Below, piece after piece: positions 1 to 64,000 of a stretch of DNA of 64,000 nucleotides. The first letter of the stretch is position 1. The number at the start of each line of letters is the position of its first letter. This DNA comes from Natronococcus occultus SP4 (lineage in GTDB: Archaea; Halobacteriota; Halobacteria; Halobacteriales; Natrialbaceae), in assembly GCF_000328685.1 (NCBI RefSeq), contig NC_019974.1, forward strand, positions 859,001 through 923,000, in the 5' to 3' direction. The position numbers and the translations under genes are program-made. The notes beneath the pieces were generated by a model. It was not told the origin of the DNA. It searched no databases and worked only from the letters and a program-made list of their open reading frames with translations.

Positions 1-82
1 TCTCGTGGGCGATGCCCTCGACCATCGCGCGGCTCATCGTCAGTTCGCGCTCGACCGCCTGCCGTCGTTCCTCCTGGGCCAT
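1..82 (-). CDS. 2-oxoacid dehydrogenase E1 component, beta subunit (N-terminal fragment)
   Basis: Only the first 27 codons are inside the window; the gene continues past the left edge. The visible N-terminus (MAQEERRQAVERELTMSRAM, then a VEGI motif) resembles the start of transketolase-like E1 beta subunits of pyruvate, branched-chain or acetoin dehydrogenase complexes. Its ATG overlaps the TGA of the alpha subunit gene in an ATGA, so the two are translationally coupled and form one operon. The E1 alpha neighbour is the main support for the name. The substrate cannot be told from this fragment. Confidence 0.8.
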   Translation of the reverse strand, partial: MAQEERRQAVERELTMSRAMVEGIAHE

Positions 83-1122
83 CAGTCGTCACCCCCGGCG
101 AGTTCGTGGCTCGGCTCCTCGCTCGTCACGCCCGACGGCGGGTTGACGAAGACGTCCTCGTAGGCCGCGTCCGGATCGGGCTCGGGCTGCTCTTTCGCCC
201 ACTCGATGGCCTCGTCGACGCGCTCGCGGGCGTCCTCGCGGATCGTCTCGAGCTCGTCGTCCGGGACGTCCTCGTTCCGGAGCTCGTCGGCGAGCCGCTC
301 GATCGAGTCCCGCTGCTCGGCGGCCGCGACGTCCTCGTCCGGGCGGTAGCTCTCGGGGTCGCCCATGAAGTGGCCCATCCGCCGGTGGACCTGCACCTCG
401 AGTAGCGTCGGCCCGTTACCGGCTCGCGCCCGGCCGACGGCATCCCTCGCGGCGTCGTAGACCGCCGTCGCGTCGTCGTAGTCGACGCGGACGCCCGGCA
501 TGTCGAACCCGCCGGCACGCTGAGAGCCGTCGGCGACGTCGGTGACCCGTTCTTTGGGCATGCTGATCGCCCAGTCGTTGTCCTCGATGACGAAGACAAC
601 GGGCAGCTGCTGGACGGCCGCGAGGTTCAGGGACTCGAGGAAAGCGCCCTGGCTGATCGCCCCTTCACCGAGGTAGGCGACGGCCACGCTGTCCTCGTTG
701 CGCTTTTTCGCCGCGAGCCCCGCGCCGACCGCGGGCGGACAGCCCTGGGCGATGATGCCGCTGCAGGCAAAGCCCGCGTCGGGGTCGAACAGGTGCATGT
801 GACCCCCTTTCCCGCTGCTCAATCCGGTCTCCCGGCCGAATATCTCCGCGGTCATCCGTTTCAGATCGACACCCTTCGCGATCGCGACGTGGTGAGGACG
901 GTGGGGTGCCGTCACGGTGTCGTCGTCGCGCAGGTGTTGGCAGACGCCGACGGCGGCGGCCTCCTGGCCGGCCGCGAGATGTAACTCGCCGGGGATCGGC
1001 CCGGCCGAGATGTCGAACGCCGGCTGTTTTCCCTCGAGGTACTCCTCCTGGAGCCGTTCCTCGTAGTACCGTGCCGTCACCGCGTCCTCGAACATTTCAC
1101 GTAACTCGCTAACAGCCACCAT
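82..1122 (-). CDS. Thiamine-diphosphate-dependent 2-oxoacid dehydrogenase E1, alpha subunit
   Basis: This 346-residue protein is the alpha half of the E1 decarboxylase of a pyruvate, branched-chain or acetoin dehydrogenase complex, acting in the cytoplasm. The ThDP/Mg binding motif runs from GEG at residue 152 to the Asn of EDND at about residue 182, the usual GDG-x(~27)-NN spacing. GHMHL and a Gly/Ala-rich stretch precede it, as in the family. I chose the ATG at 1122 (MVAVSELREMF) because the open frame upstream has no family similarity and a TATA-like CTATATG lies about 35 nt before it. It overlaps E1 beta by 4 bp. The class I regulator at 1234 is divergent and could control the operon; that is inference. 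The true 2-oxoacid is unknown. Confidence 0.9.
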   Translation of the reverse strand: MVAVSELREMFEDAVTARYYEERLQEEYLEGKQPAFDISAGPIPGELHLAAGQEAAAVGVCQHLRDDDTVTAPHRPHHVAIAKGVDLKRMTAEIFGRETGLSSGKGGHMHLFDPDAGFACSGIIAQGCPPAVGAGLAAKKRNEDSVAVAYLGEGAISQGAFLESLNLAAVQQLPVVFVIEDNDWAISMPKERVTDVADGSQRAGGFDMPGVRVDYDDATAVYDAARDAVGRARAGNGPTLLEVQVHRRMGHFMGDPESYRPDEDVAAAEQRDSIERLADELRNEDVPDDELETIREDARERVDEAIEWAKEQPEPDPDAAYEDVFVNPPSGVTSEEPSHELAGGDD

Positions 1123-1204
1123 GATGTACGCTACCACTATCGAGGCGAATTGACATATAGGTAGCGTCCGTCGAGCCGCCGAAACCGCAGGAGACGGCAG
1201 ACAA

Positions 1205-1211
1205 CGTATAC
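1205..1211 (+). promoter_or_regulatory. TATA box of the regulator at 1234
   Basis: A CGTATAC element is centred about 26 nt before the ATG at 1234, the haloarchaeal spacing for a leaderless transcript. The spacing also supports that ATG as the true start. Inferred from sequence position only. Confidence 0.5.
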
Positions 1212-1233
1212 TCGGGCGCACGAATACGATCGC

Positions 1234-1890
1234 ATGAGCGTCATCGTCGAGTTCACCATTGCAACCGAGGAGTTCGTCTTCGGTTCGGCGCTCGAGACGG
1301 TCGAGCACATGGAGATCGAACTCGAGGCGATCGTCCCCGTCGGGGGGCAGGTCGTGCCGTACTTCTGGGCGACCGGGGAGGGGTTCGAGGCGTTCGAACA
1401 CCACGTCGGCTCGGACTCGGATATCGAGAGCATCAGCCAGATCGATCGGCTCGACGGCACCGCGCTGTACCGGGCAGTGTGGTCCAGCGGCGCCGACGGA
1501 CTCCTTCGAGGACTCGCCGAGACGGAAGCCGTCGTCCTCGAGGCGATGACGACGGAGGCGGGCTGGTACTTTAGAGTCCGGTTTCCGGGCAACAAGGAGG
1601 TAAAGCGCTTTTCGGAGTACTGCACCGAGCGGTCGATCTCGATTCGCGTCGGTCGGGTCCACCCGCTCGCAGAGGCCTCGCGGGCGGGGCGGCGCTTCGA
1701 GCTCACGCCCGGTCAGCACGAGGCGATCGTCCTCGCCGTCCGGCGCGGATACTTCGAGGTGCCGCGAGAAACCGATCTCAGCGCGATCGCCGACGAGCTG
1801 GGAATCTCCCAGCAGGCCGCCTCCGAGCGCGTCCGCCGTGGCGCCAACGCGGTGCTTCGGGCCGCCCTCCCGATCCCGCGGTCGGAGTGA
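1234..1890 (+). CDS. HTH_10 (bacterioopsin-activator type) transcriptional regulator
   Basis: A 218-residue regulator with an N-terminal alpha/beta sensor-like region (about residues 1-145) and a C-terminal HTH_10 domain (about 150-210). The HTH is recognised from the LTPGQHEAIVLAVRRGYFEVPRE segment, split here as LTPGQHEAI and GYFEVPRE, followed by IADELGISQQAASERVRRG. That layout is typical of haloarchaeal Bat-like regulators, which usually sense small molecules or redox state through the N-terminal part. It is divergent from the E1 alpha/beta operon across 111 bp, so control of that operon is plausible but unproven. The ligand is not identifiable. Confidence 0.85.
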   Translation: MSVIVEFTIATEEFVFGSALETVEHMEIELEAIVPVGGQVVPYFWATGEGFEAFEHHVGSDSDIESISQIDRLDGTALYRAVWSSGADGLLRGLAETEAVVLEAMTTEAGWYFRVRFPGNKEVKRFSEYCTERSISIRVGRVHPLAEASRAGRRFELTPGQHEAIVLAVRRGYFEVPRETDLSAIADELGISQQAASERVRRGANAVLRAALPIPRSE

Positions 1891-1975
1891 GCGACTCTCG
1901 ACCCGGTCCCGCTATAAACTGGTTGTCGTAACTACCCGACGTTGGAAATCGAACGACGCTCTTGTCCGAGTTGCG

Positions 1976-2323
1976 ATGGCTCCCAACCACGACGTCTCCG
2001 ACGCGGTCGACGGTCTCCACGACGTCTGCTCTCACCGGACTCGGCGACGGCTCCTCCGCGTGCTCCGGACGCGCTCCGAGACGACGCTCGAGGACGTCGC
2101 CGCGGAGCTCGCCGAGGGCGGGGACGACACACAGGCTCGAGAACGAGCCCGGATCGAAGTCGCGCTCTACCACTGTCACTTGCCGAAGATGGCGGACCGG
2201 GACGTGATCGAGTACGATTCCGAGAGCGGGAGGATTCGAACGACAGAGGCCACACGCGTCGCCTGGAGGCTGCTCCAAGCGCGAGAGGAAGCGATTCGTT
2301 CGAACCGCGACGACGACCGGTGA
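1976..2323 (+). CDS. Small winged-helix protein of the DUF7344 type
   Basis: A 115-residue protein with the arrangement of ArsR-like haloarchaeal regulators: a helical start (HDVCSHRTRRRLLRVLRT), then TTLEDVAAELAE as a recognition-type segment, then the hallmark ALYHCHLPKMADRDVIEYD and a basic/acidic tail. The YHxHLPK motif is shared with the protein at 41976, so the two are paralogues. I chose the ATG at 1976 over the upstream open frame because homologous-looking sequence begins there. It probably binds DNA; the target is unknown. It lies 85 bp downstream of the HTH_10 gene on the same strand. Confidence 0.75.
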   Translation: MAPNHDVSDAVDGLHDVCSHRTRRRLLRVLRTRSETTLEDVAAELAEGGDDTQARERARIEVALYHCHLPKMADRDVIEYDSESGRIRTTEATRVAWRLLQAREEAIRSNRDDDR

Positions 2324-2333
2324 TCGACCGGCG

Positions 2334-2543
2334 CTACCGGAGGCCGGCGATCACGAGGACGATCCCTAACAACGCCCCGACCACGACGAGCCCGACGCCC
2401 GTGGCGCCGATCATCTCGGCCGACGTCCAGCCGGTGATCTGCTCCTCGTAGAGCATCGCTCCCGCCGAGACGACCAGCGAGAGTCCCGCGCCGAAAATAG
2501 TCGTCGCCAGATCTACGCCGAACGGGTTTCCGATATCGACCAT
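2334..2543 (-). CDS. Small two-helix membrane protein, function unknown
   Basis: A 69-residue protein with two predicted membrane helices: about residues 12-31 (ATTIFGAGLSLVVSAGAML) and 46-68 (IGATGVGLVVVGALLGIVLVI). They are linked by an acidic loop containing YEEQITGW. No enzymatic motif is visible. It is convergent with the DUF7344 gene, with 10 bp between the stops. Codon use and acidic loops match its neighbours, so it is probably a real gene. Confidence 0.65.
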   Translation of the reverse strand: MVDIGNPFGVDLATTIFGAGLSLVVSAGAMLYEEQITGWTSAEMIGATGVGLVVVGALLGIVLVIAGLR

Positions 2544-2656
2544 ACCGACGGTGGACTGTCGGCGCGGATACGGTTCGGGCCGTCTCTCGCAGACGCTATT
2601 TATATCCTGTTGAGCGATCTTTCAGCGCGGACGAACGAGACCGTCGACGGGTCGCG

Positions 2657-2899
2657 TCAGGGTTCGTCCTCGTCGTCGCGCTCGTCGGGGCCGCCGCCAG
2701 TCTCGTTTTCCTCGTCGATCGGGCCACCGCCCCCGCCGTTGGAATCGTTCGCTTCGTCCGGGTGGTCGGGCTGTTCGTCGTCGCCGTTGCCGTCGTCGTC
2801 GCCACAGCCGGCCAGCGCGGCCAGCGAGCCGACGGCGGCCAGGCCGGTGAGTCGCATCGCGTCTCTGCGTTCGAGGGTCGACTGTGAGTCCTCGGTCAT
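2657..2899 (-). CDS. Short acidic lipoprotein
   Basis: An 80-residue exported protein. The N-terminus has a twin-arginine style ERRDAMRLTG, a hydrophobic core and a lipobox LAALAGC with the Cys at about residue 31, the usual form of Tat-exported haloarchaeal lipoproteins. The mature part is about 50 residues, almost all Asp, Glu, Gly, Asn and Pro, with no folded domain visible. The start at 2899 gives a normal-length signal; the longer upstream frame adds sequence unlike a signal peptide. Divergent from tyrA. Function unknown. Confidence 0.7.
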   Translation of the reverse strand: MTEDSQSTLERRDAMRLTGLAAVGSLAALAGCGDDDGNGDDEQPDHPDEANDSNGGGGGPIDEENETGGGPDERDDEDEP

Positions 2900-2989
2900 C
2901 GGATACGTCGAGGTTCTCGACTCGTGGGGATAGCCCTCCTGCTTGCGGGATCGAACGCCTTTTGCGACGGGGTCGGGTATATTTCCCCG

Positions 2990-3742
2990 ATGGACGTACT
3001 GATCGTCGGTGCGGGCGCCATGGGAACGTGGTTCGGCGACGCCGTCGACGCCGAGGTCGCCTTCGCCGACGTCGATCCCGCAGCCGCGACCGCGGCCGCG
3101 AACACCGTCGGGGGTGAGGCCGTCCCCCTCGAGGACGACACGACCTACGACGTCGTCTGTATCGCGGTGCCGCTCTCGCACGCCGACGGGGCGATCGCCG
3201 ACCACGCCCCGCGGGCCGACGCGGCGATCGTCGACGTCTCGGGGGCGATGGTCGACCCGCTCGCGGCGATGGCCCGCCACGCCCCCGACCGCGAGCGCGC
3301 GAGCCTCCACCCGCTGTTTGCTCCCGAGCGGGCGCCCGGCTCGATCGCCGTCGTCCGCGAGGACGCGGGGCCGACGATCGAGACGCTGCTCGCGGCCCTC
3401 AAGGACCGGGGCAACGAGCTCGTCGAGACGACCCCGCAGGAACACGACGAGGCGATGAAGACGGTCCAGTCGGCGACCCACGCCGCCGTCCTGGCGTTCG
3501 CGCTGTCGGCCGAGGACGTTCCCGAGGGGTTCGAGACGCCGGTCTACGAGGAACTGCGCGCGCTCGCACGGCAGGTGACCGCGGGGACGCCGCGGGTCTA
3601 CGCCGACATCCAGGAGGCGTTCGACGGCGCCGAGGCCGTCGCCGACGCCGCCCGGGCGCTCGCGGAGGCCGATCACGACGAGTTCGAGACGCTGTACGCC
3701 GAGGCCGCACGCAAGCTACGCGAGGAGGCTGATCAGGAATGA
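2990..3742 (+). CDS. tyrA: Prephenate dehydrogenase
   Basis: A 250-residue cytoplasmic enzyme that converts prephenate to 4-hydroxyphenylpyruvate with NAD(P), in tyrosine synthesis. It begins with a Rossmann GAGAMG dinucleotide motif at residues 7-12. It then shows the family signature of a Ser/Asp-containing VDVSGAM loop, SLHPLFAP with the catalytic-type His, and a helical dimer domain after about residue 150. The start at 2990 gives MDVLIVGAGAMG, with a ggtatat TATA-like element about 15 nt upstream. Its stop overlaps the next gene in an ATGA, so the two are co-translated. The other aromatic pathway genes here, aroC and aroA, lie elsewhere. Confidence 0.9.
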   Translation: MDVLIVGAGAMGTWFGDAVDAEVAFADVDPAAATAAANTVGGEAVPLEDDTTYDVVCIAVPLSHADGAIADHAPRADAAIVDVSGAMVDPLAAMARHAPDRERASLHPLFAPERAPGSIAVVREDAGPTIETLLAALKDRGNELVETTPQEHDEAMKTVQSATHAAVLAFALSAEDVPEGFETPVYEELRALARQVTAGTPRVYADIQEAFDGAEAVADAARALAEADHDEFETLYAEAARKLREEADQE

Positions 3743-5208
3743 CCGACCAACGCGAGGCGATCCGTTCGAACGCGAAGTACCTGCGAAACGTCCGCCCGAT
3801 CGACCCCGAGGAGATCTGTGACTACGTCGAGGGCAACCCCCACCCGGCGGTCGTCCGCCAACACCTCCGGGAGGAGGCCGTCTCGCTGGGCCTGCTCGAG
3901 CGCGAGGACGGCACCTTCGTCCCCGTCGACGACGAGCCCGTGAGCCCACGCCGGGGGCCGGTCGAACGCTTCCCCGCCCGCTACGAGGAACGACTGGAGG
4001 ACCTGCTCGTCGACCGGTACGGCGTCGACTGGCACCGCGACGCAACGGGCCAGCTGCTTCGGTCGACGATCCGTCGGTTCAAATCCCGCTACCTCGAGGG
4101 CCGTCCCGTCGAGTACGACGACGACGTCGCGGCGGGGTACGCGATCTATCACCTCCCGGGCTACTACGCCGCAATCCAGTACGCGCTCGACGACCTGGCC
4201 GAGCGGAGCCTGCTGGACCGGGAGCTGCGCGTCCTCGATATCGGCGCCGGGGTCGGCGGCCCCGCGCTCGGGCTCTGTGACTACCTCCCCGACGACGTCG
4301 TCGTCGACTACCACGCGATCGAACCCAGCGCAGCCGCCGACGTCCTCGAGGGGTTGCTCGCGGAAACGGGTCGGAACGTCCACGCGACGATCCACCGCGA
4401 CCCCGTCGAGGACGTCGACCTCGGCGCGCTCGGCGGCGACGACGGGTTCGACCTCGTCCTCGCCTGCAACGTACTGAGCGAGGTCGCCGATCCCGAGGCG
4501 GTCGCCCGCTCGGCGCTTTCGGCGCTGACGCCCGACGGGACCTTCCTGGCGATGGCGCCTGCGGACAAGAACACGAGCGTCGAGCTCCGGGCGCTCGAAC
4601 GGGAGCTCGAGGGGACGACCGTTCCCGGGGCGGCCGGCGAGAGCGAGGACTCGGACCGGGAGGTCACCGTCTACGGCCCGACAGTCCGGCTCTGGCCCGG
4701 GGCGACGCCGACCGACCGCGGCTGGTCGTTCGACGTCCGGCCCGATCTGGCGGTGCCGTCGTTCCAGCGCCGACTCGACGAGGCGACGCCGGCGGACGAC
4801 GACGACCACGCCCCCGGCGAGTTCGTCAACGTCGACGTCCAGTTCTCCTACTCGCAGCTGCGCCTCGACGGACGGCGCCGCGTCGAGATCGCCCTCGAGA
4901 CCAGCGACTGGGCGAAGCTGGCCGAGACCGAGCGCCACGTCACCAACCGGATCGATCTGGCCGCGGCGAAGCTCAGCCGCTCGCTGTCGGACGCGGGCGC
5001 GAACCCCCTGTTCAAGATCAGCGACGGCAGCGAGGACGTCGATCACTACGCCGTGCTCACCCGGGAGAGCGCGCTCAACCGTGCGCTGCTCGAGGCCGAC
5101 TACGGCGAGGTGCTCACGTTCGAGGGCGTCCTCGCGCTGTGGAACGACGACGAGGAGGCGTACAACCTGGTCGTCGACGAGGAGACGGTCGTCGATCGGA
5201 TCGGATAA
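3739..5208 (+). CDS. Rsm22-like SAM-dependent methyltransferase
   Basis: A 489-residue protein. After an N-terminal helical region, a class I methyltransferase core begins at about residue 165 with VLDIGAGVGGPAL, followed by an acidic strand end and a CNVLSEV segment typical of the Rsm22 family of ribosomal small subunit rRNA methyltransferases. A C-terminal part after about residue 365 (EFVNVDVQFSYSQLR) may be an RNA-contacting domain. The Rsm22 name is from family resemblance; the rRNA target is not shown. The start overlaps tyrA by 4 bp, so it is translated with it, although no shared pathway is obvious. Confidence 0.75.
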   Translation: MTDQREAIRSNAKYLRNVRPIDPEEICDYVEGNPHPAVVRQHLREEAVSLGLLEREDGTFVPVDDEPVSPRRGPVERFPARYEERLEDLLVDRYGVDWHRDATGQLLRSTIRRFKSRYLEGRPVEYDDDVAAGYAIYHLPGYYAAIQYALDDLAERSLLDRELRVLDIGAGVGGPALGLCDYLPDDVVVDYHAIEPSAAADVLEGLLAETGRNVHATIHRDPVEDVDLGALGGDDGFDLVLACNVLSEVADPEAVARSALSALTPDGTFLAMAPADKNTSVELRALERELEGTTVPGAAGESEDSDREVTVYGPTVRLWPGATPTDRGWSFDVRPDLAVPSFQRRLDEATPADDDDHAPGEFVNVDVQFSYSQLRLDGRRRVEIALETSDWAKLAETERHVTNRIDLAAAKLSRSLSDAGANPLFKISDGSEDVDHYAVLTRESALNRALLEADYGEVLTFEGVLALWNDDEEAYNLVVDEETVVDRIG

Positions 5209-5257
5209 CGGTGCTCGTTCCGGAGCGCTTTTCGCGACCCCGTTCGAGGACGCCGAC

Positions 5258-6064
5258 ATGAGCGAGCCTCTCGAGATCCTGTTGACCAACGACGACGGGA
5301 TCGACAGCACGGGGATTCGGGCGCTGCACGACGCCCTCGCCGAGCACGCAAACGTCACCGTCGTCGCGCCCGCGAACGACCAGAGCGCCTGCGGGCGATC
5401 GATCTCCCACGCGGTCGACGTCCGGGAGCACGAGCTCGGCTACGCCGTCGAGGGGACGCCCGCCGACTGCGTCGTCGCGGGACTCGCGGAGCTGGGTCCC
5501 GACCCCGACCTCGTCGTCGCGGGCTGTAACGAGGGGGCCAACCTCGGCGAGTACGTCCTCGGGCGATCGGGGACGATCAGCGCGGCCGTCGAGGCCGCCT
5601 TCTTCGACGTGCCGGCGATCGCAACCTCGCTGTACGTTCCGCTCGGGGACATCACGTTCGACGAGATCGACCTCGAGCCCGCCGACTTCGCCGAGGCCAC
5701 CCGCGTTACCTCCTACCTCGCCGAACACGCCCTCGACGCGGGCGTGTTCGACCACGCGGCGTACCTGAACGTCAACGTCCCGCTTCCGGACACGGACCCG
5801 GCCCCGGTCGAGATCACCAGACCCTCGAAGCGCTACGAGATGGACGCCGAGCGAAACGGCGACGCCGTCCACCTCACCGACCGGATCTGGGAGTCGATGG
5901 ATCCCGAGACAATCCCCGATCCGGAAGGGACCGATCGGCGTGCCGTCGCCGAGGGGCGGATCAGCGTCTCGCCGCTGACGGCGCCTCACTCGACGAACCA
6001 CCACGAAATTCTCGAGGCACTGGCCGAGACCTACCTCGAGACGGTCGCAACAGCCGACGACTGA
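5258..6064 (+). CDS. surE: 5'/3'-nucleotidase SurE
   Basis: A 268-residue metal-dependent phosphatase that hydrolyses nucleoside monophosphates. The diagnostic LLTNDDGID motif is at residues 8-16 (Asp12-Asp13 metal ligands), followed by APANDQSACGRS and SGCNEGANLG-like ligand loops (here AGCNEGANLGEYV), in family order and at family length. I chose the ATG at 5258 because MSEPLEILLTNDDG is the usual N-terminus; the longer upstream frame overlaps the preceding gene. It lies 49 bp after the Rsm22-like gene on the same strand and could be co-transcribed. Confidence 0.93.
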   Translation: MSEPLEILLTNDDGIDSTGIRALHDALAEHANVTVVAPANDQSACGRSISHAVDVREHELGYAVEGTPADCVVAGLAELGPDPDLVVAGCNEGANLGEYVLGRSGTISAAVEAAFFDVPAIATSLYVPLGDITFDEIDLEPADFAEATRVTSYLAEHALDAGVFDHAAYLNVNVPLPDTDPAPVEITRPSKRYEMDAERNGDAVHLTDRIWESMDPETIPDPEGTDRRAVAEGRISVSPLTAPHSTNHHEILEALAETYLETVATADD

Positions 6065-6390
6065 TACGGTTTGCTGTCCGTCAGTTCCGGCGCGACCGCG
6101 ACTCGAACGGCGGTTGCGCCGGGAGATCGTTACAGTAATCCGTCTGACTCCCGCCTCGTCGATCGAGTCAACGAATCAAGGGACGGCAGGACGTTCGATC
6201 GCAGCGACTACGGGGATAGCGCGATCGACCGGGTAGAACCGGCTTGCGCTTCGCAAGGACGGTGCTATTCTACCGGGATCGCATGAGCACGAATCGAACC
6301 CGACAGCAGACCAAGTATATAACGGACCGGACACAACTACACGGTAGACCAACGGTCAGGCAGCGCTGCTCTCAGCGGAGGAAATCAAAG
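6065..6390. other. Intergenic region with nested inverted repeats
   Basis: No convincing gene in 326 bp. It holds a perfect hairpin CTTGCG-CTT-CGCAAG at 6243-6257 nested inside GGTAGAA (6232-6238) and TTCTACC (6268-6274). A TATA box at 6314 follows, with a strong Shine-Dalgarno GGAGG at about 6377 before the next ATG. The hairpins could be the surE transcript end, an operator or a small structured RNA. I cannot choose between these. Confidence 0.4.
6314..6323 (+). promoter_or_regulatory. TATA box of the gene at 6391
   Basis: AGTATATAAC is a strong archaeal TATA match. The expected transcription start would be near 6343, leaving a leader of about 45-50 nt with a GGAGG ribosome binding site at 6377-6381. 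This makes the gene one of the few here with an SD-led start. Confidence 0.55.
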
Positions 6391-6786
6391 ATGGGATTTA
6401 ATACGCTCTGGACACGACTCTCGTCGCTCTGGTCGACAGAACCGACCGACGACGACGAAACCGATTCCGAAACCGAATCGGTGACAGAATCGACCGCGGA
6501 ACAAGAAAACGAGACGTTGAGCTACGCCGAACAGATCGAGTACGGGACCGACGACCGACAGCTGGCCGACGACGACAAGGTGCTCCGACTGCTCGTCAAA
6601 CGCGGCGGGCGCGTCGACGAGTCGGCCGTCCTCGAGGAAACCGGCTGGTCGGAACAGCACCTGCGCGAGGTCGTCGACCGGATGGAAGACGAGGATCAGG
6701 TCAGCGCGATCACGGTCGGTCAAAAGCGAGTGATCTGTCGGCGCGGGTTCGAGCCGAAGGGGTACCGTTCTCACCTCAACGAGTAA
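6391..6786 (+). CDS. Winged-helix domain protein with acidic linker
   Basis: A 131-residue protein. The first 50 residues are a short hydrophobic/Trp-containing start (MGFNTLWTRLSSLW) and a low-complexity Asp/Glu/Thr linker. Residues about 60-125 form a winged helix-turn-helix (DDKVLRLLVKRGGRVDESA, then TGWSEQHLREVVDRMED), ending in a cationic VGQKRVICRRGF wing. A preceding GGAGG, 10 nt from the ATG, decides the start; the longer upstream frame is Arg-rich and unlike the family. It is probably a DNA-binding regulator; the target is unknown. The Trp-rich start could contact the membrane, which is speculative. Confidence 0.7.
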   Translation: MGFNTLWTRLSSLWSTEPTDDDETDSETESVTESTAEQENETLSYAEQIEYGTDDRQLADDDKVLRLLVKRGGRVDESAVLEETGWSEQHLREVVDRMEDEDQVSAITVGQKRVICRRGFEPKGYRSHLNE

Positions 6787-6964
6787 CTGTCGTTCGACGC
6801 GACTGTCCGCTCTCACGCTCGCGTTCGAGCGTGTCATCCGTCCTCGAACCGACGACGTCCCGTCACGGGGTTTTCTCCACGACAGTTCCCGTAACCGATA
6901 CCCGTTACGCTAACACGGCAACACCTAACACGGGTCGGCACGAATGCACTAGTCGAACGTTACA

Positions 6965-8908
6965 ATGACCGAGATCGGCGGATTCCAAGACAACGTGGCA
7001 CGTATCGACCTCACCGACGGTGAGGTAAACTACGAGGGGATCGACGAAGAGGACGCACGAAAGTATATCGGGGCACGCGGACTCGGCGTCAAGTACGTCT
7101 TCGAGAAGGGAGCCGACGTCGACCCGCTCGGCCCAGACAACCTGCTCGCGTTCATGAACGGCCCGCTGTCGGGCACACAGGTGACGATGAGCGGCCGGAT
7201 CGCCATCTGTACGAAGTCGCCCCTGACCGGGACCGTTACGGACAGCCACCACGGCGGCTGGTCGGGCGCCCGGCTGAAGTGGGCCGGCTTCGACGGCCTG
7301 CTGTTCGAGGGGCAGGCCGACGAACCGGTCTACGCCTACATCGAGGACGGCGAGGTCGAGCTCCGTGACGCCTCCCACCTCTGGGGGAAAGGCGTCCACG
7401 AGACCCGCGACACGATCGAAGAGGAGGTCGACGGCCAGTACGGCAAGAACCTCTCGATCATGGCGATCGGTGACGGCGGCGAGAACCAGGTCCGGTACGC
7501 CTGTATCATGAACGAGGACGACCGGGCCTCCGGACGGGGCGGGACGGGCTGTGTCGCCGGCTCGAAGAACCTCAAGGCGGTCGTCATCAAATCCAACACG
7601 CAGATGCCCCAGCCTGCGGACCCGGAGACGTTCAAGGAGGGCCACCAGCAGGCGATGCAGGCGATCACCGAGTCCGACGTCACCGCGCCCAACGAGGGCG
7701 GGCTCTCGATGTACGGGACCAACGTCCTGATGAACATCACCGAGGAGATGGACGGCCACCCGACGAAAAACGGCGAGTACACCTCCTCGCGGTCCTACAA
7801 CGAGGCCGAACACGACGGCGAGGAAGTCCTCGACGCCGAGCGGATCAGCGGCGAGAACGTCCGCGAGAACATCCTCGTCGACGAGCCGACCTGTCACTCC
7901 TGTCCGGTCGCCTGCAAGAAGGAAGTCGAGGTCGACGTGATGCACAAAGGCGAGGAGATGAACGTCCGGATGGAGTCGTTCGAGTACGAGTCCGCCTGGG
8001 CGCTCGGAACGAACTCGCTGAACGACGACCGCGACAAGATCGCGGTGATGATCGATCGCTGTAACGACGTGGGGATCGACACCATCGAGGTGGGCAACAT
8101 CCTCGCGATGGCGATGGACGCCACCGAGGAGGGCTACCTCGACGACCTCGAGGAGGGTGTCGAGTGGGGCGACGCCGAGGAGATGATCGAGATGATCGAG
8201 CGCATCGCCAACCGCGACGGCGAGCTGCCGGACCTGCTCGCGGAGGGCCAGGCCCGGTTCGCCGACGCCGTCGACGCCCACGACTGCCGACTCGACGTCA
8301 AGGGCCAGGCGATCGCGGCCTACGACCCTCGCTGCATGAAGGGGATGGGGATCGGCTACGCCACCTCGAACCGCGGCGCCTGCCACCTGCGCGGCTACAC
8401 ACCCGCTGCCGAGATTCTGGGCATCCCGGAGAAGGTCGACCCCTACGAGCACGAGGGGAAGGGTGAGCTCACCGCCGAGTTCCAGGACCTCCACGCCATC
8501 TCCGACTCGTTCGACATCTGCAAGTTCAACGCCTTCGCCGAGGGGATCGAGGAGTACGTCTCCCAGTACAACGGGATGACCGGCTTCGACGTCACCGAGG
8601 ACGAGCTGATGGAAACCGGCGAACGCATCTACAACCTCGAACGATACTACAACAACCTCGCCGGCTTCGACGGCGACGACGACTCCCTGCCAGAGATCTT
8701 CCTCGAAGAGGGCGAGACGCCCGGCCAGGGCGCAAGCGAGGGCGAGTTCTGCGAACTCGAGGAGATGAAAGAAGAGTACTACGAGCACCGCGGCTGGGTC
8801 GACGGCGTCGTCCCAGACGAGAAACTCGAAAAGCTCGAGATCGAGATCGGCCCCGGAACCGGCGTCAGTGCCGGCGACAGTGGTGCTGCGGCGCCGAGCG
8901 ACGACTAA
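6965..8908 (+). CDS. Aldehyde ferredoxin oxidoreductase family tungsten/molybdenum enzyme
   Basis: This 647-residue protein belongs to the AOR family, which oxidises aldehydes to acids with ferredoxin using a bis-pterin tungsten cofactor and one [4Fe-4S] cluster. The N-terminal beta-domain carries ARGLGVKYVF and the GRIAICTKSPLTG region. The cluster cysteines are C310, C313 and C317 (CHSCPVAC) plus a distal C519 in SFDICKF, the family pattern. Further pterin-binding style residues lie in YDPRCMKGMGIGYATSNRGACH. The length is slightly above the 600-620 common in hyperthermophile enzymes because of an acidic tail. The physiological aldehyde is unknown. No cofactor or ferredoxin gene is adjacent. 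Confidence 0.92.
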   Translation: MTEIGGFQDNVARIDLTDGEVNYEGIDEEDARKYIGARGLGVKYVFEKGADVDPLGPDNLLAFMNGPLSGTQVTMSGRIAICTKSPLTGTVTDSHHGGWSGARLKWAGFDGLLFEGQADEPVYAYIEDGEVELRDASHLWGKGVHETRDTIEEEVDGQYGKNLSIMAIGDGGENQVRYACIMNEDDRASGRGGTGCVAGSKNLKAVVIKSNTQMPQPADPETFKEGHQQAMQAITESDVTAPNEGGLSMYGTNVLMNITEEMDGHPTKNGEYTSSRSYNEAEHDGEEVLDAERISGENVRENILVDEPTCHSCPVACKKEVEVDVMHKGEEMNVRMESFEYESAWALGTNSLNDDRDKIAVMIDRCNDVGIDTIEVGNILAMAMDATEEGYLDDLEEGVEWGDAEEMIEMIERIANRDGELPDLLAEGQARFADAVDAHDCRLDVKGQAIAAYDPRCMKGMGIGYATSNRGACHLRGYTPAAEILGIPEKVDPYEHEGKGELTAEFQDLHAISDSFDICKFNAFAEGIEEYVSQYNGMTGFDVTEDELMETGERIYNLERYYNNLAGFDGDDDSLPEIFLEEGETPGQGASEGEFCELEEMKEEYYEHRGWVDGVVPDEKLEKLEIEIGPGTGVSAGDSGAAAPSDD

Positions 8909-8959
8909 CGACCGAAACCGTTCGCGACCGCCGATTTTTCGCGGCCCCGTCTTCGACCA

Positions 8960-9295
8960 ATGACCGACACCGAACTGCCGCGTCTCGCCGAACTCGACCC
9001 GTTAGCTACCCGACTGCTCGAGCATGCCGCCGCCGAACTCGAGCCCGCCCGGACGACCCTCGAGCTAACGGGATACGCCGACGGCGACTACGAGCTTCGG
9101 GCTTACGAGACCGTCTCGATCCGCTCGGCTCCCGACGGTGACGGGGACGTCTGGGAGCGGATCGAGATCCGGTACAACCGCCAGCTCGAGTGGATCCAGC
9201 GCTGTCACTACCGCGAGAACGATCGGGGTCGGTTCGACGAGACGGTTACCGACCTCGAGGCCTATCCGGACCCGACGACCGTCGCCAACGAGTGA
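8960..9295 (+). CDS. Conserved-looking hypothetical protein
   Basis: A 111-residue acidic protein with no signal peptide or membrane helix. A predicted helical start (ELDPLATRLLEHAAAELEPA) is followed by beta-rich sequence containing ERIEIRYNRQLEWIQRCHYREND. I do not recognise the family. It begins 51 bp after the AOR gene on the same strand, so co-transcription is likely, but no functional link can be read from the sequence. Confidence 0.6.
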   Translation: MTDTELPRLAELDPLATRLLEHAAAELEPARTTLELTGYADGDYELRAYETVSIRSAPDGDGDVWERIEIRYNRQLEWIQRCHYRENDRGRFDETVTDLEAYPDPTTVANE

Positions 9296-9435
9296 GCCGA
9301 CCGTCGGTCCACGTCCTCGCGGTGTGACGTCGTATCGGCGACAGAAGACGCTACTCGGACGGCCGAGAGAACGGCGTTATTCGTACAGTTGCGCAAGAAA
9401 GAGAGCGGCAACGACCCGAGAGCTGCTGGCTGGGA

Positions 9436-10218
9436 TCAGCAGTAGCAGCTCTTCTTCTTGTCGTCGTGCTTGTCGGTCTTCTTGTCGTCGTGCTTGTCCG
9501 TCTTGTCGTCCTTCTTGTCGTCCTTCTTATCGTCGTGCTTGTCCGTCTTGTCGTCCTTCTTGTCGTCCTTCTTATCGTCGTGCTTGTCCGTCTTGTCGTC
9601 CTTCTTATCGTCGTGCTTGTCCGTCTTGTCGTCCTTCTTGTCGTCCTTCTTATCGTCGTGCTTGTCGCACTTGTCCGACTTCTCGTCAACCTTGTCGGCG
9701 AACTTATCGGCGAACTTGTCCGTCTTGTCGTCCTTGTCCGCGTGCTTGTCGGTCTTCTTATCGTCGTACTTGTCCGTCTTGTCGTACTTGTCCGCCTTCT
9801 CCTCGTACTTGTCCGCTTTGTCCGCGTACTTGTCCGCCTTCTCCTCGTACTTGTCCGCCTTGTCAGCGTACTTGTCGGCTTTGTCCGTGTACTTGTCCGC
9901 CTTCTTATCGTCGGCTTTGTCCGTGTACTTGTCCGCCTTCTTATCGTCGGCTTTGTCCGTGTACTTGTCCGCCTTCTTATCGTCGGCTTTGTCGTCCTTC
10001 TTGTCCGTCTTGTCGTCAGCTTTGTCGTCCTTCTTGTCGTCGTGTTTCTCGTCGGCTTTGTCGTCAGCTTTCTCTAGTTTCTCTTTGTCGACGTCGTCGT
10101 CGACTTTCTCGTCGGCTTTGTCGTCGTCCGTCGCGATCACACCGGCACCACTAACGACGGCGACCGCCATCATCAGTGCCATCACGAGCGCGATCGAGCG
10201 TTTCGATATGTTCACCAT
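9436..10218 (-). CDS. Exported Asp/Lys repeat protein
   Basis: A 260-residue protein with an N-terminal signal sequence (SIALVMALMMAVAVVSGAGV, residues 8-27) and a mature part made almost only of Asp and Lys, with Ala, Thr, His, Tyr and Glu. After about residue 30 it contains no Gly, Pro, Arg, Asn, Gln, Trp or Ile. Blocks repeat: a 12-residue unit (YTDKADDKKADK) three times, and DDKK/TDKH units built from 12-bp steps near the C-terminus. It ends in KKKSCYC. Lysine richness is unusual for a haloarchaeal protein. I chose the start at 10218 because it begins the signal peptide. It is probably secreted or surface-attached; function unknown. Confidence 0.7.
   Translation of the reverse strand: MVNISKRSIALVMALMMAVAVVSGAGVIATDDDKADEKVDDDVDKEKLEKADDKADEKHDDKKDDKADDKTDKKDDKADDKKADKYTDKADDKKADKYTDKADDKKADKYTDKADKYADKADKYEEKADKYADKADKYEEKADKYDKTDKYDDKKTDKHADKDDKTDKFADKFADKVDEKSDKCDKHDDKKDDKKDDKTDKHDDKKDDKTDKHDDKKDDKKDDKTDKHDDKKDDKKDDKTDKHDDKKTDKHDDKKKSCYC
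9492..9704. repeat. Tandem 45/33-bp repeats inside the Asp/Lys gene
   Basis: Copies of the block beginning GCTTGTCCGTCTTGTCG start at 9492, 9537, 9582 and 9615, with the next partial at 9660. The steps are 45, 45, 33 and 45 bp. The 33-bp step is the 45-bp unit minus one 12-bp DDKK unit, showing expansion and contraction in whole 12-bp steps that keep the reading frame. Confidence 0.85.
9887..9994. repeat. Three 36-bp tandem repeats inside the Asp/Lys gene
   Basis: The unit beginning GTGTACTTGTCCGCCTTC starts at 9887, 9923 and 9959, exactly 36 bp apart and nearly identical. It encodes the 12-residue unit YTDKADDKKADK on the minus strand. Confidence 0.85.
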
Positions 10219-10622
10219 GGGTATCTCCGCACACCCGCGGCGGCTATCGGCGATCCACCGCTCCGGGTGCACACGAGCAGCTAACTATCGATCGGATAGT
10301 AAGTATCTGCCAGCTACTCGTTTTCAACCGGTGCCGAACCTGTAGCTCTACACCTCCACTTCCCCTTACATTCCGTGGGGCGATCGTTTGTAGCGACAAA
10401 CAGTTCCGCAGCCGTGACTTCATCGACAGTCGATACGCCTGGGAAGCCACTCTCGGCTCGCTGTCCGAATCACACCGAGGACGTCCGTCGTCAGTTCATG
10501 ACCGTCCAGTAATCGGTACATACACCTCACGAGGACGTCAGGGTGAGCAAGACAGTCGTCGTCGCCGAGCGCCACGAGGGGCGGGGCGAGCGCGTCGTCG
10601 ACGCGGCTCGCTCCGTCGGCGA
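10219..10622. other. Intergenic region between two exported-protein genes
   Basis: About 400 bp without a supported gene. It contains two small inverted repeats: ACTATC-GATCG-GATAGT at 10284-10300 and GTTTGT-AGCG-ACAAAC at 10386-10401. The region must hold the promoter of the Asp/Lys gene on the minus strand, but I see no clear TATA box at the expected distance. Confidence 0.4.
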
Positions 10623-11408
10623 CTACTCGTCGTCGGGATCTTCGGGGGCACCGTAGACCGTCTCCGTTTCGTCCTCGCGACCGTCGGCGGATTGCTCGGT
10701 GTCGTCGTCCTCGGGCGGGTCGTCGGTTTCCGTCTCGGCGTCGTCGTCGGGATCCGCCTCCGCCGTCTCGTCGTCGCTCTCTTCCGCACGGTCTGCCTCC
10801 GACGCCTCGTCGGTCGACTCCGTCTCGGGGGCCGATTCGGCGATCGGCTCCGCCTCGCGGCTCGAGTCGGGGACGATTCGTCCGCGGATCTCTCCCGTCG
10901 GACAGGACTCGGTGGCCACGGTGACGTACAGCTCCGTTTCGGTCAGCGCGGTCGCGACCGCCTCGAGATCCGTTCTGTCAGCAGCGTCGAGGAGGTCAGT
11001 TACGGGAAGCGTCCCCTCCGTGAGCGTCCCGTCGAACCGACCCTCGATATCGTCGGTCGACGCCGCGTGGGAATAGAGCTGGACCAGTTCGTGGCCCGCC
11101 TCGTCCTCGGTCCCGTAGCGGATCTCGACGGCAGTCGGGTCGCAAAGCCACTCGACGTCGACCGAGTAGCGAACCGTCCGCGCCTCGAGGTCGAGTTCGA
11201 ACGCGGCGGTTCCGCTGGCGTTCGTGTCGACCTCGCGCGGAATCTCCTCGTCGGTCATCGCCGCCGAAAACGCCGTCGGCAGCTCGTCGGTACCGTCCTC
11301 GTCGTGTTCCTCGGCGTCCGCACCAGCGGTCCCCGCCGCGAGTCCGCCGCCGATAGCAACGCCCGTCGCCTGTAACACCCGTCGTCTGGATCGAAGCTCG
11401 TCACTCAT
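10623..11408 (-). CDS. Tat-exported CHRD-domain protein with acidic tail
   Basis: A 261-residue exported protein. The N-terminus has the twin-arginine motif RRRVLQATG and a hydrophobic Gly/Ala core (GVAIGGGLAAGTAGA). Residues about 45-175 look like one CHRD domain, a beta-sheet domain first seen in chordin and common in exported archaeal and bacterial proteins: TNASGTAAFELD, the strand VRYSVDVEWL, HAASTDDIEGRFDGTLTEG split over the middle, and the ending CPTGEIRGRI. The last 85 residues are a disordered Asp/Glu/Ser tail. Function unknown. Same strand as the Asp/Lys gene, which lies downstream. Confidence 0.8.
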   Translation of the reverse strand: MSDELRSRRRVLQATGVAIGGGLAAGTAGADAEEHDEDGTDELPTAFSAAMTDEEIPREVDTNASGTAAFELDLEARTVRYSVDVEWLCDPTAVEIRYGTEDEAGHELVQLYSHAASTDDIEGRFDGTLTEGTLPVTDLLDAADRTDLEAVATALTETELYVTVATESCPTGEIRGRIVPDSSREAEPIAESAPETESTDEASEADRAEESDDETAEADPDDDAETETDDPPEDDDTEQSADGREDETETVYGAPEDPDDE

Positions 11409-11638
11409 GCGTCGTTGAACTACTCTTGAGTACGTATTTCCCCAGACCCGATAAATTCATTTTACGGAATAGTTTGAATTTCATAAAATCCAATACAATT
11501 CGTACGAGAACCCGACTAGGGGTTTGGTGCGGAGTCCGGGTGGGCACCGTCGCCTAGTACGTCGTCGCCCTGAGAGTAGCTCACGACCGAGACGGCGTCG
11601 CAGCTCTGATTCGTCGGCATCGCGACGAACATACCGCC

Positions 11639-11648
11639 ATTTAAATAC
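11639..11648 (+). promoter_or_regulatory. TATA box of the DNA end-processing operon
   Basis: ATTTAAATAC is centred 38 nt before the ATG at 11681, predicting a leader of about 10 nt for the three-gene operon that follows. The ATTTAAAT core is palindromic. Confidence 0.5.
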
Positions 11649-11680
11649 GTTTGCGACGCGAGACGACGATACCAACCAGC

Positions 11681-13861
11681 ATGACGGCCCAGACAGATTC
11701 CCCGGGCGGAACGCTCCATATTCTCCCGTTCGACGGCGGGTCGCTCGCTGCACGCGTCGCCGACATCTATGCGGACGCGTTCGACGCCGGCAGAGAGCCG
11801 GAGGATATCTTGGTGCTCAAACGGCTTCCGACCGGCGTGCCCGAGTTCACTGCCGACCTCCGCGAGCAGGCCGACCTCCAAACTCGGCCGAACGTCAAGT
11901 CCCTCCCTCGCCACGCGACGACGGTGCTCGAGGAAGCGCGGCCGGACGCGACCCGGCTCTCCTACGAGGAACGGATCGAGTTTCTCGCGCGGATCCTCGA
12001 CGGCTACAACTGGTCCTCGTACTTCGAGGGGGCCAGCGATCACGACTCCTTCGGCCGCGACGTTGGACAGCTCCTCCTGGAGGCCACGTGGCAGGGCGGG
12101 TTCGACGTTCCCGAGGACGGCGGCGAGTACGACGACTATCTCCGGGAACTCGAGGCGGTAAACGAGTTCTTCCACGAGAAGCTACGAGAGCGGGGACTGA
12201 TCGAACAGGCGGAGACGATCTCGGAAGCGATCGACGCACTCGAGCGGCCGTCGGTTCGTGAGCACATCGAGCGGGAGTTCGACGTCGTGGTCGTCGTCGA
12301 GTTCGAGGAGTGTTCCCCGATCGATCGCCGCTACCTGCACGCGCTCGCTCACAACGCCGAGCTGATCTGCGTGGCCGAAGAGCACGCGAGCATCGAGCGG
12401 CTCCGGACGGAGTCCGGAAGCGTTCGTCAGCTCGCTGCGGGACTCTCCGTCGTCGATCACACGACCGACGGCGCCGAGACGGCGGTCTCGATCCCGACTC
12501 CGGAATCCGAATCGGCCGGACGGGCGTTCGGCAGATTCCTCGCGACGGGGACGTGCGACGATCTCGAGGGAACCGCCCGCCAGATTCGTACGACCACGCT
12601 CGACGGGCAGGTCGAGGAGGTCGCTAACGAGATCGAACACCTCCGTCGGAGCCGCGGGTGGGAGTACGACGAGTTCGCGGTGTTGCTGCGGACGATCGGT
12701 GACCCGATGCCCCGCGTGCGGCGGATCCTCCGGCACTCGGGCGTTCCGACCGCCTCCGCCGGGGTCAGCGGCCTGGCACAGGACCTCGCCGTCCGGGAGC
12801 TCCACGCGCTCGCCCAGTATCACATCGACGGTCGGGAGCGAGCGTACGAGCTGCTCGAGTCGCGGGTTCCGGCGTTCGACACGGAGCTGGTGGAAGACTG
12901 CGTCGTTCGAAACTCCATCTCGAAGAGCCTCAAGCGGTGGATCGTCACCACGGATCTCAAACGCCGCATCGCAGCCGACTCTTCGGATATCGACGCGAGA
13001 GAGCAGTTCCAGAACGTTTCCCGACTGCTTTCGATCGCCGAGTTCGTCGACGCACAGGACATCCTCGACAACGACTGGACGCAGTTCGCGACGATGCTCG
13101 AGCGCGCGATCACCTACGACGCCCCCTACGCACACACCGCCGAGGTGAACGTCCCCGAAGGCGGCGTTACCGTCGGCGACGTCGGGATCGTCAAAAACGA
13201 CAGTCGGAAGGCCGTGTTTCTGCTCAACGTCGTCGACGCCGAGTACCCCGGCACCGAAACGCTCTCGCCGCTGTTTCCGACCGCCTGGATCAAGCAGATG
13301 GAGGGGTATCCCGCAGTTACGAACCCCACCGCCGAGGACGTCGCGGCGACCTACGCGACGGCGTCCGAACCCGACGGAAACGAGTTCGAGCGCTACTACG
13401 ATGAGCTGGCGCGCCGCCAGCTCGCGATCGGGGCCCGAGCCGCCGAGGACGTCCTCTACTTCTGTACCTACCGCCGGGCCGACGGCTCGATGGGTCGGCT
13501 CCAGCACCGATCGCGGTACCTCCACGAGATCGAGTCCCACCCCTCGCTGACCCTCGAGGAGGTCGAGGGAGCCGGCGTCGATCGGGACCTCCACACGCTC
13601 GGCAGCGCCTCGAGCGAGATCCTGGCCCAGCCCTGGACCGAACTCGAGCGGATCCAGGCGGAGGCGAGCACGGGCGGCGAGGTCGCCCTCGAATCCGCCG
13701 AGGAGACCCTGGCCGCCATCCAGGCCGTTCTCGAGGAGGGCAACGACGTCGACCCGCGGTTCGAACGGGCCGTCGAGACGCAGTTCGACTTGGCCCGCGG
13801 CGCGATCCGACCCGAGGTCGACCGAACGCGCGGTCCCGAGGAGGTGGTGGACGATGACTGA
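11681..13861 (+). CDS. Helicase-dead UvrD-like subunit (RecC/AddB-like role)
   Basis: A 726-residue protein with the overall layout of superfamily 1 UvrD/AddB helicases but with the ATPase motifs decayed. The place of Walker A reads LPFDGGSLAARV, with no GxGKT. The DExx box position (residues 202-210) reads VVVVVEFEE, and motif VI reads RRQLAIGARAAEDVLYF instead of an arginine-finger TRA motif. Recognisable helicase-like parts remain, such as EYDEFAVLLRTIGD and GDVGIVKNDSRKAVFLLNV. By analogy with RecC and AddB it is probably a structural or DNA-scanning partner of the active helicase at 14830. It overlaps the next gene by 8 bp. Role assignment is inference. Confidence 0.7.
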   Translation: MTAQTDSPGGTLHILPFDGGSLAARVADIYADAFDAGREPEDILVLKRLPTGVPEFTADLREQADLQTRPNVKSLPRHATTVLEEARPDATRLSYEERIEFLARILDGYNWSSYFEGASDHDSFGRDVGQLLLEATWQGGFDVPEDGGEYDDYLRELEAVNEFFHEKLRERGLIEQAETISEAIDALERPSVREHIEREFDVVVVVEFEECSPIDRRYLHALAHNAELICVAEEHASIERLRTESGSVRQLAAGLSVVDHTTDGAETAVSIPTPESESAGRAFGRFLATGTCDDLEGTARQIRTTTLDGQVEEVANEIEHLRRSRGWEYDEFAVLLRTIGDPMPRVRRILRHSGVPTASAGVSGLAQDLAVRELHALAQYHIDGRERAYELLESRVPAFDTELVEDCVVRNSISKSLKRWIVTTDLKRRIAADSSDIDAREQFQNVSRLLSIAEFVDAQDILDNDWTQFATMLERAITYDAPYAHTAEVNVPEGGVTVGDVGIVKNDSRKAVFLLNVVDAEYPGTETLSPLFPTAWIKQMEGYPAVTNPTAEDVAATYATASEPDGNEFERYYDELARRQLAIGARAAEDVLYFCTYRRADGSMGRLQHRSRYLHEIESHPSLTLEEVEGAGVDRDLHTLGSASSEILAQPWTELERIQAEASTGGEVALESAEETLAAIQAVLEEGNDVDPRFERAVETQFDLARGAIRPEVDRTRGPEEVVDDD

Positions 13862-14843
13862 CCGTCGAACGGACGAACACGGCGACAGCGCGGGAACGAA
13901 CGACGCCGACGAGCCGCCGGTCGTCACCGCGAGCCAACTCGCTACCCACGTTGTCTGTCCCCGCCAGCACGAGTTCGAATACGATCGCCCGATCACGCCG
14001 CGGGCGACCAGCGACGACAGGGTCCGTCGACGACGACGCGAACTGCTGCGGCGATCGATCGTCGCCGGCCTGCAACTCGAGGACGTCACCCCCGACGAGC
14101 GCGTCGCCGCCGCACTCCGTCGGCTCGATCGGCTGTGGACGTCCTCGGAGGCGTCGTACCTGGCCGACGAACAGGCCCAGTACGACGAGCAGGCGATCCG
14201 GACAGCGATCGAGCGCTATCTCTCGACCGACGGCCACGACCACGCCGAGGACGTGGTCGACACCGACGTGACGGTCGGGTACGAACGTGATGGGATTCGA
14301 TACGAGACTACTGTCGACGCCGTCACGAAGCGCGACGGACAGTATCTCGGTATCAAGTACCTGCCGGATATGAACGGCGTCCTACAGGTAACGTGGTACG
14401 ACAACAACGTCGAGCGATTTCACAACGGTGAGGGGTACTATCCTCGACAGATCGGAAGCTTCGTCGAGGCGGGGGTTGCGATTCAAGGACTCATCAACGA
14501 ATACGGGCTTTCACCAGACTACGACTTCGCCTATACTGGGCTGCTCGAAACGACTCGACCGGCGTACGAATCGACAGGCGAGATCCACGTCGAGACTGAA
14601 CAGCGCCGCTTCAAGAGCGCGTTCGAAACGGAGCGAGACGAACTCAACGAACTGATCGAGGACCGTGCCGACGCGATCATAGACGGAAAGACCGATCCCA
14701 AAGACTGGCGATTTAGCCGCATAGCCGAGAGGTCTTGTAAGTACTGTGCGTATCGCGATGGGTGTCCGGATTGGATGGAGTCGGAGATGTCGTTTACGGA
14801 TCGACGACTGAGCGAGAAAGACGGGGGCGATGACGGTGACTGA
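13854..14843 (+). CDS. Cas4/RecB-like Fe-S nuclease-fold protein with altered active site
   Basis: A 329-residue protein of the PD-(D/E)XK fold with a probable [4Fe-4S] cluster. C35 (VVCPRQHEFEY) pairs with C295, C298 and C304 in a C-x2-C-x5-C at the C-terminus, as in Cas4 and AddB. The nuclease core has Asp155 (TTVDAV), but the expected D/E-x-K is G166-I167-K168 (YLGIKYL), so a key acidic residue is missing. The gene overlaps its neighbours by 8 and 14 bp, implying a complex with both. The segment from about 14280 to the end has lower GC and different codon choice from the first half. It could be a structural Fe-S subunit rather than a nuclease. Confidence 0.75.
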   Translation: MTDRRTDEHGDSAGTNDADEPPVVTASQLATHVVCPRQHEFEYDRPITPRATSDDRVRRRRRELLRRSIVAGLQLEDVTPDERVAAALRRLDRLWTSSEASYLADEQAQYDEQAIRTAIERYLSTDGHDHAEDVVDTDVTVGYERDGIRYETTVDAVTKRDGQYLGIKYLPDMNGVLQVTWYDNNVERFHNGEGYYPRQIGSFVEAGVAIQGLINEYGLSPDYDFAYTGLLETTRPAYESTGEIHVETEQRRFKSAFETERDELNELIEDRADAIIDGKTDPKDWRFSRIAERSCKYCAYRDGCPDWMESEMSFTDRRLSEKDGGDDGD

Positions 14844-17800
14844 CAGAAACGGCGCTGAAAGCGGGCCGTCTGGATTGGAACCGACATCGGCGACGGAAGC
14901 CGACGCCGAGGACGTCGTCCCCAAGGGCAACCAGCCCGCGGTCATCGAGGCTACCGGCGGCGCCCACAAGGTCGAGGCCGTCGCGGGCTCGGGGAAGACG
15001 ACCACGATGGTGTTGCGCCTCGAGGAGGAGATCCGGGAGCGCGACACCGCGCCGAACCGCCTGCTCGTGTTGACCTTCGCCAACGAGGCTGCCCACGCGG
15101 TTCGAGAGAAACTGCGCGACGTCCTCGGTCCGGAGGACGCGTTCGACGTCGACGTCTACACCTACCACTCCTTTAGCTACCGGCTCCTGCGGGAGTACGC
15201 CTACTACATCGGCGTCTCACCGGAGTTCGAGCTCGTGACCGACGAGGATCGCCCGCAGTTGATCGAGTCGGTCTACGACGAGATCGACGTCTCGTTCGTG
15301 GCGCCGGGATCGCCCGCAAACGGCGGCACGCACGAGGGAACGTTCCGGTCGCTGAAGGGATTCATCGAGGCGATGCGCCGCGAGGACGTCGCCCCCGACG
15401 AGATTCGCGCGTACCTTCCGTCCGACGAGGAGCTGCGCGAGTTGCTCTCGCTGGTCGACTCGCTGGGCCGAATGGCGTCCGATCTGGTCGACGTCGACGC
15501 GAACGACCTCATGTGGGACGCGGAAGCGCTGGCGGACCGCTGTGAACGGCTCGCGATCGTCTACGGCGCGAAAGCCGACGAGTTCGACGGCGCCGGCAGG
15601 GTACAGAGTGCCGTCAGCGACCACCTGAACGCGATGTGCGAGACGGCCACGGCGCTGGCCGAGTACCTCCACACTGCGGACGACCTCGAGTGGCAGGAGT
15701 ACAAACTCCCGCAGGCGATCTTCGGCGACGATACCGGCGGCGGTCTCGGTGCCGTCTCCCAGACGCCGATGGGACGGCTCGAGAACTACGTCCACATGCT
15801 CCGGCGCTCGCGGGCGTTCGTCGGCGCGTACGAGGCCTACCTGGCCGAACTCGACGCCCGCGACGCGTTCGACTACGACGAGCTGATCCACCGGACCGTC
15901 GAGCTCCTGCGAGACGAGGACGTCCGGGACGACGTCCTCTCGGAGTGGGACGCCGTCTACTGCGACGAGTTCCAGGACACCGACGAGTCCCAGCTCCGGC
16001 TGGTCGAAGAGCTTCGCGACGAGCTCGAGATCATGGTCGTCGGTGACAGCGACCAGGCGATCCACGAGTGGCGCGGCCAGGATCCGGAAAACATGTCGAA
16101 TCTCCCCGACTCGTTCGAGGAGATCGATCTCGAGACGAACTTCCGGTCGCGACAGCCGATCCTCGATCTGGCGACGACCATCGATTCGGCGAAAGACGAG
16201 ATCGAGGCTCACCGCGATCCCGCACCACCGAACGTCTTCAAAGTGAACAGCGAGGGGATCGGCACCGCCGAGCAGGTCAGCACGTCGATCTCCCATCTCC
16301 TCACCGGACGTTTCGAGGACGTCCCGGCGCGGGAGCTCTCCGACGTCGCCGTCCTCGTTCGCCGGAACGAGGACGTCCGCAGGATTGCAGCCCAGCTCGA
16401 CCGAGACAGCGTGCCGTACGCGCTGTCGAACGAGACGACGGAGGGGCTCGGCCAGGGTGTGCGGACCGTCCTCTCGTACTTCCGGATCCTGGTCTCACCG
16501 GAAGACGACGTGAGCTGGCAGCGGGTCCTGCTCCATCTCTACCGGGTTCCCGAAGCCGATGTCGACGCGTTGCTGGCCGCCGGCGAGACGGTTCCGGAGG
16601 GGTACGACGCGGTTCGGGAGTCGGCGCTCGCGGCGCCCGACCGGGTCGCCGAGGCGATCGCGGAGTACGAACGGCTCGGCGACGTCGCGACCACCCACTC
16701 GATCTCCGAGCTCTACCGCCACTTCAAGCGGGAGACCCGCGTCGAGTGGTTCCTCCGGGAGACCGACCGCGAGGCGTTACACAACGTCGACCGGCTGATC
16801 TCGTCGTTCAGCGATAGTCCGGTCCAGTCGGGGCTCTCCGAGGAGTTCGTGGGCTACCTCGAACGGCAGGCACACCTGCTGTCGACCGACGACGGCGCTG
16901 CGACCGAGACGGGATCCCAGTCCGAGGACGCCGTCGACATCATGACGATCCACCAGGCGAAGGGGCTGGACTTCGATACCGTCCTCCTGCCGTATCTCAC
17001 CGAGGAAGAGTTCGGCCACATCACGCTCGCGAACTACCAGCGAAAGCTCTACGGCTACGACGTGCTGGTCGAGGACGTCAAGGGCGAGCTGTCCGATCCG
17101 CTCCGTGCGGACTGTAGCGACGACCAGATCGCCGAGGAGTGGCGGATCCTCCACGTCGCGCTCACGCGGGCGAAAGAGCACCTCTTCCTGTTCGGGAACG
17201 ACGCCTCTGACGACGATCCCGCACCCGCGATGCTAGACGCGCAGCTCCCCGGTGCCGAAAGCGAGACGCCGATCGAGTGGTCGTCGGAGGGGCCGCGGAT
17301 GCGGGTGTGGGAGGCGTTGATGGACGGCTACGACGCGATCGAAGCGGAGACCCCCGACGCCGTCCGCGACTACACCGACGTCGTCAACCGGGGCGTCGAC
17401 GAAGACCCCGGCACGATCACGTACTACCAGCGCGAGCTCTCGACGGCGGAGGCCCTCGAGACGCTGCTCGAGTTCGCCGACGACGTGGCTGCGGGAACGC
17501 TGGCCGACGAGGCAGCCTCCTCGCAGTTCGCCGACGCCCCGCTCGGCGAGAGGGTGGCCCGCGAGCTAGCACGGCAACACAGCCACACGTCGCTCGAGGC
17601 GGCAAGAGCCTGCGAACGAAAACACGTCCTGGATCACGTCGTCGGCGCGTTTCCGGATCCGCGGACAGACTCCGAGGCGGAGGTCACTCGAGCCGACGTC
17701 GGGACCCTGTTTCACGACGTCGCCGAACTCGCGTACTGGCGAGGGTACGACGGACCGGCGGAGTGGAAGGAGGCGTGTCGGTGGCTCGCCCGCAGTGACG

Positions 17801-18309
17801 ACCGGTCGGCGGCCCTCGAGCCCGCGCTCGAGTGTATCGATCGGTACTTCGAGACCGAGGCCGCAGCGTGGCCCGTCGTCGTCGCCGAGCTCCCGATCGA
17901 GCTGGACGGGCTCGCTGTCGACGGCGACGTGACCGGGTACGTCGACTCGGTTCGCGAACACCCCGACGGCGGGCTCGTCGTCCTCGATTACAAGGCGACC
18001 CGCGCCCGGAAATCGATCGAGGAGAGCCACCAGCTCCAGCTCTACGTGCGGGCCTGCCAGGAACGGTTCGACGAACCGGTGACCCACGCCGGCTACGTCT
18101 ACGTCGGGGAGGCCGGCCCCGACACGCAGCTGTTCGAGGCCGCCGAACTGGCCAAGATGTGGGAGTCGCTGCTCGAGGACGTCCGGAGTGCAGAGCGGTC
18201 GGCGTTCGAGAACTACACGCCGGGACCACACTGCGAGTACTGCAGCCACCGGTCGCTTGGCTGTGCGCCCGACGAGTTCGCGGACGCGGACGACCACAGC
18301 CTCCGGTAG
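14830..18309 (+). CDS. UvrD-family helicase fused to a RecB-type Fe-S nuclease
   Basis: A 1159-residue protein. Helicase motifs are intact: Walker A AGSGKTT (G53-T57), DEFQD (D379-D383), GDSDQAIHEWRG as motif III, NFRSRQPI as motif IV, and VALTRAKEHLFLF as motif VI. The C-terminal third is a RecB/AddA/AddB-like nuclease. D1053-Y-K1055 (VVLDYKAT) is the catalytic D-x-K, with HQLQLYV after it, and C928, C1135, C1138 and C1144 (CEYCSHRSLGC) are the Fe-S ligands. It should unwind and degrade double-strand DNA ends. It is the catalytic member of the three-gene operon. The order (dead helicase, Fe-S protein, helicase-nuclease) resembles AddAB/RecBCD but is not a standard arrangement. Confidence 0.88.
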   Translation: MTVTDRNGAESGPSGLEPTSATEADAEDVVPKGNQPAVIEATGGAHKVEAVAGSGKTTTMVLRLEEEIRERDTAPNRLLVLTFANEAAHAVREKLRDVLGPEDAFDVDVYTYHSFSYRLLREYAYYIGVSPEFELVTDEDRPQLIESVYDEIDVSFVAPGSPANGGTHEGTFRSLKGFIEAMRREDVAPDEIRAYLPSDEELRELLSLVDSLGRMASDLVDVDANDLMWDAEALADRCERLAIVYGAKADEFDGAGRVQSAVSDHLNAMCETATALAEYLHTADDLEWQEYKLPQAIFGDDTGGGLGAVSQTPMGRLENYVHMLRRSRAFVGAYEAYLAELDARDAFDYDELIHRTVELLRDEDVRDDVLSEWDAVYCDEFQDTDESQLRLVEELRDELEIMVVGDSDQAIHEWRGQDPENMSNLPDSFEEIDLETNFRSRQPILDLATTIDSAKDEIEAHRDPAPPNVFKVNSEGIGTAEQVSTSISHLLTGRFEDVPARELSDVAVLVRRNEDVRRIAAQLDRDSVPYALSNETTEGLGQGVRTVLSYFRILVSPEDDVSWQRVLLHLYRVPEADVDALLAAGETVPEGYDAVRESALAAPDRVAEAIAEYERLGDVATTHSISELYRHFKRETRVEWFLRETDREALHNVDRLISSFSDSPVQSGLSEEFVGYLERQAHLLSTDDGAATETGSQSEDAVDIMTIHQAKGLDFDTVLLPYLTEEEFGHITLANYQRKLYGYDVLVEDVKGELSDPLRADCSDDQIAEEWRILHVALTRAKEHLFLFGNDASDDDPAPAMLDAQLPGAESETPIEWSSEGPRMRVWEALMDGYDAIEAETPDAVRDYTDVVNRGVDEDPGTITYYQRELSTAEALETLLEFADDVAAGTLADEAASSQFADAPLGERVARELARQHSHTSLEAARACERKHVLDHVVGAFPDPRTDSEAEVTRADVGTLFHDVAELAYWRGYDGPAEWKEACRWLARSDDRSAALEPALECIDRYFETEAAAWPVVVAELPIELDGLAVDGDVTGYVDSVREHPDGGLVVLDYKATRARKSIEESHQLQLYVRACQERFDEPVTHAGYVYVGEAGPDTQLFEAAELAKMWESLLEDVRSAERSAFENYTPGPHCEYCSHRSLGCAPDEFADADDHSLR

Positions 18310-18355
18310 GGTGTCGCCGTCGGCGTCGAGTCGAAGACGACCGTTCGATCTCCCG

Positions 18356-19507
18356 TTACTCGTTGTTGGGGTTGCTCGGGTGGTAGTCGGTGTCGTACTC
18401 GCCGGGCTGGTCGTCGACGCGGTCGGGATTGATCCGACCCGACAGCAGCATGAAGTCCACGAGGGTCAGCGCGAGCATCGCCTCGACGACGGGAACGCCC
18501 CGCGGCGGGAGGACGGGATCGTGGCGGCCGATAACCTGCTCCTCTTTGAGCTCGCCGGTCTCCCAGTCGGCCGTCTGCTGGCTCTTGGGGATCGAGGTCG
18601 GCGCGTGGAGGGTGACCTCGCCGTAGATCGGCTCTCCCGAGCTGATCCCGCCCTGAATGCCGCCGTGGTCGTTCTCGACGGGCGTCGGGTTCCCATCGGA
18701 GTCGAACTCCCAGTCGTCGTTTCGCTCCTTGCCCGTCCACTCGCGGGCCTCGCGGCCGAGCCCGAACTCGAAGGCCGTCGTCGCGGGAACGGCCATCATC
18801 GCCTGGCCGAGCCGCGCCGACAGCGAGTCGAACCGGGGCGCGCCCAGTCCGACCGGGACGCCCTGCGCCTCGAAGTAGATCGAGCCACCGATGGAGTCGC
18901 CCTCCTCCTGGTACTGGGCGATCAGCTCCTGCATCTGCTCGGCGGTTTCGGGGTGGGCACAGCGGACGTCGTTTTCCTCGCTGTGCGCTTTGATCTCCTC
19001 GAAGCTCACCTCGGGCGCCTCGATATCGCCGATCTGGTTTACGTGAGCCTTGAGCTCGATCCCCTCCTGCTCGAGGAGTTTCTTCGCGATGGCGCCCGCG
19101 GCGACCCAGTTGACCGTCTCCCGGGCCGAGGAGCGGCCGCCGCCACCCCAGTTGCGGGTGCCGAACTTCGCGGAGTAGGTGAAGTCGCCGTGGCTCGGCC
19201 GAGGTGCGGTGATGAAGGGTTCGTACTTGCCCGAGCGGGCGTCCTTGTTCTGGATCACCATTCCGATCGGCGTCCCCGTAGTGTAGCCGTCCTGGATCCC
19301 CGACTTGATCGAGACGTCGTCGGGCTCGCCCCGAGAGGTCGTGATCATCGACTGGCCCGGCTTGCGTCGATCGAGGTCGGCCTGGATATCCTCCTCCGAG
19401 AGCTCGAGGCCAGCGGGACAGCCCGAGACGGTACAGCCCATCGCCTCCCCGTGGCTCTCGCCGAACGTGGTCACCTGGAAGAGGCGACCGAAGCGGTTGC
19501 CGTTCAT
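18356..19507 (-). CDS. aroC: Chorismate synthase
   Basis: This 383-residue enzyme makes chorismate from EPSP with reduced FMN, the last step of the shikimate pathway. Signatures are present in order: TTFGESHGEAMGC near the N-terminus with the catalytic-type His, GTRNWGGGGRSSARETVNWVA split by the RSSARET signature, and RHDPVLPPRGVPVVEAM near the end. The start at 19507 (MNGNRFGRLFQV) matches the family; the longer frame upstream has no similarity. It is convergent with the operon ending at 18309. aroA and tyrA are not adjacent. Confidence 0.95.
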   Translation of the reverse strand: MNGNRFGRLFQVTTFGESHGEAMGCTVSGCPAGLELSEEDIQADLDRRKPGQSMITTSRGEPDDVSIKSGIQDGYTTGTPIGMVIQNKDARSGKYEPFITAPRPSHGDFTYSAKFGTRNWGGGGRSSARETVNWVAAGAIAKKLLEQEGIELKAHVNQIGDIEAPEVSFEEIKAHSEENDVRCAHPETAEQMQELIAQYQEEGDSIGGSIYFEAQGVPVGLGAPRFDSLSARLGQAMMAVPATTAFEFGLGREAREWTGKERNDDWEFDSDGNPTPVENDHGGIQGGISSGEPIYGEVTLHAPTSIPKSQQTADWETGELKEEQVIGRHDPVLPPRGVPVVEAMLALTLVDFMLLSGRINPDRVDDQPGEYDTDYHPSNPNNE

Positions 19508-19685
19508 TGCCACTCTCTCGGTAGCGCGCGTACTTATGGGTGCAGGATTGGCGCAAGTTCGATCGGGCCGATCGCTCGAGCGACGTCCTCGATCCGGTTC
19601 GCCGACGCGAGGACGCGATCGCCGACTCCCGTCGTTCGCTGGCAGCTGCAAATAGTTTCATACTTCTTGAGTGTATCGTCTTCGT

Positions 19686-20423
19686 ATGGGTGGGACGTTA
19701 CGAGATATGGGTGACCGGACGACGCCTGCCGAGTGTGCCGCGATCGAGAGTCGACTACCAGCGTCCGTACGAACGGGGTCCGATCGTGACCGCGAACACG
19801 TCTACTGGCACGTGGTGCTCTCGCTCAGGCGGTGGATAAACGGAACCGAGGACGTCTCCGAGGCGACCGTCGAGCGACAGCTTCGGCGCTCGATACGGCG
19901 CGACCTGCGGCGGCTGGGACATCCGTCGGCGGCCGGCTCGATCACGCGGCCGAAGGAAACCGACTACTGCGACGTCGTCGTCGACGAACGGATCGGTCTC
20001 AAGGTCGTGCACAACCTGACCAGCCGATCCAGAGAGTGGATGCACAAACAGCTCCGTTCGCTACTCCGGGAGTATGACTACCTGATCCTGTACGGACACG
20101 GGATCTCGCCGGAGACGATCGACGTCTGGCGGCAGTTGAAACGAACGCTCACCAGAGCGGCAAGCGACGAGCGACGGTTCCACGCGATCGGGACGATCCG
20201 CTGGGGAAAGCATCGGACGGCGACCGAGCCAGCCGTTTCGCGGGCGCGTCGCTGGTCGGTCGCTCTCGGGCCAGTCACGGTCGTCGGCGCCGTGACCGCC
20301 ACCTTCGCCGCAGCCGGGACCGTGGGGGCGGAAGCGCCGATAGCGGTGGTCGTCCTCGGGTCGGCCGCCACGGCGGTGTTCGTGGCACTGCTCGCGAGCC
20401 GTTTCGTGGATCGGTCGTCGTGA
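19686..20423 (+). CDS. Hypothetical protein with two C-terminal membrane helices
   Basis: A 245-residue protein. The soluble first 175 residues include DYCDVVVDERIGLKV and REYDYLILYGHGI, a pattern that recalls restriction-endonuclease-like folds, but the acidic residue of a D/E-x-K motif is absent, so activity cannot be claimed. Two membrane helices follow: VALGPVTVVGAVTATFAAAG (about 190-209) and APIAVVVLGSAATAVFVALLA (about 216-236), split by a short loop. The start at 19686 (MGGTLRDMGDR) is the second of three possible Met codons; 19707 is an alternative. Function unknown. Confidence 0.6.
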   Translation: MGGTLRDMGDRTTPAECAAIESRLPASVRTGSDRDREHVYWHVVLSLRRWINGTEDVSEATVERQLRRSIRRDLRRLGHPSAAGSITRPKETDYCDVVVDERIGLKVVHNLTSRSREWMHKQLRSLLREYDYLILYGHGISPETIDVWRQLKRTLTRAASDERRFHAIGTIRWGKHRTATEPAVSRARRWSVALGPVTVVGAVTATFAAAGTVGAEAPIAVVVLGSAATAVFVALLASRFVDRSS

Positions 20424-20672
20424 GCCGATGTCGGCACCGCGTGCGTGCCATCGAGTTTCGGCAGGCGTTCCGATCGAGAAGGGGTCGCCTACGACAGGGA
20501 TCGAACCGAGGACGTTATGGGGACCGCTCTCGCCGTCCCGAGCCGATCGAGAACGGGTGCGATCTCGACGGGCCGATAGGCGCAGCGTACGCCGACGGTT
20601 CCCGTTGCGAGCGGTTCCGAACCGATAGATAGGCAGCGTATACTCAACTCGTCGAACGCGATACGCTCGCTC

Positions 20673-21218
20673 ATGCACAGACGAACGGTGCTACTTGGAA
20701 CGGGCGTTGTGAGCTCGGCCGTCCTCGCGGGCTGTGCCACCGAGGACGAAGCCGACGAGACCGGAGCCGACGACGCGGACGACGACGCCACAGCTCCCGA
20801 CGAGAACGGCGACGACAACGGCGTCGACGACGAGGACGCGACGGACGACGAAGGCGAGGACGACGCGGACGACGAGGAGCCCGAAACCGACGCGGACGGC
20901 GACCTCGAGGAGCGCATCGAGGACGAGCCGCCGATGGAGGGGCTCGCGGTCACGGACCACGAGCTCGTCGAGGACGACCTCTCGGCGACCGTCGAGGGGA
21001 TCGTGGCCAACGAGACCGGCGAGGACCTCGGACCCGTCGAGGTTGGCGCGGTCTTCTACGACGCGGACGGCGAGGTGGTCGACGAGTCGGTGACCAGCAC
21101 CTCCGAGCTGGAGGACGGCGAGGAGTGGGCGTTCGGAATCATGAGCGTCGCGGACGACGTCACCGGCTACGCGGTCGACGTCGTGGCCGCCGAGCCGATC
21201 GAGCGCTCGCCGATCTGA
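20673..21218 (+). CDS. Acidic lipoprotein with FxLYD-like domain
   Basis: A 181-residue exported protein. The N-terminus MHRRTVLLGTG is a twin-arginine signal and VLAGC is the lipobox, with the Cys at about residue 21. A 65-residue Asp/Glu linker follows, then about 85 residues of beta-strand sequence (LSATVEGIVANETGEDL, VEVGAVFYDADGEVVDE) typical of FxLYD-type domains found on haloarchaeal surface proteins. The region before it, 20424-20672, holds nothing I can support. Probably anchored on the outer face of the membrane. Function unknown. Confidence 0.75.
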   Translation: MHRRTVLLGTGVVSSAVLAGCATEDEADETGADDADDDATAPDENGDDNGVDDEDATDDEGEDDADDEEPETDADGDLEERIEDEPPMEGLAVTDHELVEDDLSATVEGIVANETGEDLGPVEVGAVFYDADGEVVDESVTSTSELEDGEEWAFGIMSVADDVTGYAVDVVAAEPIERSPI

Positions 21219-21224
21219 GACCCA

Positions 21225-21437
21225 TCAGTCGGCGAGGTAGTATCGATTGTAAATCGCCAGCAGTCCGACGAAGACGGCGACGAACGCGGGCACCGCCACG
21301 GCGTAGGCGAGGACGCCTTCGAGCCCGCTGCGGCCGACGATTGTCGTCGTCGCCAGCCCGGTAAGCAAAACGGCAGCGACCAGATACAGGAAGTTCCCCA
21401 GGTACGGCGGGTCCTCGCCCGCTCCGGGTGCGCTCAT
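21225..21437 (-). CDS. Small two-helix membrane protein
   Basis: A 70-residue protein with two membrane helices: LGNFLYLVAAVLLTGLATTT and GVLAYAVAVPAFVAVFVGLLA, split by RSGLE and ending in YNRYYLAD. No function is visible. The start at 21437 (MSAPGAGEDPPY) is chosen because the helix spacing is normal; the longer open frame runs into the next gene. It ends 6 bp from the lipoprotein gene, convergent with it. Confidence 0.65.
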   Translation of the reverse strand: MSAPGAGEDPPYLGNFLYLVAAVLLTGLATTTIVGRSGLEGVLAYAVAVPAFVAVFVGLLAIYNRYYLAD

Positions 21438-21478
21438 GCGCCAACCAGGCGAAAGCGACGGCATATGTTTTCCCCCCG

Positions 21479-22753
21479 CTATCGGCCCGCGCGCAGCGCG
21501 TCGAGCCGCGCCGCGGCCAGCGGCACCAGCATCTCCTGGTCCGTGAGTCCGCCGTGCATCCCGATCGAGTCCATCTCCGCCCACCAGAGTCCGCGGTTCC
21601 GGTGGACCGCGATCAGCTCGCCACAACGCCGTTCGAACAGCGCGGACGGCTCGCCGGGGCCGAACAGCCCGCACTCGAGGGCCTCCTCGCGGGTGAACGT
21701 CCGTCCGTCGAGGTTCGCCTCGACGATCCCGCGGGCGTCCTCGAGACGGTCGGGACGGACGTGAAAGTGGACGTTGCGGGGGCTGCCCGTCGGTAGGCGC
21801 GGATCGCCGTCCGCGCCGCGGCGAAACGTCTCGCGCAGCGACGGCCACGCCTCCCAGTCGGTCATCACGACGTTCTCATCTGGGGCGGTGTCGACGATTC
21901 CGTGATCCGCGGTCACCACGAGCAGCGTCCGTTCCGCGAGCTCGGGATCGAGCCGCTTGATCAGTTCGTGTTGCAGGCGCTCAAGGACGGCCGCGAGGTT
22001 CTGTCGGTAGCGCTCGGTGCCGGTTCCCTCGGCGTGGGAGATCGCGTCGATCGTCGGCTCGTAGGCGTAGACGTAGGCCGGATCGGCCGACACCTCGAGG
22101 GCACGCCGGATCGACAGCGCGAGGTCGGTCGCGGTGTCGTACCCGACCCGGGTGGCGCCCGCGGTCGTCGCGCGGGTGTACCCCGACTCGACGAACTCGG
22201 CGGGCTGGATCGCGTACGTGTCGATCCCCGCCCGCTCGGCCCGCTCGTAGATCGACCGCCCGGTACACAGCTCGGTCGCCGACGACGACGGCGAGACGTC
22301 CGCGAGGGGATCGCCTTCGAGGGTTCGAAAGGGGAGCGTCTCGACGATCCGCCCGGCCGACTCGAGGTACTGGAACCAGCCCAGCAGACCGTGTTCGACG
22401 GGTACGGAGCCGGTGCTTACCGTCGTCAACGCCGCAGCGGTCTCCGAGGGGTAGATCGTCGTCAGCGGCGCCACCGTCCCGGCGTCCTCGAGCCGGCGAA
22501 GGAACGGGTGGGCTCCGCGGTGGCGCTTCCAGTGCTCGTAGCCGAACCCGTCCAGCAGGAAGACGACGACGTTGTCGACATCGGTCGCGACGTCCCCGAG
22601 GACGTCCTCGGGTAGCCGTCGCTCGAATCCGTCGGCGAGGAGGGAGAGGGCCGTCTCGGGGACGTTCGCGACGCAGTATTCATCGTAGTCGGGGACGACG
22701 ACGCCGTCCTCGGCGGTGCGCTCGCGGAGTCGCGACTCCAGGGACGCGCGCAT
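21479..22753 (-). CDS. Alkaline phosphatase superfamily phosphodiesterase
   Basis: This 424-residue protein resembles nucleotide pyrophosphatase/phosphodiesterases of the alkaline phosphatase superfamily. Metal and nucleophile positions are visible: VVVFLLDGFGYEHW near residue 75 (metal Asp), TTIYPSETAAALTTVSTG with the Ser/Thr nucleophile, and VVTADHGIVDT (Asp and His ligands). A final MHGGLTDQEMLVPL contributes the last His. No signal peptide is seen, so it is probably cytoplasmic. The start at 22753 gives MRASLESRLRERT; longer starts add Pro/Gly sequence. The substrate cannot be specified. Confidence 0.85.
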   Translation of the reverse strand: MRASLESRLRERTAEDGVVVPDYDEYCVANVPETALSLLADGFERRLPEDVLGDVATDVDNVVVFLLDGFGYEHWKRHRGAHPFLRRLEDAGTVAPLTTIYPSETAAALTTVSTGSVPVEHGLLGWFQYLESAGRIVETLPFRTLEGDPLADVSPSSSATELCTGRSIYERAERAGIDTYAIQPAEFVESGYTRATTAGATRVGYDTATDLALSIRRALEVSADPAYVYAYEPTIDAISHAEGTGTERYRQNLAAVLERLQHELIKRLDPELAERTLLVVTADHGIVDTAPDENVVMTDWEAWPSLRETFRRGADGDPRLPTGSPRNVHFHVRPDRLEDARGIVEANLDGRTFTREEALECGLFGPGEPSALFERRCGELIAVHRNRGLWWAEMDSIGMHGGLTDQEMLVPLAAARLDALRAGR

Positions 22754-22867
22754 ACCGGTTCCGACGCCCCCGTGTGAGATAGTACCACCGCCTGGTCGCG
22801 CCGACGCCGGTAGGGGTGTGTTACTCAATGCCAAGGACTATACTCGTTCCGCGCGATGACATCCCGT

Positions 22868-23599
22868 ATGCGCGCACCCGAGCGGCCGACGTTCGAAAGC
22901 GAGGCGAGCAAGACGATCTACCAGTACGTCGAGCGACACGGGACGGCGGCGCGACACCGGATCCGGGAGATGACGTCGCTGTCGCCCGAGGAGTTCCGGT
23001 CGGAGCTCGAGGGGTTGGAGTCCAAGGGCTACCTGGAGGAAAGCGGCGGGACGGTTCGGCTCGCGCTCGACGTCGGCTCGGTCGAGGAGTACGAGACCGA
23101 CGCGGAGACGTACCTCATCCGTCCCGGGCGGAACCGGGACTTCGACGGGCTCGTGGAGACGATCCGCGAAGTGACCTCGAAGGAGTCGTACGTCGTCGCC
23201 GAGAGCGTCGCCGAACAGCTGCTCTACGAGGACGCCGTCACCCGCCACAACACCGTCGAGTCGCGGGTGTTTTTCGTCGCCACGATCGACGACGAGGTCG
23301 CGGGCTGGGTCCACCTCGATCTCCCGCAGGTCGAGAAGCTCCGCGAGACGGCCCAGCTCACCGTCGGCGTCCGGCCCGACCACCGCAGGCGCGGCGTCGG
23401 CGACGCCCTGCTCACCCGCGGGGTCGACTGGGCGGAGGCGAACGGCTACCGGAAGGTGTACAACAGCGTTCCGGCGACCAACGACGAGGCGCTGGCCTTT
23501 CTCGAGGGTCACGGCTGGAACACCGAGGGGATCCGCCGAAACCACTACACGATCGACGGCGAGTTCATCGACGAGGTGTTGATGGCCTACACGTTCTGA
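22868..23599 (+). CDS. GNAT acetyltransferase with N-terminal winged helix
   Basis: A 243-residue protein. Residues 1-75 look like a helix-turn-helix (TIYQYVERHGTAARHRIRE, then LSPEEFRSELEGLESKGYL). Residues about 85-243 are a GNAT domain with the acetyl-CoA loop VRPDHRRRGVGDALL and NEALAFLEGHGW-like features (here DEALAFLEGHGWN). Its substrate, a protein N-terminus, amine or antibiotic, is unknown. A TATA-like ACTATAC at 22837 lies 27 nt before the ATG at 22868, favouring that codon over the one at 22856. Divergent from the phosphodiesterase gene. Confidence 0.82.
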   Translation: MRAPERPTFESEASKTIYQYVERHGTAARHRIREMTSLSPEEFRSELEGLESKGYLEESGGTVRLALDVGSVEEYETDAETYLIRPGRNRDFDGLVETIREVTSKESYVVAESVAEQLLYEDAVTRHNTVESRVFFVATIDDEVAGWVHLDLPQVEKLRETAQLTVGVRPDHRRRGVGDALLTRGVDWAEANGYRKVYNSVPATNDEALAFLEGHGWNTEGIRRNHYTIDGEFIDEVLMAYTF

Positions 23600-23633
23600 G
23601 CGCGCTCGATCGTCCGAACCCGGCGAGCCGCGC

Positions 23634-24923
23634 TCAGTCGTCGCGCTCGAGGGCAACGCCCAGCTCCTCGAGGACGTCGAAGAATGTCGGGAACGAGACG
23701 TCGACGTGTTCGGCCCCTGCGATCGTCGTCTCGCCGTCGGCGACGAGCCCGGCGAGGGCCAGCGCCATCACGATCCGGTGGTCGCCGCGGCCGTCGACCG
23801 CGGCGCCCTCGAGGGTCGACTCGCCGCCGTGAACGGTTAGCGACGCCTGCTCCTCGGTCGTCTCGACGCCCAGCGTGCCGAGCTCCTCGGCCATCGCGCT
23901 CACGCGGTCGGTCTCCTTGTAGCGGACGTGCTCGGCGTCGACGATCCGGGTGTCGCCGTCGGCGACCGCCCCCAGCGTCGCGATCGTCGGCAGCAGGTCG
24001 GGCGTGTCCTCGACGGAGACCTCGATCCCTTCGAGATCCCCCGCGGCGACGTCGATCGTTCCCGCCTCGCGGTCCCAGTCGACGTCGGCGCCCATCGCCG
24101 AGACGATCTCGACGATCGCCGTGTCCCCCTGGGCGCTCGGCCGGGCACCCTCGATCCGGACGCCGTCGTCCCCGGCGATCGCACCCGCCGCGAGCAGGTA
24201 CGAGATCGAGGAGAAATCGCCGGGAACGCGGTACTCGCCGCCCGCGGGCTCGTAGCGCTGCCCGCCTGCGACGGCGAACCCGCGCTCGGTCTGCTCGGCC
24301 GCGACGCCGAAGTCGTCGAGGACCTCGAGGGTGATGTCGACGTACGGCGCCGACTTGAGCTCGGTCTCGAGTTCGATCTCGAGGCCGTCCTCGGTGACCG
24401 CGCCGGCCATCAGCAGGGCCGTGATGTACTGCGAGGAGACGTCCCCCGGAATCGAAACCTCGTCGCCCGAGATCGGCCCGGTAACCACGAGCGGGGCCTG
24501 GCCGTTGCCGCGGGTGCTTTCGGCCTCGCCGCCCAGGTCTGCGATCGCCTCGAGCAGCGGCCCCTGGGGGCGGCTGCGCAACGATTCGTCGCCCGTGAGA
24601 ACGGTCGTGCCGTCGGCCAGTGCCGCCGCGGCCGTCACCAGCCGCATCGTCGTCCCGCTGTTCTCGCAGTCGATGACGTCGGCCGGAACGCCCGGCTGGC
24701 CGTCGAAGCCCGTAATCTCGAGTGTGTCCTCGTCACGGTCGACGCTCCCGCCGAACAGCGAGACGGCGTGGGCGGTCGCCTCCGTGTCGGCGCTCCAGAG
24801 CGCGTCGCGGACGGTCGTCTCCGAGGCGTAGCCGGCCGCGAGGATCGCGCGGTGAGTGTAGCTCTTCGAGGGCGGCGCTCGCGCCCGTCCCGCGACGCGG
24901 GACGGGGTGATGGTGACGTCCAT
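23634..24923 (-). CDS. aroA: 3-phosphoshikimate 1-carboxyvinyltransferase (EPSP synthase)
   Basis: This 429-residue shikimate-pathway enzyme joins shikimate-3-phosphate and phosphoenolpyruvate. Family signatures are clear: [12 protein letters not shown] with the Lys, [47 protein letters not shown], and a final [16 protein letters not shown]. The start at 24923 ([10 protein letters not shown]) is the family N-terminus. The open frame continues upstream, but that part is the decayed SDR fragment, not aroA. It supplies the substrate of AroC, whose gene is 4 kb away in the same orientation. Confidence 0.95.
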
Positions 24924-24948
24924 ACTGGTCCTGGGTAGGGGCGCCCTA

Positions 24949-25239
24949 TCACGGTACCGATGGTGGCCGTATTGCAGCCGCGCGTCTCCGAGCGATCGGA
25001 CGGTCCCTGGAGAGCTCGAGACGACGACCGTACTGGCGACGTCGGCGCGCGAAATATCGTCGCGGTACTCGAAAGGCACCGAGACGCGGCCCGTCCCCTC
25101 GTCGTCGGTCAGCGCCGTCGGCCGGAGGATCGTCGCGTCCAGCGAGGGAGTCGTCGGCACAGCACCTGGCCACCCGGTAGGGGCGGATCGCCTCGGGATC
25201 GGCCAGCGGTTCGCTGGCCCGGGAGGCCCTGCACATCAC
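24949..25239 (-). pseudogene. Decayed C-terminal fragment of an NAD(P)-binding SDR-type protein
   Basis: Sequence resembling the C-terminal half of atypical short-chain dehydrogenases (YwnB-like) is spread over two frames. First frame: [14 protein letters not shown] and ADDSLA. Then, after a break near 25141, the other frame gives [20 protein letters not shown] and [13 protein letters not shown]. Then the first frame again gives [10 protein letters not shown] before a stop. The N-terminal Rossmann part is gone. Two frame changes plus truncation make a functional protein unlikely. It sits between aroA and the carbamoyltransferase, with 25241-25335 carrying nothing recognisable. The family call rests on remembered motif patterns. 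Confidence 0.65.
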
Positions 25240-25335
25240 GGCGTCGTCAAAAGACGCTGCGGTCGGCGAACCCCGGGCGAACGGGTTCGAGTGAGCGGGC
25301 CCCCGTCGTCGAGGCGCGCCGCAGACGCGGCGTGG

Positions 25336-27108
25336 TCACTCGCTCGCCGTTCCGGCCACGGCGTCGCCCTCGAGGACGTCGTCGAGCCTCTCGACTTGCT
25401 TCTCGACGACGACGTCCTCGAGAACGAGGACGTCCAGCCCCATCCCGTAGAAGTCCTTGATCGCCTCGGTCGGCGTGTTGACGATCGGTTCGGCGTGGTC
25501 GTTGAAGGAGGTGTTCAGGAGGACGGGGACGCCCGTGATGGACTCGAACTCGGAGAGCAGCCGGTGGTAGCGGGGGTGTTGGTCCTCGCGGACGGTCTGG
25601 GGTCGGGTCGAGTCGTCGGCGGGGTGAAGCACCGCCTCGAGCTCGTCGACCTTCTCCGGGCGGACGTCGAAGGTGTCGATCATGAAGGGTGCGGGCTGGC
25701 CGTCGATCAGGTACTCCTCGGCGGCGTCCTCGAGCATCGAGGGGGCGAAGGGGCGCCACTCCTCGCGGTGTTTGACGTACCTGTTGACCCGATCCCTCGA
25801 CGCTTCCGTCCGGGGGTCGGCGAGGATGCTCCGGGCGCCGAGCGCCCGCGGCCCCATCTCCATGCGCCCCTGGAACCAGCCCACGAGGGCGCCGTCGGCG
25901 AGCCGCTCGGCGACGTAGGCTTCGAGGTCGTCGGGTTTCCCGTACCGGATCTTGTTGGTCTCGAGCAGCGACTCGATCTCGTCCGTTTCGTACTCGGGGC
26001 CGAGGTAGACCGTCGTCTGGGGCTCGACGGCGTCGGGACGGCGATCGAGCCAGCCGGCGCCGAGCGCGAGTCCGGCGTCGTGGGCCACCGGCTGGATGAA
26101 CGTGTCGTCGACGGCCTCCAGCTCCCGCACGTGCTTGTTGAGCTTGCAGTTCAGGGCGACGCCGCCGGCCAGCGCGACGTCGTTCGAACGGCAGGCGCCC
26201 AGGTAGGCCTCAACGATCTCACAGACCGTCTCTTCGAGGAGCTTCTGGGCGGTGTGGGCGAGATCTTTCTCCCACTGGTCGAACTGGCCGGGACTGTCGT
26301 TGCGCGGCCGGGCGAACGCGTCCTCGAGCTTCTCGACGCCGTATCCCGTTCCCCAGCGCTTCGTCAGCGGCGTGACGTCGTAGTCGACGCCGGTGTCGAT
26401 CAGCTCCCGCAGGGTGTGTTCGATCTCGGGGCGGCGCTCGCCGTAGGGCGCGAGCCCCATCACCTTCCCCTCGCCGTTGAACATCCGGTAACCCAGGTAC
26501 TCCGTGATGATCGCGAAAAAGAGCCCGAGACTGTTGGGGTGCTCGTAGGTTCGGACCCGCGCCAGCCCGTCGGGGGTTCCCCGCCAGATCACCGTCGAAT
26601 CGTACTCGCCTTTCGCGTCGATGGTCAGGATCAACGCGTCGTCGAACCCCGAGGGGTGGAACGCGCTCGCCGCATGACAGCGGTGGTGGGAGCGACAGTC
26701 GACGGGCGGCACCGGTGTCCCGATCGACTCGAGGCGGGTCTCGACCTGCCGGGTCGGGAAAAAGCGGCTCCGGATCTCGTCGACGACGGTCTCCTCGAGG
26801 GCCGACACTTTCCTGGCGATCCCGGGGGCGCTGACCGCGTCGCTGACGTAGTGGCGTCGGATTCGGGAGCGAAGCTGGGGATCGTAGGGGAGCAAAATGC
26901 GATCGAGATCGGGGAGCTCGAGGTCGCGATACTCGAGACAGGCGCGGATCGCACGCTCCGGAAACGTGTCGACGGCGTGTTTGTCCCGCGTCAGCCGCTC
27001 CTCCTCGATGCCAAACACCGGTCGACCGTTTTCGAAGAGGACGGCGCTTGGATCGTGCTGACCGTACAGTCCGATCGCGGGTTTGCAGGCGAGAATATAC
27101 GAACTCAT
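25336..27108 (-). CDS. NodU/CmcH-family carbamoyltransferase
   Basis: A 590-residue enzyme family that moves a carbamoyl group from carbamoyl phosphate, via carbamoyl-adenylate, onto a sugar or other hydroxyl. The N-terminal Kae1-like domain shows SHHRCHAASAF metal-binding histidines, LTIDAKGEYDSTV, and FNGEGKVMGLAPYGE. The C-terminal YrdC-like carbamoylation half follows WFQGRMEMGPRALGARSILADPR and NTSFNDHAEPIV. The length fits the family. MSSYILACKPA at 27108 is the usual start. In haloarchaea such enzymes act on glycans or small molecules, but no glycosylation genes are adjacent, so the acceptor is unknown. Confidence 0.9.
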   Translation of the reverse strand: MSSYILACKPAIGLYGQHDPSAVLFENGRPVFGIEEERLTRDKHAVDTFPERAIRACLEYRDLELPDLDRILLPYDPQLRSRIRRHYVSDAVSAPGIARKVSALEETVVDEIRSRFFPTRQVETRLESIGTPVPPVDCRSHHRCHAASAFHPSGFDDALILTIDAKGEYDSTVIWRGTPDGLARVRTYEHPNSLGLFFAIITEYLGYRMFNGEGKVMGLAPYGERRPEIEHTLRELIDTGVDYDVTPLTKRWGTGYGVEKLEDAFARPRNDSPGQFDQWEKDLAHTAQKLLEETVCEIVEAYLGACRSNDVALAGGVALNCKLNKHVRELEAVDDTFIQPVAHDAGLALGAGWLDRRPDAVEPQTTVYLGPEYETDEIESLLETNKIRYGKPDDLEAYVAERLADGALVGWFQGRMEMGPRALGARSILADPRTEASRDRVNRYVKHREEWRPFAPSMLEDAAEEYLIDGQPAPFMIDTFDVRPEKVDELEAVLHPADDSTRPQTVREDQHPRYHRLLSEFESITGVPVLLNTSFNDHAEPIVNTPTEAIKDFYGMGLDVLVLEDVVVEKQVERLDDVLEGDAVAGTASE

Positions 27109-27356
27109 TAGCGGGGACTCGTTCACTTACTCCGTGAAGAGGGGTCAAAACGTTCCCGAAAAGTATCTCGTTTATCGGAACCGGGGCGGTCTGCGAGGGG
27201 ATCTGGCCGGGCTCTCGATCTCCTCGGCTGGACTCGTCCAGGTCGTCCTCATCTCCGCGGGAACGGTACCGATTCCGTTCTCGGTGCGGTCGCACCTCCG
27301 GTCCCGACCGGTTGCAACCCACGCAATTATGTGCGGGGGTTCCCCAACCACCCGAC

Positions 27357-28541
27357 ATGGAAACCGATCTCGATCCCTTGCGGTCCGTCCTCGAGGACGA
27401 GGGTCACGACGGCTACCTCATCAGTGACGACGACTCCGACTCCGACCAGCGGTACGTCTCCGGGTTCACGGCGCCCGACGCCTATCAGACGCTCGTAACC
27501 GCGGCCGGCGAGGTCCACCTGCTCGTCTCGGGCCTAGAGTACGGCCGGGCGCAGAAGGAGGCCGACGCCGACTCCGTGAGCCGACGGGCCGCCTACGACT
27601 ATCAGGAGCTGGTGGCCGAACACGGCTCCTACGAGGGCACCCTGCGAACGATCGCCGCGTTCCTCGCCGACCACGGTGTCGACTCGATCGCCGTCCCGCG
27701 AAACTTCCCGACGGGGACCGCCGACGGGCTCCGGGAGCTCGGTCTCGAGGTCGCGGTCGAGAGCGAGGACGTGGTCGAGGAGATCAGGTCCCGGAAGACC
27801 CCCTGGGAGACGAACCAGATCAGCGCGACCCAGTCGGCCAACGAGGCCGCGATGGCCGCCGCCGAACGGCTCATCGCCACCGCCGAGATCGAGGACGGCG
27901 CGCTCGTTTTCGACGGCGAGGAGCTGACCAGCGCGCGCGTCAAAGAGGAGATCGAGATCACGCTGCTTCGCCACGGCTGTGGGCTCGACGAGACGATCGT
28001 CGCCTGCGGCGCCGATGGCGCCGACCCGCACAACCGCGGCAGCGGCACCCTGGAGGCCGGGAAACCGATCGTGATCGACATCTTCCCGCGGGACAAGGGG
28101 ACCGGCTACTTCGGCGACATGACCCGCACCTTCGTCCGCGGCGAGCCGACCGCGGAGGCGAAACGTCGCTACGAGGTCACTCGCGAGGCGTTCGAGACTG
28201 CCCTGGAGACCATCGAGGCCGGCGTCACGGGCGCGGCGGTCCACGACGCGGTCTGTGACGTGATCGAGGACGCCGGCTACGAGACGCTGCGAAGCGATCC
28301 GAGCGCCGACATTGGCTTCATCCACAGCACCGGTCACGGCGTCGGGCTCGACCTCCACGAGCAGCCGAGCCTCTCGCCGACGGGCGAGGAGCTCGAGCCG
28401 GGCCACGTCGTCACCGTCGAGCCGGGGCTCTACGACCCCGAGGTCGGCGGAATCCGTATCGAGGATCTCGTCGTCGTCACCGAGGACGGCTACGAGAACC
28501 TGACCGAGTATCCGGTCGCGTTCGAACCCCGGGCGAACTGA
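27357..28541 (+). CDS. M24 family Xaa-Pro dipeptidase-like metallopeptidase
   Basis: A 394-residue cytoplasmic peptidase of the prolidase group. All five metal ligands of the pita-bread fold are present: Asp in VIDIFPRD, Asp in GDMTRTF, His in STGHGVGLD, Glu in TVEPGLY and Glu in IRIEDLV. The N-terminal domain (about residues 1-125) is the usual creatinase_N-like lobe. A TATA-like AATTATG at about 27325 lies 29 nt before the ATG at 27357, suggesting a leaderless transcript. Contrast the M24 protein at 49262, where ligands are lost. Confidence 0.88.
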   Translation: METDLDPLRSVLEDEGHDGYLISDDDSDSDQRYVSGFTAPDAYQTLVTAAGEVHLLVSGLEYGRAQKEADADSVSRRAAYDYQELVAEHGSYEGTLRTIAAFLADHGVDSIAVPRNFPTGTADGLRELGLEVAVESEDVVEEIRSRKTPWETNQISATQSANEAAMAAAERLIATAEIEDGALVFDGEELTSARVKEEIEITLLRHGCGLDETIVACGADGADPHNRGSGTLEAGKPIVIDIFPRDKGTGYFGDMTRTFVRGEPTAEAKRRYEVTREAFETALETIEAGVTGAAVHDAVCDVIEDAGYETLRSDPSADIGFIHSTGHGVGLDLHEQPSLSPTGEELEPGHVVTVEPGLYDPEVGGIRIEDLVVVTEDGYENLTEYPVAFEPRAN

Positions 28542-28705
28542 GGAACTCGCGCCGCCACGAAAATTCAGGTATGTTTACCCAGAAAGTATTTATTATTCGT
28601 ATATCTATGAAAAGATAGCCGGGATCGATCACCCCCCACAACCGCGTCCGGATCGCTGGTACGCCGTCCCGGCTGAACCACCCCCTCTTCCCCCTTTCTC
28701 AACCG

Positions 28706-29755
28706 TCAGCACCGACAGTCAGCGGCGATCCGCTCGCCGACCTCGAGACCGCTTCGCAGTGCCGCGTGGATCCGTCCCTCGCCGACGGTCCAGTCACCGA
28801 CACAGTACAGCCCCGTGGACTCGGCTCGCACCAGCGGTTCGCTCGGCGCGCCGTCTTCGGGAATCGCATAGCGCCACCCCTGGTGGTCGGTCCAGTCGGG
28901 TTCGGTGAGACGGTCGTCCTCGAGCAGTCCGGCAGTCACGGCGGCGAGTTCGGCGAGATTGCGCTCCGGATCGCGACCGTCGTTGGCGACCGACCACTCG
29001 TGGTTGGCCTGGACGATCAGTAGCGACTCCCCGTCGGGGACGTGGCCCGGTTTGCACTCCTCGCGGCTGATCCAGCCCACCGCGTGGTCCTTGTCGGTGT
29101 TGACGAGCGCGTAGTAGGGCCGATCGAGTTCGAACGGATAGTGGTAGACCCCGGTCCAGACCCGACGGTAGGAGACGTCTTCGAGCGTCGCCACCAGCGA
29201 ACCGCGCCACCCCGCGTCCCACGAACTCGCCTCGAGTATCGCGGCCGTCTGAGGCGCCGGCGGGTTCAACACGACGACGTCGTACGGTCCCCACGGGTTG
29301 CCCGCGGCGTCCTCGAGGGTCCACGTTCCCGCTTTGTCGTCCCGCACCAGGCGCTCGACGCGGGTCTCCCGGTGGATCGTCGCGTCGGTGCGAGCGAACA
29401 GCCGCTTCGCGAGCTGGGTGAGTCCTCGCTCGTAGCTCCACTTGTGGTCGTCGGCGTCCCGACCCGGTTTGATCTCGCCGTCGCGGTCGAACGTCCAGAC
29501 GGGGTCGGTGACGTCGACGAGCCCGCCGGTCGGGAGCTGCTCCGTTACCAGCTCGACGATTCGCTCGTCGGCGGCCTTCAGATAGTTCGCGCCGTAGTCG
29601 TAGACGAGGCCGTCCCGCCGTCGCGTCGCGGCTCGCCCACAGAGCCCGCCCGACTTCTCGAGTACCGTCACCGACGTCTCGGCGGTCGCGTCCTCGAGGG
29701 CGAACGCCGCGGCGGCCGCGCCGGCGCCGGCGCCGACGATTCCGATCCGTTCCAT
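28706..29755 (-). CDS. Renalase-like FAD-dependent oxidoreductase
   Basis: A 349-residue flavoprotein. The N-terminus IGIVGAGAGAAAAAFAL is an FAD-binding Rossmann motif, followed by VLEKSGGLCGRAATRR, the second dinucleotide loop of the amine oxidase/renalase group, and VYDYGANYLKA. The C-terminus LYCVGDWTVGEGRIHAALRSG is the FAD pyrophosphate-binding end. The family oxidises amines or reduced nicotinamide isomers; the substrate here is unknown. The 165 bp before it, 28542-28705, is AT-rich (for example a run around 28585-28612) and probably holds the ends of two convergent transcripts. Confidence 0.82.
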   Translation of the reverse strand: MERIGIVGAGAGAAAAAFALEDATAETSVTVLEKSGGLCGRAATRRRDGLVYDYGANYLKAADERIVELVTEQLPTGGLVDVTDPVWTFDRDGEIKPGRDADDHKWSYERGLTQLAKRLFARTDATIHRETRVERLVRDDKAGTWTLEDAAGNPWGPYDVVVLNPPAPQTAAILEASSWDAGWRGSLVATLEDVSYRRVWTGVYHYPFELDRPYYALVNTDKDHAVGWISREECKPGHVPDGESLLIVQANHEWSVANDGRDPERNLAELAAVTAGLLEDDRLTEPDWTDHQGWRYAIPEDGAPSEPLVRAESTGLYCVGDWTVGEGRIHAALRSGLEVGERIAADCRC

Positions 29756-29871
29756 ACGCGGCGTTCGAGGTCAGTCCTGAAGTACCCTCCCGCAGCCGGC
29801 GCGGATTGCCGGCTCGTCGCCGAACCGTTTCCTGCCGGGTTCCGCCAGCGGGTAGCAACGCAGCGATTGCG

Positions 29872-30645
29872 CTACTGACGCCCGTCGCTCGCAGGCCGGC
29901 GTGCATCGGACGGACGATCGCGACGCGCCGCGAGCCGTCCCCCGACGTACCCGCCGAGCGCGCCGAGGACGCCGGCGAAGGCCACGACGAACAGCGCCGA
30001 CAGGAGCAGGGTCGCGCCGACGACGACGGCTTCCCCGGTCTGGCCGACCGTCAGCAGTCCCGAGAGCACGCCGCCCGCGACGAAGACGAGCATCGCCAGC
30101 ACCGGTATCGCCGGGAGCAACCCCGCGAGCGTGCCGACGCTGACGGTCCGATCGGACTCGGCGCGCTCGAGGTAGCCCGCCAGCGCGCCCCCGAACGCCG
30201 GCGAGAACGGCAGGAACGACAGCGCGACGGTGACGACGGCGCCGAGGACGGCGTAGGTTCCGTACGAGCTCGCGGGTTCGCCCGCCTCGCTCCGACGGCG
30301 GGTGCGTCGTCTCGCGACGAGGTAGCCGACGGCGGCCAGCACCGTTCCGACGCCGACGAGCGCGAGCCCCGTTCCGGTCCAGGAGACGACGGCGTCGGCC
30401 ACCGCGAGTGCCTCGGCGTCGGTTAGCTCGGTCGTGCCGACCGTCACCGTCACCGCCTCGTCCTCGATCCCCGCGGCGAGCGCGTCACGATCGACGAAGA
30501 CGAGGACGGCGCTTCCGGCGACGAGCGCGAGCGTGCCGACCAGCGCGACGATAACGGCGAGAATCCAGTCGACGAACGCCGGCAGCGGTCGGTCGGCGGT
30601 CGAACGACCCTCCCGATCCACCCCTTCGGTCGGTGTCGATCCCAT
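29872..30645 (-). CDS. Multi-pass membrane protein, DUF5518-like
   Basis: A 257-residue protein with about five or six membrane helices: ILAVIVALVGTLALVAGSAVL, GLALVGVGTVLAAVGYLV, YAVLGAVVTVALSFLPF, LAGLLPAIPVLAMLVFVAGG and ALFVVAFAGVLGALGGYVGG. Arg-rich tails face the cytoplasm. The first loop is acidic and would be outside. It contains no catalytic motif I recognise. It stands alone between the flavoprotein gene and queC, same strand as both. Function unknown. Confidence 0.65.
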   Translation of the reverse strand: MGSTPTEGVDREGRSTADRPLPAFVDWILAVIVALVGTLALVAGSAVLVFVDRDALAAGIEDEAVTVTVGTTELTDAEALAVADAVVSWTGTGLALVGVGTVLAAVGYLVARRRTRRRSEAGEPASSYGTYAVLGAVVTVALSFLPFSPAFGGALAGYLERAESDRTVSVGTLAGLLPAIPVLAMLVFVAGGVLSGLLTVGQTGEAVVVGATLLLSALFVVAFAGVLGALGGYVGGRLAARRDRPSDARRPASDGRQ

Positions 30646-30721
30646 ACGGATAGTATGCGGTGTGGTACCTTATATCTGGGTCCGGCGAGGAACGCGGCGC
30701 GAACGCGGTTTCGGCCGATCG

Positions 30722-31459
30722 CTACGTCGACGCGTCCTCGCGATAGGAGGGACGCTCGTCGTACGCGATCGGGTCCCGGACGTCCAGTCGCTGGAACGCC
30801 TGCAGGCGGTAAGCGCAGGCGTCGCAGGTGCCACAGGCCGGTTCGTTCTCACGGTAGCAGCTCCAGGTGTGCTCGTAGGGTACCTCGAGTTCGAGCCCCC
30901 GCTCGGCGATGTCGGTCTTCGAACACTCGACGAACGGCGCCTCGATCGCGATCTCGGCGTCGGGTTTCGTACCGACGTCGACGACCCGCTCGAAGGCCTC
31001 GAAGAACTCGGGTCGGCAGTCGGGGTACCCCGAGAAGTCCTCGCTGTGGGCGCCGATGAACACCGCCTCGCAGCCGTTGGCCTCGGCGTAGGAGACCGCC
31101 ATCGCCAGCAGGTTCGCGTTCCGGAACGGGACGTAGGACGTCGGGATCTCGTCGCTTTCCATGTCGGCGTCCTCGACGTCGAGTTCGTCGTCGGTGAGAC
31201 TCGAGGCGCCGATCGCCGAGAGGTGGCCCGTCTCGATCCGCAGGAAGTCGGCGGCGTCGAACGCGTCGGCCAGCCGGCGGGCGCACTCGAGTTCGCGCTC
31301 GGCAGTGCGCTGGCCGTAGGAGGTGTGCAAGGCGTAGATCTCGTAGCCTCGCTCTCGGGCGACGGCGGCGGCGGTGGCGCTGTCCATCCCGCCCGAAAGG
31401 AGGACGACGGCGCGTTTCTCGTTCGGTTCGTCGGTCGTCGGCGTGGTGTCGTCGGTCAT
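30722..31459 (-). CDS. queC: 7-cyano-7-deazaguanine synthase QueC
   Basis: This 245-residue ATP-dependent enzyme turns 7-carboxy-7-deazaguanine into preQ0, the precursor of archaeosine in tRNA. The PP-loop LLSGGMDSATA is at about residue 20, followed by ALHTSYGQR. The zinc site near the C-terminus is CYRENEPACGTCDAC, with the four cysteines in family spacing. The start at 31459 (MTDDTTPTTDEPNEKRAVVLLSG, in two parts) gives a normal length. It is the last gene of queD-queE-queC, 16 bp after queE. Confidence 0.94.
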   Translation of the reverse strand: MTDDTTPTTDEPNEKRAVVLLSGGMDSATAAAVARERGYEIYALHTSYGQRTAERELECARRLADAFDAADFLRIETGHLSAIGASSLTDDELDVEDADMESDEIPTSYVPFRNANLLAMAVSYAEANGCEAVFIGAHSEDFSGYPDCRPEFFEAFERVVDVGTKPDAEIAIEAPFVECSKTDIAERGLELEVPYEHTWSCYRENEPACGTCDACAYRLQAFQRLDVRDPIAYDERPSYREDAST

Positions 31460-31475
31460 CGTGTGGATCAGTTGA

Positions 31476-32252
31476 CTACGTTTCGGGGGCGTCGTTCCAG
31501 AGGTCGACGTGCAGGCGGGGCGTGTACCGGAACCCGTACTCCATCGCCAGCTCGGCGACGCGCTCGCGAGTCTCGGCGAGGCGCTCGCGAGTAGCACCCT
31601 CTGGCATCAGGAGCACGTCCTCGTCGTGGATCGGCTCGCTCGTAACTCTACGGAGGTCCGCGAGCAGCCCGCGGATCTCGGGCATGTCGTCGGCGTCGGT
31701 AACGACGAACTTCAGCTGGAACGCGTAGTCCTCGACGAGCGCGGACAGCGCCTCGAGATCGATGCGGGCGTCCTCGTGGCGCTGGGCCCACTCACCCTCT
31801 CCTTTCGGGTCGCGGTCGGCGGTGGGCGTGGAGCTCTCGAGCTTCGGGCTGATCGAAGCGAGGTCGATCGGCGCCTCGCGGTGGATCGTCCCGTTGGTTT
31901 CGACGGTGGTGTGGTACCCGCGCTCGTCGAGGGTTTCGAGGAGCGCGACGCTCTCCTCGTGAAGCAGCGGTTCGCCACCCGTGAGGACGACGTGGTCGGC
32001 CGGGTGGGACTCGATCTCGGCGACGATCTCCTCGAGGCCCATTCTGGCGTGGGTCGGCTCCCAGGAGGTGTGATAGGAGTCACAGAACCAGCACCGCAGG
32101 TTACAGCCGCTGGTGCGGACGAACACCGACGGGACCCCGGCGAGAGTTCCCTCGCCCTGCAGCGAGTAGAACAGCTCGTTGATCGGGAGCCCCTCCCCGC
32201 CCGGATCGCGGTCGGCGACACACTCGCGGTCCGGAGAGTCGGAGACGGGCAT
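31476..32252 (-). CDS. queE: 7-carboxy-7-deazaguanine synthase QueE (radical SAM)
   Basis: This 258-residue radical SAM enzyme contracts the ring of 6-carboxytetrahydropterin. The cluster motif is SGCNLRCWFCDSYHT, the C-x3-C-x2-C pattern, preceded by LFYSLQGEGTLAGVPSVFVRT, split here as LFYSLQGEG and AGVPSVFVRT, which are QueE hallmarks. VLTGGEPLLHEE and TVETNGT follow. Its start is 1 bp from the queD stop, so the genes are translated together. The product feeds QueC. Confidence 0.95.
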   Translation of the reverse strand: MPVSDSPDRECVADRDPGGEGLPINELFYSLQGEGTLAGVPSVFVRTSGCNLRCWFCDSYHTSWEPTHARMGLEEIVAEIESHPADHVVLTGGEPLLHEESVALLETLDERGYHTTVETNGTIHREAPIDLASISPKLESSTPTADRDPKGEGEWAQRHEDARIDLEALSALVEDYAFQLKFVVTDADDMPEIRGLLADLRRVTSEPIHDEDVLLMPEGATRERLAETRERVAELAMEYGFRYTPRLHVDLWNDAPET

Positions 32253-32253
32253 C

Positions 32254-32724
32254 TCAGACCCCGCCGCCCCCGCAGAGTTCGCTCGTCTCGTTGACCTGGA
32301 CGGCGACGTCGGTCACGGTCTCGGGGAGCGCCGCCGCGAGTTTCTCCTCGAGGACGACGCTCATCACCTCCGCGGTGGGCGGGTGCTCGAGGACGACGAC
32401 GCCGTCGGCGTCGCCCGCGTCCTCGAAGGCCTCGATCAGGGGGTCGCCCCGCTCGAGCAGGAACATGTGATCCCACTCGTCGATTACCGCAGTAATATCG
32501 CCCTTGTCGGCGACCCACCCTTCCTCGGTGAGTTCGCCCTCGATCCTGACCGACACCTCGTAGTTGTGGCCGTGCGGGCGGGAACACTTGCCGTCGTGGT
32601 GGAGCAGTCGGTGGCCGGTGCTGATCCGGATCGGCCGATCCCGACCGATCTGAAGGACCCGACGGCTGCCGACGACGTCGGCGTCGGCGTCGGCGTCCTC
32701 GCGAGTGGAGAGCGTCTCGGTCAT
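32254..32724 (-). CDS. queD: 6-carboxytetrahydropterin synthase QueD
   Basis: This 156-residue enzyme converts 7,8-dihydroneopterin triphosphate to 6-carboxytetrahydropterin. Zinc ligands are His in ISTGHRLLHHDGKC and the paired HGH of RPHGHNYEV. The active-site region includes DKGDITAVIDEWDHMFLL. VNETSELCGGGGV ends the protein. It is the first gene of the archaeosine operon. Its start at 32724 is about 60 bp from the repeat array, so its promoter (a TATTCG-type element near 32735) lies at the edge of the origin region. Confidence 0.93.
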   Translation of the reverse strand: MTETLSTREDADADADVVGSRRVLQIGRDRPIRISTGHRLLHHDGKCSRPHGHNYEVSVRIEGELTEEGWVADKGDITAVIDEWDHMFLLERGDPLIEAFEDAGDADGVVVLEHPPTAEVMSVVLEEKLAAALPETVTDVAVQVNETSELCGGGGV

Positions 32725-32784
32725 ACTGGGATATTCGTAGCCGAATACTTAGGGCGGTCGGTCCGTCCTCGGGCCGACGGATCA

Positions 32785-33155
32785 AACGTGAGAAGAGTAC
32801 GTTTCCGCTGTTCTTCGCTCCCTGGTGGAGGGGGGAGAGTACATTTCCGCTGTTCTTTGTTCTGCAGTGGGTGTGAGAGAGTACGTTTCCGCTGTTTTCG
32901 CTCCTTGGTGGAGGTGAGAGAGTACGTTTCCGCTGTTCTTTGTTCCGCAGTGGGTGTGAGAGAGTACGTTTCCGCTGTTCTTTGTTCCGCAGTGGGTGTG
33001 AGAGAGTACGTTTCCGCTGTTCTTTGTTCCGCAGTGGGTGTGAGAGAGTACGTTTCCGCTGTTCTTTGTTCCGCAGTGGGTGTGAGAGAGTACGTTTCCG
33101 CTGTTCTTTGTTCCGCAGTGGGTGTGAGAGAGTACGTTTCCGCTGTTCTTCGCTT
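32785..33155. repeat. Nine-copy 42-bp tandem repeat array (candidate initiator-binding sites)
   Basis: The core GAGAGTACGTTTCCGCTGTT recurs head to tail. Its GTAC begins at 32797, 32839, 32881, 32922, 32964, 33006, 33048, 33090 and 33132; every step is 42 bp except one of 41. The five units from 32922 to 33090 are essentially identical and the outer ones diverge. GTTTCC(G/A)CTG resembles half of the archaeal mini-ORB (GTTTCCACTGG-type). Each unit also carries a GTGGGTGTG G-rich tract. No unique spacers are present. Confidence 0.9.
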
Positions 33156-33369
33156 CACGAGCGTAGACAGTATCCTATCAAATGCGAATCTTTATAGTGA
33201 ATTGTTGGAAATAAATCCCGTATTGGGTTTTCCAGGGAGCAAAGGGAAAGAATTGACCGACCGCGACCAAGGTCCTGCTCCGTATTTCCTTGAGCGGTTC
33301 GAGTATGCGTCTGACGGACGCTCTCCACTACTCTCAGTCCTGCTATCCCACACCTTTCGCGGAGCCGAG

Positions 33370-33389
33370 AACAGCGGAAATATACTCTC
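33370..33389 (-). promoter_or_regulatory. Inverted copy of the repeat core
   Basis: AACAGCGGAAATATACTCTC matches the reverse complement of the array core at 18 of 20 positions. It faces the array across the AT-rich segment, the arrangement of ORB elements flanking a duplex unwinding element. Confidence 0.7.
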
Positions 33390-33411
33390 CCTCTTCGTAT
33401 AAAGAATCTCG

Positions 33412-33441
33412 AACAGAGGAAACAGAGGAAACAGAAGAAAC
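33412..33441. repeat. Three overlapping half-sites, 9-bp period
   Basis: AACAGAGGAAAC occurs at 33412 and 33421, and AACAGAAGAAAC at 33430. The first two match AACAGCGGAAAC, the half-core of the array, at 11 of 12 positions. They lie just before the orc promoter and may be autoregulatory. Confidence 0.5.
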
Positions 33442-33446
33442 CCGGT

Positions 33447-33458
33447 GATTTATGTAAT
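33447..33458 (+). promoter_or_regulatory. TATA region of the orc gene
   Basis: GATTTATGTAAT is centred about 27 nt before the ATG at 33480, which predicts a leaderless orc transcript starting next to the half-site cluster. Confidence 0.5.
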
Positions 33459-33479
33459 ATGGGGTGAATACCTGACGCA

Positions 33480-34673
33480 ATGACCAAGTCTAGAGATAAC
33501 CCACTCATGGATTTTGGAGACAGTGTCTTCACTAATCGGGATGCACTATCCGAGTCCTACGAACCTGATCGGCTCCTCGAGCGAGACGAAGAGATCAACG
33601 AGTATGCAGCCGCACTCCGGCCGGTAGTTGAGGGTGACACGCCAGACAACATCATGGTGTACGGTACGACTGGTGCAGGAAAGACGGCGGTCACTCGATA
33701 CATGGCCGAGATGACGGATGAAGCGTGTGAAAACAACGGAAATGTACTCTCTATTGCCGAGCTGAATTGCAACGAGATGTCCGCATTCAAGGTCGTTCGG
33801 ACACTCGTGAACATGCTGCGGGATGACGGCGAGAAGAATTTTCCCGCCCGTGGACTCTCGACACGAGACGCTCTTGACGCCCTCTACGAAGAAATCGACT
33901 CTCACAAAGGGACGTTTCTGCTGATCCTTGACGAGATCGACCACATCGAAAACATCGATACGCTGTTGTACGATCTGAGCCGGAGCCAGTCGACCGGTCG
34001 ACTCGAAGACACCAAAGTCGGTATCATCGGTATCTCGAACGACTACACTTTCCGAGACGTACTTTCGGCAAAGACGAAGGGCTCATTTGCTGAAATCGAG
34101 ATCGATTTCAAGCCCTACACTGCCGACGAACTCGAGTCTATTCTTTCCGATCGGGCGACTGTCGCGTTCGCCGATGGTGCCATCTCCACCGAAGCGATCC
34201 GTCTTTGCGCTGCGCTGTCAGCCCAAGATAGCGGCAACGCACGCCAAGGGCTCGATATCCTTCGAGCTGCCGGAAAGACCGCAGACGATCAGAACGACGA
34301 CGCCGTGACCGTTGAGCATATCCGAGAAGCACAGGGAAAGATCGAGCGCGGCAACCTCAAGAAGCGGATCGGCAATCTTACCGTTCAACAGCGGCACATT
34401 CTCCATGCGCTCGCTCTCCTCGAAGCCGACGAGAAGACGCCTGCGAGAACAAAGGAAATCTACTCTCTCTACGAGCAGGTATGCGACCAATCTTCGCTAG
34501 ATCCCCTGTCGACTGTGAGAAGCGTCCGTGATCATCTCGACGAGCTGTCGATGCAGGGATTCGCTGATCAGATCACTCGGAACGAGGGGCGTTCTGGCGG
34601 CAAGTATCATGTCTACGAGTGTTCGATGCGCTCCGATCTCGTGCTCTCGACAGGCCCGCGGGACAGCTACTGA
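33480..34673 (+). CDS. orc: Orc1/Cdc6 replication initiator
   Basis: A 397-residue AAA+ initiator that binds origin repeats and opens DNA. The Walker A GTTGAGKT is at residues 62-69 and the Walker B LILDEID has D151-E152. Sensor-like SNDYTFRDVLSAKTKGSF follows. GNARQGLDILRAAG lies in the lid, and a C-terminal winged helix (about 300-385) has TVRSVRDHLDELSMQGF. GC content is lower than in neighbours and the codon choice differs, as often seen in non-main origins or acquired replicons. Two sequences inside the coding region match the upstream repeat core. It probably serves the repeat array at 32785. Confidence 0.93.
   Translation: MTKSRDNPLMDFGDSVFTNRDALSESYEPDRLLERDEEINEYAAALRPVVEGDTPDNIMVYGTTGAGKTAVTRYMAEMTDEACENNGNVLSIAELNCNEMSAFKVVRTLVNMLRDDGEKNFPARGLSTRDALDALYEEIDSHKGTFLLILDEIDHIENIDTLLYDLSRSQSTGRLEDTKVGIIGISNDYTFRDVLSAKTKGSFAEIEIDFKPYTADELESILSDRATVAFADGAISTEAIRLCAALSAQDSGNARQGLDILRAAGKTADDQNDDAVTVEHIREAQGKIERGNLKKRIGNLTVQQRHILHALALLEADEKTPARTKEIYSLYEQVCDQSSLDPLSTVRSVRDHLDELSMQGFADQITRNEGRSGGKYHVYECSMRSDLVLSTGPRDSY
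33732..33751 (-). promoter_or_regulatory. Repeat-core match inside the orc coding region
   Basis: AACAACGGAAATGTACTCTC matches the reverse complement of the array core at 18 of 20 positions, in the same orientation as the inverted copy at 33370. It encodes NNGNVLSI, so it also serves as protein sequence. Confidence 0.5.
34448..34467 (-). promoter_or_regulatory. Weaker repeat-core match near the end of orc
   Basis: AACAAAGGAAATCTACTCTC matches the array core (reverse complement) at 16 of 20 positions, again in the same orientation. It may be chance, but it keeps the GGAAA and TACTCTC parts. Confidence 0.3.
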
Positions 34674-34848
34674 TTTTCACGAGACGTCGGCGAGGCGGAA
34701 CGGTTGTCGCCTCGTCTCTGGTTGTGAGCCGTTCACACCAGAGTCGACGGCAAGTATTGTGAGTCGATGAGGGGTTCTTCGTCTGCGATCGAAGCTGGGT
34801 CGACAGGTCGGCGAGACGCATTTCAACTGCGGGTTCGAAGTCACGGGT

Positions 34849-35538
34849 ATGAACGCCGCGGTCGTGACGGTCGGAGACGAACTGCTCGCCGGACGGACGA
34901 CGAACACCAACGCCACCTGGCTCTGCGAGCGCCTCGCCGAGCGCGGCGTTACCGTCGAACGGGTCACGACCGTCCCTGACCGAATCGGGGACATCGCGAC
35001 CGTCGTCGGCGACTACAGCGCGGCCTACGACGCCGTCCTCGTCACGGGCGGGCTCGGCCCGACCCACGACGACGTGACGATGGCGGGGATCGCCGCAACG
35101 TTCGATCGCGAACTCGAGACCGACGAGGACGTCCTCGAGTGGCTCGAGGAGCACGGCTACTCGCGGGCGGACCTGACGTCCGGAACCGCCGAGATTCCCG
35201 CGGGCGCGCGGCCGCTGCACAACGAGGCGGGGGTCGCACCCGGGGCCGTCTGCGAGAACGTCTACGTCCTCCCCGGTGTCCCGGGCGAAATGCGGGCGAT
35301 GTTCGAGTCCGTCGCCGACGAGTTCGTCGGCACTCGGACGTACCGGAAGACGGTCGTCGCCGACGAACCCGAGAGCGCGCTGCTCGATCGCTTCGAGACG
35401 CTACGTGAGGAGTTCGACGTCGCCGTCGGGAGCTACCCCGGCGAGTCGGTCAGGGTCGAGCTCTCCGGACCCGACGAGGAGACGGTCGCGGCGGCCGAAG
35501 CGTGGCTCCGCGAGCGGGTCGAGACGGTCGAGGAGTGA
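34849..35538 (+). CDS. CinA-type molybdopterin-binding domain protein
   Basis: A 229-residue protein with the MoaB/MogA-like domain found at the N-terminus of CinA: VVTVGDELLAGRTTNTN, then VTGGLGPTHDDVT, and LPGVPGEMRAMF. The C-terminal nicotinamide-nucleotide amidase domain of bacterial CinA is absent, as in many archaeal proteins. It may act as a nucleotide pyrophosphatase; the name competence/damage-inducible is historical. The 34674-34848 gap before it holds nothing recognisable. Confidence 0.82.
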   Translation: MNAAVVTVGDELLAGRTTNTNATWLCERLAERGVTVERVTTVPDRIGDIATVVGDYSAAYDAVLVTGGLGPTHDDVTMAGIAATFDRELETDEDVLEWLEEHGYSRADLTSGTAEIPAGARPLHNEAGVAPGAVCENVYVLPGVPGEMRAMFESVADEFVGTRTYRKTVVADEPESALLDRFETLREEFDVAVGSYPGESVRVELSGPDEETVAAAEAWLRERVETVEE

Positions 35539-35554
35539 GCGCTTCCGAGCCGTT

Positions 35555-35680
35555 CTACCGGTAGAGGTACGCGACCCAGGCGACCGTGACCGCGAGACTC
35601 ACTAGCAGTGTTCCCCAGCCTGCGATACCCATCGGCAGCGTCGTTTCGGCCTCGAGCACGATGGCAAGTAGTTCGTTCAT
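35555..35680 (-). CDS. 41-residue single-helix membrane protein
   Basis: A short open frame starting MNELLAIVLEAETTLPMG, with one membrane helix (GTLLVSLAVTVAWVAYLY) and ending in Arg. A CTTAATTG element (TATA on the minus strand) at 35704-35711 is 27 nt before the ATG, the leaderless spacing. It lies between the CinA-type gene and the NAD kinase-like gene. Coding potential is supported by the promoter, the helix and halophile codon use; function unknown. Confidence 0.5.
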   Translation of the reverse strand: MNELLAIVLEAETTLPMGIAGWGTLLVSLAVTVAWVAYLYR

Positions 35681-35776
35681 AGGTCGCGGTCGGTGCCGAT
35701 CCCTCTTAATTGTTCAGAAAGCGTGTCGTTCGGTGGAAAGCCACACGGCTTTTGTCGGCGCCCCCGAAGAGCCGCT

Positions 35777-36883
35777 ATGGACACGATCGGCGTCGTCGTC
35801 AACCCGATCGCCGGCATGGGCGGGCGGGTCGGACTGAAGGGGACCGACGGGAAGGTTGCGGAGGCACGCCAGCGCGGCGCGACCACGCGAGCACCCGAAC
35901 GAGCGCGACAAGCCCTCGAGGTGCTGGCCCGCGAGACCGACGGGCTGACGGTGTACACCGCCGCGGGGCCGATGGGCGAGGACGCGGCCCGGGACGCCGG
36001 CTTCGACCCCGCGGTGGGGTACGACCCGTGGGCGGAGTTGGCCGAGGGGCCGCCCGAGGATCCCGGCGAGGCCGAGACGACCGCGGCGGACACGCAAGCG
36101 GCCGTCCGCGAATTTCTCGAGCGCGAGGTCGACCTCGTCCTCTTCGTCGGCGGGGACGGGACGGCCGTCGACGTCGCCGAGGTGCTCGAGGACGGCGACG
36201 GCGAGACGCCGATGCTCGGCGTGCCCGCAGGGGTCAAGATCTACTCCTCGGTGTTCGCCGTCACGCCGCGGGACGCCGGGCGGATCGCGGCCGGGTTCGA
36301 CGCGGTCGAACCCCGAGAGGTCAACGATATCGACGAGGACGCCTACCGCGAGGGCGAGGTCCGGTCGGAGCTGCGGGCGGTCGTCCCGGTGCCCGTCGCG
36401 CCGGACGTCCAGTCGGGCAAGCAGGTCTCCGGCGGCAGCGTCGACTCGCTGGCCGCGGGCTTCGCTCGCGAGATCGAAGACGGCCGCACCTACGTCTTCG
36501 GCCCGGGCGGGACGGTCGGCGCGATCGAGGCCGAGCTCGGGATCGACGCCTCCCCGCTGGGGGTCGACGTCTGGCGCGATGGCGACGTCCTCGCGACCGA
36601 CGCCACGGAGACAGAGATCCTCGACGTCCTCGCGGAGCCGGCGACGATCGTCGTTTCGCCGATCGGCGGACAGGGATTCGTCTTCGGTCGGGGCAACCAC
36701 CAGCTCTCGCCCGCGGTTATCCGGCGAGCCGACGAGATCGCGGTCGTCGCTGCCGACGAGAAGCTAGACGGGATCGACTCGCTCCGGGTCGACACCGACG
36801 ACGACGCCGTAGACGAGGAACTCCGGGGCTGGATGAAGGTGCGAACGGGGCGGTTCACGACCCGACTCGTGAAGGTTGTTTAA
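35777..36883 (+). CDS. ATP-NAD kinase family protein (AcoX-like)
   Basis: A 368-residue protein of the NAD kinase/diacylglycerol kinase superfamily. GVVVNPIAGMGGRVGLKG at the start and LVLFVGGDGTAVDVAEVL near residue 125 are the family nucleotide-binding motifs, followed by MLGVPAGVKIYSSVFAV. It is longer than catalytic archaeal NAD kinases and closer to the AcoX group, whose substrate is unclear. The ATG at 35777 gives the family N-terminus. No acetoin genes are adjacent. Confidence 0.82.
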   Translation: MDTIGVVVNPIAGMGGRVGLKGTDGKVAEARQRGATTRAPERARQALEVLARETDGLTVYTAAGPMGEDAARDAGFDPAVGYDPWAELAEGPPEDPGEAETTAADTQAAVREFLEREVDLVLFVGGDGTAVDVAEVLEDGDGETPMLGVPAGVKIYSSVFAVTPRDAGRIAAGFDAVEPREVNDIDEDAYREGEVRSELRAVVPVPVAPDVQSGKQVSGGSVDSLAAGFAREIEDGRTYVFGPGGTVGAIEAELGIDASPLGVDVWRDGDVLATDATETEILDVLAEPATIVVSPIGGQGFVFGRGNHQLSPAVIRRADEIAVVAADEKLDGIDSLRVDTDDDAVDEELRGWMKVRTGRFTTRLVKVV

Positions 36884-36987
36884 GGTAGCCCGGATATTCG
36901 CCCCGATCGGAGAACAATATTACCACTAGTGCCGAATATAATGTGTGTATAGTCAGGATTAAGGCGCACTCTCGCCTACCCCCTGCC

Positions 36988-38019
36988 ATGGAAACGCGGA
37001 AAGTCCAGCGGCTCGGTCCCTCGACGCTCGCGATGACCCTCCCCGCGGAGTGGGCGGGCGAACACGACGTCGAGAAAGGCGACGAGGTGACGATTCGAAC
37101 CAGCGGCAAGGGAACGCTGACGGTGATGCCCGAATCGGCGAACACCGAAGAGACGGAGGCGACCATCCACGTCGACAACCTCGACGCGCTGGCCGTCGAG
37201 CGCGCGATCGTCGCCCAGTACGTCCTCGGGCGGCGCGTCATCCGCATCCAGCGCGAGGACGGCGCGCTCGACTCCGAGCACATCAACGCCGTCTACCAGG
37301 CCGAGACCCAGCTGATGGGGCTGGGCGTGATCGAGGAGACCCCGGAGAACATCTCGATTCGCTGCTCGGTCGATCCCGAGGACTTCACGCTCGATAACCT
37401 GCTCGAGCGCCTCGAGCGAACCGGCAGCACGATGCGCGGCGAAGCGATCAAGGCCCTCGCTCACGGCAACCCCGACCTCGCTCAGCGGGCGCTGAACCGC
37501 GAGCGTCAGGCGAACAAGATCTTCGTGCTCCTGTTGCGGCTGATCTTTACGGCCTACCAGAACCCCAACCTCGCGCGGGCGGTCGGGCTCAACAGCGGCT
37601 TCCCGCTGATCGGCTACCGCTCGATCGCGAAGAACCTCGAGCTGACCGCCGACAACGCCGAGGACATCGCCGACATCGTCATGGAGACCGAGGGCCACAC
37701 CCTCGACGTCGATAGCGCGATCATGCGCGACATTCGCGAGCTGAACGAGATCGTCGACGAGATCACCGCGCTGGCGGTCGAGGCCGCCGTCGAACGGGAT
37801 TACAACAAATCTAACGAAGTCCGGGCGCTGTTCCACGAGATCGCCGACCGCGAGGACGAGATCCTCGCCGAGCTGCCAGAGATGGCAAACGAGGACCTGC
37901 TGCGGGTGCGGGAGGTGCTGGTTGGTCTCCAGCAGACCGCCCAGTACGCGATGCGAAACGCCGAAATCGCAGCGAACCTCGCGCTCAACGAGGAGTCCGA
38001 GCACACGACGATCCACTGA
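36988..38019 (+). CDS. phoU: PhoU-domain phosphate regulator with N-terminal AbrB-like domain
   Basis: A 343-residue protein. Residues about 3-50 (ETRKVQRLGPSTLAMTLP, then HDVEKGDEVTIRTSG) form an AbrB/SpoVT-like DNA-binding swapped-hairpin domain. Residues about 105-335 are a helical PhoU domain with two repeats (MRGEAIKALAHGN, and LVGLQQTAQYAMRNAEIAA in two parts). Such fusions are archaeal regulators linked to phosphate uptake. No pst transporter lies in this window. AT-rich sequence at 36915-36955 with GTATAG supplies the promoter. Confidence 0.85.
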   Translation: METRKVQRLGPSTLAMTLPAEWAGEHDVEKGDEVTIRTSGKGTLTVMPESANTEETEATIHVDNLDALAVERAIVAQYVLGRRVIRIQREDGALDSEHINAVYQAETQLMGLGVIEETPENISIRCSVDPEDFTLDNLLERLERTGSTMRGEAIKALAHGNPDLAQRALNRERQANKIFVLLLRLIFTAYQNPNLARAVGLNSGFPLIGYRSIAKNLELTADNAEDIADIVMETEGHTLDVDSAIMRDIRELNEIVDEITALAVEAAVERDYNKSNEVRALFHEIADREDEILAELPEMANEDLLRVREVLVGLQQTAQYAMRNAEIAANLALNEESEHTTIH

Positions 38020-38106
38020 TCGATTCGGCCGCCGGTGGGATCGGCGCCACCGGCTTTCCGTTGACGGAAACCTTTTATTCGGCCCTGGCGAGTTCCCGCC
38101 AACGCA

Positions 38107-41100
38107 ATGAGTCCGTCAGCCCCGACGCCGACCACGGTCCTCGAGGCGTTCGATGCGCTCGCGGGGCCGGGGACGCCCCTGACAACGACCGAGGTCGCCG
38201 GCGAGTTCGACTGTACGAACCGGACGATCTACAACAAACTCGACGCGCTCGCCGAGGACGGGCCGCTCGAAACGAAGAAGGTCGGTTCCCGCGGCCGAGT
38301 GTGGTGGCGACCGTCGAGTGATCCGTACCGGGCCGACGGGAGAGCCAAACCCGAACCTGCCGAAGCGTCGGGTCGCCGGCTGTTCGAGAACACGGACGAC
38401 AGCCCGCCCGAGACCCCGGAGCCGGACGGCTTCGATCTCGCCGCGGACGCCACGGTCCGCAGTGACGGACGCCAGCGAGCCGAAAAGCAGGTGGCCGAAC
38501 TATCGCGCGAGAGCCCAGAGCAGTATCGCGCGCTGTTCGAATCGATCGACGAGGGGTTCTGTGTCGTCGAAACGGCCGGCGACCGAGCGGAACCGGCCGA
38601 GTACCGCATCGCTGAGGCGAACTCCGCGTTCGAGGAGCTAAGCGGTCTCGAGGATCCAGTGGGAAAAACCATCGGCGAGATGGACGTGGCCGTCGACCGG
38701 TTCTGGGACGAGCGGTACGATCGGGTGGCCCGCACCGGAGAGACTGTCCGCTTCCAACGCCGGATCGAGGACGTCGGAGGGTGGTTCGAGGTGTGTGTGG
38801 CCCCCTTTGGCGACCGGCAGAAGCGACGCGTTGCGATCCTGTTCGACGACAGTACCGAGCGCAAGCGGCGAGCACAGTTGCTGGCCGAACAGCGGGAGCT
38901 CCTCGAGCGGATCGCCGCGGGAGCTCCGCTCGAGGCGTGTCTCTCGGAGCTGTGTACCGCCGTTTCGCGGCTCGGCTCGGGCGTTCGGGCGAGTATTCTG
39001 CTCGCCGACGACGACCGCGAGGCGTTCCAGTGCCCGATCGCTCCGGACCTCGAGTCCTCGTGGGACGAGGGACTGGCAGGCGCCCCGATCGACGATCTCA
39101 TGCTGGGCACGTGCGGCGAGGCGGTGTTTCAGGGAGTGTCCGTCACCTGCGAGAACGTCGCCGACGACGACCGGTGGTCGGAGGAGTGGCGGGAGCTGTG
39201 TCTCGAAAACGGCGTCCGTGCGGGTCGTTCCGAGCCGCTCCGCGGACCGGACGGCACTCCCGTCGGGTCGTTCATGCTCTGTTTCGACGAACCGCGGACG
39301 CCAACCGAGTGGGAGCAGCGGCTGGTCGAGTTCGGCACGCACGTCGTAGAGATCGCGCTCGAACGGGAGCGATCGCGTTGTGCGCTCCGCGAGAGCGAAC
39401 GGCGACTCGACGCGTTCGTGACCACGACCACCGACATCACCTACCGCATGAGTCCCGACTGGACCGAACTGTACGAACTCGACGGCCAGGGGTTCATCGC
39501 CGATACGGACGACCCGTTCGACTCCTGGCTCGGCGAGTACATCCCGGAAGACGAGCAAGAACGCGTCGGGGATGCGATCGACGAGGCCGTCGAGACCGGG
39601 AGCAGCTTCGAGCTGGAACACGAGGTCCTGCGGGTTGACGGGACGCGAGGATGGGTCCACTCTCGAGCCGTCCCGGTCCGCGACGAGGACGGCGAGATCA
39701 CCGAGTGGTTCGGGACGGGGACCGACGTGACCGAGCGCAAACGGATCGAACACGAGCTCCGCGAGAGCGAAGAGCGGTTCCGGGCGATCGCGAACCTCGT
39801 CCCCGATCTCATGTGGAGTAACGATCCGACCGGTTCGGTAACCTGGTACAACCAGCGGTGGTTCGAGTACACCGGTAAATCGCCCGAGGAGGCTACCGGA
39901 GACGGCTGGCTGGACCCCGTCCATCCCGCGGATCGCGAGCGATCACTCGAGACCTTCCGGAACGCCGTCGAGGCGGGGGAACCGTTCCAGCGGGAACACC
40001 GTATCCGCCGCCACGACGGCGAGTACCGCTGGTTTCTCGTTCGAGCACGCCCGGTCGAAGACGACGACGGAACGATCACCCACTGGTTCGGTACGGCGAC
40101 GGACATCCACGACGAACACGAGACGCAAGCGTCCCTCGAGCGACTCAGTGCGGCGAGCCAGGAGCTGATCGACGCCGACAGCGGGGAGATCGCCGATCAC
40201 GTTGCAGCGCTCGCCTGCGAGATCTTCGGCGCCGAGCACGCCGCGCTGTGGCGGTACGACGAGACCACCGGCGATCTCGAGCGCTACGACGACCGAATCG
40301 AGGCCGGACCGGACGTCGACGCCGTCGCATACCCCGACGATCTCTTCGAGATGGCCTGGGACGTGTTCGTCGGCGACGAGGTCGTGGTTGCTCGCGATCC
40401 ATCCGTTTCCGAACCGGCCCCCGACGTACTCCCCCTCCGGAGCAAGGTCCTGATTCCCCTCGGGCGACATGGGGTGCTCTGTGCCGGCTCGCCACACCCC
40501 GACGGGATCGACGAGCGAACGATCGACCTCGCCGAGACGGTCGGGGCGACCGTCGAGTCGGCGTGGGACCGCGCCGAGGGCGAACGCCAACTCGCGAACC
40601 GGAACGAGGAACTCGAGCGACTCGACAGCCTCAACGCTCTCATCAGGGGGATCGACCGGGCGCTCGTGGACGCCGACAGTCGCGAGGCGATCGACGGTGC
40701 CGTCTGCGAGCGCCTCGCGGAGTCGGAGCGCTACGAGTTCGCCTGGATCGGCGATCGCGATCCCAGGACGGGCGCGATCACGCCACGGGAGTTCGACGGC
40801 GTCGACCGAGGCTACCTCGAGACACTCCCGTTCGGCGCCGACGAAACGCCGCCTGACGAGGACCCGATCGCCGAGGCAGCACGAACGGGCGAGCTGCGGA
40901 TCGTCTCGGACGTCGCCATCGACCCGCGAGCCGCCTCCTGGCGGGAGACGACCCTCGATCGGGGAGGCCGCTCGTGTATCGCCATCCCGCTGGTCTACAA
41001 CGGCTCGCAGTACGGCGTCCTCGCGGTGTACGCCGACCGGCCCCAGCCGGACACACACGACCACGCCGTGTTCGAAGAACTCGGACGGACGATCGCACAC

Positions 41101-41802
41101 GCGCTCAACGCCGTCGAAACCAAACGAACACTCCTGACCGATAGCGTAATCGAGTTGACGATCGACGTCCGGGATGCCGACAGCGTCCTCTCGCGGTTCG
41201 CTCGGGAGGCGGAGTGCGAGATCGAGTTCGAGGGGCTCGTCCCCCAGCAGGCCGAGACCGACCGCCTGTTCTTCCGCGCGGCGACGGCCGATCCGGAGCC
41301 GATTCGGAGCGCCGCGTCTCGGATCCCCGCCGTCGCCGAGATCGATCCCCTCCGAAGCGAGGACGGCAGCTTCGAGTTCGAGGCCGCGATCACCGGACGA
41401 ACCCTCGCGTCGAACGTCGTCGAGAACGGGGGGATCGTTCGGTCGCTGACTGTCACCGACGAGACGACGCTTCTCGTCGTCGACCTCCCCGCGGCAGCGA
41501 GTGCCCGAACGTTCGTCGAAACCCTTCGGGAGAAGTATTCCCGTACCGACCTCGTCTCACGACGGACTCGGGACCGTCCGATCACGACCCGGCAGGACCT
41601 CCGGAACGCGCTCGAGGAACGGGTCACCGACCGCCAGCGGGAGGTCCTCGAAACCGCGTACCGGAGTGGGTTCTTCGAATCGCCGCGTGTACGGACGGGG
41701 CGAGAGCTGTCCGAGACGCTGGATATCACGCAGCCGACCTTCTCGCATCACCTCAGGGAGGCCCAGCGTCGTCTCTGCGAGGTGGCGTTCGAGAACGCCT
41801 GA
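38107..41802 (+). CDS. Large PAS/GAF sensory regulator of the bacterioopsin-activator family
   Basis: A 1231-residue cytoplasmic multi-sensor. In order: an N-terminal winged helix (about 1-70, CTNRTIYNKLDALAEDG), PAS from about 135, GAF from about 260, PAS from about 428 and from about 553 (EERFRAIANLVPDLMW), GAF-like domains from about 683 and 842, the Bat-associated domain from about 1008, and HTH_10 from about 1172 (TDRQREVLETAYRSGFF, then LDITQPTFSHHLREA). No histidine kinase domain is present, so it signals by direct DNA binding. Ligands are unknown; PAS and GAF often bind haem, flavin or nucleotides. A TTTTATT box at 38073 fits the start. Confidence 0.88.
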   Translation: MSPSAPTPTTVLEAFDALAGPGTPLTTTEVAGEFDCTNRTIYNKLDALAEDGPLETKKVGSRGRVWWRPSSDPYRADGRAKPEPAEASGRRLFENTDDSPPETPEPDGFDLAADATVRSDGRQRAEKQVAELSRESPEQYRALFESIDEGFCVVETAGDRAEPAEYRIAEANSAFEELSGLEDPVGKTIGEMDVAVDRFWDERYDRVARTGETVRFQRRIEDVGGWFEVCVAPFGDRQKRRVAILFDDSTERKRRAQLLAEQRELLERIAAGAPLEACLSELCTAVSRLGSGVRASILLADDDREAFQCPIAPDLESSWDEGLAGAPIDDLMLGTCGEAVFQGVSVTCENVADDDRWSEEWRELCLENGVRAGRSEPLRGPDGTPVGSFMLCFDEPRTPTEWEQRLVEFGTHVVEIALERERSRCALRESERRLDAFVTTTTDITYRMSPDWTELYELDGQGFIADTDDPFDSWLGEYIPEDEQERVGDAIDEAVETGSSFELEHEVLRVDGTRGWVHSRAVPVRDEDGEITEWFGTGTDVTERKRIEHELRESEERFRAIANLVPDLMWSNDPTGSVTWYNQRWFEYTGKSPEEATGDGWLDPVHPADRERSLETFRNAVEAGEPFQREHRIRRHDGEYRWFLVRARPVEDDDGTITHWFGTATDIHDEHETQASLERLSAASQELIDADSGEIADHVAALACEIFGAEHAALWRYDETTGDLERYDDRIEAGPDVDAVAYPDDLFEMAWDVFVGDEVVVARDPSVSEPAPDVLPLRSKVLIPLGRHGVLCAGSPHPDGIDERTIDLAETVGATVESAWDRAEGERQLANRNEELERLDSLNALIRGIDRALVDADSREAIDGAVCERLAESERYEFAWIGDRDPRTGAITPREFDGVDRGYLETLPFGADETPPDEDPIAEAARTGELRIVSDVAIDPRAASWRETTLDRGGRSCIAIPLVYNGSQYGVLAVYADRPQPDTHDHAVFEELGRTIAHALNAVETKRTLLTDSVIELTIDVRDADSVLSRFAREAECEIEFEGLVPQQAETDRLFFRAATADPEPIRSAASRIPAVAEIDPLRSEDGSFEFEAAITGRTLASNVVENGGIVRSLTVTDETTLLVVDLPAAASARTFVETLREKYSRTDLVSRRTRDRPITTRQDLRNALEERVTDRQREVLETAYRSGFFESPRVRTGRELSETLDITQPTFSHHLREAQRRLCEVAFENA

Positions 41803-41832
41803 TCGGAAGCGCCGTCGGCGCGTCCCCGGCAG

Positions 41833-41951
41833 CATCGCGGAGCGGACGAGGGCGCACATCGCGGAGCGGAAGGGGCGCTTCGGACCGCTGATCTAGATGG
41901 TTCAGTTTTCGTTCGTCGGCTATCTAGATAGTTCGAAACCAGGCTTTCGTT
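41833..41951. promoter_or_regulatory. Repeated elements before the DUF7344 gene
   Basis: CATCGCGGAGCGGA occurs twice (about 41833 and 41857). Two ATCTAGAT palindromes each start a similar stretch (ATCTAGATGGTTC at 41891 and ATCTAGATAGTTC at 41922, about 31 nt apart), both followed by a TTTTCGTTCG-type end. They could be operator copies for the gene at 41976. No factor is known. Confidence 0.4.
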
Positions 41952-41975
41952 CGAAGCACGCCCATCGCGGAGACA

Positions 41976-42320
41976 ATGATCGACAACCGCACCGACCTCT
42001 CCGGCAGTCTCTCGGCGGACGAAGCCTTCGAACTCCTTTCGGACGGGAATCGTCGGGAACTCCTGCTGGCGCTGCTCGACCGTGATCTGCGGGTCGGTAC
42101 CGACCCACAGCTCTCTGTGGACACCATCGTCGAGTCGGGGAATCGGGAGTCCGAGCTCTGTCTGTACCACGCACACCTACCGAAGCTCGAGTCGGTAGCG
42201 GTTATCGACTGGCAACGGGAAAGAGACGAGATCCGAACGGGTCGGCGGTTCGACGAGCTCCGGCCGCTGTTGGAGCTCCTGCGCGATCACCCGGATGCGG
42301 TCCCGGGCGAGTTCTCGTAG
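41976..42320 (+). CDS. DUF7344-type small winged-helix protein
   Basis: A 114-residue paralogue of the protein at 1976: AFELLSDGNRRELLLALLD, then a segment ending ELCLYHAHLPKLESVAVIDW with the shared YHxHLPK motif. It is probably a DNA-binding regulator. It follows the large sensory regulator on the same strand with repeated palindromes in the gap, which may be its operators. The target is unknown. Confidence 0.75.
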   Translation: MIDNRTDLSGSLSADEAFELLSDGNRRELLLALLDRDLRVGTDPQLSVDTIVESGNRESELCLYHAHLPKLESVAVIDWQRERDEIRTGRRFDELRPLLELLRDHPDAVPGEFS

Positions 42321-42414
42321 CTGCCGCGAGTTCCCGTCGTCGATCGCGGACGACGGGCACGATCGATCATGTTAAATCTACGAGCGAGTCGCTTGAAAAG
42401 ATTCATACACGTCC

Positions 42415-43356
42415 ATTCCATTACTCGCCGCCATCGTCCGACTCATCGCTCGTCTCCGGAACGCGGTTCGATCGCAGCGCACCCTCCTCGTCGTCATCGG
42501 GGCGACGTTCGCCGGGGTTGCGTTCCCGGCGCTTTCGGCCCCGCTCCAACCGCTGCTCCCGGCACTCGTCGCCGGACTGATCTTCACGGGGTTCTACGGG
42601 TTCAGCGTCGGCGAGGTCGCAGGCCAGCGCGTCTCGACACCGGTTGTCGTCTCGCTCGCCTGTCTCTATCTTCTCGTCCCGATCGCGCTGTATCCGCTGG
42701 CCTCGGTCGCGCTCTCCGGGGAGATGCTGCTGGGCGTGCTCATCGTCCTCTCCGCACCGCTTGCCGCCGGGAGCTCGATCATCTGGACGCGACTGAGCGG
42801 CGGGAACACGGTCCTGACGACCGTCGTCGTTCTCGCCTCGATGGGGCTCGCACCGCTCGTGATGCCCGCTCTCATCGCGGTGCTTGCGGACTCGGCGGTC
42901 GAGGTCTCCGCGACCGAACTGATCGTCGAACTCGCCGCGATCGTCCTCGCCGGGGGCGTCCTCGCGTACGTCGTTCCCGAGGGATCGGTCTCCGAGGGGA
43001 AACTCGACGGGTTCTCGGTCGCGACGATCGGCGTCCTCATCTACGCGGGCGTCGGGGGTTCGACCCTCTCGGTCGAGGCGACCCAGCTCGCGGTCGTCGG
43101 CGGGATCGCGGTCGCCACCATCGGACTCAGCGCAGCGGTCGCGTACGGGCTGTACGCCCGTGGGATGCAAAGCGACGACTGTGTCACCGTGCTGTTCTCG
43201 AGCTCGATGAAAAACATGAGCGTCTCGGTGATGGTCGGTGCTGTCGTCGGTGGCGGAACCGTCGTCGCCAGCATCACCGCTTTCTACGTCGTCCAGCAGG
43301 TCGTCAGCAGCTCGCTGGTCCGTCACCTCGACGCGTCGGTTCCGAGCGGCTCGTGA
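42415..43356 (+). CDS. BASS-family (bile acid:sodium symporter-like) transporter, start uncertain
   Basis: About 313 residues with nine or ten membrane helices. The BASS-like motif APLAAGSSIIWTRLSGGN with VLASMGLAPLVMP, and SSSMKNMSVSVMVG in the second half, support a sodium-coupled organic anion carrier. The frame is open from 42397, yet it has no ATG, GTG or TTG before 42724, which would remove four helices. The first likely codon is ATT at 42415 (then PLLAAIVRLIARL). A TTAAAT box at 42371 would give a start near 42400, matching this. Either a non-canonical start or a lost start codon is implied. The substrate is unknown. Confidence 0.65.
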   Translation: MPLLAAIVRLIARLRNAVRSQRTLLVVIGATFAGVAFPALSAPLQPLLPALVAGLIFTGFYGFSVGEVAGQRVSTPVVVSLACLYLLVPIALYPLASVALSGEMLLGVLIVLSAPLAAGSSIIWTRLSGGNTVLTTVVVLASMGLAPLVMPALIAVLADSAVEVSATELIVELAAIVLAGGVLAYVVPEGSVSEGKLDGFSVATIGVLIYAGVGGSTLSVEATQLAVVGGIAVATIGLSAAVAYGLYARGMQSDDCVTVLFSSSMKNMSVSVMVGAVVGGGTVVASITAFYVVQQVVSSSLVRHLDASVPSGS

Positions 43357-43449
43357 ACCGACCAGACTAGGTCCGACCCGAGCCGCAGTTGCAGCCGTCG
43401 CCTTGCGCGAATGGATGCAATTAAGGGGCCCTGTTCAGAACCCTCGAGC

Positions 43450-43635
43450 ATGGCTGAACATTCGGAGTCGACGGATAAGGGTCTGGGACTGGCGATCGCG
43501 CTGGGCGCGGTCGCGACGATCGGCGCGGGCGGAATGCTGGTCGGCGCCCCCGACATCGAAGCCGCCTGGGGGTTCGCCGGGGCGATGCTGTTTAGTGCGC
43601 TGGCGGTCGTCGCTATCCACCTCTATTGGGACTAA
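43450..43635 (+). CDS. Small two-helix membrane protein
   Basis: A 61-residue protein with two membrane helices: GLAIALGAVATIGAGGMLVG and GFAGAMLFSALAVVAIHLYW. The start at 43450 (MAEHSESTDKG) is chosen because a longer frame upstream adds unlikely sequence. Function unknown. The next gene on the same strand is a small helix-turn-helix protein. Confidence 0.7.
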   Translation: MAEHSESTDKGLGLAIALGAVATIGAGGMLVGAPDIEAAWGFAGAMLFSALAVVAIHLYWD

Positions 43636-43704
43636 CAGTCCGGATCCCGTACCGACGGCGCCGCCTGGGTTTAATACTGCCGACATCGTAAACCGAGACG
43701 GACG

Positions 43705-43929
43705 ATGACGGACTACTCCGACGAAGAGCAGCGGATTCTCTCGTACCTTCGCGAGAGCGCCGCCCGCGGCGAGCAGTACTTCCGGGCGAAAAACATCGCC
43801 GACGCCATCGGGCTCTCGTCGAAGCAGGTCGGCGCTCGTCTCCCCCATCTCGCCGAGAAATCCGAGGACGTCGACATCGAGAAGTGGGGCCGGGCCCGGT
43901 CGACGACCTGGCGGGTCACCGTCAGCTGA
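43705..43929 (+). CDS. DUF7123-type small helix-turn-helix protein
   Basis: A 74-residue protein with a winged-helix core: EEQRILSYLRESAARGEQYF, then KNIADAIGLSSKQVGARLPHL and an acidic wing with TTWRVTVS. Very common and conserved in haloarchaea. Probably DNA-binding; target unknown. Confidence 0.75.
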   Translation: MTDYSDEEQRILSYLRESAARGEQYFRAKNIADAIGLSSKQVGARLPHLAEKSEDVDIEKWGRARSTTWRVTVS

Positions 43930-44050
43930 GATGGGCCGCTGTCCCGAGTTCCCGAGCAGCTGCGTGCCGTCCCCGGTCTTCGGAACTGACGGACAGTCGT
44001 TCGTACGAGGGTTCGTGGTCTTTTTACCCGCGAACGCCTCAGGTAGTGGC

Positions 44051-44485
44051 ATGACTGTACGCGTCGACCGGTCGTTCGAGGTCGCGGCGCCGCCGGATCG
44101 GGTCTGGGAGTTCATCTCGGAGCCGGAGAACCGCGCCCGGGCGATCAGCGTCGTCCGGGAGTACTCCGTGGACGGACCGGAGGGTCGGCAAGCGACCTGG
44201 CAGGTAGAGCTTCCGATCCCGCTGGTCCGCCAGACGGTCGCCGTCGAAACCGAGGACGTCACCCGCCGTCCCCCCGAGTACGTCAAGTTCACCGGACGGT
44301 CGAAGGGGTTAGACGTTACCGGCGAACACCGGATCGTCGAGACCGAGACCGGGAGCCGCCTCGAGAACGAGTTCGTCGTCGACGGGAAACTGCCTGGCGT
44401 CGAGAAGTTCTTCAAACGGAACTTAGACGAGGAGCTCGAGAACCTCCGTCGGGCGCTCGAGCGGGAGCTGGAGGGATCGCCGTGA
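44051..44485 (+). CDS. SRPBCC (START-fold) family protein
   Basis: A 144-residue protein of the polyketide cyclase/CoxG fold. The start MTVRVDRSFEVAAPPDRVWEF is the classic strand-helix opening, followed by a pocket of strands and a long C-terminal helix (LDEELENLRRALERELEG). It may bind a hydrophobic ligand. The stop overlaps the nitrilase gene in GTGA, so the two are translationally coupled. Confidence 0.82.
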   Translation: MTVRVDRSFEVAAPPDRVWEFISEPENRARAISVVREYSVDGPEGRQATWQVELPIPLVRQTVAVETEDVTRRPPEYVKFTGRSKGLDVTGEHRIVETETGSRLENEFVVDGKLPGVEKFFKRNLDEELENLRRALERELEGSP

Positions 44486-45297
44486 CCAGCGGAGTCGAGC
44501 TCGCGCTGGCCCAGCTCGAGATCGAGGCCGGCGACGTCGAGGGCAACGTCGAGCGCGCGCTCACGGCGGTCGAACGGGCCGCCGACCGGGGCGCCGACCT
44601 GGTCGCGCTGCCGGAGCTGTTCAACGTCGGCTACTTCGCGTTCGAGCTCTACGAGCGCCGCGCGGAGCCGTTCGAGGGGGAGACGTTCCGACGCCTTCGC
44701 GAGGCCGCCGCCGAGCACGGGATCGCCGTCCTCGCGGGCACCATCGTCGAGGACCTCGCCGAGACCGAGACCGTCGAGACCCCCGCCGACGAGGGGCTGG
44801 CCAACACCGCCGCGCTGTTCGACGCCGACGGCGAGTTGCAGCTGGTCTACCGGAAACACCACCTCTTCGGTTACGAGTCCGCCGAGGCGGAGCTGCTGGT
44901 TCCCGGCGAGCGGATCGAGACCGCCTCGATCGGCGGCGTAACGATCGGCGTGACGACCTGCTACGACCTGCGGTTCCCGGAGCTGTACCGCGAACTGGTC
45001 GACGCTGGCGCCGAGCTGCTGGTGATCCCGAGCGCCTGGCCCTACCCCCGGATCGAGCACTGGGAGACGCTCTCGCGGGCCCGCGCGATCGAGGACCAGT
45101 GTTACGTCGCGACCGTCAACGGGGCCGGAGAGTTCGAGGACGCCACCCTGCTGGGACGGTCGACGGTCTACGACCCCTGGGGCGTGACGCTCGCTTCCAG
45201 CGGCGACGACCCGGCCCTCGTGACGGCCACAATCGAGCCCGAGACGGTCGCCGACGTCCGCGAGGAGTTCCCCGCGCTCCGGGACCGCCGACTGTAG
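44482..45297 (+). CDS. Carbon-nitrogen hydrolase (nitrilase superfamily)
   Basis: A 271-residue amidase with the full catalytic set: Glu in ALPELFN, Lys in YRKHHLFGY, and Cys in GVTTCYDLRFPELYR. It is in the omega-amidase/Nit2-like branch by general motif; the substrate is unproven. It starts with GTG at 44482, overlapping the SRPBCC stop by 4 bp. A T7 run at 45314 lies 17 bp after the stop and ends the transcript. Confidence 0.88.
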   Translation: MTSGVELALAQLEIEAGDVEGNVERALTAVERAADRGADLVALPELFNVGYFAFELYERRAEPFEGETFRRLREAAAEHGIAVLAGTIVEDLAETETVETPADEGLANTAALFDADGELQLVYRKHHLFGYESAEAELLVPGERIETASIGGVTIGVTTCYDLRFPELYRELVDAGAELLVIPSAWPYPRIEHWETLSRARAIEDQCYVATVNGAGEFEDATLLGRSTVYDPWGVTLASSGDDPALVTATIEPETVADVREEFPALRDRRL

Positions 45298-45313
45298 TCG
45301 AGCTCGACCGCTG

Positions 45314-45320
45314 TTTTTTT
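45314..45320 (+). terminator. Poly-T transcription terminator
   Basis: Seven consecutive T residues 17 bp downstream of the nitrilase stop, the usual archaeal signal. The rest of 45298-45509 holds no gene I can support. Confidence 0.55.
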
Positions 45321-45509
45321 ATCCACCGACGGCATTGTCTTCGATGCCGGTTACAGGCGCTTTTCACGTCAGACCGGCACTGCGCGTCGCTCCGGCCGCG
45401 CTCGCTCGATTCCCGGGATCGAGCGATCCCACTCCCGTCGGCTCGCCTTCGTCCACGCCACTCCTTTCGCCCACGCCTTTCGCTACCCGTCTTCGACTCG
45501 AGCAGCTGG

Positions 45510-46211
45510 TCACCGTTTCTCGAGGACGACCCGCCACTGGACGTCGCCGTACCGGGCCGCGGCGACCGTCCACGGCGTGCCGACGGTCGCTTCCCGAAGC
45601 CGATCGACGCTGAACAGCCGAAACAGCAGCGTCCGACCGACCGCGCCGTCGTACTCACAGTGGTACACTCTGTAGGCCAGCCCGGGCGCGGCGTCCTCGC
45701 GGTAGCCGAAGACGTCCACGGTCGCCGCCAGCTCCGGGGCGTAGTTGTCGAGGACGGCGGTGGCGCCGGGGGTCGTCACGAACGCGAGATCGGTGAGGAA
45801 CTCCCGAACGGCGCCCATCGAGCCGGCCAGTCCGACCTGCGTGCCGATCGCGTGGGCCGACCGGAACCGATCGTGATCGAACGCCGCCCGGAGCGAGAAC
45901 ATGTCGGCGAGCCTGGCGTCCTCGACGCCCCGGTCCCGCATGAGCTCGACGAGCGGTTCGCTCACCTCGATGGCGACGGTCTCGAACCGCCCCTGGTAGT
46001 AGACGGCGTCCCGCCCCGCGCCGGCACCCATATCGAGCAGCGGGCCCTCCAGCCACGCGTCGCGCCAGGCGTCCTCGTCGTGGGCGCCGAAGTACCACTC
46101 CTCGATGGCGTGCTCGCGAGTCGCCTCGCCGTCGCGATCGAGCAGCGGCGCCGTCCGCTCGTCGCGGTAGTGGTCGCGCACGGCTCGACCGAACGGATCG
46201 TGGTCCGTCAT
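45510..46211 (-). CDS. SAM-dependent class I methyltransferase
   Basis: A 233-residue protein with the SAM-binding motif PLLDMGAGAGRDAVYYQ at about residue 60 and an acidic strand end (VAIEVSEPL). The central part continues through LADMFSLRA. The substrate is unidentified. The start at 46211 (MTDHDPFGRAVRDHY) is family-like. It is divergent from the ferredoxin gene across 128 bp. Confidence 0.78.
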   Translation of the reverse strand: MTDHDPFGRAVRDHYRDERTAPLLDRDGEATREHAIEEWYFGAHDEDAWRDAWLEGPLLDMGAGAGRDAVYYQGRFETVAIEVSEPLVELMRDRGVEDARLADMFSLRAAFDHDRFRSAHAIGTQVGLAGSMGAVREFLTDLAFVTTPGATAVLDNYAPELAATVDVFGYREDAAPGLAYRVYHCEYDGAVGRTLLFRLFSVDRLREATVGTPWTVAAARYGDVQWRVVLEKR

Positions 46212-46339
46212 ACTGTGTGACGCACTTTCAACTCTCGTAAGCGTGAGTGAGAGTTGGTACCGAGGAATGAGGAGGTTGAAACCAAGGTCCGTGGTGTATG
46301 GTCGCAAACATCTTTTGTCCCGCGCCGCGTACGAAGCCC

Positions 46340-46672
46340 ATGCCGACGGTTACCTACGAGGCGGAGGAGATCGACTGCGAGGACGGCGCGATCCTTCGGG
46401 ACGTCCTGCTCGAGGCGGGGCTGTCGCCGCACAACGGGCGGGCGGCCCTGCTCAACTGCCGGGGCCACGGAACCTGTGGCACGTGCGCGGTGGAGATCGA
46501 CGGCCCCGTAAGCGAGCCGACGACGCGCGAAAAACGCCGGCTCTCGGTGCCGCCACACGATCCCGACGGCGGGCTGCGACTCTCCTGTCAGACGGAAGTA
46601 CAGGGTGATCTGGCCGTCGAGAAACACGGCGGGTTCTGGGGACAGCACCGAGCGGAGTCGTCCCGCGACTAG
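46340..46672 (+). CDS. [2Fe-2S] plant-type ferredoxin
   Basis: A 110-residue electron carrier. The cluster cysteines are in LLNCRGHGTCGTCAVEI (C-x5-C-x2-C) with a fourth in LRLSCQTEVQGD. This matches the small ferredoxin type rather than the 129-residue halophilic ferredoxin with its extra acidic domain. MPTVTYEAEE at 46340 is the start; a longer frame upstream adds no ferredoxin sequence. The partner enzyme is unknown. Confidence 0.9.
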   Translation: MPTVTYEAEEIDCEDGAILRDVLLEAGLSPHNGRAALLNCRGHGTCGTCAVEIDGPVSEPTTREKRRLSVPPHDPDGGLRLSCQTEVQGDLAVEKHGGFWGQHRAESSRD

Positions 46673-46781
46673 CGTCGGCGCGTGACGGCCGCGACGGTCG
46701 CTGGCTCCCCGGCGTCGTCACCGTCCCCGGGTGCGAGAGATATGAACGTCGTCGAAATCGGCCGACGGCTGTGGACGCCGC

Positions 46782-48318
46782 TCAGTCGTCGCGAGTGAGG
46801 ATGTCCGCGGACAGTCCCTGGGCCATCTCGATATCTTTGGAGTTGTTCATCGTCCAGGCGGTGCGCTCGGTGACGGCCTCGATGGCCTCGCGGGCGCTGG
46901 GGTAGCCGTTGCCCGACTTCTTGACGCCGCCGAACGGCAGCTGGACCTCGGCGCCGATACACGGCAGATTCGCGTACGCCAGGCCGATCTCGGCGTGGTC
47001 CCGGAAGTAGTTGATCTGGCGGTAGTCCTCCGAGACGATCGCCCCCGCCAGCCCGTAGGGAGTGTCGTTGTGGATCTCGACCGCGTCCTCGATGTCGCCC
47101 GAGTACTCGAGCAGAGCGACGTGGGGGCCGAAACACTCCTCTTTCAGACAGCGCAGGTCGGTGTCGTACTCGATCTCGTAGACAAAGGGACCGACCCAGT
47201 GGCCGTCCTCGTGGCCGTCGGGAATCTCGTCGTCCTCGAGCTCGAAGCGGTCGACGAGGACGTCGGCGCCCTCCTGGCGCGCCAGCTCGTTGTGTTTCTC
47301 GATCTTCTCGAGGATGCTGGGCCTCGATGGCCGGTCCCATGAACGTCGACTCCTCGAGGGGGTCACCGACGGCGACGTCCTCGGCGATGTCGACGAACCG
47401 CTCCGTGAACTCGTCGTAGATCTCCTCGTGGACGATCAGGCGCTCGCTCGAAACACAGCGCTGGCCCGTCGTCTTGAACGAGGACATGATCGCCGAATGG
47501 ACAGCGATGTCGAGGTCCGCCTCCTCGGTGATGACGATGCCGTTCTTCCCGCCCATCTCGCAGGCCGCGAGCTTGCCGGGTTCGCCGCCGACCTTGCTGG
47601 CGATCTCCTGGCCGACCTCAGCCGATCCCGTGAAGAGGACGGTGTCGACGCGCTCGTCGTCGGTGATCGCGGCGCCGGCGTCGCCGTACCCCTGGATCAT
47701 GTTGAAGACGCCGTCGGGGATGCCCGCGTCCTCGAACATCTCCGCGATGATCTGGCCACACCACGGCGTCTGCTCGGCTGGTTTCCAGACGACCGTGTTC
47801 CCCTCGACCAGCGCGATCGCCATGTGCCAGAACGGAATCGCGACCGGGAAGTTCCAGGGGGTGATACAGCCGATCACGCCCCGCGGTTTCCGGCGCATGT
47901 AGGCGTCCTTGTTCGCGACCTCGCTGGGGACGACGTCGCCGTGGGGGTGGCGGGCGTTGCCCGCCGCCCACTCGACCATGTGCCAGGCCTCCGTGACGTC
48001 GGCTTTCCCCTCGCTGATCTCCTTGCCACACTCCTGGCTGACGATCTCGCCGAGCTCCTCGTGGCGCTCGCGCAGCTCGTGGTAGATGTCCCAGAGGTAC
48101 TCCGCCCGGTCGATGTAGGACAGATCGCGCCACTCCTCGAAGGCCTCGTTTGCCTCCTCGAGGGCGGCGTCGACGTCCTCGGCGGTCCCGCGCCGGAACT
48201 CCGCGAGGGTCTCGCCGGTGGCCGGGTTCTCGCTGGCGAACGTCTCCGAACCGTTCCCCTCGGTCCACTCGCCGCCGATGTAGTGCTGGTACGTTTGCGT
48301 CCCGGTTTGCTGCGACAT
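46782..48318 (-). pseudogene. Aldehyde dehydrogenase interrupted by a frameshift
   Basis: An NAD(P)-dependent aldehyde dehydrogenase whose N-terminal two thirds (48318 to about 47320) and C-terminal third (to 46782) are in different frames. The first part has WNFPVAIPFWHMAIALVEGN, GSAEVGQEIASKVGG and the catalytic Cys in TTGQRCVSSERL. The second resumes as ILEKIEKHNELARQEG and contains EECFGPHVALLEYSG and LPFGGVKKSG. The break is near 47317, inside GAGGCCCAGCATCCTC, and is not in a homopolymer. Read straight through, the first frame goes on to unrelated Arg-rich sequence. Either a recent pseudogene or a sequence error. Confidence 0.85.
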
Positions 48319-48461
48319 AGTCGAACGTTACGCTCCGAACCCATGTAAGCCCCACCGATCATGGTCCCCCCTCCCCTCATCTCCGATCGCCGGCGGAGTC
48401 GGCGCCGGTGTTCGGAACAATGTCCCGTTTCGGGTCGCCCGAGCCGCGCGTCCGACGCCCG

Positions 48462-49178
48462 CTACGGATCCAGTAGCTTCGACTCCGCCCGCCGCAGGTG
48501 CTCGAGCAGCGTCGACTTCGCGATCCCGAGGTCGTCGGCCAGCTCCTGGGTCGTGGTCTCCCGTGGCCACTCGTAGTAGCCGGTCTCGCGGGCGTGCTCG
48601 AACGCCCGCCGCTGTGCCGCCGTCAGCGTATCGAGGCGCTGCTCGCGGGTCGACCGATCCTCCGAGGACGTGATCGCGGTCACCGTCACCTCGGCGCCGG
48701 TCTGGTCGCGAACGTCGTCCAGCGAGGACTCGATCGCCGAGCGATCCCCGGCGAACCGGAGCTGCCAGCGCTCGCTGCCGTCCTCGATGCGAACCGGTGC
48801 GCTGTGGACGAACCCGTGCTCGAGTAGCGCGGGACAGATCATCTCGTCGGGATCGTACTCGAGGAAAAACTCGCGGACGACGTTGCCCGGCGCGTTGCGG
48901 GCCCGACCGAACCGCTCCTGGAGTTCGAACAGGTCTCCCGCGTGTTCGGAGTCCCGGATCGCCTCCAGCAGCCGCTCGACCTCCGCGGACGTCTCGCCGA
49001 ACGCCGTGAACAGTCCGGTGACCGTCCTCGGACCGCCGCCGTCGGTTCGGGGCGAGTTGTAGACCGCGTGAGCGAGCACGCCACCTCCCGTCCGGTCGGT
49101 CGCTTCGATCGCCCAGCAGTCGGGGTGCCAGAGCTCGAGCGTCAGTCCGACGCTCGACGGCTCGCCCTCCAGACTCAT
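48462..49178 (-). CDS. HTH_10 (Bat-like) transcriptional regulator
   Basis: A 238-residue regulator. The N-terminal sensor-like domain (about 1-175, LTLELWHPDCWAIEATD) precedes the C-terminal HTH_10 (TAAQRRAFEHARETGYYEWP, then DLGIAKSTLLEHLRRAE). It belongs to the same class as the proteins at 1234, 38107, 59188 and 60765. It lies upstream of the aldehyde dehydrogenase pseudogene in the same orientation. The signal is unknown. Confidence 0.83.
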   Translation of the reverse strand: MSLEGEPSSVGLTLELWHPDCWAIEATDRTGGGVLAHAVYNSPRTDGGGPRTVTGLFTAFGETSAEVERLLEAIRDSEHAGDLFELQERFGRARNAPGNVVREFFLEYDPDEMICPALLEHGFVHSAPVRIEDGSERWQLRFAGDRSAIESSLDDVRDQTGAEVTVTAITSSEDRSTREQRLDTLTAAQRRAFEHARETGYYEWPRETTTQELADDLGIAKSTLLEHLRRAESKLLDP

Positions 49179-49261
49179 GTGGAATCCTCTCTCAAGGATC
49201 GGCTTCTATGTTGTGCTCGACGGCCAGCAGCGAGAGTGTATCGCAGACTCCGCCACTCCGA

Positions 49262-50434
49262 CTACACGATCAGGCTCTCGAGGTCGCGGGGATAGTACGT
49301 GAGCGTCTTCGTTCCGTCCTCGGTCACGAGCACCGTATCGGAGTGGCGGAATCCGCCCAGGTCCGGCATGTAGAAGCCGGGCTCGACGGTAAACAGCTCC
49401 CCGGAACGGATCTCGCCGTCCTGATCGACGTCGAGGAACGGCCGTTCGTGGCCCTCCATCCCGATGTTGTGGCCGACGTGGTGTTGGGTGTACTTCGCAA
49501 CACCCTGTTCTTCGTAGTAGTCGACGACGGCCTCCTCGACGGCGGCGTATTCGACGCCCGGTTCGATCGCGTCGATCGCGATCTCCTGGGACTCCCGCAT
49601 GATCTCGAAGTACGTTCGCTGCTCGTCGGAGACCTCGCCGACGAACATCGTTCGCTCGAGTTCCGTCGTATAGCCGCCGACGTTGGGCTTGACGATAGTT
49701 ACGATGTTGTCGCCTCGTTCGATCCGCGTCGTTTGGTCCATGCTGTGGGGAAGCTCGGTAACCTCGCCGGTCGTGAACAGACACTGCATCGGGTTCGCCC
49801 ACGAACGCATTTCGTAGCGATCGCCGAGAGTATCGAGCATCGTCTTCACCGCGTCGGCCTCGACCTCCGCGCGAACTTCGATCGGCCGCCGTCCGACCTC
49901 GATCCGCTCCTGGAGGAGACGGTGCCCGAGGTTCGCCCAGACGCTCGCTTCCCGGATGAGTTCGACCTCCGCGTCGCTTTTCGTCTCCCGCATGTCAGTG
50001 ATGTAGTCCTCGACGCCGACGTTCGCGGGAACCAGCTCCGAGAGTGACGGCCCGGCGTACCCGTTTCGGGACGGGCTCCCGTCAGAATCGACCGCGACCG
50101 TCCCATTCGCGAGCCCGAGTCGCTTGCACATCTCGGCGACGCGGTCCATCGGATCGTCCTGCGGGTACTCGAAGTACGTCGTCACGTCGTCGATCGGGAA
50201 GTCCTCCCGCGAGGCGTGTTCCTGTTCGAGTCGTGGAACGACCGCTTCGACGCGCTCGTCAGTAACGCCGAGCGCAACCGGTCGTTCGGTCGGAAGGTGA
50301 TACATTCCGCTGATGTAGTGAATATTCAACGCTCCGAAAAGGACGAGCCCGTCGTAGCCGTCCTCCTTAGCGCGTTCGACCAGCTCCCGTTTCCGATTTC
50401 GATGTTCCGATTCGGGAATCGCGAGATTTTGCAT
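49262..50434 (-). CDS. Creatinase-like M24 family protein with altered metal site
   Basis: A 390-residue pita-bread fold protein. Unlike the metallopeptidase at 27357, the first metal Asp is missing (IVTIVKPNVGGYTTELERT), the second Asp is Glu, and the last Glu is Ser (FRHSDTVLVT). The His of HHVGHNIG and the Glu of TVEPGFY remain. GYTTELERTMF matches the creatinase pattern GYYTALERTLF, and GFRHSDTVLV matches its GYREHDILIV. It may be a creatinase or a related C-N hydrolase such as ectoine hydrolase. A TATTAAAA box 28 nt before the ATG gives a leaderless start. It is divergent from the SSS symporter, which suggests uptake and breakdown of one nitrogen compound. Confidence 0.78.
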   Translation of the reverse strand: MQNLAIPESEHRNRKRELVERAKEDGYDGLVLFGALNIHYISGMYHLPTERPVALGVTDERVEAVVPRLEQEHASREDFPIDDVTTYFEYPQDDPMDRVAEMCKRLGLANGTVAVDSDGSPSRNGYAGPSLSELVPANVGVEDYITDMRETKSDAEVELIREASVWANLGHRLLQERIEVGRRPIEVRAEVEADAVKTMLDTLGDRYEMRSWANPMQCLFTTGEVTELPHSMDQTTRIERGDNIVTIVKPNVGGYTTELERTMFVGEVSDEQRTYFEIMRESQEIAIDAIEPGVEYAAVEEAVVDYYEEQGVAKYTQHHVGHNIGMEGHERPFLDVDQDGEIRSGELFTVEPGFYMPDLGGFRHSDTVLVTEDGTKTLTYYPRDLESLIV

Positions 50435-50458
50435 CGGTTGACACCAGACGGCTCTCGG

Positions 50459-50466
50459 TATTAAAA
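50459..50466 (-). promoter_or_regulatory. TATA box of the creatinase-like gene
   Basis: TATTAAAA (read TTTTAATA on the minus strand) is centred 28 nt before the ATG at 50434, the leaderless spacing. It is one of two mirrored boxes in the 90-bp divergent promoter. Confidence 0.6.
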
Positions 50467-50492
50467 CCGGATCCGTCGAACGTTCAGTGGTG

Positions 50493-50499
50493 TATTTAA
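50493..50499 (+). promoter_or_regulatory. TATA box of the SSS symporter gene
   Basis: TATTTAA is centred 29 nt before the ATG at 50525, again the leaderless spacing, mirroring the minus-strand box at 50459. The two genes share one compact control region. Confidence 0.6.
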
Positions 50500-50524
50500 G
50501 TAGGGCGTGTCGAATTTCCACCAC

Positions 50525-51934
50525 ATGGCAGTCGAAGCTAACGCAACGTTGCTCTACATCGTCGTCGGCTACCTGATCGTGATGCTCGGCGTCGGGGCCT
50601 GGGCCTACGGGAAGACCGAGACCGCCGAGGACTTCATGGTCGCCGGCCGGAGCCTCGGCGCGGTGGTCATCGCGGGAACGCTGATGGCGACGTGGATGGG
50701 CTCCGGGACGGTCACCGGGGGCGCAAACTCCATTGCGTACGACAACGGGTTGTGGCCCGCGCTCCTCTTCGGAACGGCTGCACTCATCGGCATCGGGATC
50801 CTGAAAGCGCTCGCGCCCCGGATCCGCGGGTTCGACAAGCTGACGGTTCCCGAAATGATCGAGGAGGAACTCGGGCGAGAAGGCCGTATCATTAGCCTGG
50901 TCGTTATCGCCTTCGCGTACGTCGGCATCGTCTCCTACCAGTTCATCGGCCTCGGGTTCGTCCTGAACGTCACGACCGGAATTTCTGTCACGCAGGGGAC
51001 GATCATCGGGACGGTCGTCATCATCGCGCTGGCAGCGATGGGCGGACTCATGTCCGTCGCGTACACCGACGCGATCAGCGCCTTTCTGATGCTGATCGGA
51101 CTCGTCGTCGCCGTCCCGTTCGTCGTCCTCAACGCCGGTGGCGTCGAGGGGATCGCGGCGAACGTCCCCGAGACCCACTTCGATGCGCTCGGGAATCTCT
51201 CTTTCCTGCAGTTTTTCGCGCTGTGGGCCCCTCCGCTCCTGTTGATTCTCGCCGACCAGAACATGTACCAGCGGATCATCGCTGGCGAAAGCGACGAGGG
51301 AACGAACACCGGGTTGATCGCCTGGTTCGTCGGGGTTGCAGCGGCCATGACGCTCGTTCCAGTGATCGCGTTCGCGTCGAGAGCGATGTTTCCGGAACTC
51401 GATCCTGGGATGGCGCTGATCGCGACGACGACCGAGATTCCGGTCTGGGTCGGTGGCATTCTCCTCGCGGCCGCGGCGGCGTTTATTATTACAACCGGTA
51501 GCTCCTACCTGTTGTCCGCCTGTACGAACCTCTCGCAGGACCTCTACAAGGGGTTCATCAATCCGAACGCCTCGGACCAACGGGTCTTCTGGCTGACGCG
51601 GCTCTTCGTGATCGTGCTCGGCGTCTTTGCGTTCGTCCTCGGACAGTACTTCCCGACCATTCTCGAGGTCCAGATGTATTCGTATACGGCCTACGGTGCT
51701 GCGATCACGCCGCCACTCCTGGCGATCTTCCTGATGCGTGATCGGCTGACGAAGCGCGGCGGTCTCACCGGAATGATCGTCGGTGCGCTGCTTGCGGTGA
51801 CGTGGGATACGGTACTCGCGAGTCCCTACGGACTGGACGCGGTGATCGTTGCCGCACCCGTCGGTGGACTGCTCATCGTCGCCGTTAGCTATCTCACAAC
51901 CGACACGTCGACTCCGACCGCGAGTCGTACCTGA
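50525..51934 (+). CDS. Sodium:solute symporter (SSS family)
   Basis: A 469-residue membrane carrier with about 13 helices of the LeuT-fold SSS type. DFMVAGRSLGAVVIAGTLMATW and GSGTVTGGANSIAYDNGLWP near the N-terminus, and DQNMYQRIIAGESDEG in the middle, are typical. SSYLLSACTNLSQDLYKGF matches the SSS consensus for the sodium-site helix. It could import proline, pantothenate, urea-like or creatine-like compounds; the divergent creatinase-like gene favours an amidino or cyclic amino compound. The exact substrate is unknown. Confidence 0.88.
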   Translation: MAVEANATLLYIVVGYLIVMLGVGAWAYGKTETAEDFMVAGRSLGAVVIAGTLMATWMGSGTVTGGANSIAYDNGLWPALLFGTAALIGIGILKALAPRIRGFDKLTVPEMIEEELGREGRIISLVVIAFAYVGIVSYQFIGLGFVLNVTTGISVTQGTIIGTVVIIALAAMGGLMSVAYTDAISAFLMLIGLVVAVPFVVLNAGGVEGIAANVPETHFDALGNLSFLQFFALWAPPLLLILADQNMYQRIIAGESDEGTNTGLIAWFVGVAAAMTLVPVIAFASRAMFPELDPGMALIATTTEIPVWVGGILLAAAAAFIITTGSSYLLSACTNLSQDLYKGFINPNASDQRVFWLTRLFVIVLGVFAFVLGQYFPTILEVQMYSYTAYGAAITPPLLAIFLMRDRLTKRGGLTGMIVGALLAVTWDTVLASPYGLDAVIVAAPVGGLLIVAVSYLTTDTSTPTASRT

Positions 51935-52013
51935 CGGAAACGACAGCCCATCGAGAACTGCAGGGTTTCCGGACTGAACACCCCGAAACGAGTGTTCTAC
52001 ACTCGAGGGTCCG

Positions 52014-52571
52014 TCACCGGTCTTCTTTTTCCCCGCGATCCTTCGTCACGGTCCGATCCCCGTGGGGTGGTGCCTCCTCGGTGTCCGGGTGGCGTTCGTC
52101 GCCGGCTTCGTCCATCTCCTCGGTTTCGGGCTCGAGGGCCTCGCCGGAGCGGCCCTCCTCGTCCGGGAGGTCGTCGGCCGGTTCCGTCCCCTGTCCGACC
52201 TCGCGCTGTTCGCCCCACGATTCCGACTCCTCGCCGGTGCTCTCGTCGCGTTCGATCACCGGCTCGCTCTCGACGTCCTCGACGTCGTCGGCGTTCGCAG
52301 CGGCGTCGGGTTCCGCGCCGCCGTCGTCGCCAGCCCGCTCGAGCTGAACCGTCCCGTCGGTGATCCCGCCGATATCGTCCTCGCCGAACGAGACGGTATT
52401 CTCGGCGTCGTCGACGTTCTGGCCGAGTGCACCTCTAAGCGCATCGGTCGCGTCGGGGTCGCGGTCGATCTCGGCCGTCGCTCCCTCGACGGAGGCGACG
52501 ACGCCGACCCGCTCCCCGTCCGCAGTCTCGACTGGTTTGCCGACGTCGTCCTCAGTGAGTTGGGTTCCCAT
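52014..52571 (-). CDS. PRC-barrel-like protein with long acidic tail
   Basis: A 185-residue protein. Residues 1-75 form a PRC-barrel-like strand set (LTEDDVGKPVETADGERVGVVA, in part). The rest is a disordered Asp/Glu/Gly tail. In archaea PRC-barrel proteins bind RNA-processing or division factors, but no partner is clear here. The start at 52571 (MGTQLTEDDVG) is chosen because the longer frame upstream reads as unrelated Arg/Ser-rich sequence. It is 82 bp downstream of the kinase gene, same strand. Confidence 0.7.
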   Translation of the reverse strand: MGTQLTEDDVGKPVETADGERVGVVASVEGATAEIDRDPDATDALRGALGQNVDDAENTVSFGEDDIGGITDGTVQLERAGDDGGAEPDAAANADDVEDVESEPVIERDESTGEESESWGEQREVGQGTEPADDLPDEEGRSGEALEPETEEMDEAGDERHPDTEEAPPHGDRTVTKDRGEKEDR

Positions 52572-52653
52572 AGGCACACTAGCGGTGAGCGGGAAAAACG
52601 GCCAATGCCTGCACTCGCGGGGCCGCGGAGCCGTCGGTCGGAGACCCCGCTCG

Positions 52654-53466
52654 TCAGCGCTGACGACCCAGATCCGCCGCCTTCTCGATCTCGCTTCGCA
52701 GCGTCGTCGAGTCGAACTCGTGGTCGGGCCGCAGCCGGACGAAATCCAGGAACCGACGCGCCGACAGCAGCGTCTCCGGATCGTACACCGAGAGGGCCGC
52801 CGACACAGCCTCCCGGGGTCCGAGCCGTGGTTCCAGTACCGCGAGCGCACAGGCCAGGTCGTAGGCGGTCGTCTCCTCGACCCTGTCGGCGTGGACGCTG
52901 GTCGCGTCGATGAAGTAGAGCTCGCCGCCGCGAAGCAGGATGTTCTCGGCTCGCAGGTCACCGTGGGCCATGTCGTGGTCGTGCAGCGTCGCCAGCATCT
53001 CGAAGAGCTCGCCAGCCTGCGCGGCGACGACCGCGTCGGAGGTCTCCCCGAGCGTCTTGAATTCCGGGAGGTACTCGAGAACGAGGACGCCCAACCCGTT
53101 GACCTCGAAGGCGTCGATCGGGCGGGGCGCGTTGATGCCGATCTCGCGCATCCGTCGGGTCGCCTCGTACTCGTGTTCGACCATCTCTCGGGGCGTGTCG
53201 AACCGGTCGAAAAACCCCTCGGTACCCGAGGAGAAGGCGCCGACGTTGCGCCCGGTCGTCAACAGGGCGTGGACCAGCGCGTTCTGCCGGGAGACGATCT
53301 TGACGAACCACTCCTCGTCGATGACACACGGGGTCGACAGCCAGTTGTCGGCCTCGAGGAACTCGACGCGGACGTCCTCGCGGCCGTACCGATCCGCCAG
53401 CGTCCGGACGACGCGCTCGATGCGGTTCCACTCGACGGTTCCGCGAGCGAGCTGGCGGATGTCCAT
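52654..53466 (-). CDS. RIO-like protein kinase or kinase-fold protein
   Basis: A 270-residue protein with an atypical kinase fold. The Lys of VKIVSRQNAL is probably the ATP-binding one, MAHGDLRAENILL is the catalytic loop with Asp, and LYFIDATSVHADR replaces DFG with DAT, as in several RIO and Bud32-type kinases. The hinge-like LVLEYLPEFKT precedes these. It may phosphorylate proteins or small molecules; the substrate is unknown. It is same-strand with the PRC-barrel gene. Confidence 0.8.
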   Translation of the reverse strand: MDIRQLARGTVEWNRIERVVRTLADRYGREDVRVEFLEADNWLSTPCVIDEEWFVKIVSRQNALVHALLTTGRNVGAFSSGTEGFFDRFDTPREMVEHEYEATRRMREIGINAPRPIDAFEVNGLGVLVLEYLPEFKTLGETSDAVVAAQAGELFEMLATLHDHDMAHGDLRAENILLRGGELYFIDATSVHADRVEETTAYDLACALAVLEPRLGPREAVSAALSVYDPETLLSARRFLDFVRLRPDHEFDSTTLRSEIEKAADLGRQR

Positions 53467-53618
53467 ACCTCGAACGGAGGACGCATAGCGTTAAATGCCT
53501 CTCGAACTGTCGCCGTCGAGACCTGTTCTCGGGGCGGCTGTCGGGCGTCGACGCCGGTCGCGGCCGGACCGTCGGAACAACATTATTATCAGCAGTGCTA
53601 CGGTACGATTCGGTATTC

Positions 53619-54842
53619 ATGGACGCTGTCGACGATCTCGGCGACGCGATCGACGCGACGCGGAACTTCCTGACGCCAGTTCGAGCGGGGCTGTGGCTTC
53701 GGCTGGCGATCCTCGCGCTGTTCGTCGGTGGGTTCGGGAGCGGAGCCCAGTCAGCTCTGTCGGGTGACGCCGGTCCGATGGCCGAGCAGGCGCCTGGCCC
53801 CGGCCTCGAGGACGTCCCCGAAGAGGCGCTGCTTGCCGTCGCCGTAGCGGTCGGCTTCCTGCTTCTGTTGTGGCTCGGCTACGCGTTCGTCGCGGCTATC
53901 ATGGAGTTCGTCTTCATCGAGTCGCTTCGCTCCGAGGACGTCCGCGTGCGACGGTACTCGAACGCGAACGTGGGGCGCGGGATCCGGCTGTTCGGGTTTC
54001 GGGTGGCGCTGATCGCCGTCGCCGGGGTCGTCGGCGCGACACCCGTCCTCCTGTCGATCTTCGGGGTCGGGACGATCGACGGCGGGACGGCCGCGGTCGG
54101 CGTCGCCGCCCTGTTCGCGACCGGCGTCTACCTCGTCTACGCCGTCGTCAACCGCTTCACCTCGGAGTTCGTCGCGCCCGTCATGCTGCTCGAGGACCGC
54201 GGGGTGCTCTCGGCGTGGCGTCGGTTCTGGGGCACGTTTCGGACGAACTGGCTCGAGTACGTCGTCTACCTCGTGCTCGTCTGGATCATCCAGGCCGCAG
54301 TCGGGATCGCCGTCAGCATTCTCACGCTGATCGCCGGGATCGTGGTCGCGATCCCGTTCGTCGTCCTCGCGGTCCTGCTGTTCACCCTCGGCGATATCGG
54401 CGCCGTCCTCGCCGCGGTGGTGTTGCTCGTCGCCGTCCTCGGGTTCGTCCTCGTCGCGTTGCTGATCCAGGTGCCCGTCGTCTCCTACTTCAAGTACTAC
54501 GCGCTGTTGTTGCTCGGGGATACGAACGCCGACCTCGATCTAATCCCCGACCAGCGGGCGTCGATCCGGGCCGACGGCGGCGAGGATGCGTTCGAGTCCG
54601 GTCGATCGGAGTCGGGCCAGCCAGCCGGGACGGAACGGGACCGGGAATCGGACGAGCCCGAACGCGACGAGAACGATGCGAGCGATGAGAGCGACTGGAC
54701 GGACGACTACGGCTGGAACGACGACGAGGACGAGATCGACGACTGGGACGACGTCGGCTGGGGTGAGGAGAACGACCGTGATCGCGACGATCACGCGGAC
54801 GGTGACGACGCCGAGGACGACGACCGGGACCGCAGCTGGTAG
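53619..54842 (+). CDS. Multi-pass membrane protein with acidic C-terminal tail
   Basis: A 407-residue protein with about six or seven membrane helices (LLAVAVAVGFLLLLWLGYAF, VALIAVAGVVGATPVLLSI, GVAALFATGVYLVYAVV, YVVYLVLVWIIQAAVGIAV, IVVAIPFVVLAVLLF, VLLVAVLGFVLVALLI). A tail of about 90 residues, mostly Asp and Glu, follows from about residue 315. The start at 53619 (MDAVDDLGDAI) is chosen over one 24 bp upstream. The haloarchaeal family is familiar but without known function. Confidence 0.72.
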   Translation: MDAVDDLGDAIDATRNFLTPVRAGLWLRLAILALFVGGFGSGAQSALSGDAGPMAEQAPGPGLEDVPEEALLAVAVAVGFLLLLWLGYAFVAAIMEFVFIESLRSEDVRVRRYSNANVGRGIRLFGFRVALIAVAGVVGATPVLLSIFGVGTIDGGTAAVGVAALFATGVYLVYAVVNRFTSEFVAPVMLLEDRGVLSAWRRFWGTFRTNWLEYVVYLVLVWIIQAAVGIAVSILTLIAGIVVAIPFVVLAVLLFTLGDIGAVLAAVVLLVAVLGFVLVALLIQVPVVSYFKYYALLLLGDTNADLDLIPDQRASIRADGGEDAFESGRSESGQPAGTERDRESDEPERDENDASDESDWTDDYGWNDDEDEIDDWDDVGWGEENDRDRDDHADGDDAEDDDRDRSW

Positions 54843-54866
54843 CGTAGTTGATCATTTTTCCGGAGC

Positions 54867-54875
54867 GTTTATTCC
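54867..54875 (+). promoter_or_regulatory. TATA box of the acyl-CoA dehydrogenase gene
   Basis: GTTTATTCC is centred 29 nt before the ATG at 54899, the leaderless spacing, which fixes the start there rather than at the upstream in-frame codon near 54848. Confidence 0.5.
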
Positions 54876-54898
54876 GGGGCCCATGGCAAGTATTGCAC

Positions 54899-56041
54899 AT
54901 GGAGTTCGAGCTACCGGACGAACACCGGATGATTCAGGAGACGGTCAGGGAGTTCTGCCAGGGTGAGATCGAGCCGATCGCCCAGGAGATCGAGGACGAA
55001 CACCGGTTCCCCGAGGATATCTTCGATCAGCTCGCCGAGCTGGATATGATGGGCGTTCCCATCTCCGAGGAGTACGGCGGGCTCGGTGGCGACACCTTGA
55101 TGTACTCGCTGGTCGCCGAAGAGATCGGCCGGGTCTCGGGCTCGGTGGGTCTTTCCTACGTCGCCCACATCTCGCTGGCCTCGAAGCCGATCGAGCTGTT
55201 CGGTACCCCCGAACAGAAGGAGCGCTGGCTGCGCCCGCTCGCGGAGGGCGAGTACATGGGCGGCTGGGCGCTGACCGAACCCAGCAGCGGCTCGGACGCC
55301 TCCGACATGGACACCGTCGCTGAGAAAGACGGCGACGAGTGGGTCATAAACGGCACCAAGCAGTTCATCACGAACGCCTCCGAGGCGGGCTCGGTGCTGG
55401 TCAAGGCCGTCACCGACCCCGGCGCCGGCTACGACGGGATCTCGACGTTCATCGTCGACCCCCGTGAGGACGACGGGTTCGAGGTGACGACGATCTGGGA
55501 CAAGATGGGACTGAACGCCTCCCCGACCTGCGAGATCCAACTCGAGGACGTCCGCTTGTCCGAGGATCGCCTGCTCGGCGAGGAGGGCGAGGGGTGGAAC
55601 CAGACCAAAAAGACCCTCGACGGCGGCCGGATCTCGATCGCGGCACTGTCGACGGGGCTGGCCCAGGGTGCCTACGAGCACGCCAAGGCCTACAGCCAGG
55701 AGCGCGAGCAGTTCGGCCAGCCGATCTCGGAGTTCGACGCCGTCCGCGACAAGGTCGTCGACATGCACCGCAAGACCGAACGCGCGCGCTTGCTCACCCA
55801 TCAGGCGGCCTACCGCTACGATCAGGGCGAGCCCGTCACCCGCGAGTCGGCGCTGGCGAAGCTAGACGCCAGCGAGGCCGCCCGCGAGGTCGCCGAGGAC
55901 GCCGTTCAGGTGCTCGGTGGCTATGGGTACACGACCGACTTCGCGCCCCAGCGGTTCTACCGGGACGCCAAGCTGATGGAGATCGGCGAGGGAACCAGCG
56001 AGATTCAACACCTCGTCATCGGCCGCGAGCTCGGACTGTAG
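54899..56041 (+). CDS. Acyl-CoA dehydrogenase
   Basis: This 380-residue FAD enzyme introduces a double bond at C2-C3 of acyl-CoA in the breakdown of fatty or branched-chain acids. The N-terminal helices start MEFELPDEHRMIQETVREF, then GWALTEPSSGSDASDM binds FAD, and GRISIAALSTGLAQGAYEHA follows. The end MEIGEGTSEIQHLVIGREL carries the catalytic-type Glu region. The chain length is not identifiable. It is 3 bp before a small membrane protein gene and almost certainly co-transcribed. Confidence 0.93.
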   Translation: MEFELPDEHRMIQETVREFCQGEIEPIAQEIEDEHRFPEDIFDQLAELDMMGVPISEEYGGLGGDTLMYSLVAEEIGRVSGSVGLSYVAHISLASKPIELFGTPEQKERWLRPLAEGEYMGGWALTEPSSGSDASDMDTVAEKDGDEWVINGTKQFITNASEAGSVLVKAVTDPGAGYDGISTFIVDPREDDGFEVTTIWDKMGLNASPTCEIQLEDVRLSEDRLLGEEGEGWNQTKKTLDGGRISIAALSTGLAQGAYEHAKAYSQEREQFGQPISEFDAVRDKVVDMHRKTERARLLTHQAAYRYDQGEPVTRESALAKLDASEAAREVAEDAVQVLGGYGYTTDFAPQRFYRDAKLMEIGEGTSEIQHLVIGRELGL

Positions 56042-56044
56042 GCG

Positions 56045-56257
56045 ATGCTCGCGATCGCCGTCGGCGTCGTCTTTCTGACGGTCGGGCTCGTCGGGGTCGG
56101 GTACGCGCCCGCGATCGTCGAGGCCCAGCGCCGGGAGGGGATGACGCCGTTCGATGACAGCGAGCTCGAGGAGTCGGATCGGGTGACGGTGACGCGGGCT
56201 ACCGGCGCCGTCGCCGCCCTGATCGGACTCGCCTTGCTCGGCTACGGACTCGTGTAG
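56045..56257 (+). CDS. Small two-helix membrane protein
   Basis: A 70-residue protein with helices AIAVGVVFLTVGLVGVGYAP and TGAVAALIGLALLGYGLV around an acidic loop. It begins 3 bp after the acyl-CoA dehydrogenase stop, so they form one transcript. Function unknown. Confidence 0.7.
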   Translation: MLAIAVGVVFLTVGLVGVGYAPAIVEAQRREGMTPFDDSELEESDRVTVTRATGAVAALIGLALLGYGLV

Positions 56258-56285
56258 GGACCGCCGTCGAGTCGCGTCGATCGAA

Positions 56286-56810
56286 TCAAAAACGTCGGAA
56301 CAGTCCGAGGACGGCCGAGGCCGTCGAACGATCGGTACGCTCCTCGACACGCTCCCGGTGGGCCCGCGTCAGCCGCGTCACGACCGCGTAGCTCGAGATC
56401 GACAGCACCACGGCGATCAGCACGTTGCCGACGAGCAGCTGTCTGATCGCGGCGCCGGCGACCTCGGTGAGCGAGCCCTCGGCGAGCGCCGCGGTCGTCT
56501 CGTCCGGGCGGAGCGAGCCGGTTCCGAGGGCGACGCCGCCGAGCTGGTAGCTCGCGACGTAGACGGCCGGCTTGATGACGGGGTTGAGAACGGCGATGGC
56601 GGCGACGACGGCGGCCTTACTGATCCAGGACTTCCAGGCCGCGAGCCCGGCGAGCAGGCCGACGCCGAGCCCGCCCGAGGGAAGCGCCGTCACGAGAATG
56701 CCGATCGCGAAGCTCAGTCCAATCTCGTGGGGCGTATGTTCCTCGCGGAAAGCGGTCGTCAGCTTCCCGCGGACGCGGTCGCGGTACCGGGCGAGCCGTT
56801 CTCGGATCAC
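56286..56810 (-). CDS. DUF2062 family membrane protein
   Basis: A 174-residue protein with the DUF2062 pattern: basic N-terminal helix (RERLARYRDRVRGKL), HTPHEIGLSFAIGILVTALP, then GGLGVGLLAGLAAWKSWISK and AAIAVLNPVIKPAVYVASY, and a C-terminal helix LLVGNVLIAVVLSISSYAV. It is found near diverse membrane functions; the role is unknown. It is convergent with the small membrane gene. Confidence 0.82.
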   Translation of the reverse strand: MIRERLARYRDRVRGKLTTAFREEHTPHEIGLSFAIGILVTALPSGGLGVGLLAGLAAWKSWISKAAVVAAIAVLNPVIKPAVYVASYQLGGVALGTGSLRPDETTAALAEGSLTEVAGAAIRQLLVGNVLIAVVLSISSYAVVTRLTRAHRERVEERTDRSTASAVLGLFRRF

Positions 56811-56894
56811 GCTCTGTGGATCGGTCCGTCCGGCCGGACAAAAGGATATCGACGCGCGTCTACCAGTCTCAACACGGGGCGATGTCCTCGGTGA

Positions 56895-58151
56895 TCAGGG
56901 GAAGCTCCCGGCTTCCTCGAAGGCGCCGGCGACCCGCTCGATCGCGACGACGTACGCTGCGGTCCGGGGGTTCTGAATGTCGTTCTCCTCGATCGTCTCG
57001 ACGAGGGCGTCGAAGGCGTCGACGATGTGGTCCTCGAGCTCCTCGTTGACCTTCTCTTCCGACCAGTAGAACCGCTGGCGGTTCTGGACCCACTCGAAGT
57101 ACGAGACGGTGACGCCACCGGCGTTCGCGAGGATGTCCGGGATCACGAAGACGTCGTCCTCGGCGAGGATGGCGTCGGCCTCCGGGGTGAGCGGGCCGTT
57201 GGCGGCCTCCGAGACGACGTCGGCCGAGACGTCCTCGGCGAGGTCGGCGTCGATCGCGTTCTCGAGGGCCGCGGGGATCAGCAGGTCGACGTCCAGCGTC
57301 AGGACGTCCTCGTTGGTGAGTTCCTCCTCGCTTTCCTCGTAGCCGACGATGCTGCCGGTCTCGTTTTTGTGTTCCTTCGCGGCGACCGGGTCGAAGCCGT
57401 CGGCGTTGTAGATCCCGCCGCTAGAGTCGCTGGCGGCGACGACGGTCGCGCCCATCTCGTCGATCAGCTTCGCCGCGATCCAGCCGGCGTTCCCGTATCC
57501 CTGGACCGCGACGGTCGCGTCCTCGAGGTCCTTCTCGAGGTAGTCGAAGGCCTCGCGGGCCGCGATCACCGTCGAGCGCCCGGTCGCCTCGACGCGGCCC
57601 TCGCTGCCGCCGCTGGCGAGGTTCTTTCCCGTGACGACGCCCGGCTCGGTGGTGTTCTCTAAGGTCTCGTAGGTGTCTTTGATCCAGTTCATCTCCCGCT
57701 GGCCCGTGTTCACGTCGGGGGCCGGGATATCCCGGTCCTCGCCGACCAGCGGGCGCAGCTCTTTCGCGAACGCACGGGTGAGCCGCTCGAGTTCGGCTTC
57801 GGAGTAGTCGCTGGGGTTGACGACGATCCCGCCCTTCCCGCCGCCGTAGGGGATGTCGACGGTCGCACACTTGTAGACCATCCAGCCCGATAGCGCCTTC
57901 ACCTCGTCGCGGTTGACCTCCGGGTGGTAGCGGATCCCCCCCTTGTAGGGGCCGCGGTCGCCGTTGAACTGCGAGCGGAAGGCTTTGAACCGCTCGAGCG
58001 AGCCGTCGTCGCGCTCGATGGTGAGGTTGGTCTCGAGGACGCGCTCGGGATGTTTGAGCCGCTCGAGGACGTCGTCGTCGACGTCGAGGTAGGCGGCAGC
58101 CTCGTCGATCTGTGATTGGAGACTCTCGAATGGGTTCGCCTGCCCGGTCAT
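56895..58151 (-). CDS. gdh: Glutamate dehydrogenase
   Basis: This 418-residue hexameric enzyme interconverts glutamate and 2-oxoglutarate plus ammonia. The catalytic region has [29 protein letters not shown] with the catalytic Lys, and [16 protein letters not shown]. The Rossmann domain starts at [18 protein letters not shown]. The length and motifs fit haloarchaeal GdhB-type enzymes. Cofactor preference cannot be read with certainty. Same strand as the DUF2062 gene. Confidence 0.95.
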
Positions 58152-58223
58152 AAGAGGTATGTTTCGGCGACTGGTGGATAAACGTAGCGAATACCAGTCA
58201 CAATTTAATGCGTCTGAGATATT

Positions 58224-59105
58224 TTAGGACGTTTTAGGTCCTTTGTCGAATTCGGCCGACACCTCCGCTCGCTCCAGGATCCGCTCGGCCTGAGCGATCA
58301 GCGGCGCGTCGATCATCTCGCCGTCGACCTCGAAGACGCCCCGTCCCTCCGTGTCGGCCTCACGGGCGGCCTCGAGGACGCGTCGGGCCCAGTCGACGTC
58401 CTTGGCGTCGGGGGTAAAAGCCTCGTTGATCGGTCCGACCTGCGCGGGGTGGATCGCGAGCTTGCCGTCGTACCCCAGCTGCACCGAGGTGGCCGCGTCC
58501 TCGCGCAGCCGCTGTTCGTCGTCGAAGTCGGTCACCAGCGTGTCGATCGCCTCGACCTCGCGGGCTGCGGCGACGAGGACGACCCGCTGGCGGGCGTAAG
58601 ACACCTCGGTCCCGTCCCGGGTCCGGGTCGCGCCGAGATCCGCGGCCAGATCCTCTGCCCCGAAGACGAGCGCGTCGGTCGCGTCGGCGGCGGCGATCTC
58701 CGGGGCTGCAAGCACGCCCGCGGCGTTCTCGAGCAGCGCCAGCACGGGACGGGTGAGACCCCGCTCGGCGAGGCCGTCGGCCAGCTCGCGGACGTCCGCG
58801 GCCGTCGTCGCCTTCGGGAGCATGACGCTGTCGAGACGAAGCGAGTCGGTGTCGGCGCCCGCGAGCGCGTCGAGATCGCGCTCGATCGCATCGGACGTGG
58901 CGTTGACCCGAACGCAGACCTCGGGCTCGGGTTCGAACGTGGGGTCGGCAAGCACCTCGCGGACGGCCTCGCGGGCCTCGTCCTTGCGACCCGGGGAGAC
59001 CGCGTCCTCGAGGTCGAACACGATCACGTCGGCGCCGGCGTCGGGCGCCTTTCGGAGCATCTCCGGACGGTCGCCCGGCGTAAACAGCAGACTTCGGCGT
59101 ACCAT
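58224..59105 (-). CDS. citE: CitE-like HpcH/HpaI aldolase family lyase
   Basis: This 293-residue TIM-barrel protein belongs to the citrate lyase beta subunit group, which in archaea may cleave malyl-CoA or citramalyl-CoA. Motifs: RSLLFTPGDRPEML at the start, VIVFDLEDAVSP with the metal Glu/Asp, VCVRVNAT, LVFGAEDLAADLG and GYDGKLAIHPAQV. The start at 59105 (MVRRSLLFTP) is conserved. No citrate lyase alpha or gamma gene is adjacent, so real citrate lyase activity is unlikely. Confidence 0.88.
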   Translation of the reverse strand: MVRRSLLFTPGDRPEMLRKAPDAGADVIVFDLEDAVSPGRKDEAREAVREVLADPTFEPEPEVCVRVNATSDAIERDLDALAGADTDSLRLDSVMLPKATTAADVRELADGLAERGLTRPVLALLENAAGVLAAPEIAAADATDALVFGAEDLAADLGATRTRDGTEVSYARQRVVLVAAAREVEAIDTLVTDFDDEQRLREDAATSVQLGYDGKLAIHPAQVGPINEAFTPDAKDVDWARRVLEAAREADTEGRGVFEVDGEMIDAPLIAQAERILERAEVSAEFDKGPKTS

Positions 59106-59187
59106 ACCTGCGTGTGTGCGGACCGACACTGTGAATGTGGGGGTCCGATCGTGTCGCCCCGTCTCCGACCGCGGCGTCGCGACGGAG

Positions 59188-59841
59188 TCAGGCCTCCAGA
59201 ATCGAGTCGAGGAGTTTCGTCTGGGCGGCACCGAGGTGTTCCGAGAACGTCGACCGTGAGATCCCGATCGCCGCGGCGACGTCGCCCGCGTTCGCCCGCT
59301 TCGGGTACTCGAAGTACCCCATCTCGTGGGCAGTCTCGAGAACCTCCCGCTGGCGGTCGGTCAGCTGACTCCGATCGACAAGCGCCAGGTCGGCCGACTC
59401 GTCCTCGCCGGTACGCAGCAGCTGCTGGAGCTCGACCCCGTCGAACCGCTCGCGGAGCCGCCCGACGATCGCCGACAGCGTCTCGACGTCGGTGGCGCGG
59501 ACGGTCAGATACAGCGCCCCTTCTTCGGCCCGGATCGACGAGACCGGCGTTCCCTCGACCTCGACGAGTTCGCAGGCACAGGCGTCGTCGATCGGTCGGT
59601 CGAACCGGTAGACGTCGCCGTGTTCGTTCGAGGAGATCCGGGACAGCTCGACCCCAACCACCTCGTCGTCGAGCGGTGTCGGCTCGCCCCCGATCGAGAA
59701 CTCTTCGACCGGTGGTGCCTCCCCGCCTACGGGCGAGGACCGGGAAACGTCCTCGATCGACTCACCGGTAGCGCTCGTGGCGCGGGCGACCGGACAGTTC
59801 TCCGGGTCGGAAAGGACGACCGTGGCAGACAATCCACTCAT
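59188..59841 (-). CDS. HTH_10 regulator, first copy of a duplicated module
   Basis: A 217-residue regulator. The N-terminal sensor part carries ENCPVARAT, matching EACPIARFS in the copy at 60765, and a CAC pair in DDACACEL. The C-terminal HTH_10 is TDRQREVLETAHEMGYFEYP, then AIGISRSTFSEHLGAAQTKLL. Divergent from the small zinc ribbon at 60053 (211 bp apart). The arrangement recurs at 60765/61530, so this is a duplicated regulator-plus-zinc-ribbon module. The signal is unknown; conserved cysteines hint at redox or metal sensing. Confidence 0.83.
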   Translation of the reverse strand: MSGLSATVVLSDPENCPVARATSATGESIEDVSRSSPVGGEAPPVEEFSIGGEPTPLDDEVVGVELSRISSNEHGDVYRFDRPIDDACACELVEVEGTPVSSIRAEEGALYLTVRATDVETLSAIVGRLRERFDGVELQQLLRTGEDESADLALVDRSQLTDRQREVLETAHEMGYFEYPKRANAGDVAAAIGISRSTFSEHLGAAQTKLLDSILEA

Positions 59842-59977
59842 ACCCGATCGTTCGTTACGGACCCGCATTACTTCGGCCGTCGGTTCCCATCCCATGAAAA
59901 GAAGGGGAGAGCTTCGGGTCCACGCGGTCGGATCGGACGGTCCCCCGCGGCCGCGGTTCGAGCCGAACTCGACATTC

Positions 59978-59986
59978 TCTTAAACC
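59978..59986 (+). promoter_or_regulatory. TATA box of the zinc ribbon at 60053
   Basis: TCTTAAACC is the best TATA match in the gap; it lies too close to an upstream in-frame ATG at 59996, which supports the start at 60053. Confidence 0.45.
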
Positions 59987-60052
59987 TACCCGGATATGTT
60001 GGAGGCGACGACTTCCCTACCGCGAGCCAGCGTTTACAGGAGCACACGAGGA

Positions 60053-60190
60053 ATGTCCGAATACGAGTTCACCTGCCCGGACTGTGGGCAACAGATCGAG
60101 GTCAATACGCCGGTTCGAGAGGCGACGCTGTCACACGGCTGTCCGGTCTGTGGCGCGTCGGTCTCGCAGGAACACTTCGCAGAACAGTGA
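60053..60190 (+). CDS. 45-residue zinc ribbon protein, first copy
   Basis: A small protein with two knuckles: FTCPDCGQ and HGCPVCGA, giving C-x2-C twice, as in haloarchaeal DUF7560-like zinc ribbons. EVNTPVREATLS lies between. It resembles the protein at 61530 (CP-x-C, IEV, VREA, GC-x2-CG). Likely a DNA- or protein-binding partner of the divergent HTH_10 regulator; that role is inference. The start at 60053 is chosen over 59996. Confidence 0.75.
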   Translation: MSEYEFTCPDCGQQIEVNTPVREATLSHGCPVCGASVSQEHFAEQ

Positions 60191-60245
60191 GACGGGCCGC
60201 GGGTCGGATTACCGACACCGAGACGCATCACCGACGGACGGTCGG

Positions 60246-60710
60246 CTACTCCTCTCGTTCGATCTCGGTCCGTCGACCGCTTAGCTCCGACGGCTCGAAC
60301 TCGTAGAGCTTGATATCGAGGTTCTCTTTCGAGTCACCCCAGATCTCGAACAGCGGTCGTCTCGCCTCGCCGTACTGTTCGATGTGGGAGGCGGTGAGCT
60401 CCGACGGATCGATCTCCTCGAGCGAACCGACCGCGACGACGCTCCGGTAGGTCTCCCCGCCGTCGGTTTCCTCGTAGACGACGAGACGAGCGTTCGGCGA
60501 CGAGGCGAGGAACCGCCGCTTCTCGCTTTCGGGCGTCGAGACGAGACGCATGTAGAAGCTGCGATGGTCCGCGTCGTAGCCGTACGAAATCGGGATCGCG
60601 TACGGGCTCTCGCTTTCCTCCTCGGCCAGCGCCAGAACACCCGTCTCGTGGCGACTGAGGAACGCGTCGATCTCGTCGGCGGTCATCTCGGTCTCCTCGG
60701 CAAGTGCCAT
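60246..60710 (-). CDS. Pyridoxamine 5'-phosphate oxidase-like flavin protein
   Basis: A 154-residue protein of the split-barrel PNPOx-like family: DEIDAFLSRHETGVLALAEE, AIPISYGYD, SPNARLVVYEE and YRSVVAVGSLEEI. It would bind FMN or F420. The true reaction is unknown and pyridoxine synthesis is unlikely. It sits between the two regulator modules. The protein at 62903 is a second, more divergent member. Confidence 0.8.
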   Translation of the reverse strand: MALAEETEMTADEIDAFLSRHETGVLALAEEESESPYAIPISYGYDADHRSFYMRLVSTPESEKRRFLASSPNARLVVYEETDGGETYRSVVAVGSLEEIDPSELTASHIEQYGEARRPLFEIWGDSKENLDIKLYEFEPSELSGRRTEIEREE

Positions 60711-60764
60711 TGTCGTATCTCGTGGCTTCCGGACACTAAACTACTTCCGTTCTTGCGACTGCAC

Positions 60765-61412
60765 CTACGCGTCGGCCTCGAGGACGTCCCCAAGGAGTTT
60801 TCGCTGTGCCGCGCCGAGGTGTTCGGTAAACGTCGACTGGGAGATGCCGAGCGTTTCGGCGATCTCCGTGGCGTTCGCTCGTTTCGGCCGCTCGAAGTAG
60901 CCCATCTCGTAGGCGGTCTCGAGGACCTCGTACTGGCGGTCCGTGAGCTTCCCACGGTTGACGAACACGCGCTCCTCTGGGGCCCCCGACAGCGGCGGCT
61001 GGAGGAGACTCCGAACGTCGACGCCGGGAAACCGCTCGCGGAACTCGTCCATGATCGCCTGGAGCTGGTCGAACCCGTCGGCGTGAAAGACGAGCGTTAC
61101 GTCCCCGTCGGTCGCTCGGTAGCGGTGGACTGGGCAGTCGTACGCACCCAGACACTCGCAGGGACAGTGACTGTCCTCGCCGTGGGAACACCGATAGAGG
61201 TTGGTCGTCCCGTACGAGAAGACGGGACCGGTGACCGCGTCGTCGAACTCGACGTCGACGTCCGCCAGAAACTCTGTCGTCGATCCCTTCGTTCCGCAGG
61301 CGACGCTCGTCGAAACCTGATCGATCGTCGTCCCGGTTTCCCGTGAAAACCGCGCGATCGGGCAGGCTTCGGGGGAGTCGATCGTGACGGTGGCGCGAAT
61401 TCCCGACGACAT
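60765..61412 (-). CDS. HTH_10 regulator, second copy, with cysteine cluster
   Basis: A 215-residue paralogue of the regulator at 59188. The HTH_10 is TDRQYEVLETAYEMGYFERP, then LGISQSTFTEHLGAAQRKLLG. The sensor part has EACPIARFS and a dense cluster RCSHGEDSHCPCECLGAYDC (five Cys and a His). That could bind a metal or Fe-S cluster, so a redox or metal sensor is plausible. Divergent from the zinc ribbon at 61530 (117 bp). Confidence 0.84.
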   Translation of the reverse strand: MSSGIRATVTIDSPEACPIARFSRETGTTIDQVSTSVACGTKGSTTEFLADVDVEFDDAVTGPVFSYGTTNLYRCSHGEDSHCPCECLGAYDCPVHRYRATDGDVTLVFHADGFDQLQAIMDEFRERFPGVDVRSLLQPPLSGAPEERVFVNRGKLTDRQYEVLETAYEMGYFERPKRANATEIAETLGISQSTFTEHLGAAQRKLLGDVLEADA

Positions 61413-61529
61413 AGATACTACAGACAGCTTCGAGCTACGGTATATTTAAAGTGGGTAGCCGAGTGCCGATATTCCCAGGCCCTCGGAACGAGAGTCGGTA
61501 CCTTATGGGACGTCGTCGTAGTATGCAGT

Positions 61530-61727
61530 ATGAGTCCCCCCGAAACCGTGTGCTTCGTCTGTCCGGCCTGCACCCGGTCGATCGAGGTCACCGAATCCGT
61601 GCGTGAGGCGTTGATCGAGAGCGGGTGTGTCATCTGTGGCACGGACGTGGACGACGATGCGTTCGACCAGGAGTCGGCGACGTCTCGAGAGGACGGCGTG
61701 GCGAACGCCGAACACAAGCGTGCGTGA
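61530..61727 (+). CDS. 65-residue zinc ribbon protein, second copy
   Basis: Two C-x2-C knuckles, CPAC and CVIC, with RSIEVTESVREAL between, matching the protein at 60053, plus an extra Cys near the start (VCFVCPAC) and a longer acidic tail. It is divergent from the HTH_10 regulator at 60765, the same arrangement as the first copy. Its role beside the regulator is inferred. Confidence 0.75.
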   Translation: MSPPETVCFVCPACTRSIEVTESVREALIESGCVICGTDVDDDAFDQESATSREDGVANAEHKRA

Positions 61728-61744
61728 CCATCCATAGCACGGGG

Positions 61745-61752
61745 TTATAAAG
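61745..61752 (+). promoter_or_regulatory. TATA box of the regulator at 61807
   Basis: TTATAAAG is a strong archaeal TATA match, centred 58 nt before the ATG at 61807, predicting a leader of about 30 nt. Confidence 0.5.
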
Positions 61753-61806
61753 GGGCCCTGATATCGGTGGTCCACACTGGTGGCCCTCCAGTGCCCACGG
61801 TGTAGT

Positions 61807-62178
61807 ATGAGCCAATCGCTGACGGGAACGCCACGAACGTACAGGACGGAGACACTCGCAGACGAGCCGCGGATCGTCTCCGAGGAAGACGACGTCAGGT
61901 CGATTCTCACCGCACTCAACGACGCCGACTGCCGAACGATTCTCGAGGAACTCGGCGACAGCGACGCCTACCTCTCGGCTTCGGAGCTCTCCGATCGCTG
62001 TGACGTTCCGCTCTCGACGACCTACCGCAAGCTCGAGCTGCTCGAGGACGCCGACCTGCTCGAGGAGAAGCTCCGGATCCGTCAGTCGGGCCGCCACGCA
62101 AGCGAGTACGATCAGCGCGTCGACGGCATCCGGATCTCCGTTGACGGCGAGGACGGGGTCGCGCTGGAGCTCTCGTAG
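61807..62178 (+). CDS. Winged-helix regulator (ArsR-like)
   Basis: A 123-residue protein: DDVRSILTALNDADCRTIL, then YLSASELSDRCDVPLSTTY with RKLELLEDADLLEEKLR, and an acidic C-terminal wing. Typical of helix-turn-helix regulators next to haloarchaeal DUF420 genes. It precedes the DUF420 membrane gene by 50 bp, same strand. The target is unknown. Confidence 0.8.
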   Translation: MSQSLTGTPRTYRTETLADEPRIVSEEDDVRSILTALNDADCRTILEELGDSDAYLSASELSDRCDVPLSTTYRKLELLEDADLLEEKLRIRQSGRHASEYDQRVDGIRISVDGEDGVALELS

Positions 62179-62228
62179 CGGCCGTCGAAACGGCAAGACA
62201 GATAGGCGGGTGCTCCTAACCTCGAACG

Positions 62229-62828
62229 ATGGCAACCGCCGACGCGAGAGAACGACTCCGAGAGCGGCCGATCGGCGTAACGATCCTGTTGACGGTCGTC
62301 GGCTACGGACTCGTCATCGGAACCTTCATCGCGGACATTCCGATCTACCCCGATCTGACGAACGCACAGGTCAACCTGTTCACCCACGCGATCGCGGTGA
62401 TCAACTCCGTGACGACCGTACTGATCGTCGCCGGCTGGTACTGGATCCGTGCGGGCGAGATCGACAAACACCGCGCGGCGATGACGGGCGCGTTCGCGAC
62501 GATCATCCTGTTTCTGGTCGTCTACCTGATTCGGGTCGGCGGGGGCGGGACGAAGGAGTTCGTCGGCCCCTCCCCGGAGTACGAGCTCTACCTCGCGATG
62601 CTGGCGATCCACATCGTGCTCTCGATCGTCGCGGTGCCGGTCGTGTTGTACGCGCTGATCCTGGGCCTTACCCACACCCCGTCCGAACTTCGGGAGACTG
62701 CTCATGCACGCGTCGGCCGCATCGCCGCTGGAAGCTGGGTCCTGAGTCTCGTGCTGGGCGTCGTCACCTACCTCATGCTCAACCACATCTACGGCTACGA
62801 GTTCGCGATGCTCGTTCCGATTCTCTGA
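62229..62828 (+). CDS. DUF420 family membrane protein
   Basis: A 199-residue protein with about five membrane helices: VTILLTVVGYGLVIGTFIAD, INSVTTVLIVAGWYWIRAG, AFATIILFLVVYLIRVGGGG, LAMLAIHIVLSIVAVPVVLY and IAAGSWVLSLVLGVVTYLML. DUF420 proteins such as CtaM are linked to haem-copper oxidase assembly, but no oxidase gene lies here. It follows a winged-helix gene. Confidence 0.82.
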   Translation: MATADARERLRERPIGVTILLTVVGYGLVIGTFIADIPIYPDLTNAQVNLFTHAIAVINSVTTVLIVAGWYWIRAGEIDKHRAAMTGAFATIILFLVVYLIRVGGGGTKEFVGPSPEYELYLAMLAIHIVLSIVAVPVVLYALILGLTHTPSELRETAHARVGRIAAGSWVLSLVLGVVTYLMLNHIYGYEFAMLVPIL

Positions 62829-62902
62829 GGGCGTCCGCCCCGTGGCCGCGGGCTCGTACCGTCGGGGCGTAGCTTGGTATTCCCGGCGACCGTACGCTCG
62901 GT

Positions 62903-63436
62903 ATGAAGCTCCGAGGCTCGCGCTCCCGCGAGGACGTCGCGGCGTTTCTCGACGACCGATCGATTCCGATCAGACTCGGCTGTCGAACCCCCGCGGACCA
63001 CCCATGGATGGTATCGTTGTGGTATCGCCGACGAACCGTCGAGACGGGACCGACGGGCGACGGCAGCGGTGACGAGGGCGACGGCAGAAGCGCCGAAGAC
63101 GACGAAGGGAACGGAGCTGCCGACGAACACGACGGCTGGGTCCTCGAGTGTGCGACCTCGGCCGAGGCTAACGTCGTCGACTACCTCCAGGAGACCCCCG
63201 CAATCTCGTTCGAGGTCTCGACGAACCGTCCGCCGTACGCGGGGGTTCGCGGCCGGGGCGAGGCGTCGATCGAGCCCGATCCCGAGAAGGCGGTGCTGCG
63301 GGACCTCCTCGAGCGCTACCTCGGCGGCACCGACTCGGAGCTCGCACGGACGCTACTGCGCGAGGATCGCGAGGAGGTGACGATCACGATCGAACCCGCT
63401 GTCGTCTACGGCTGGGACTTTTCCGATCGGATGTAG
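62903..63436 (+). CDS. Divergent pyridoxamine 5'-phosphate oxidase-like protein
   Basis: A 177-residue split-barrel type protein: EDVAAFLDDRSIPIRLGC, PWMVSLWYRRR, then an acidic low-complexity insert (about 50-75), NVVDYLQETPAISFEVST, and VTITIEPAVVYGWDFSDR at the end. It would bind flavin or F420; the reaction is unknown. The acidic insert is unusual for the family. Weak similarity to the protein at 60246 supports the fold call. Confidence 0.65.
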   Translation: MKLRGSRSREDVAAFLDDRSIPIRLGCRTPADHPWMVSLWYRRRTVETGPTGDGSGDEGDGRSAEDDEGNGAADEHDGWVLECATSAEANVVDYLQETPAISFEVSTNRPPYAGVRGRGEASIEPDPEKAVLRDLLERYLGGTDSELARTLLREDREEVTITIEPAVVYGWDFSDRM

Positions 63437-63479
63437 ACGCCAGCCCGGCGGGGATTCATCCTCGCCGTCCGCGACCCGC

Positions 63480-64000
63480 TCAGCGCTCGGCCGCACGCTC
63501 GTACCGGATCGGCAGCGATTCGACGCCGTAGACCAGCGAACTGCGAACCGGCTGCAGATCGGTGTCGACCGTCTCGATCGTCGCGGTTCGGGCACAGAGC
63601 TCCTCGAAGGCGACCCGCGCCTCGAGGCGAGCCAGCGACGCGCCCAGACAGTAGTGGGTCCCGTGGCCGAACGCGAGGTGCTGGTTGGGCGATCGGTCGG
63701 GAACGAACGCGTCCGCGTCCTCGAACTGCCGTTCGTCCCGGTTCGCGGAGCCGAGCCAGACGACGAGCCGATCCCCCGCTTCGATCTCTGCGTCCCGGAG
63801 CGTCACGTCCTCGGTCGCGACGCGGGACATCGCCTGAACCGGGGCCCGGTAGCGCAGCGCCTCCTCGATCGCTCGACCGATCGCGTCCGGCTCCGCGCGG
63901 AGATCGTCGAACAGCTCGTGGGCGTCGAAACAGCGGACGGCGTTCGCGATGAGGTTCGTCGTCGTGATGTTGCCGGCGATGAGCAACAGCATACAGGTTC
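63480..64000 (-). CDS. Cytochrome P450 (C-terminal part, cut by window edge)
   Basis: About 173 residues of a haem monooxygenase. The I-helix oxygen groove is LLLIAGNITTTN (variant of A/G-G-x-D/E-T-T, with Asn in place of the acid), EALR is the ExxR motif, and HLAFGHGTHYCLGASLAR is the haem-binding loop with the Cys ligand. The N-terminal half is beyond the right edge. The substrate and redox partner are unknown; the ferredoxin at 46340 is a candidate partner in principle. Confidence 0.9.
   Translation of the reverse strand, partial: TCMLLLIAGNITTTNLIANAVRCFDAHELFDDLRAEPDAIGRAIEEALRYRAPVQAMSRVATEDVTLRDAEIEAGDRLVVWLGSANRDERQFEDADAFVPDRSPNQHLAFGHGTHYCLGASLARLEARVAFEELCARTATIETVDTDLQPVRSSLVYGVESLPIRYERAAER

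Follow-up and report, generated by a model that had tools for sequence, protein, structure and literature searches.

The multiplicity of orc genes in haloarchaea raises the question of how an Orc confines itself to its own origin. Haloarchaeal origins follow a described plan in which repeats, an AT-rich segment, an inverted repeat and an orc gene lie together (Wu et al. 2012, PMC3528665). The archaeal ORB consensus is CTTCCAGTGGAAACGAAAGGGGT (PMC4153887), the G-string matters for oriC1 of Haloarcula hispanica (PMC4010727), and the element TAACAGCGGAAACAGTGGGG has been published for two other haloarchaea (PMC3528665). An ORB cluster downstream of the initiator restrains its origin in Haloarcula hispanica (PMC3936714), and an origin newly acquired by a haloarchaeon can lie dormant (PMC4595724). 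In this study, we analyzed a window of 64,000 nucleotides (4.01-Mb contig, positions 859001-923000) from a haloarchaeon whose genome measures 4.31 Mb. The window contains a locus that is very probably a real but accessory replication start site in this salt-loving archaeon. The explanation that we consider likely is an accessory haloarchaeal origin, moving horizontally and equipped with its own Orc1/Cdc6 and box family, for which binding, unwinding, firing and feedback are predicted; its wild-type activity is uncertain. The new part consists of conserved boxes inside the initiator gene and a clean A/B pair of box and initiator.

A preliminary description of this DNA had placed nine direct repeats, an AT-rich segment, an inverted core copy and an orc1/cdc6 gene together, and box search and composition find all of them where it put them (Table 1). 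The adjacency of origin repeats and initiator, which it took to be established in haloarchaea, matches the published plan (PMC3528665). It had overlooked two boxes inside the gene and a run of half-boxes at 33412-33441. Its orc1/cdc6 assignment and the lower GC it reported for that gene are both borne out below, and its core, quoted as GTTTCC(G/A)CTG, needs correction, the variable base being the first, i.e. (G/A)TTTCCGCTG. It had also spoken of nine near-identical 42-bp repeats. Nine copies are present, with 42 bp between boxes seven times and 41 bp once, and Tandem Repeats Finder reports a single array with a period of 42, 8.6 copies and 90% matches. Five whole 42-mers (32918-33127) are identical and the remaining linkers vary; the array has thus expanded recently. 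Because the orthologous locus L058 keeps two boxes 42 bp apart across an unrelated linker, 42 bp reads as a spacing, and what is conserved is the box plus its spacing rather than a 42-bp unit. With spacings of 41-42, 51 and 52 bp, close to four or five turns of the helix, the boxes would share one helix face. Open reading frames across the array were rejected as coding since the repeat itself produces them, with linkers varying among relatives and boxes constant.

Table 1. Features of the candidate origin (window coordinates).
Feature	Position	Strand	Remarks
Array of nine direct boxes, GAGTACRTTTCCGCTGTT	32788..33150	+	Proposed left arm of initiator-binding sites
Core spans, first five of nine	32795-32812, 32837-32854, 32879-32896, 32920-32937, 32962-32979	+	
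Core spans, last four of nine	33004-33021, 33046-33063, 33088-33105, 33130-33147	+	
AT-rich segment, candidate duplex-unwinding element	33169..33240	.	37.5% GC; lies between oppositely oriented boxes
Inverted box, GAGTATATTTCCGCTGTT on the - strand	33370..33387	-	Kept in L057 and L058
Overlapping 9-bp half-boxes, AACAGAGGA x3.3	33412..33441	-	Tandem Repeats Finder; kept in L057 and L058
orc1/cdc6 family initiator gene, 397 aa	33480..34673	+	C-terminal winged helix
In-gene box site 1, GAGTACATTTCCGTTGTT	33732..33749	-	In 3/4 orthologues, despite amino-acid changes (N/S, V/A)
In-gene box site 2, GAGTAGATTTCCTTTGTT	34448..34465	-	In 4/4 orthologues; codons 323-328 identical throughout

The boxes are specific to this locus. 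When the whole 4.31-Mb genome was searched with GAGTACGTTTCCGCTGTT, all 11 matches with up to two mismatches lay at the orc locus, about 0.1 being expected by chance genome-wide, and a reversed control pattern gave no genome match at the same threshold; chance is ruled out as the source of the box matches. The intergenic region next to orc holds nine direct boxes and one inverted box, where two or more are looked for in a haloarchaeal origin, and boxes in inverted orientation flank the AT-rich segment (37.5% GC versus 66.2% for the whole window). A partly conserved CCGTAYTGG...GACCGRCCGC overlaps and follows this segment in an alignment of three orthologous regions. Potential for DNA structure in the segment was no better than in shuffles. 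Just upstream of a conserved TATA-like ATTTATG sits the half-box run, which we propose as putative autoregulatory or auxiliary binding sites. Elsewhere in the window, the most AT-rich 72-bp stretches (31%–33% GC) lie at 11417-11525, away from the candidate origin, and long imperfect tandem repeats of the CTTGTCGTCC type extend over about 650 bp at 9456-10126.

The window gene encodes a full and apparently intact Orc1/Cdc6. Its product scores 399.3 bits against TIGR02928 (cut-off 181.3), the Cdc6 lid and winged-helix domains (PF22703 and PF09079) are above cut-off, and the Walker A (GTTGAGKT) and Walker B (LLILDEID) motifs of an AAA+ protein are intact. The nearest solved chains are 2qby_A (Cdc6 homologue 1) and 2v1u_A (another archaeal Cdc6 homologue), and the protein was aligned with the structurally solved Orc1 of Sulfolobus and of Aeropyrum. 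At 54.9%, GC of the gene is the fifth lowest among 315 windows of its size, and third-position GC is 0.64 versus 0.89-0.90 in two neighbors. The host genome has about 17 orc loci; the nearest paralogue of the window Orc is only 42% identical, and thus the gene is not a recent duplicate.

In a tree of 48 Orcs, the window gene groups with its orthologues L057, L058 and L059 (clade A, 100/100), next to a sister clade B (100/100) whose members are about 47%–49% identical to the window Orc. The L177 and L178 Orcs, at 48%–49% identity, are accompanied by boxes of clade-B type. The clade A box is GAGAGTACRTTTCCGCTGTT and that of clade B approximately GAGAGTACRTTTCGTSTGYT, the outer half being common and the inner half clade-specific; judging by tree and boxes together, box and Orc co-diverge between the two sister clades. 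A winged-helix difference in the putative recognition helix, RSVRDH in clade A versus KSIQDH in clade B, is a candidate basis of box specificity. Other nearby orc families have boxes such as ACACCACTGTGTCCGCTG, with a GTGGTGT string on the reverse strand, and in both clades TACTCTC occupies the position of the haloarchaeal G-string. The preliminary description was right that this is no textbook ORB or mini-ORB, as the CAGYGGAAACG core is the only part shared with CTTCCAGTGGAAACGAAAGGGGT, the left dyad half and the G-string being missing. Its suggestion of a private site family was largely right given the co-divergence, the confinement of the boxes to the locus and the lack of a G-string, but the ORB core is shared and the published TAACAGCGGAAACAGTGGGG includes AACAGCGGAAAC, so that the window box is not wholly private.

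Polarity is consistent in both clades. Among ten clade-B loci, 25/25 upstream boxes are on the + strand, i.e., that of the gene, and 26/27 downstream boxes are on the - strand; in clade A the left boxes are all + and those to the right of the AT-rich segment, including the in-gene ones, all -. The boxes point toward the AT-rich segment, and the right-side set in the window comprises the inverted box (33370-33387), the half-boxes (33412-33441) and the two in-gene boxes.

Both in-gene boxes lie at fixed codon offsets among the orthologues and score 29-35 bits under a matrix for which only intergenic boxes were used, the intergenic variants being partly drawn from two of the same orthologue loci. 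In synonymous shuffles, the second-best in-gene site was equalled in none of 5000 for the window, L058 and L059 genes, as was the single in-gene site of L057, which carries an additional box just past the orc stop codon. The top site alone was equalled in 58/5000 shuffles of the window gene (1 and 2/5000 for L058 and L059), and the weight therefore rests on the two sites together rather than on either alone. The window orc and L057 have a synonymous identity of 0.42, where independent codons, i.e., saturation, would give 0.39, and yet codons 323-328 (AGA ACA AAG GAA ATC TAC) are the same in 4/4 orthologues, the longest codon-identical run of the gene. The in-gene boxes thus appear to be conserved by codon choice though other silent positions are near-saturated, a comparison of four orthologues of which two are close (84% of codons are common to L058 and L059). 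In-gene boxes were rejected as a property of orc genes at large: when about 25 other orc loci were searched, each with the motif of its own locus, the only in-gene box was one near the stop codon of L041, and the ten clade-B loci have none. In the open-access literature, no published case of boxes within archaeal orc genes was found. On balance, we lean toward the view that the right arm of the origin runs through its own initiator gene, with putative Orc boxes in the codons under DNA-level selection that would couple Orc amount, orc transcription and origin occupancy.

The module is lineage-restricted, low in GC and accessory. This orc occurs in 4/125 genomes of the family, its close orthologues being from Natrialbaceae (Natronolimnohabitans, Haloterrigena, Natronorubrum), and it is absent altogether from other species of the genus, which makes it dispensable. 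At L058, about 2.7 kb of DNA with a transposase gene and another long ORF separates array and orc. The L059 orc (3998-5092) is a decaying initiator: its N-terminus and GAGKT of Walker A are gone, and both in-gene boxes persist. An ORF with an integrase domain lies at a distance of about 3.4 kb from it. Direct-array counts are 9, 2 and 2 in orthologues and 2, 1 and 2 in relatives without the gene. These relatives from the same genus, G003, G005 and G006, have one or two boxes in the same slot, which queD and a cinA-like gene border, in one case with an exact core. In G003 and G006, a common stretch also matches the sequence around the orc stop and immediately beyond it. Exact cores amid flanks of about 76%–80% identity could reflect chance, recent loss or a second user. 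On a genus tree from two genes, boxes are found on both sides of a fork; the module was therefore probably present in that ancestor and then lost more than once. A clade-B type box, GAGTAGATTTCGTGTGCT, also occurs outside the window (G000:C1:2955568-2955585) in a genome for which the matches include no clade-B orc, and is possibly another orphan.

The gap from queD to the cinA-like gene (window 32725-34848; same slot in G001-G008) is itself a turnover hotspot whose cargo varies by species. In G005 (L084 7285-7933), a VapB antitoxin and a PIN-domain toxin stand in the place of orc, next to an orphan box; read by eye, the cargo is transporter-like in G002, an ABC-transporter-like set in G007 and a small regulator-like ORF in G001, G004 and G008. 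A viral origin of the module was rejected, as no viral contig has a near relative or an exact box and phage matches are at most 28% identical, and so was a plasmid origin, as identity to plasmid Orcs does not exceed about 47% and no plasmid matches the upstream region.

Several other explanations of these observations need to be weighed. The parts could be right in an origin that does not fire in the wild type, Orc and boxes being a recent acquisition or a backup; in anatomy this dormant or decaying origin is a sub-case of our best explanation and differs from it in activity, and we put its chances a little short of even. Dormant orc-adjacent origins of Haloferax mediterranei have been ascribed to recent acquisition (PMC4595724), and the patchy distribution and low GC, the damaged orthologues and the orphan boxes in relatives are all compatible with dormancy. 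So is the skew: in 60 stretches of 20 kb sampled along the chromosome, neither GC nor purine skew turns at this locus, and elsewhere no clear turning point is seen. However, the gene is intact, the array has lately expanded with identical units, and the codon-level constraint on the in-gene boxes speaks for a function not long ago. Rather unlikely, in our judgment, is a nine-box array acting mainly as an initiator sink (cf. oriC2D, or datA of E. coli), the true origin then being the segment of inverted box and half-boxes, or lying elsewhere. Cdc6E is indeed titrated, and oriC2 restrained, by eleven ORBs located downstream of cdc6E (PMC3936714), and the array grows and shrinks among orthologues and orc-less relatives, but it lies upstream, on the origin side, facing the AT-rich segment like origin boxes, and the likely sink position in sister clade B is downstream.

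We also think it quite unlikely that the in-gene boxes are coincidence or the product of protein constraint. Site 2 does encode a conserved peptide (RTKEIYSLY), the orthologues are few, the permutation P for the six-codon identical run alone is only 0.03, and the shuffles that match the top site of the window gene point the same way. Against this, the two sites jointly were never matched in synonymous shuffles of three orthologues, only about 3e-5 box matches with up to two mismatches are expected within the gene, the AGA and ACA codons have a frequency of 2%–3% in neighboring genes, and site 1 persists while its amino acids change. That the repeats serve control of queD, or another DNA-binding protein, with orc adjacent by accident, is very improbable. 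In its favor, queD has box 1 about 70 bp upstream, and the core of that box is unchanged in three orc-less species while the flanks are not. However, orthologous orc genes in other, unrelated contexts have these boxes too, the sister orc clade comes with related ones, and at five queD loci of the genus a box is absent.

Returning to the paired origin and initiator that we prefer, the Orc would recognize its own box family, GAGAGTACRTTTCCGCTGTTCT, in which the archaeal ORB core is kept and the G-string replaced. It would bind the nine phased boxes of the left arm as well as a right arm made up of one inverted box, the overlapping half-boxes and the two boxes within orc. Orc bound to both arms, which face the AT-rich segment (about 33.17-33.24 kb), would strain it as in known archaeal origins, with duplex opening and MCM loading predicted to take place there. 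Since the right-side boxes coincide with the promoter and coding sequence of orc, Orc would limit its own supply: once bound there, it would repress transcription of orc and sequester free Orc, giving a feedback limit on firing whose nearest tested precedent is the downstream ORB cluster of Haloarcula hispanica (PMC3936714). If the in-gene boxes bind Orc, they would be a built-in feedback device. Sister Orc clades with cleanly different boxes offer a ready pair for swapping recognition, and the empty slots with orphan boxes in sister species catch an origin being gained and lost.

Among known systems, the locus is close in layout to haloarchaeal orc-adjacent origins (Wu et al. 2012, PMC3528665), with which it shares a position beside orc, an AT-rich segment with inverted boxes on its two sides, a family-specific Orc with boxes to match, and gain and loss in variable regions; it differs in a box without the G-string, nine evenly spaced direct boxes and boxes within orc. 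Its box agrees with the archaeal ORB/mini-ORB (PMC4153887) at 10/11 bases of the CAGYGGAAACG core, whereas it has GAAC for the left dyad half TTCC and TACTCTC for AAAGGGGT. As at oriC2-cdc6E/oriC2D, many boxes lie beyond the AT-rich segment, on or past the initiator gene, and would be suited to titration, but the oriC2D cluster is intergenic and downstream (PMC3936714) while the far-side boxes of the window are in the promoter and inside the gene. Their positions fit a sink of the oriC2D type only in part. The origin of phage lambda lies inside gene O. There, as with the candidate sites described here, initiator-binding sites are embedded in the initiator gene, although the initiator is unrelated and the main origin of lambda itself lies in the gene.
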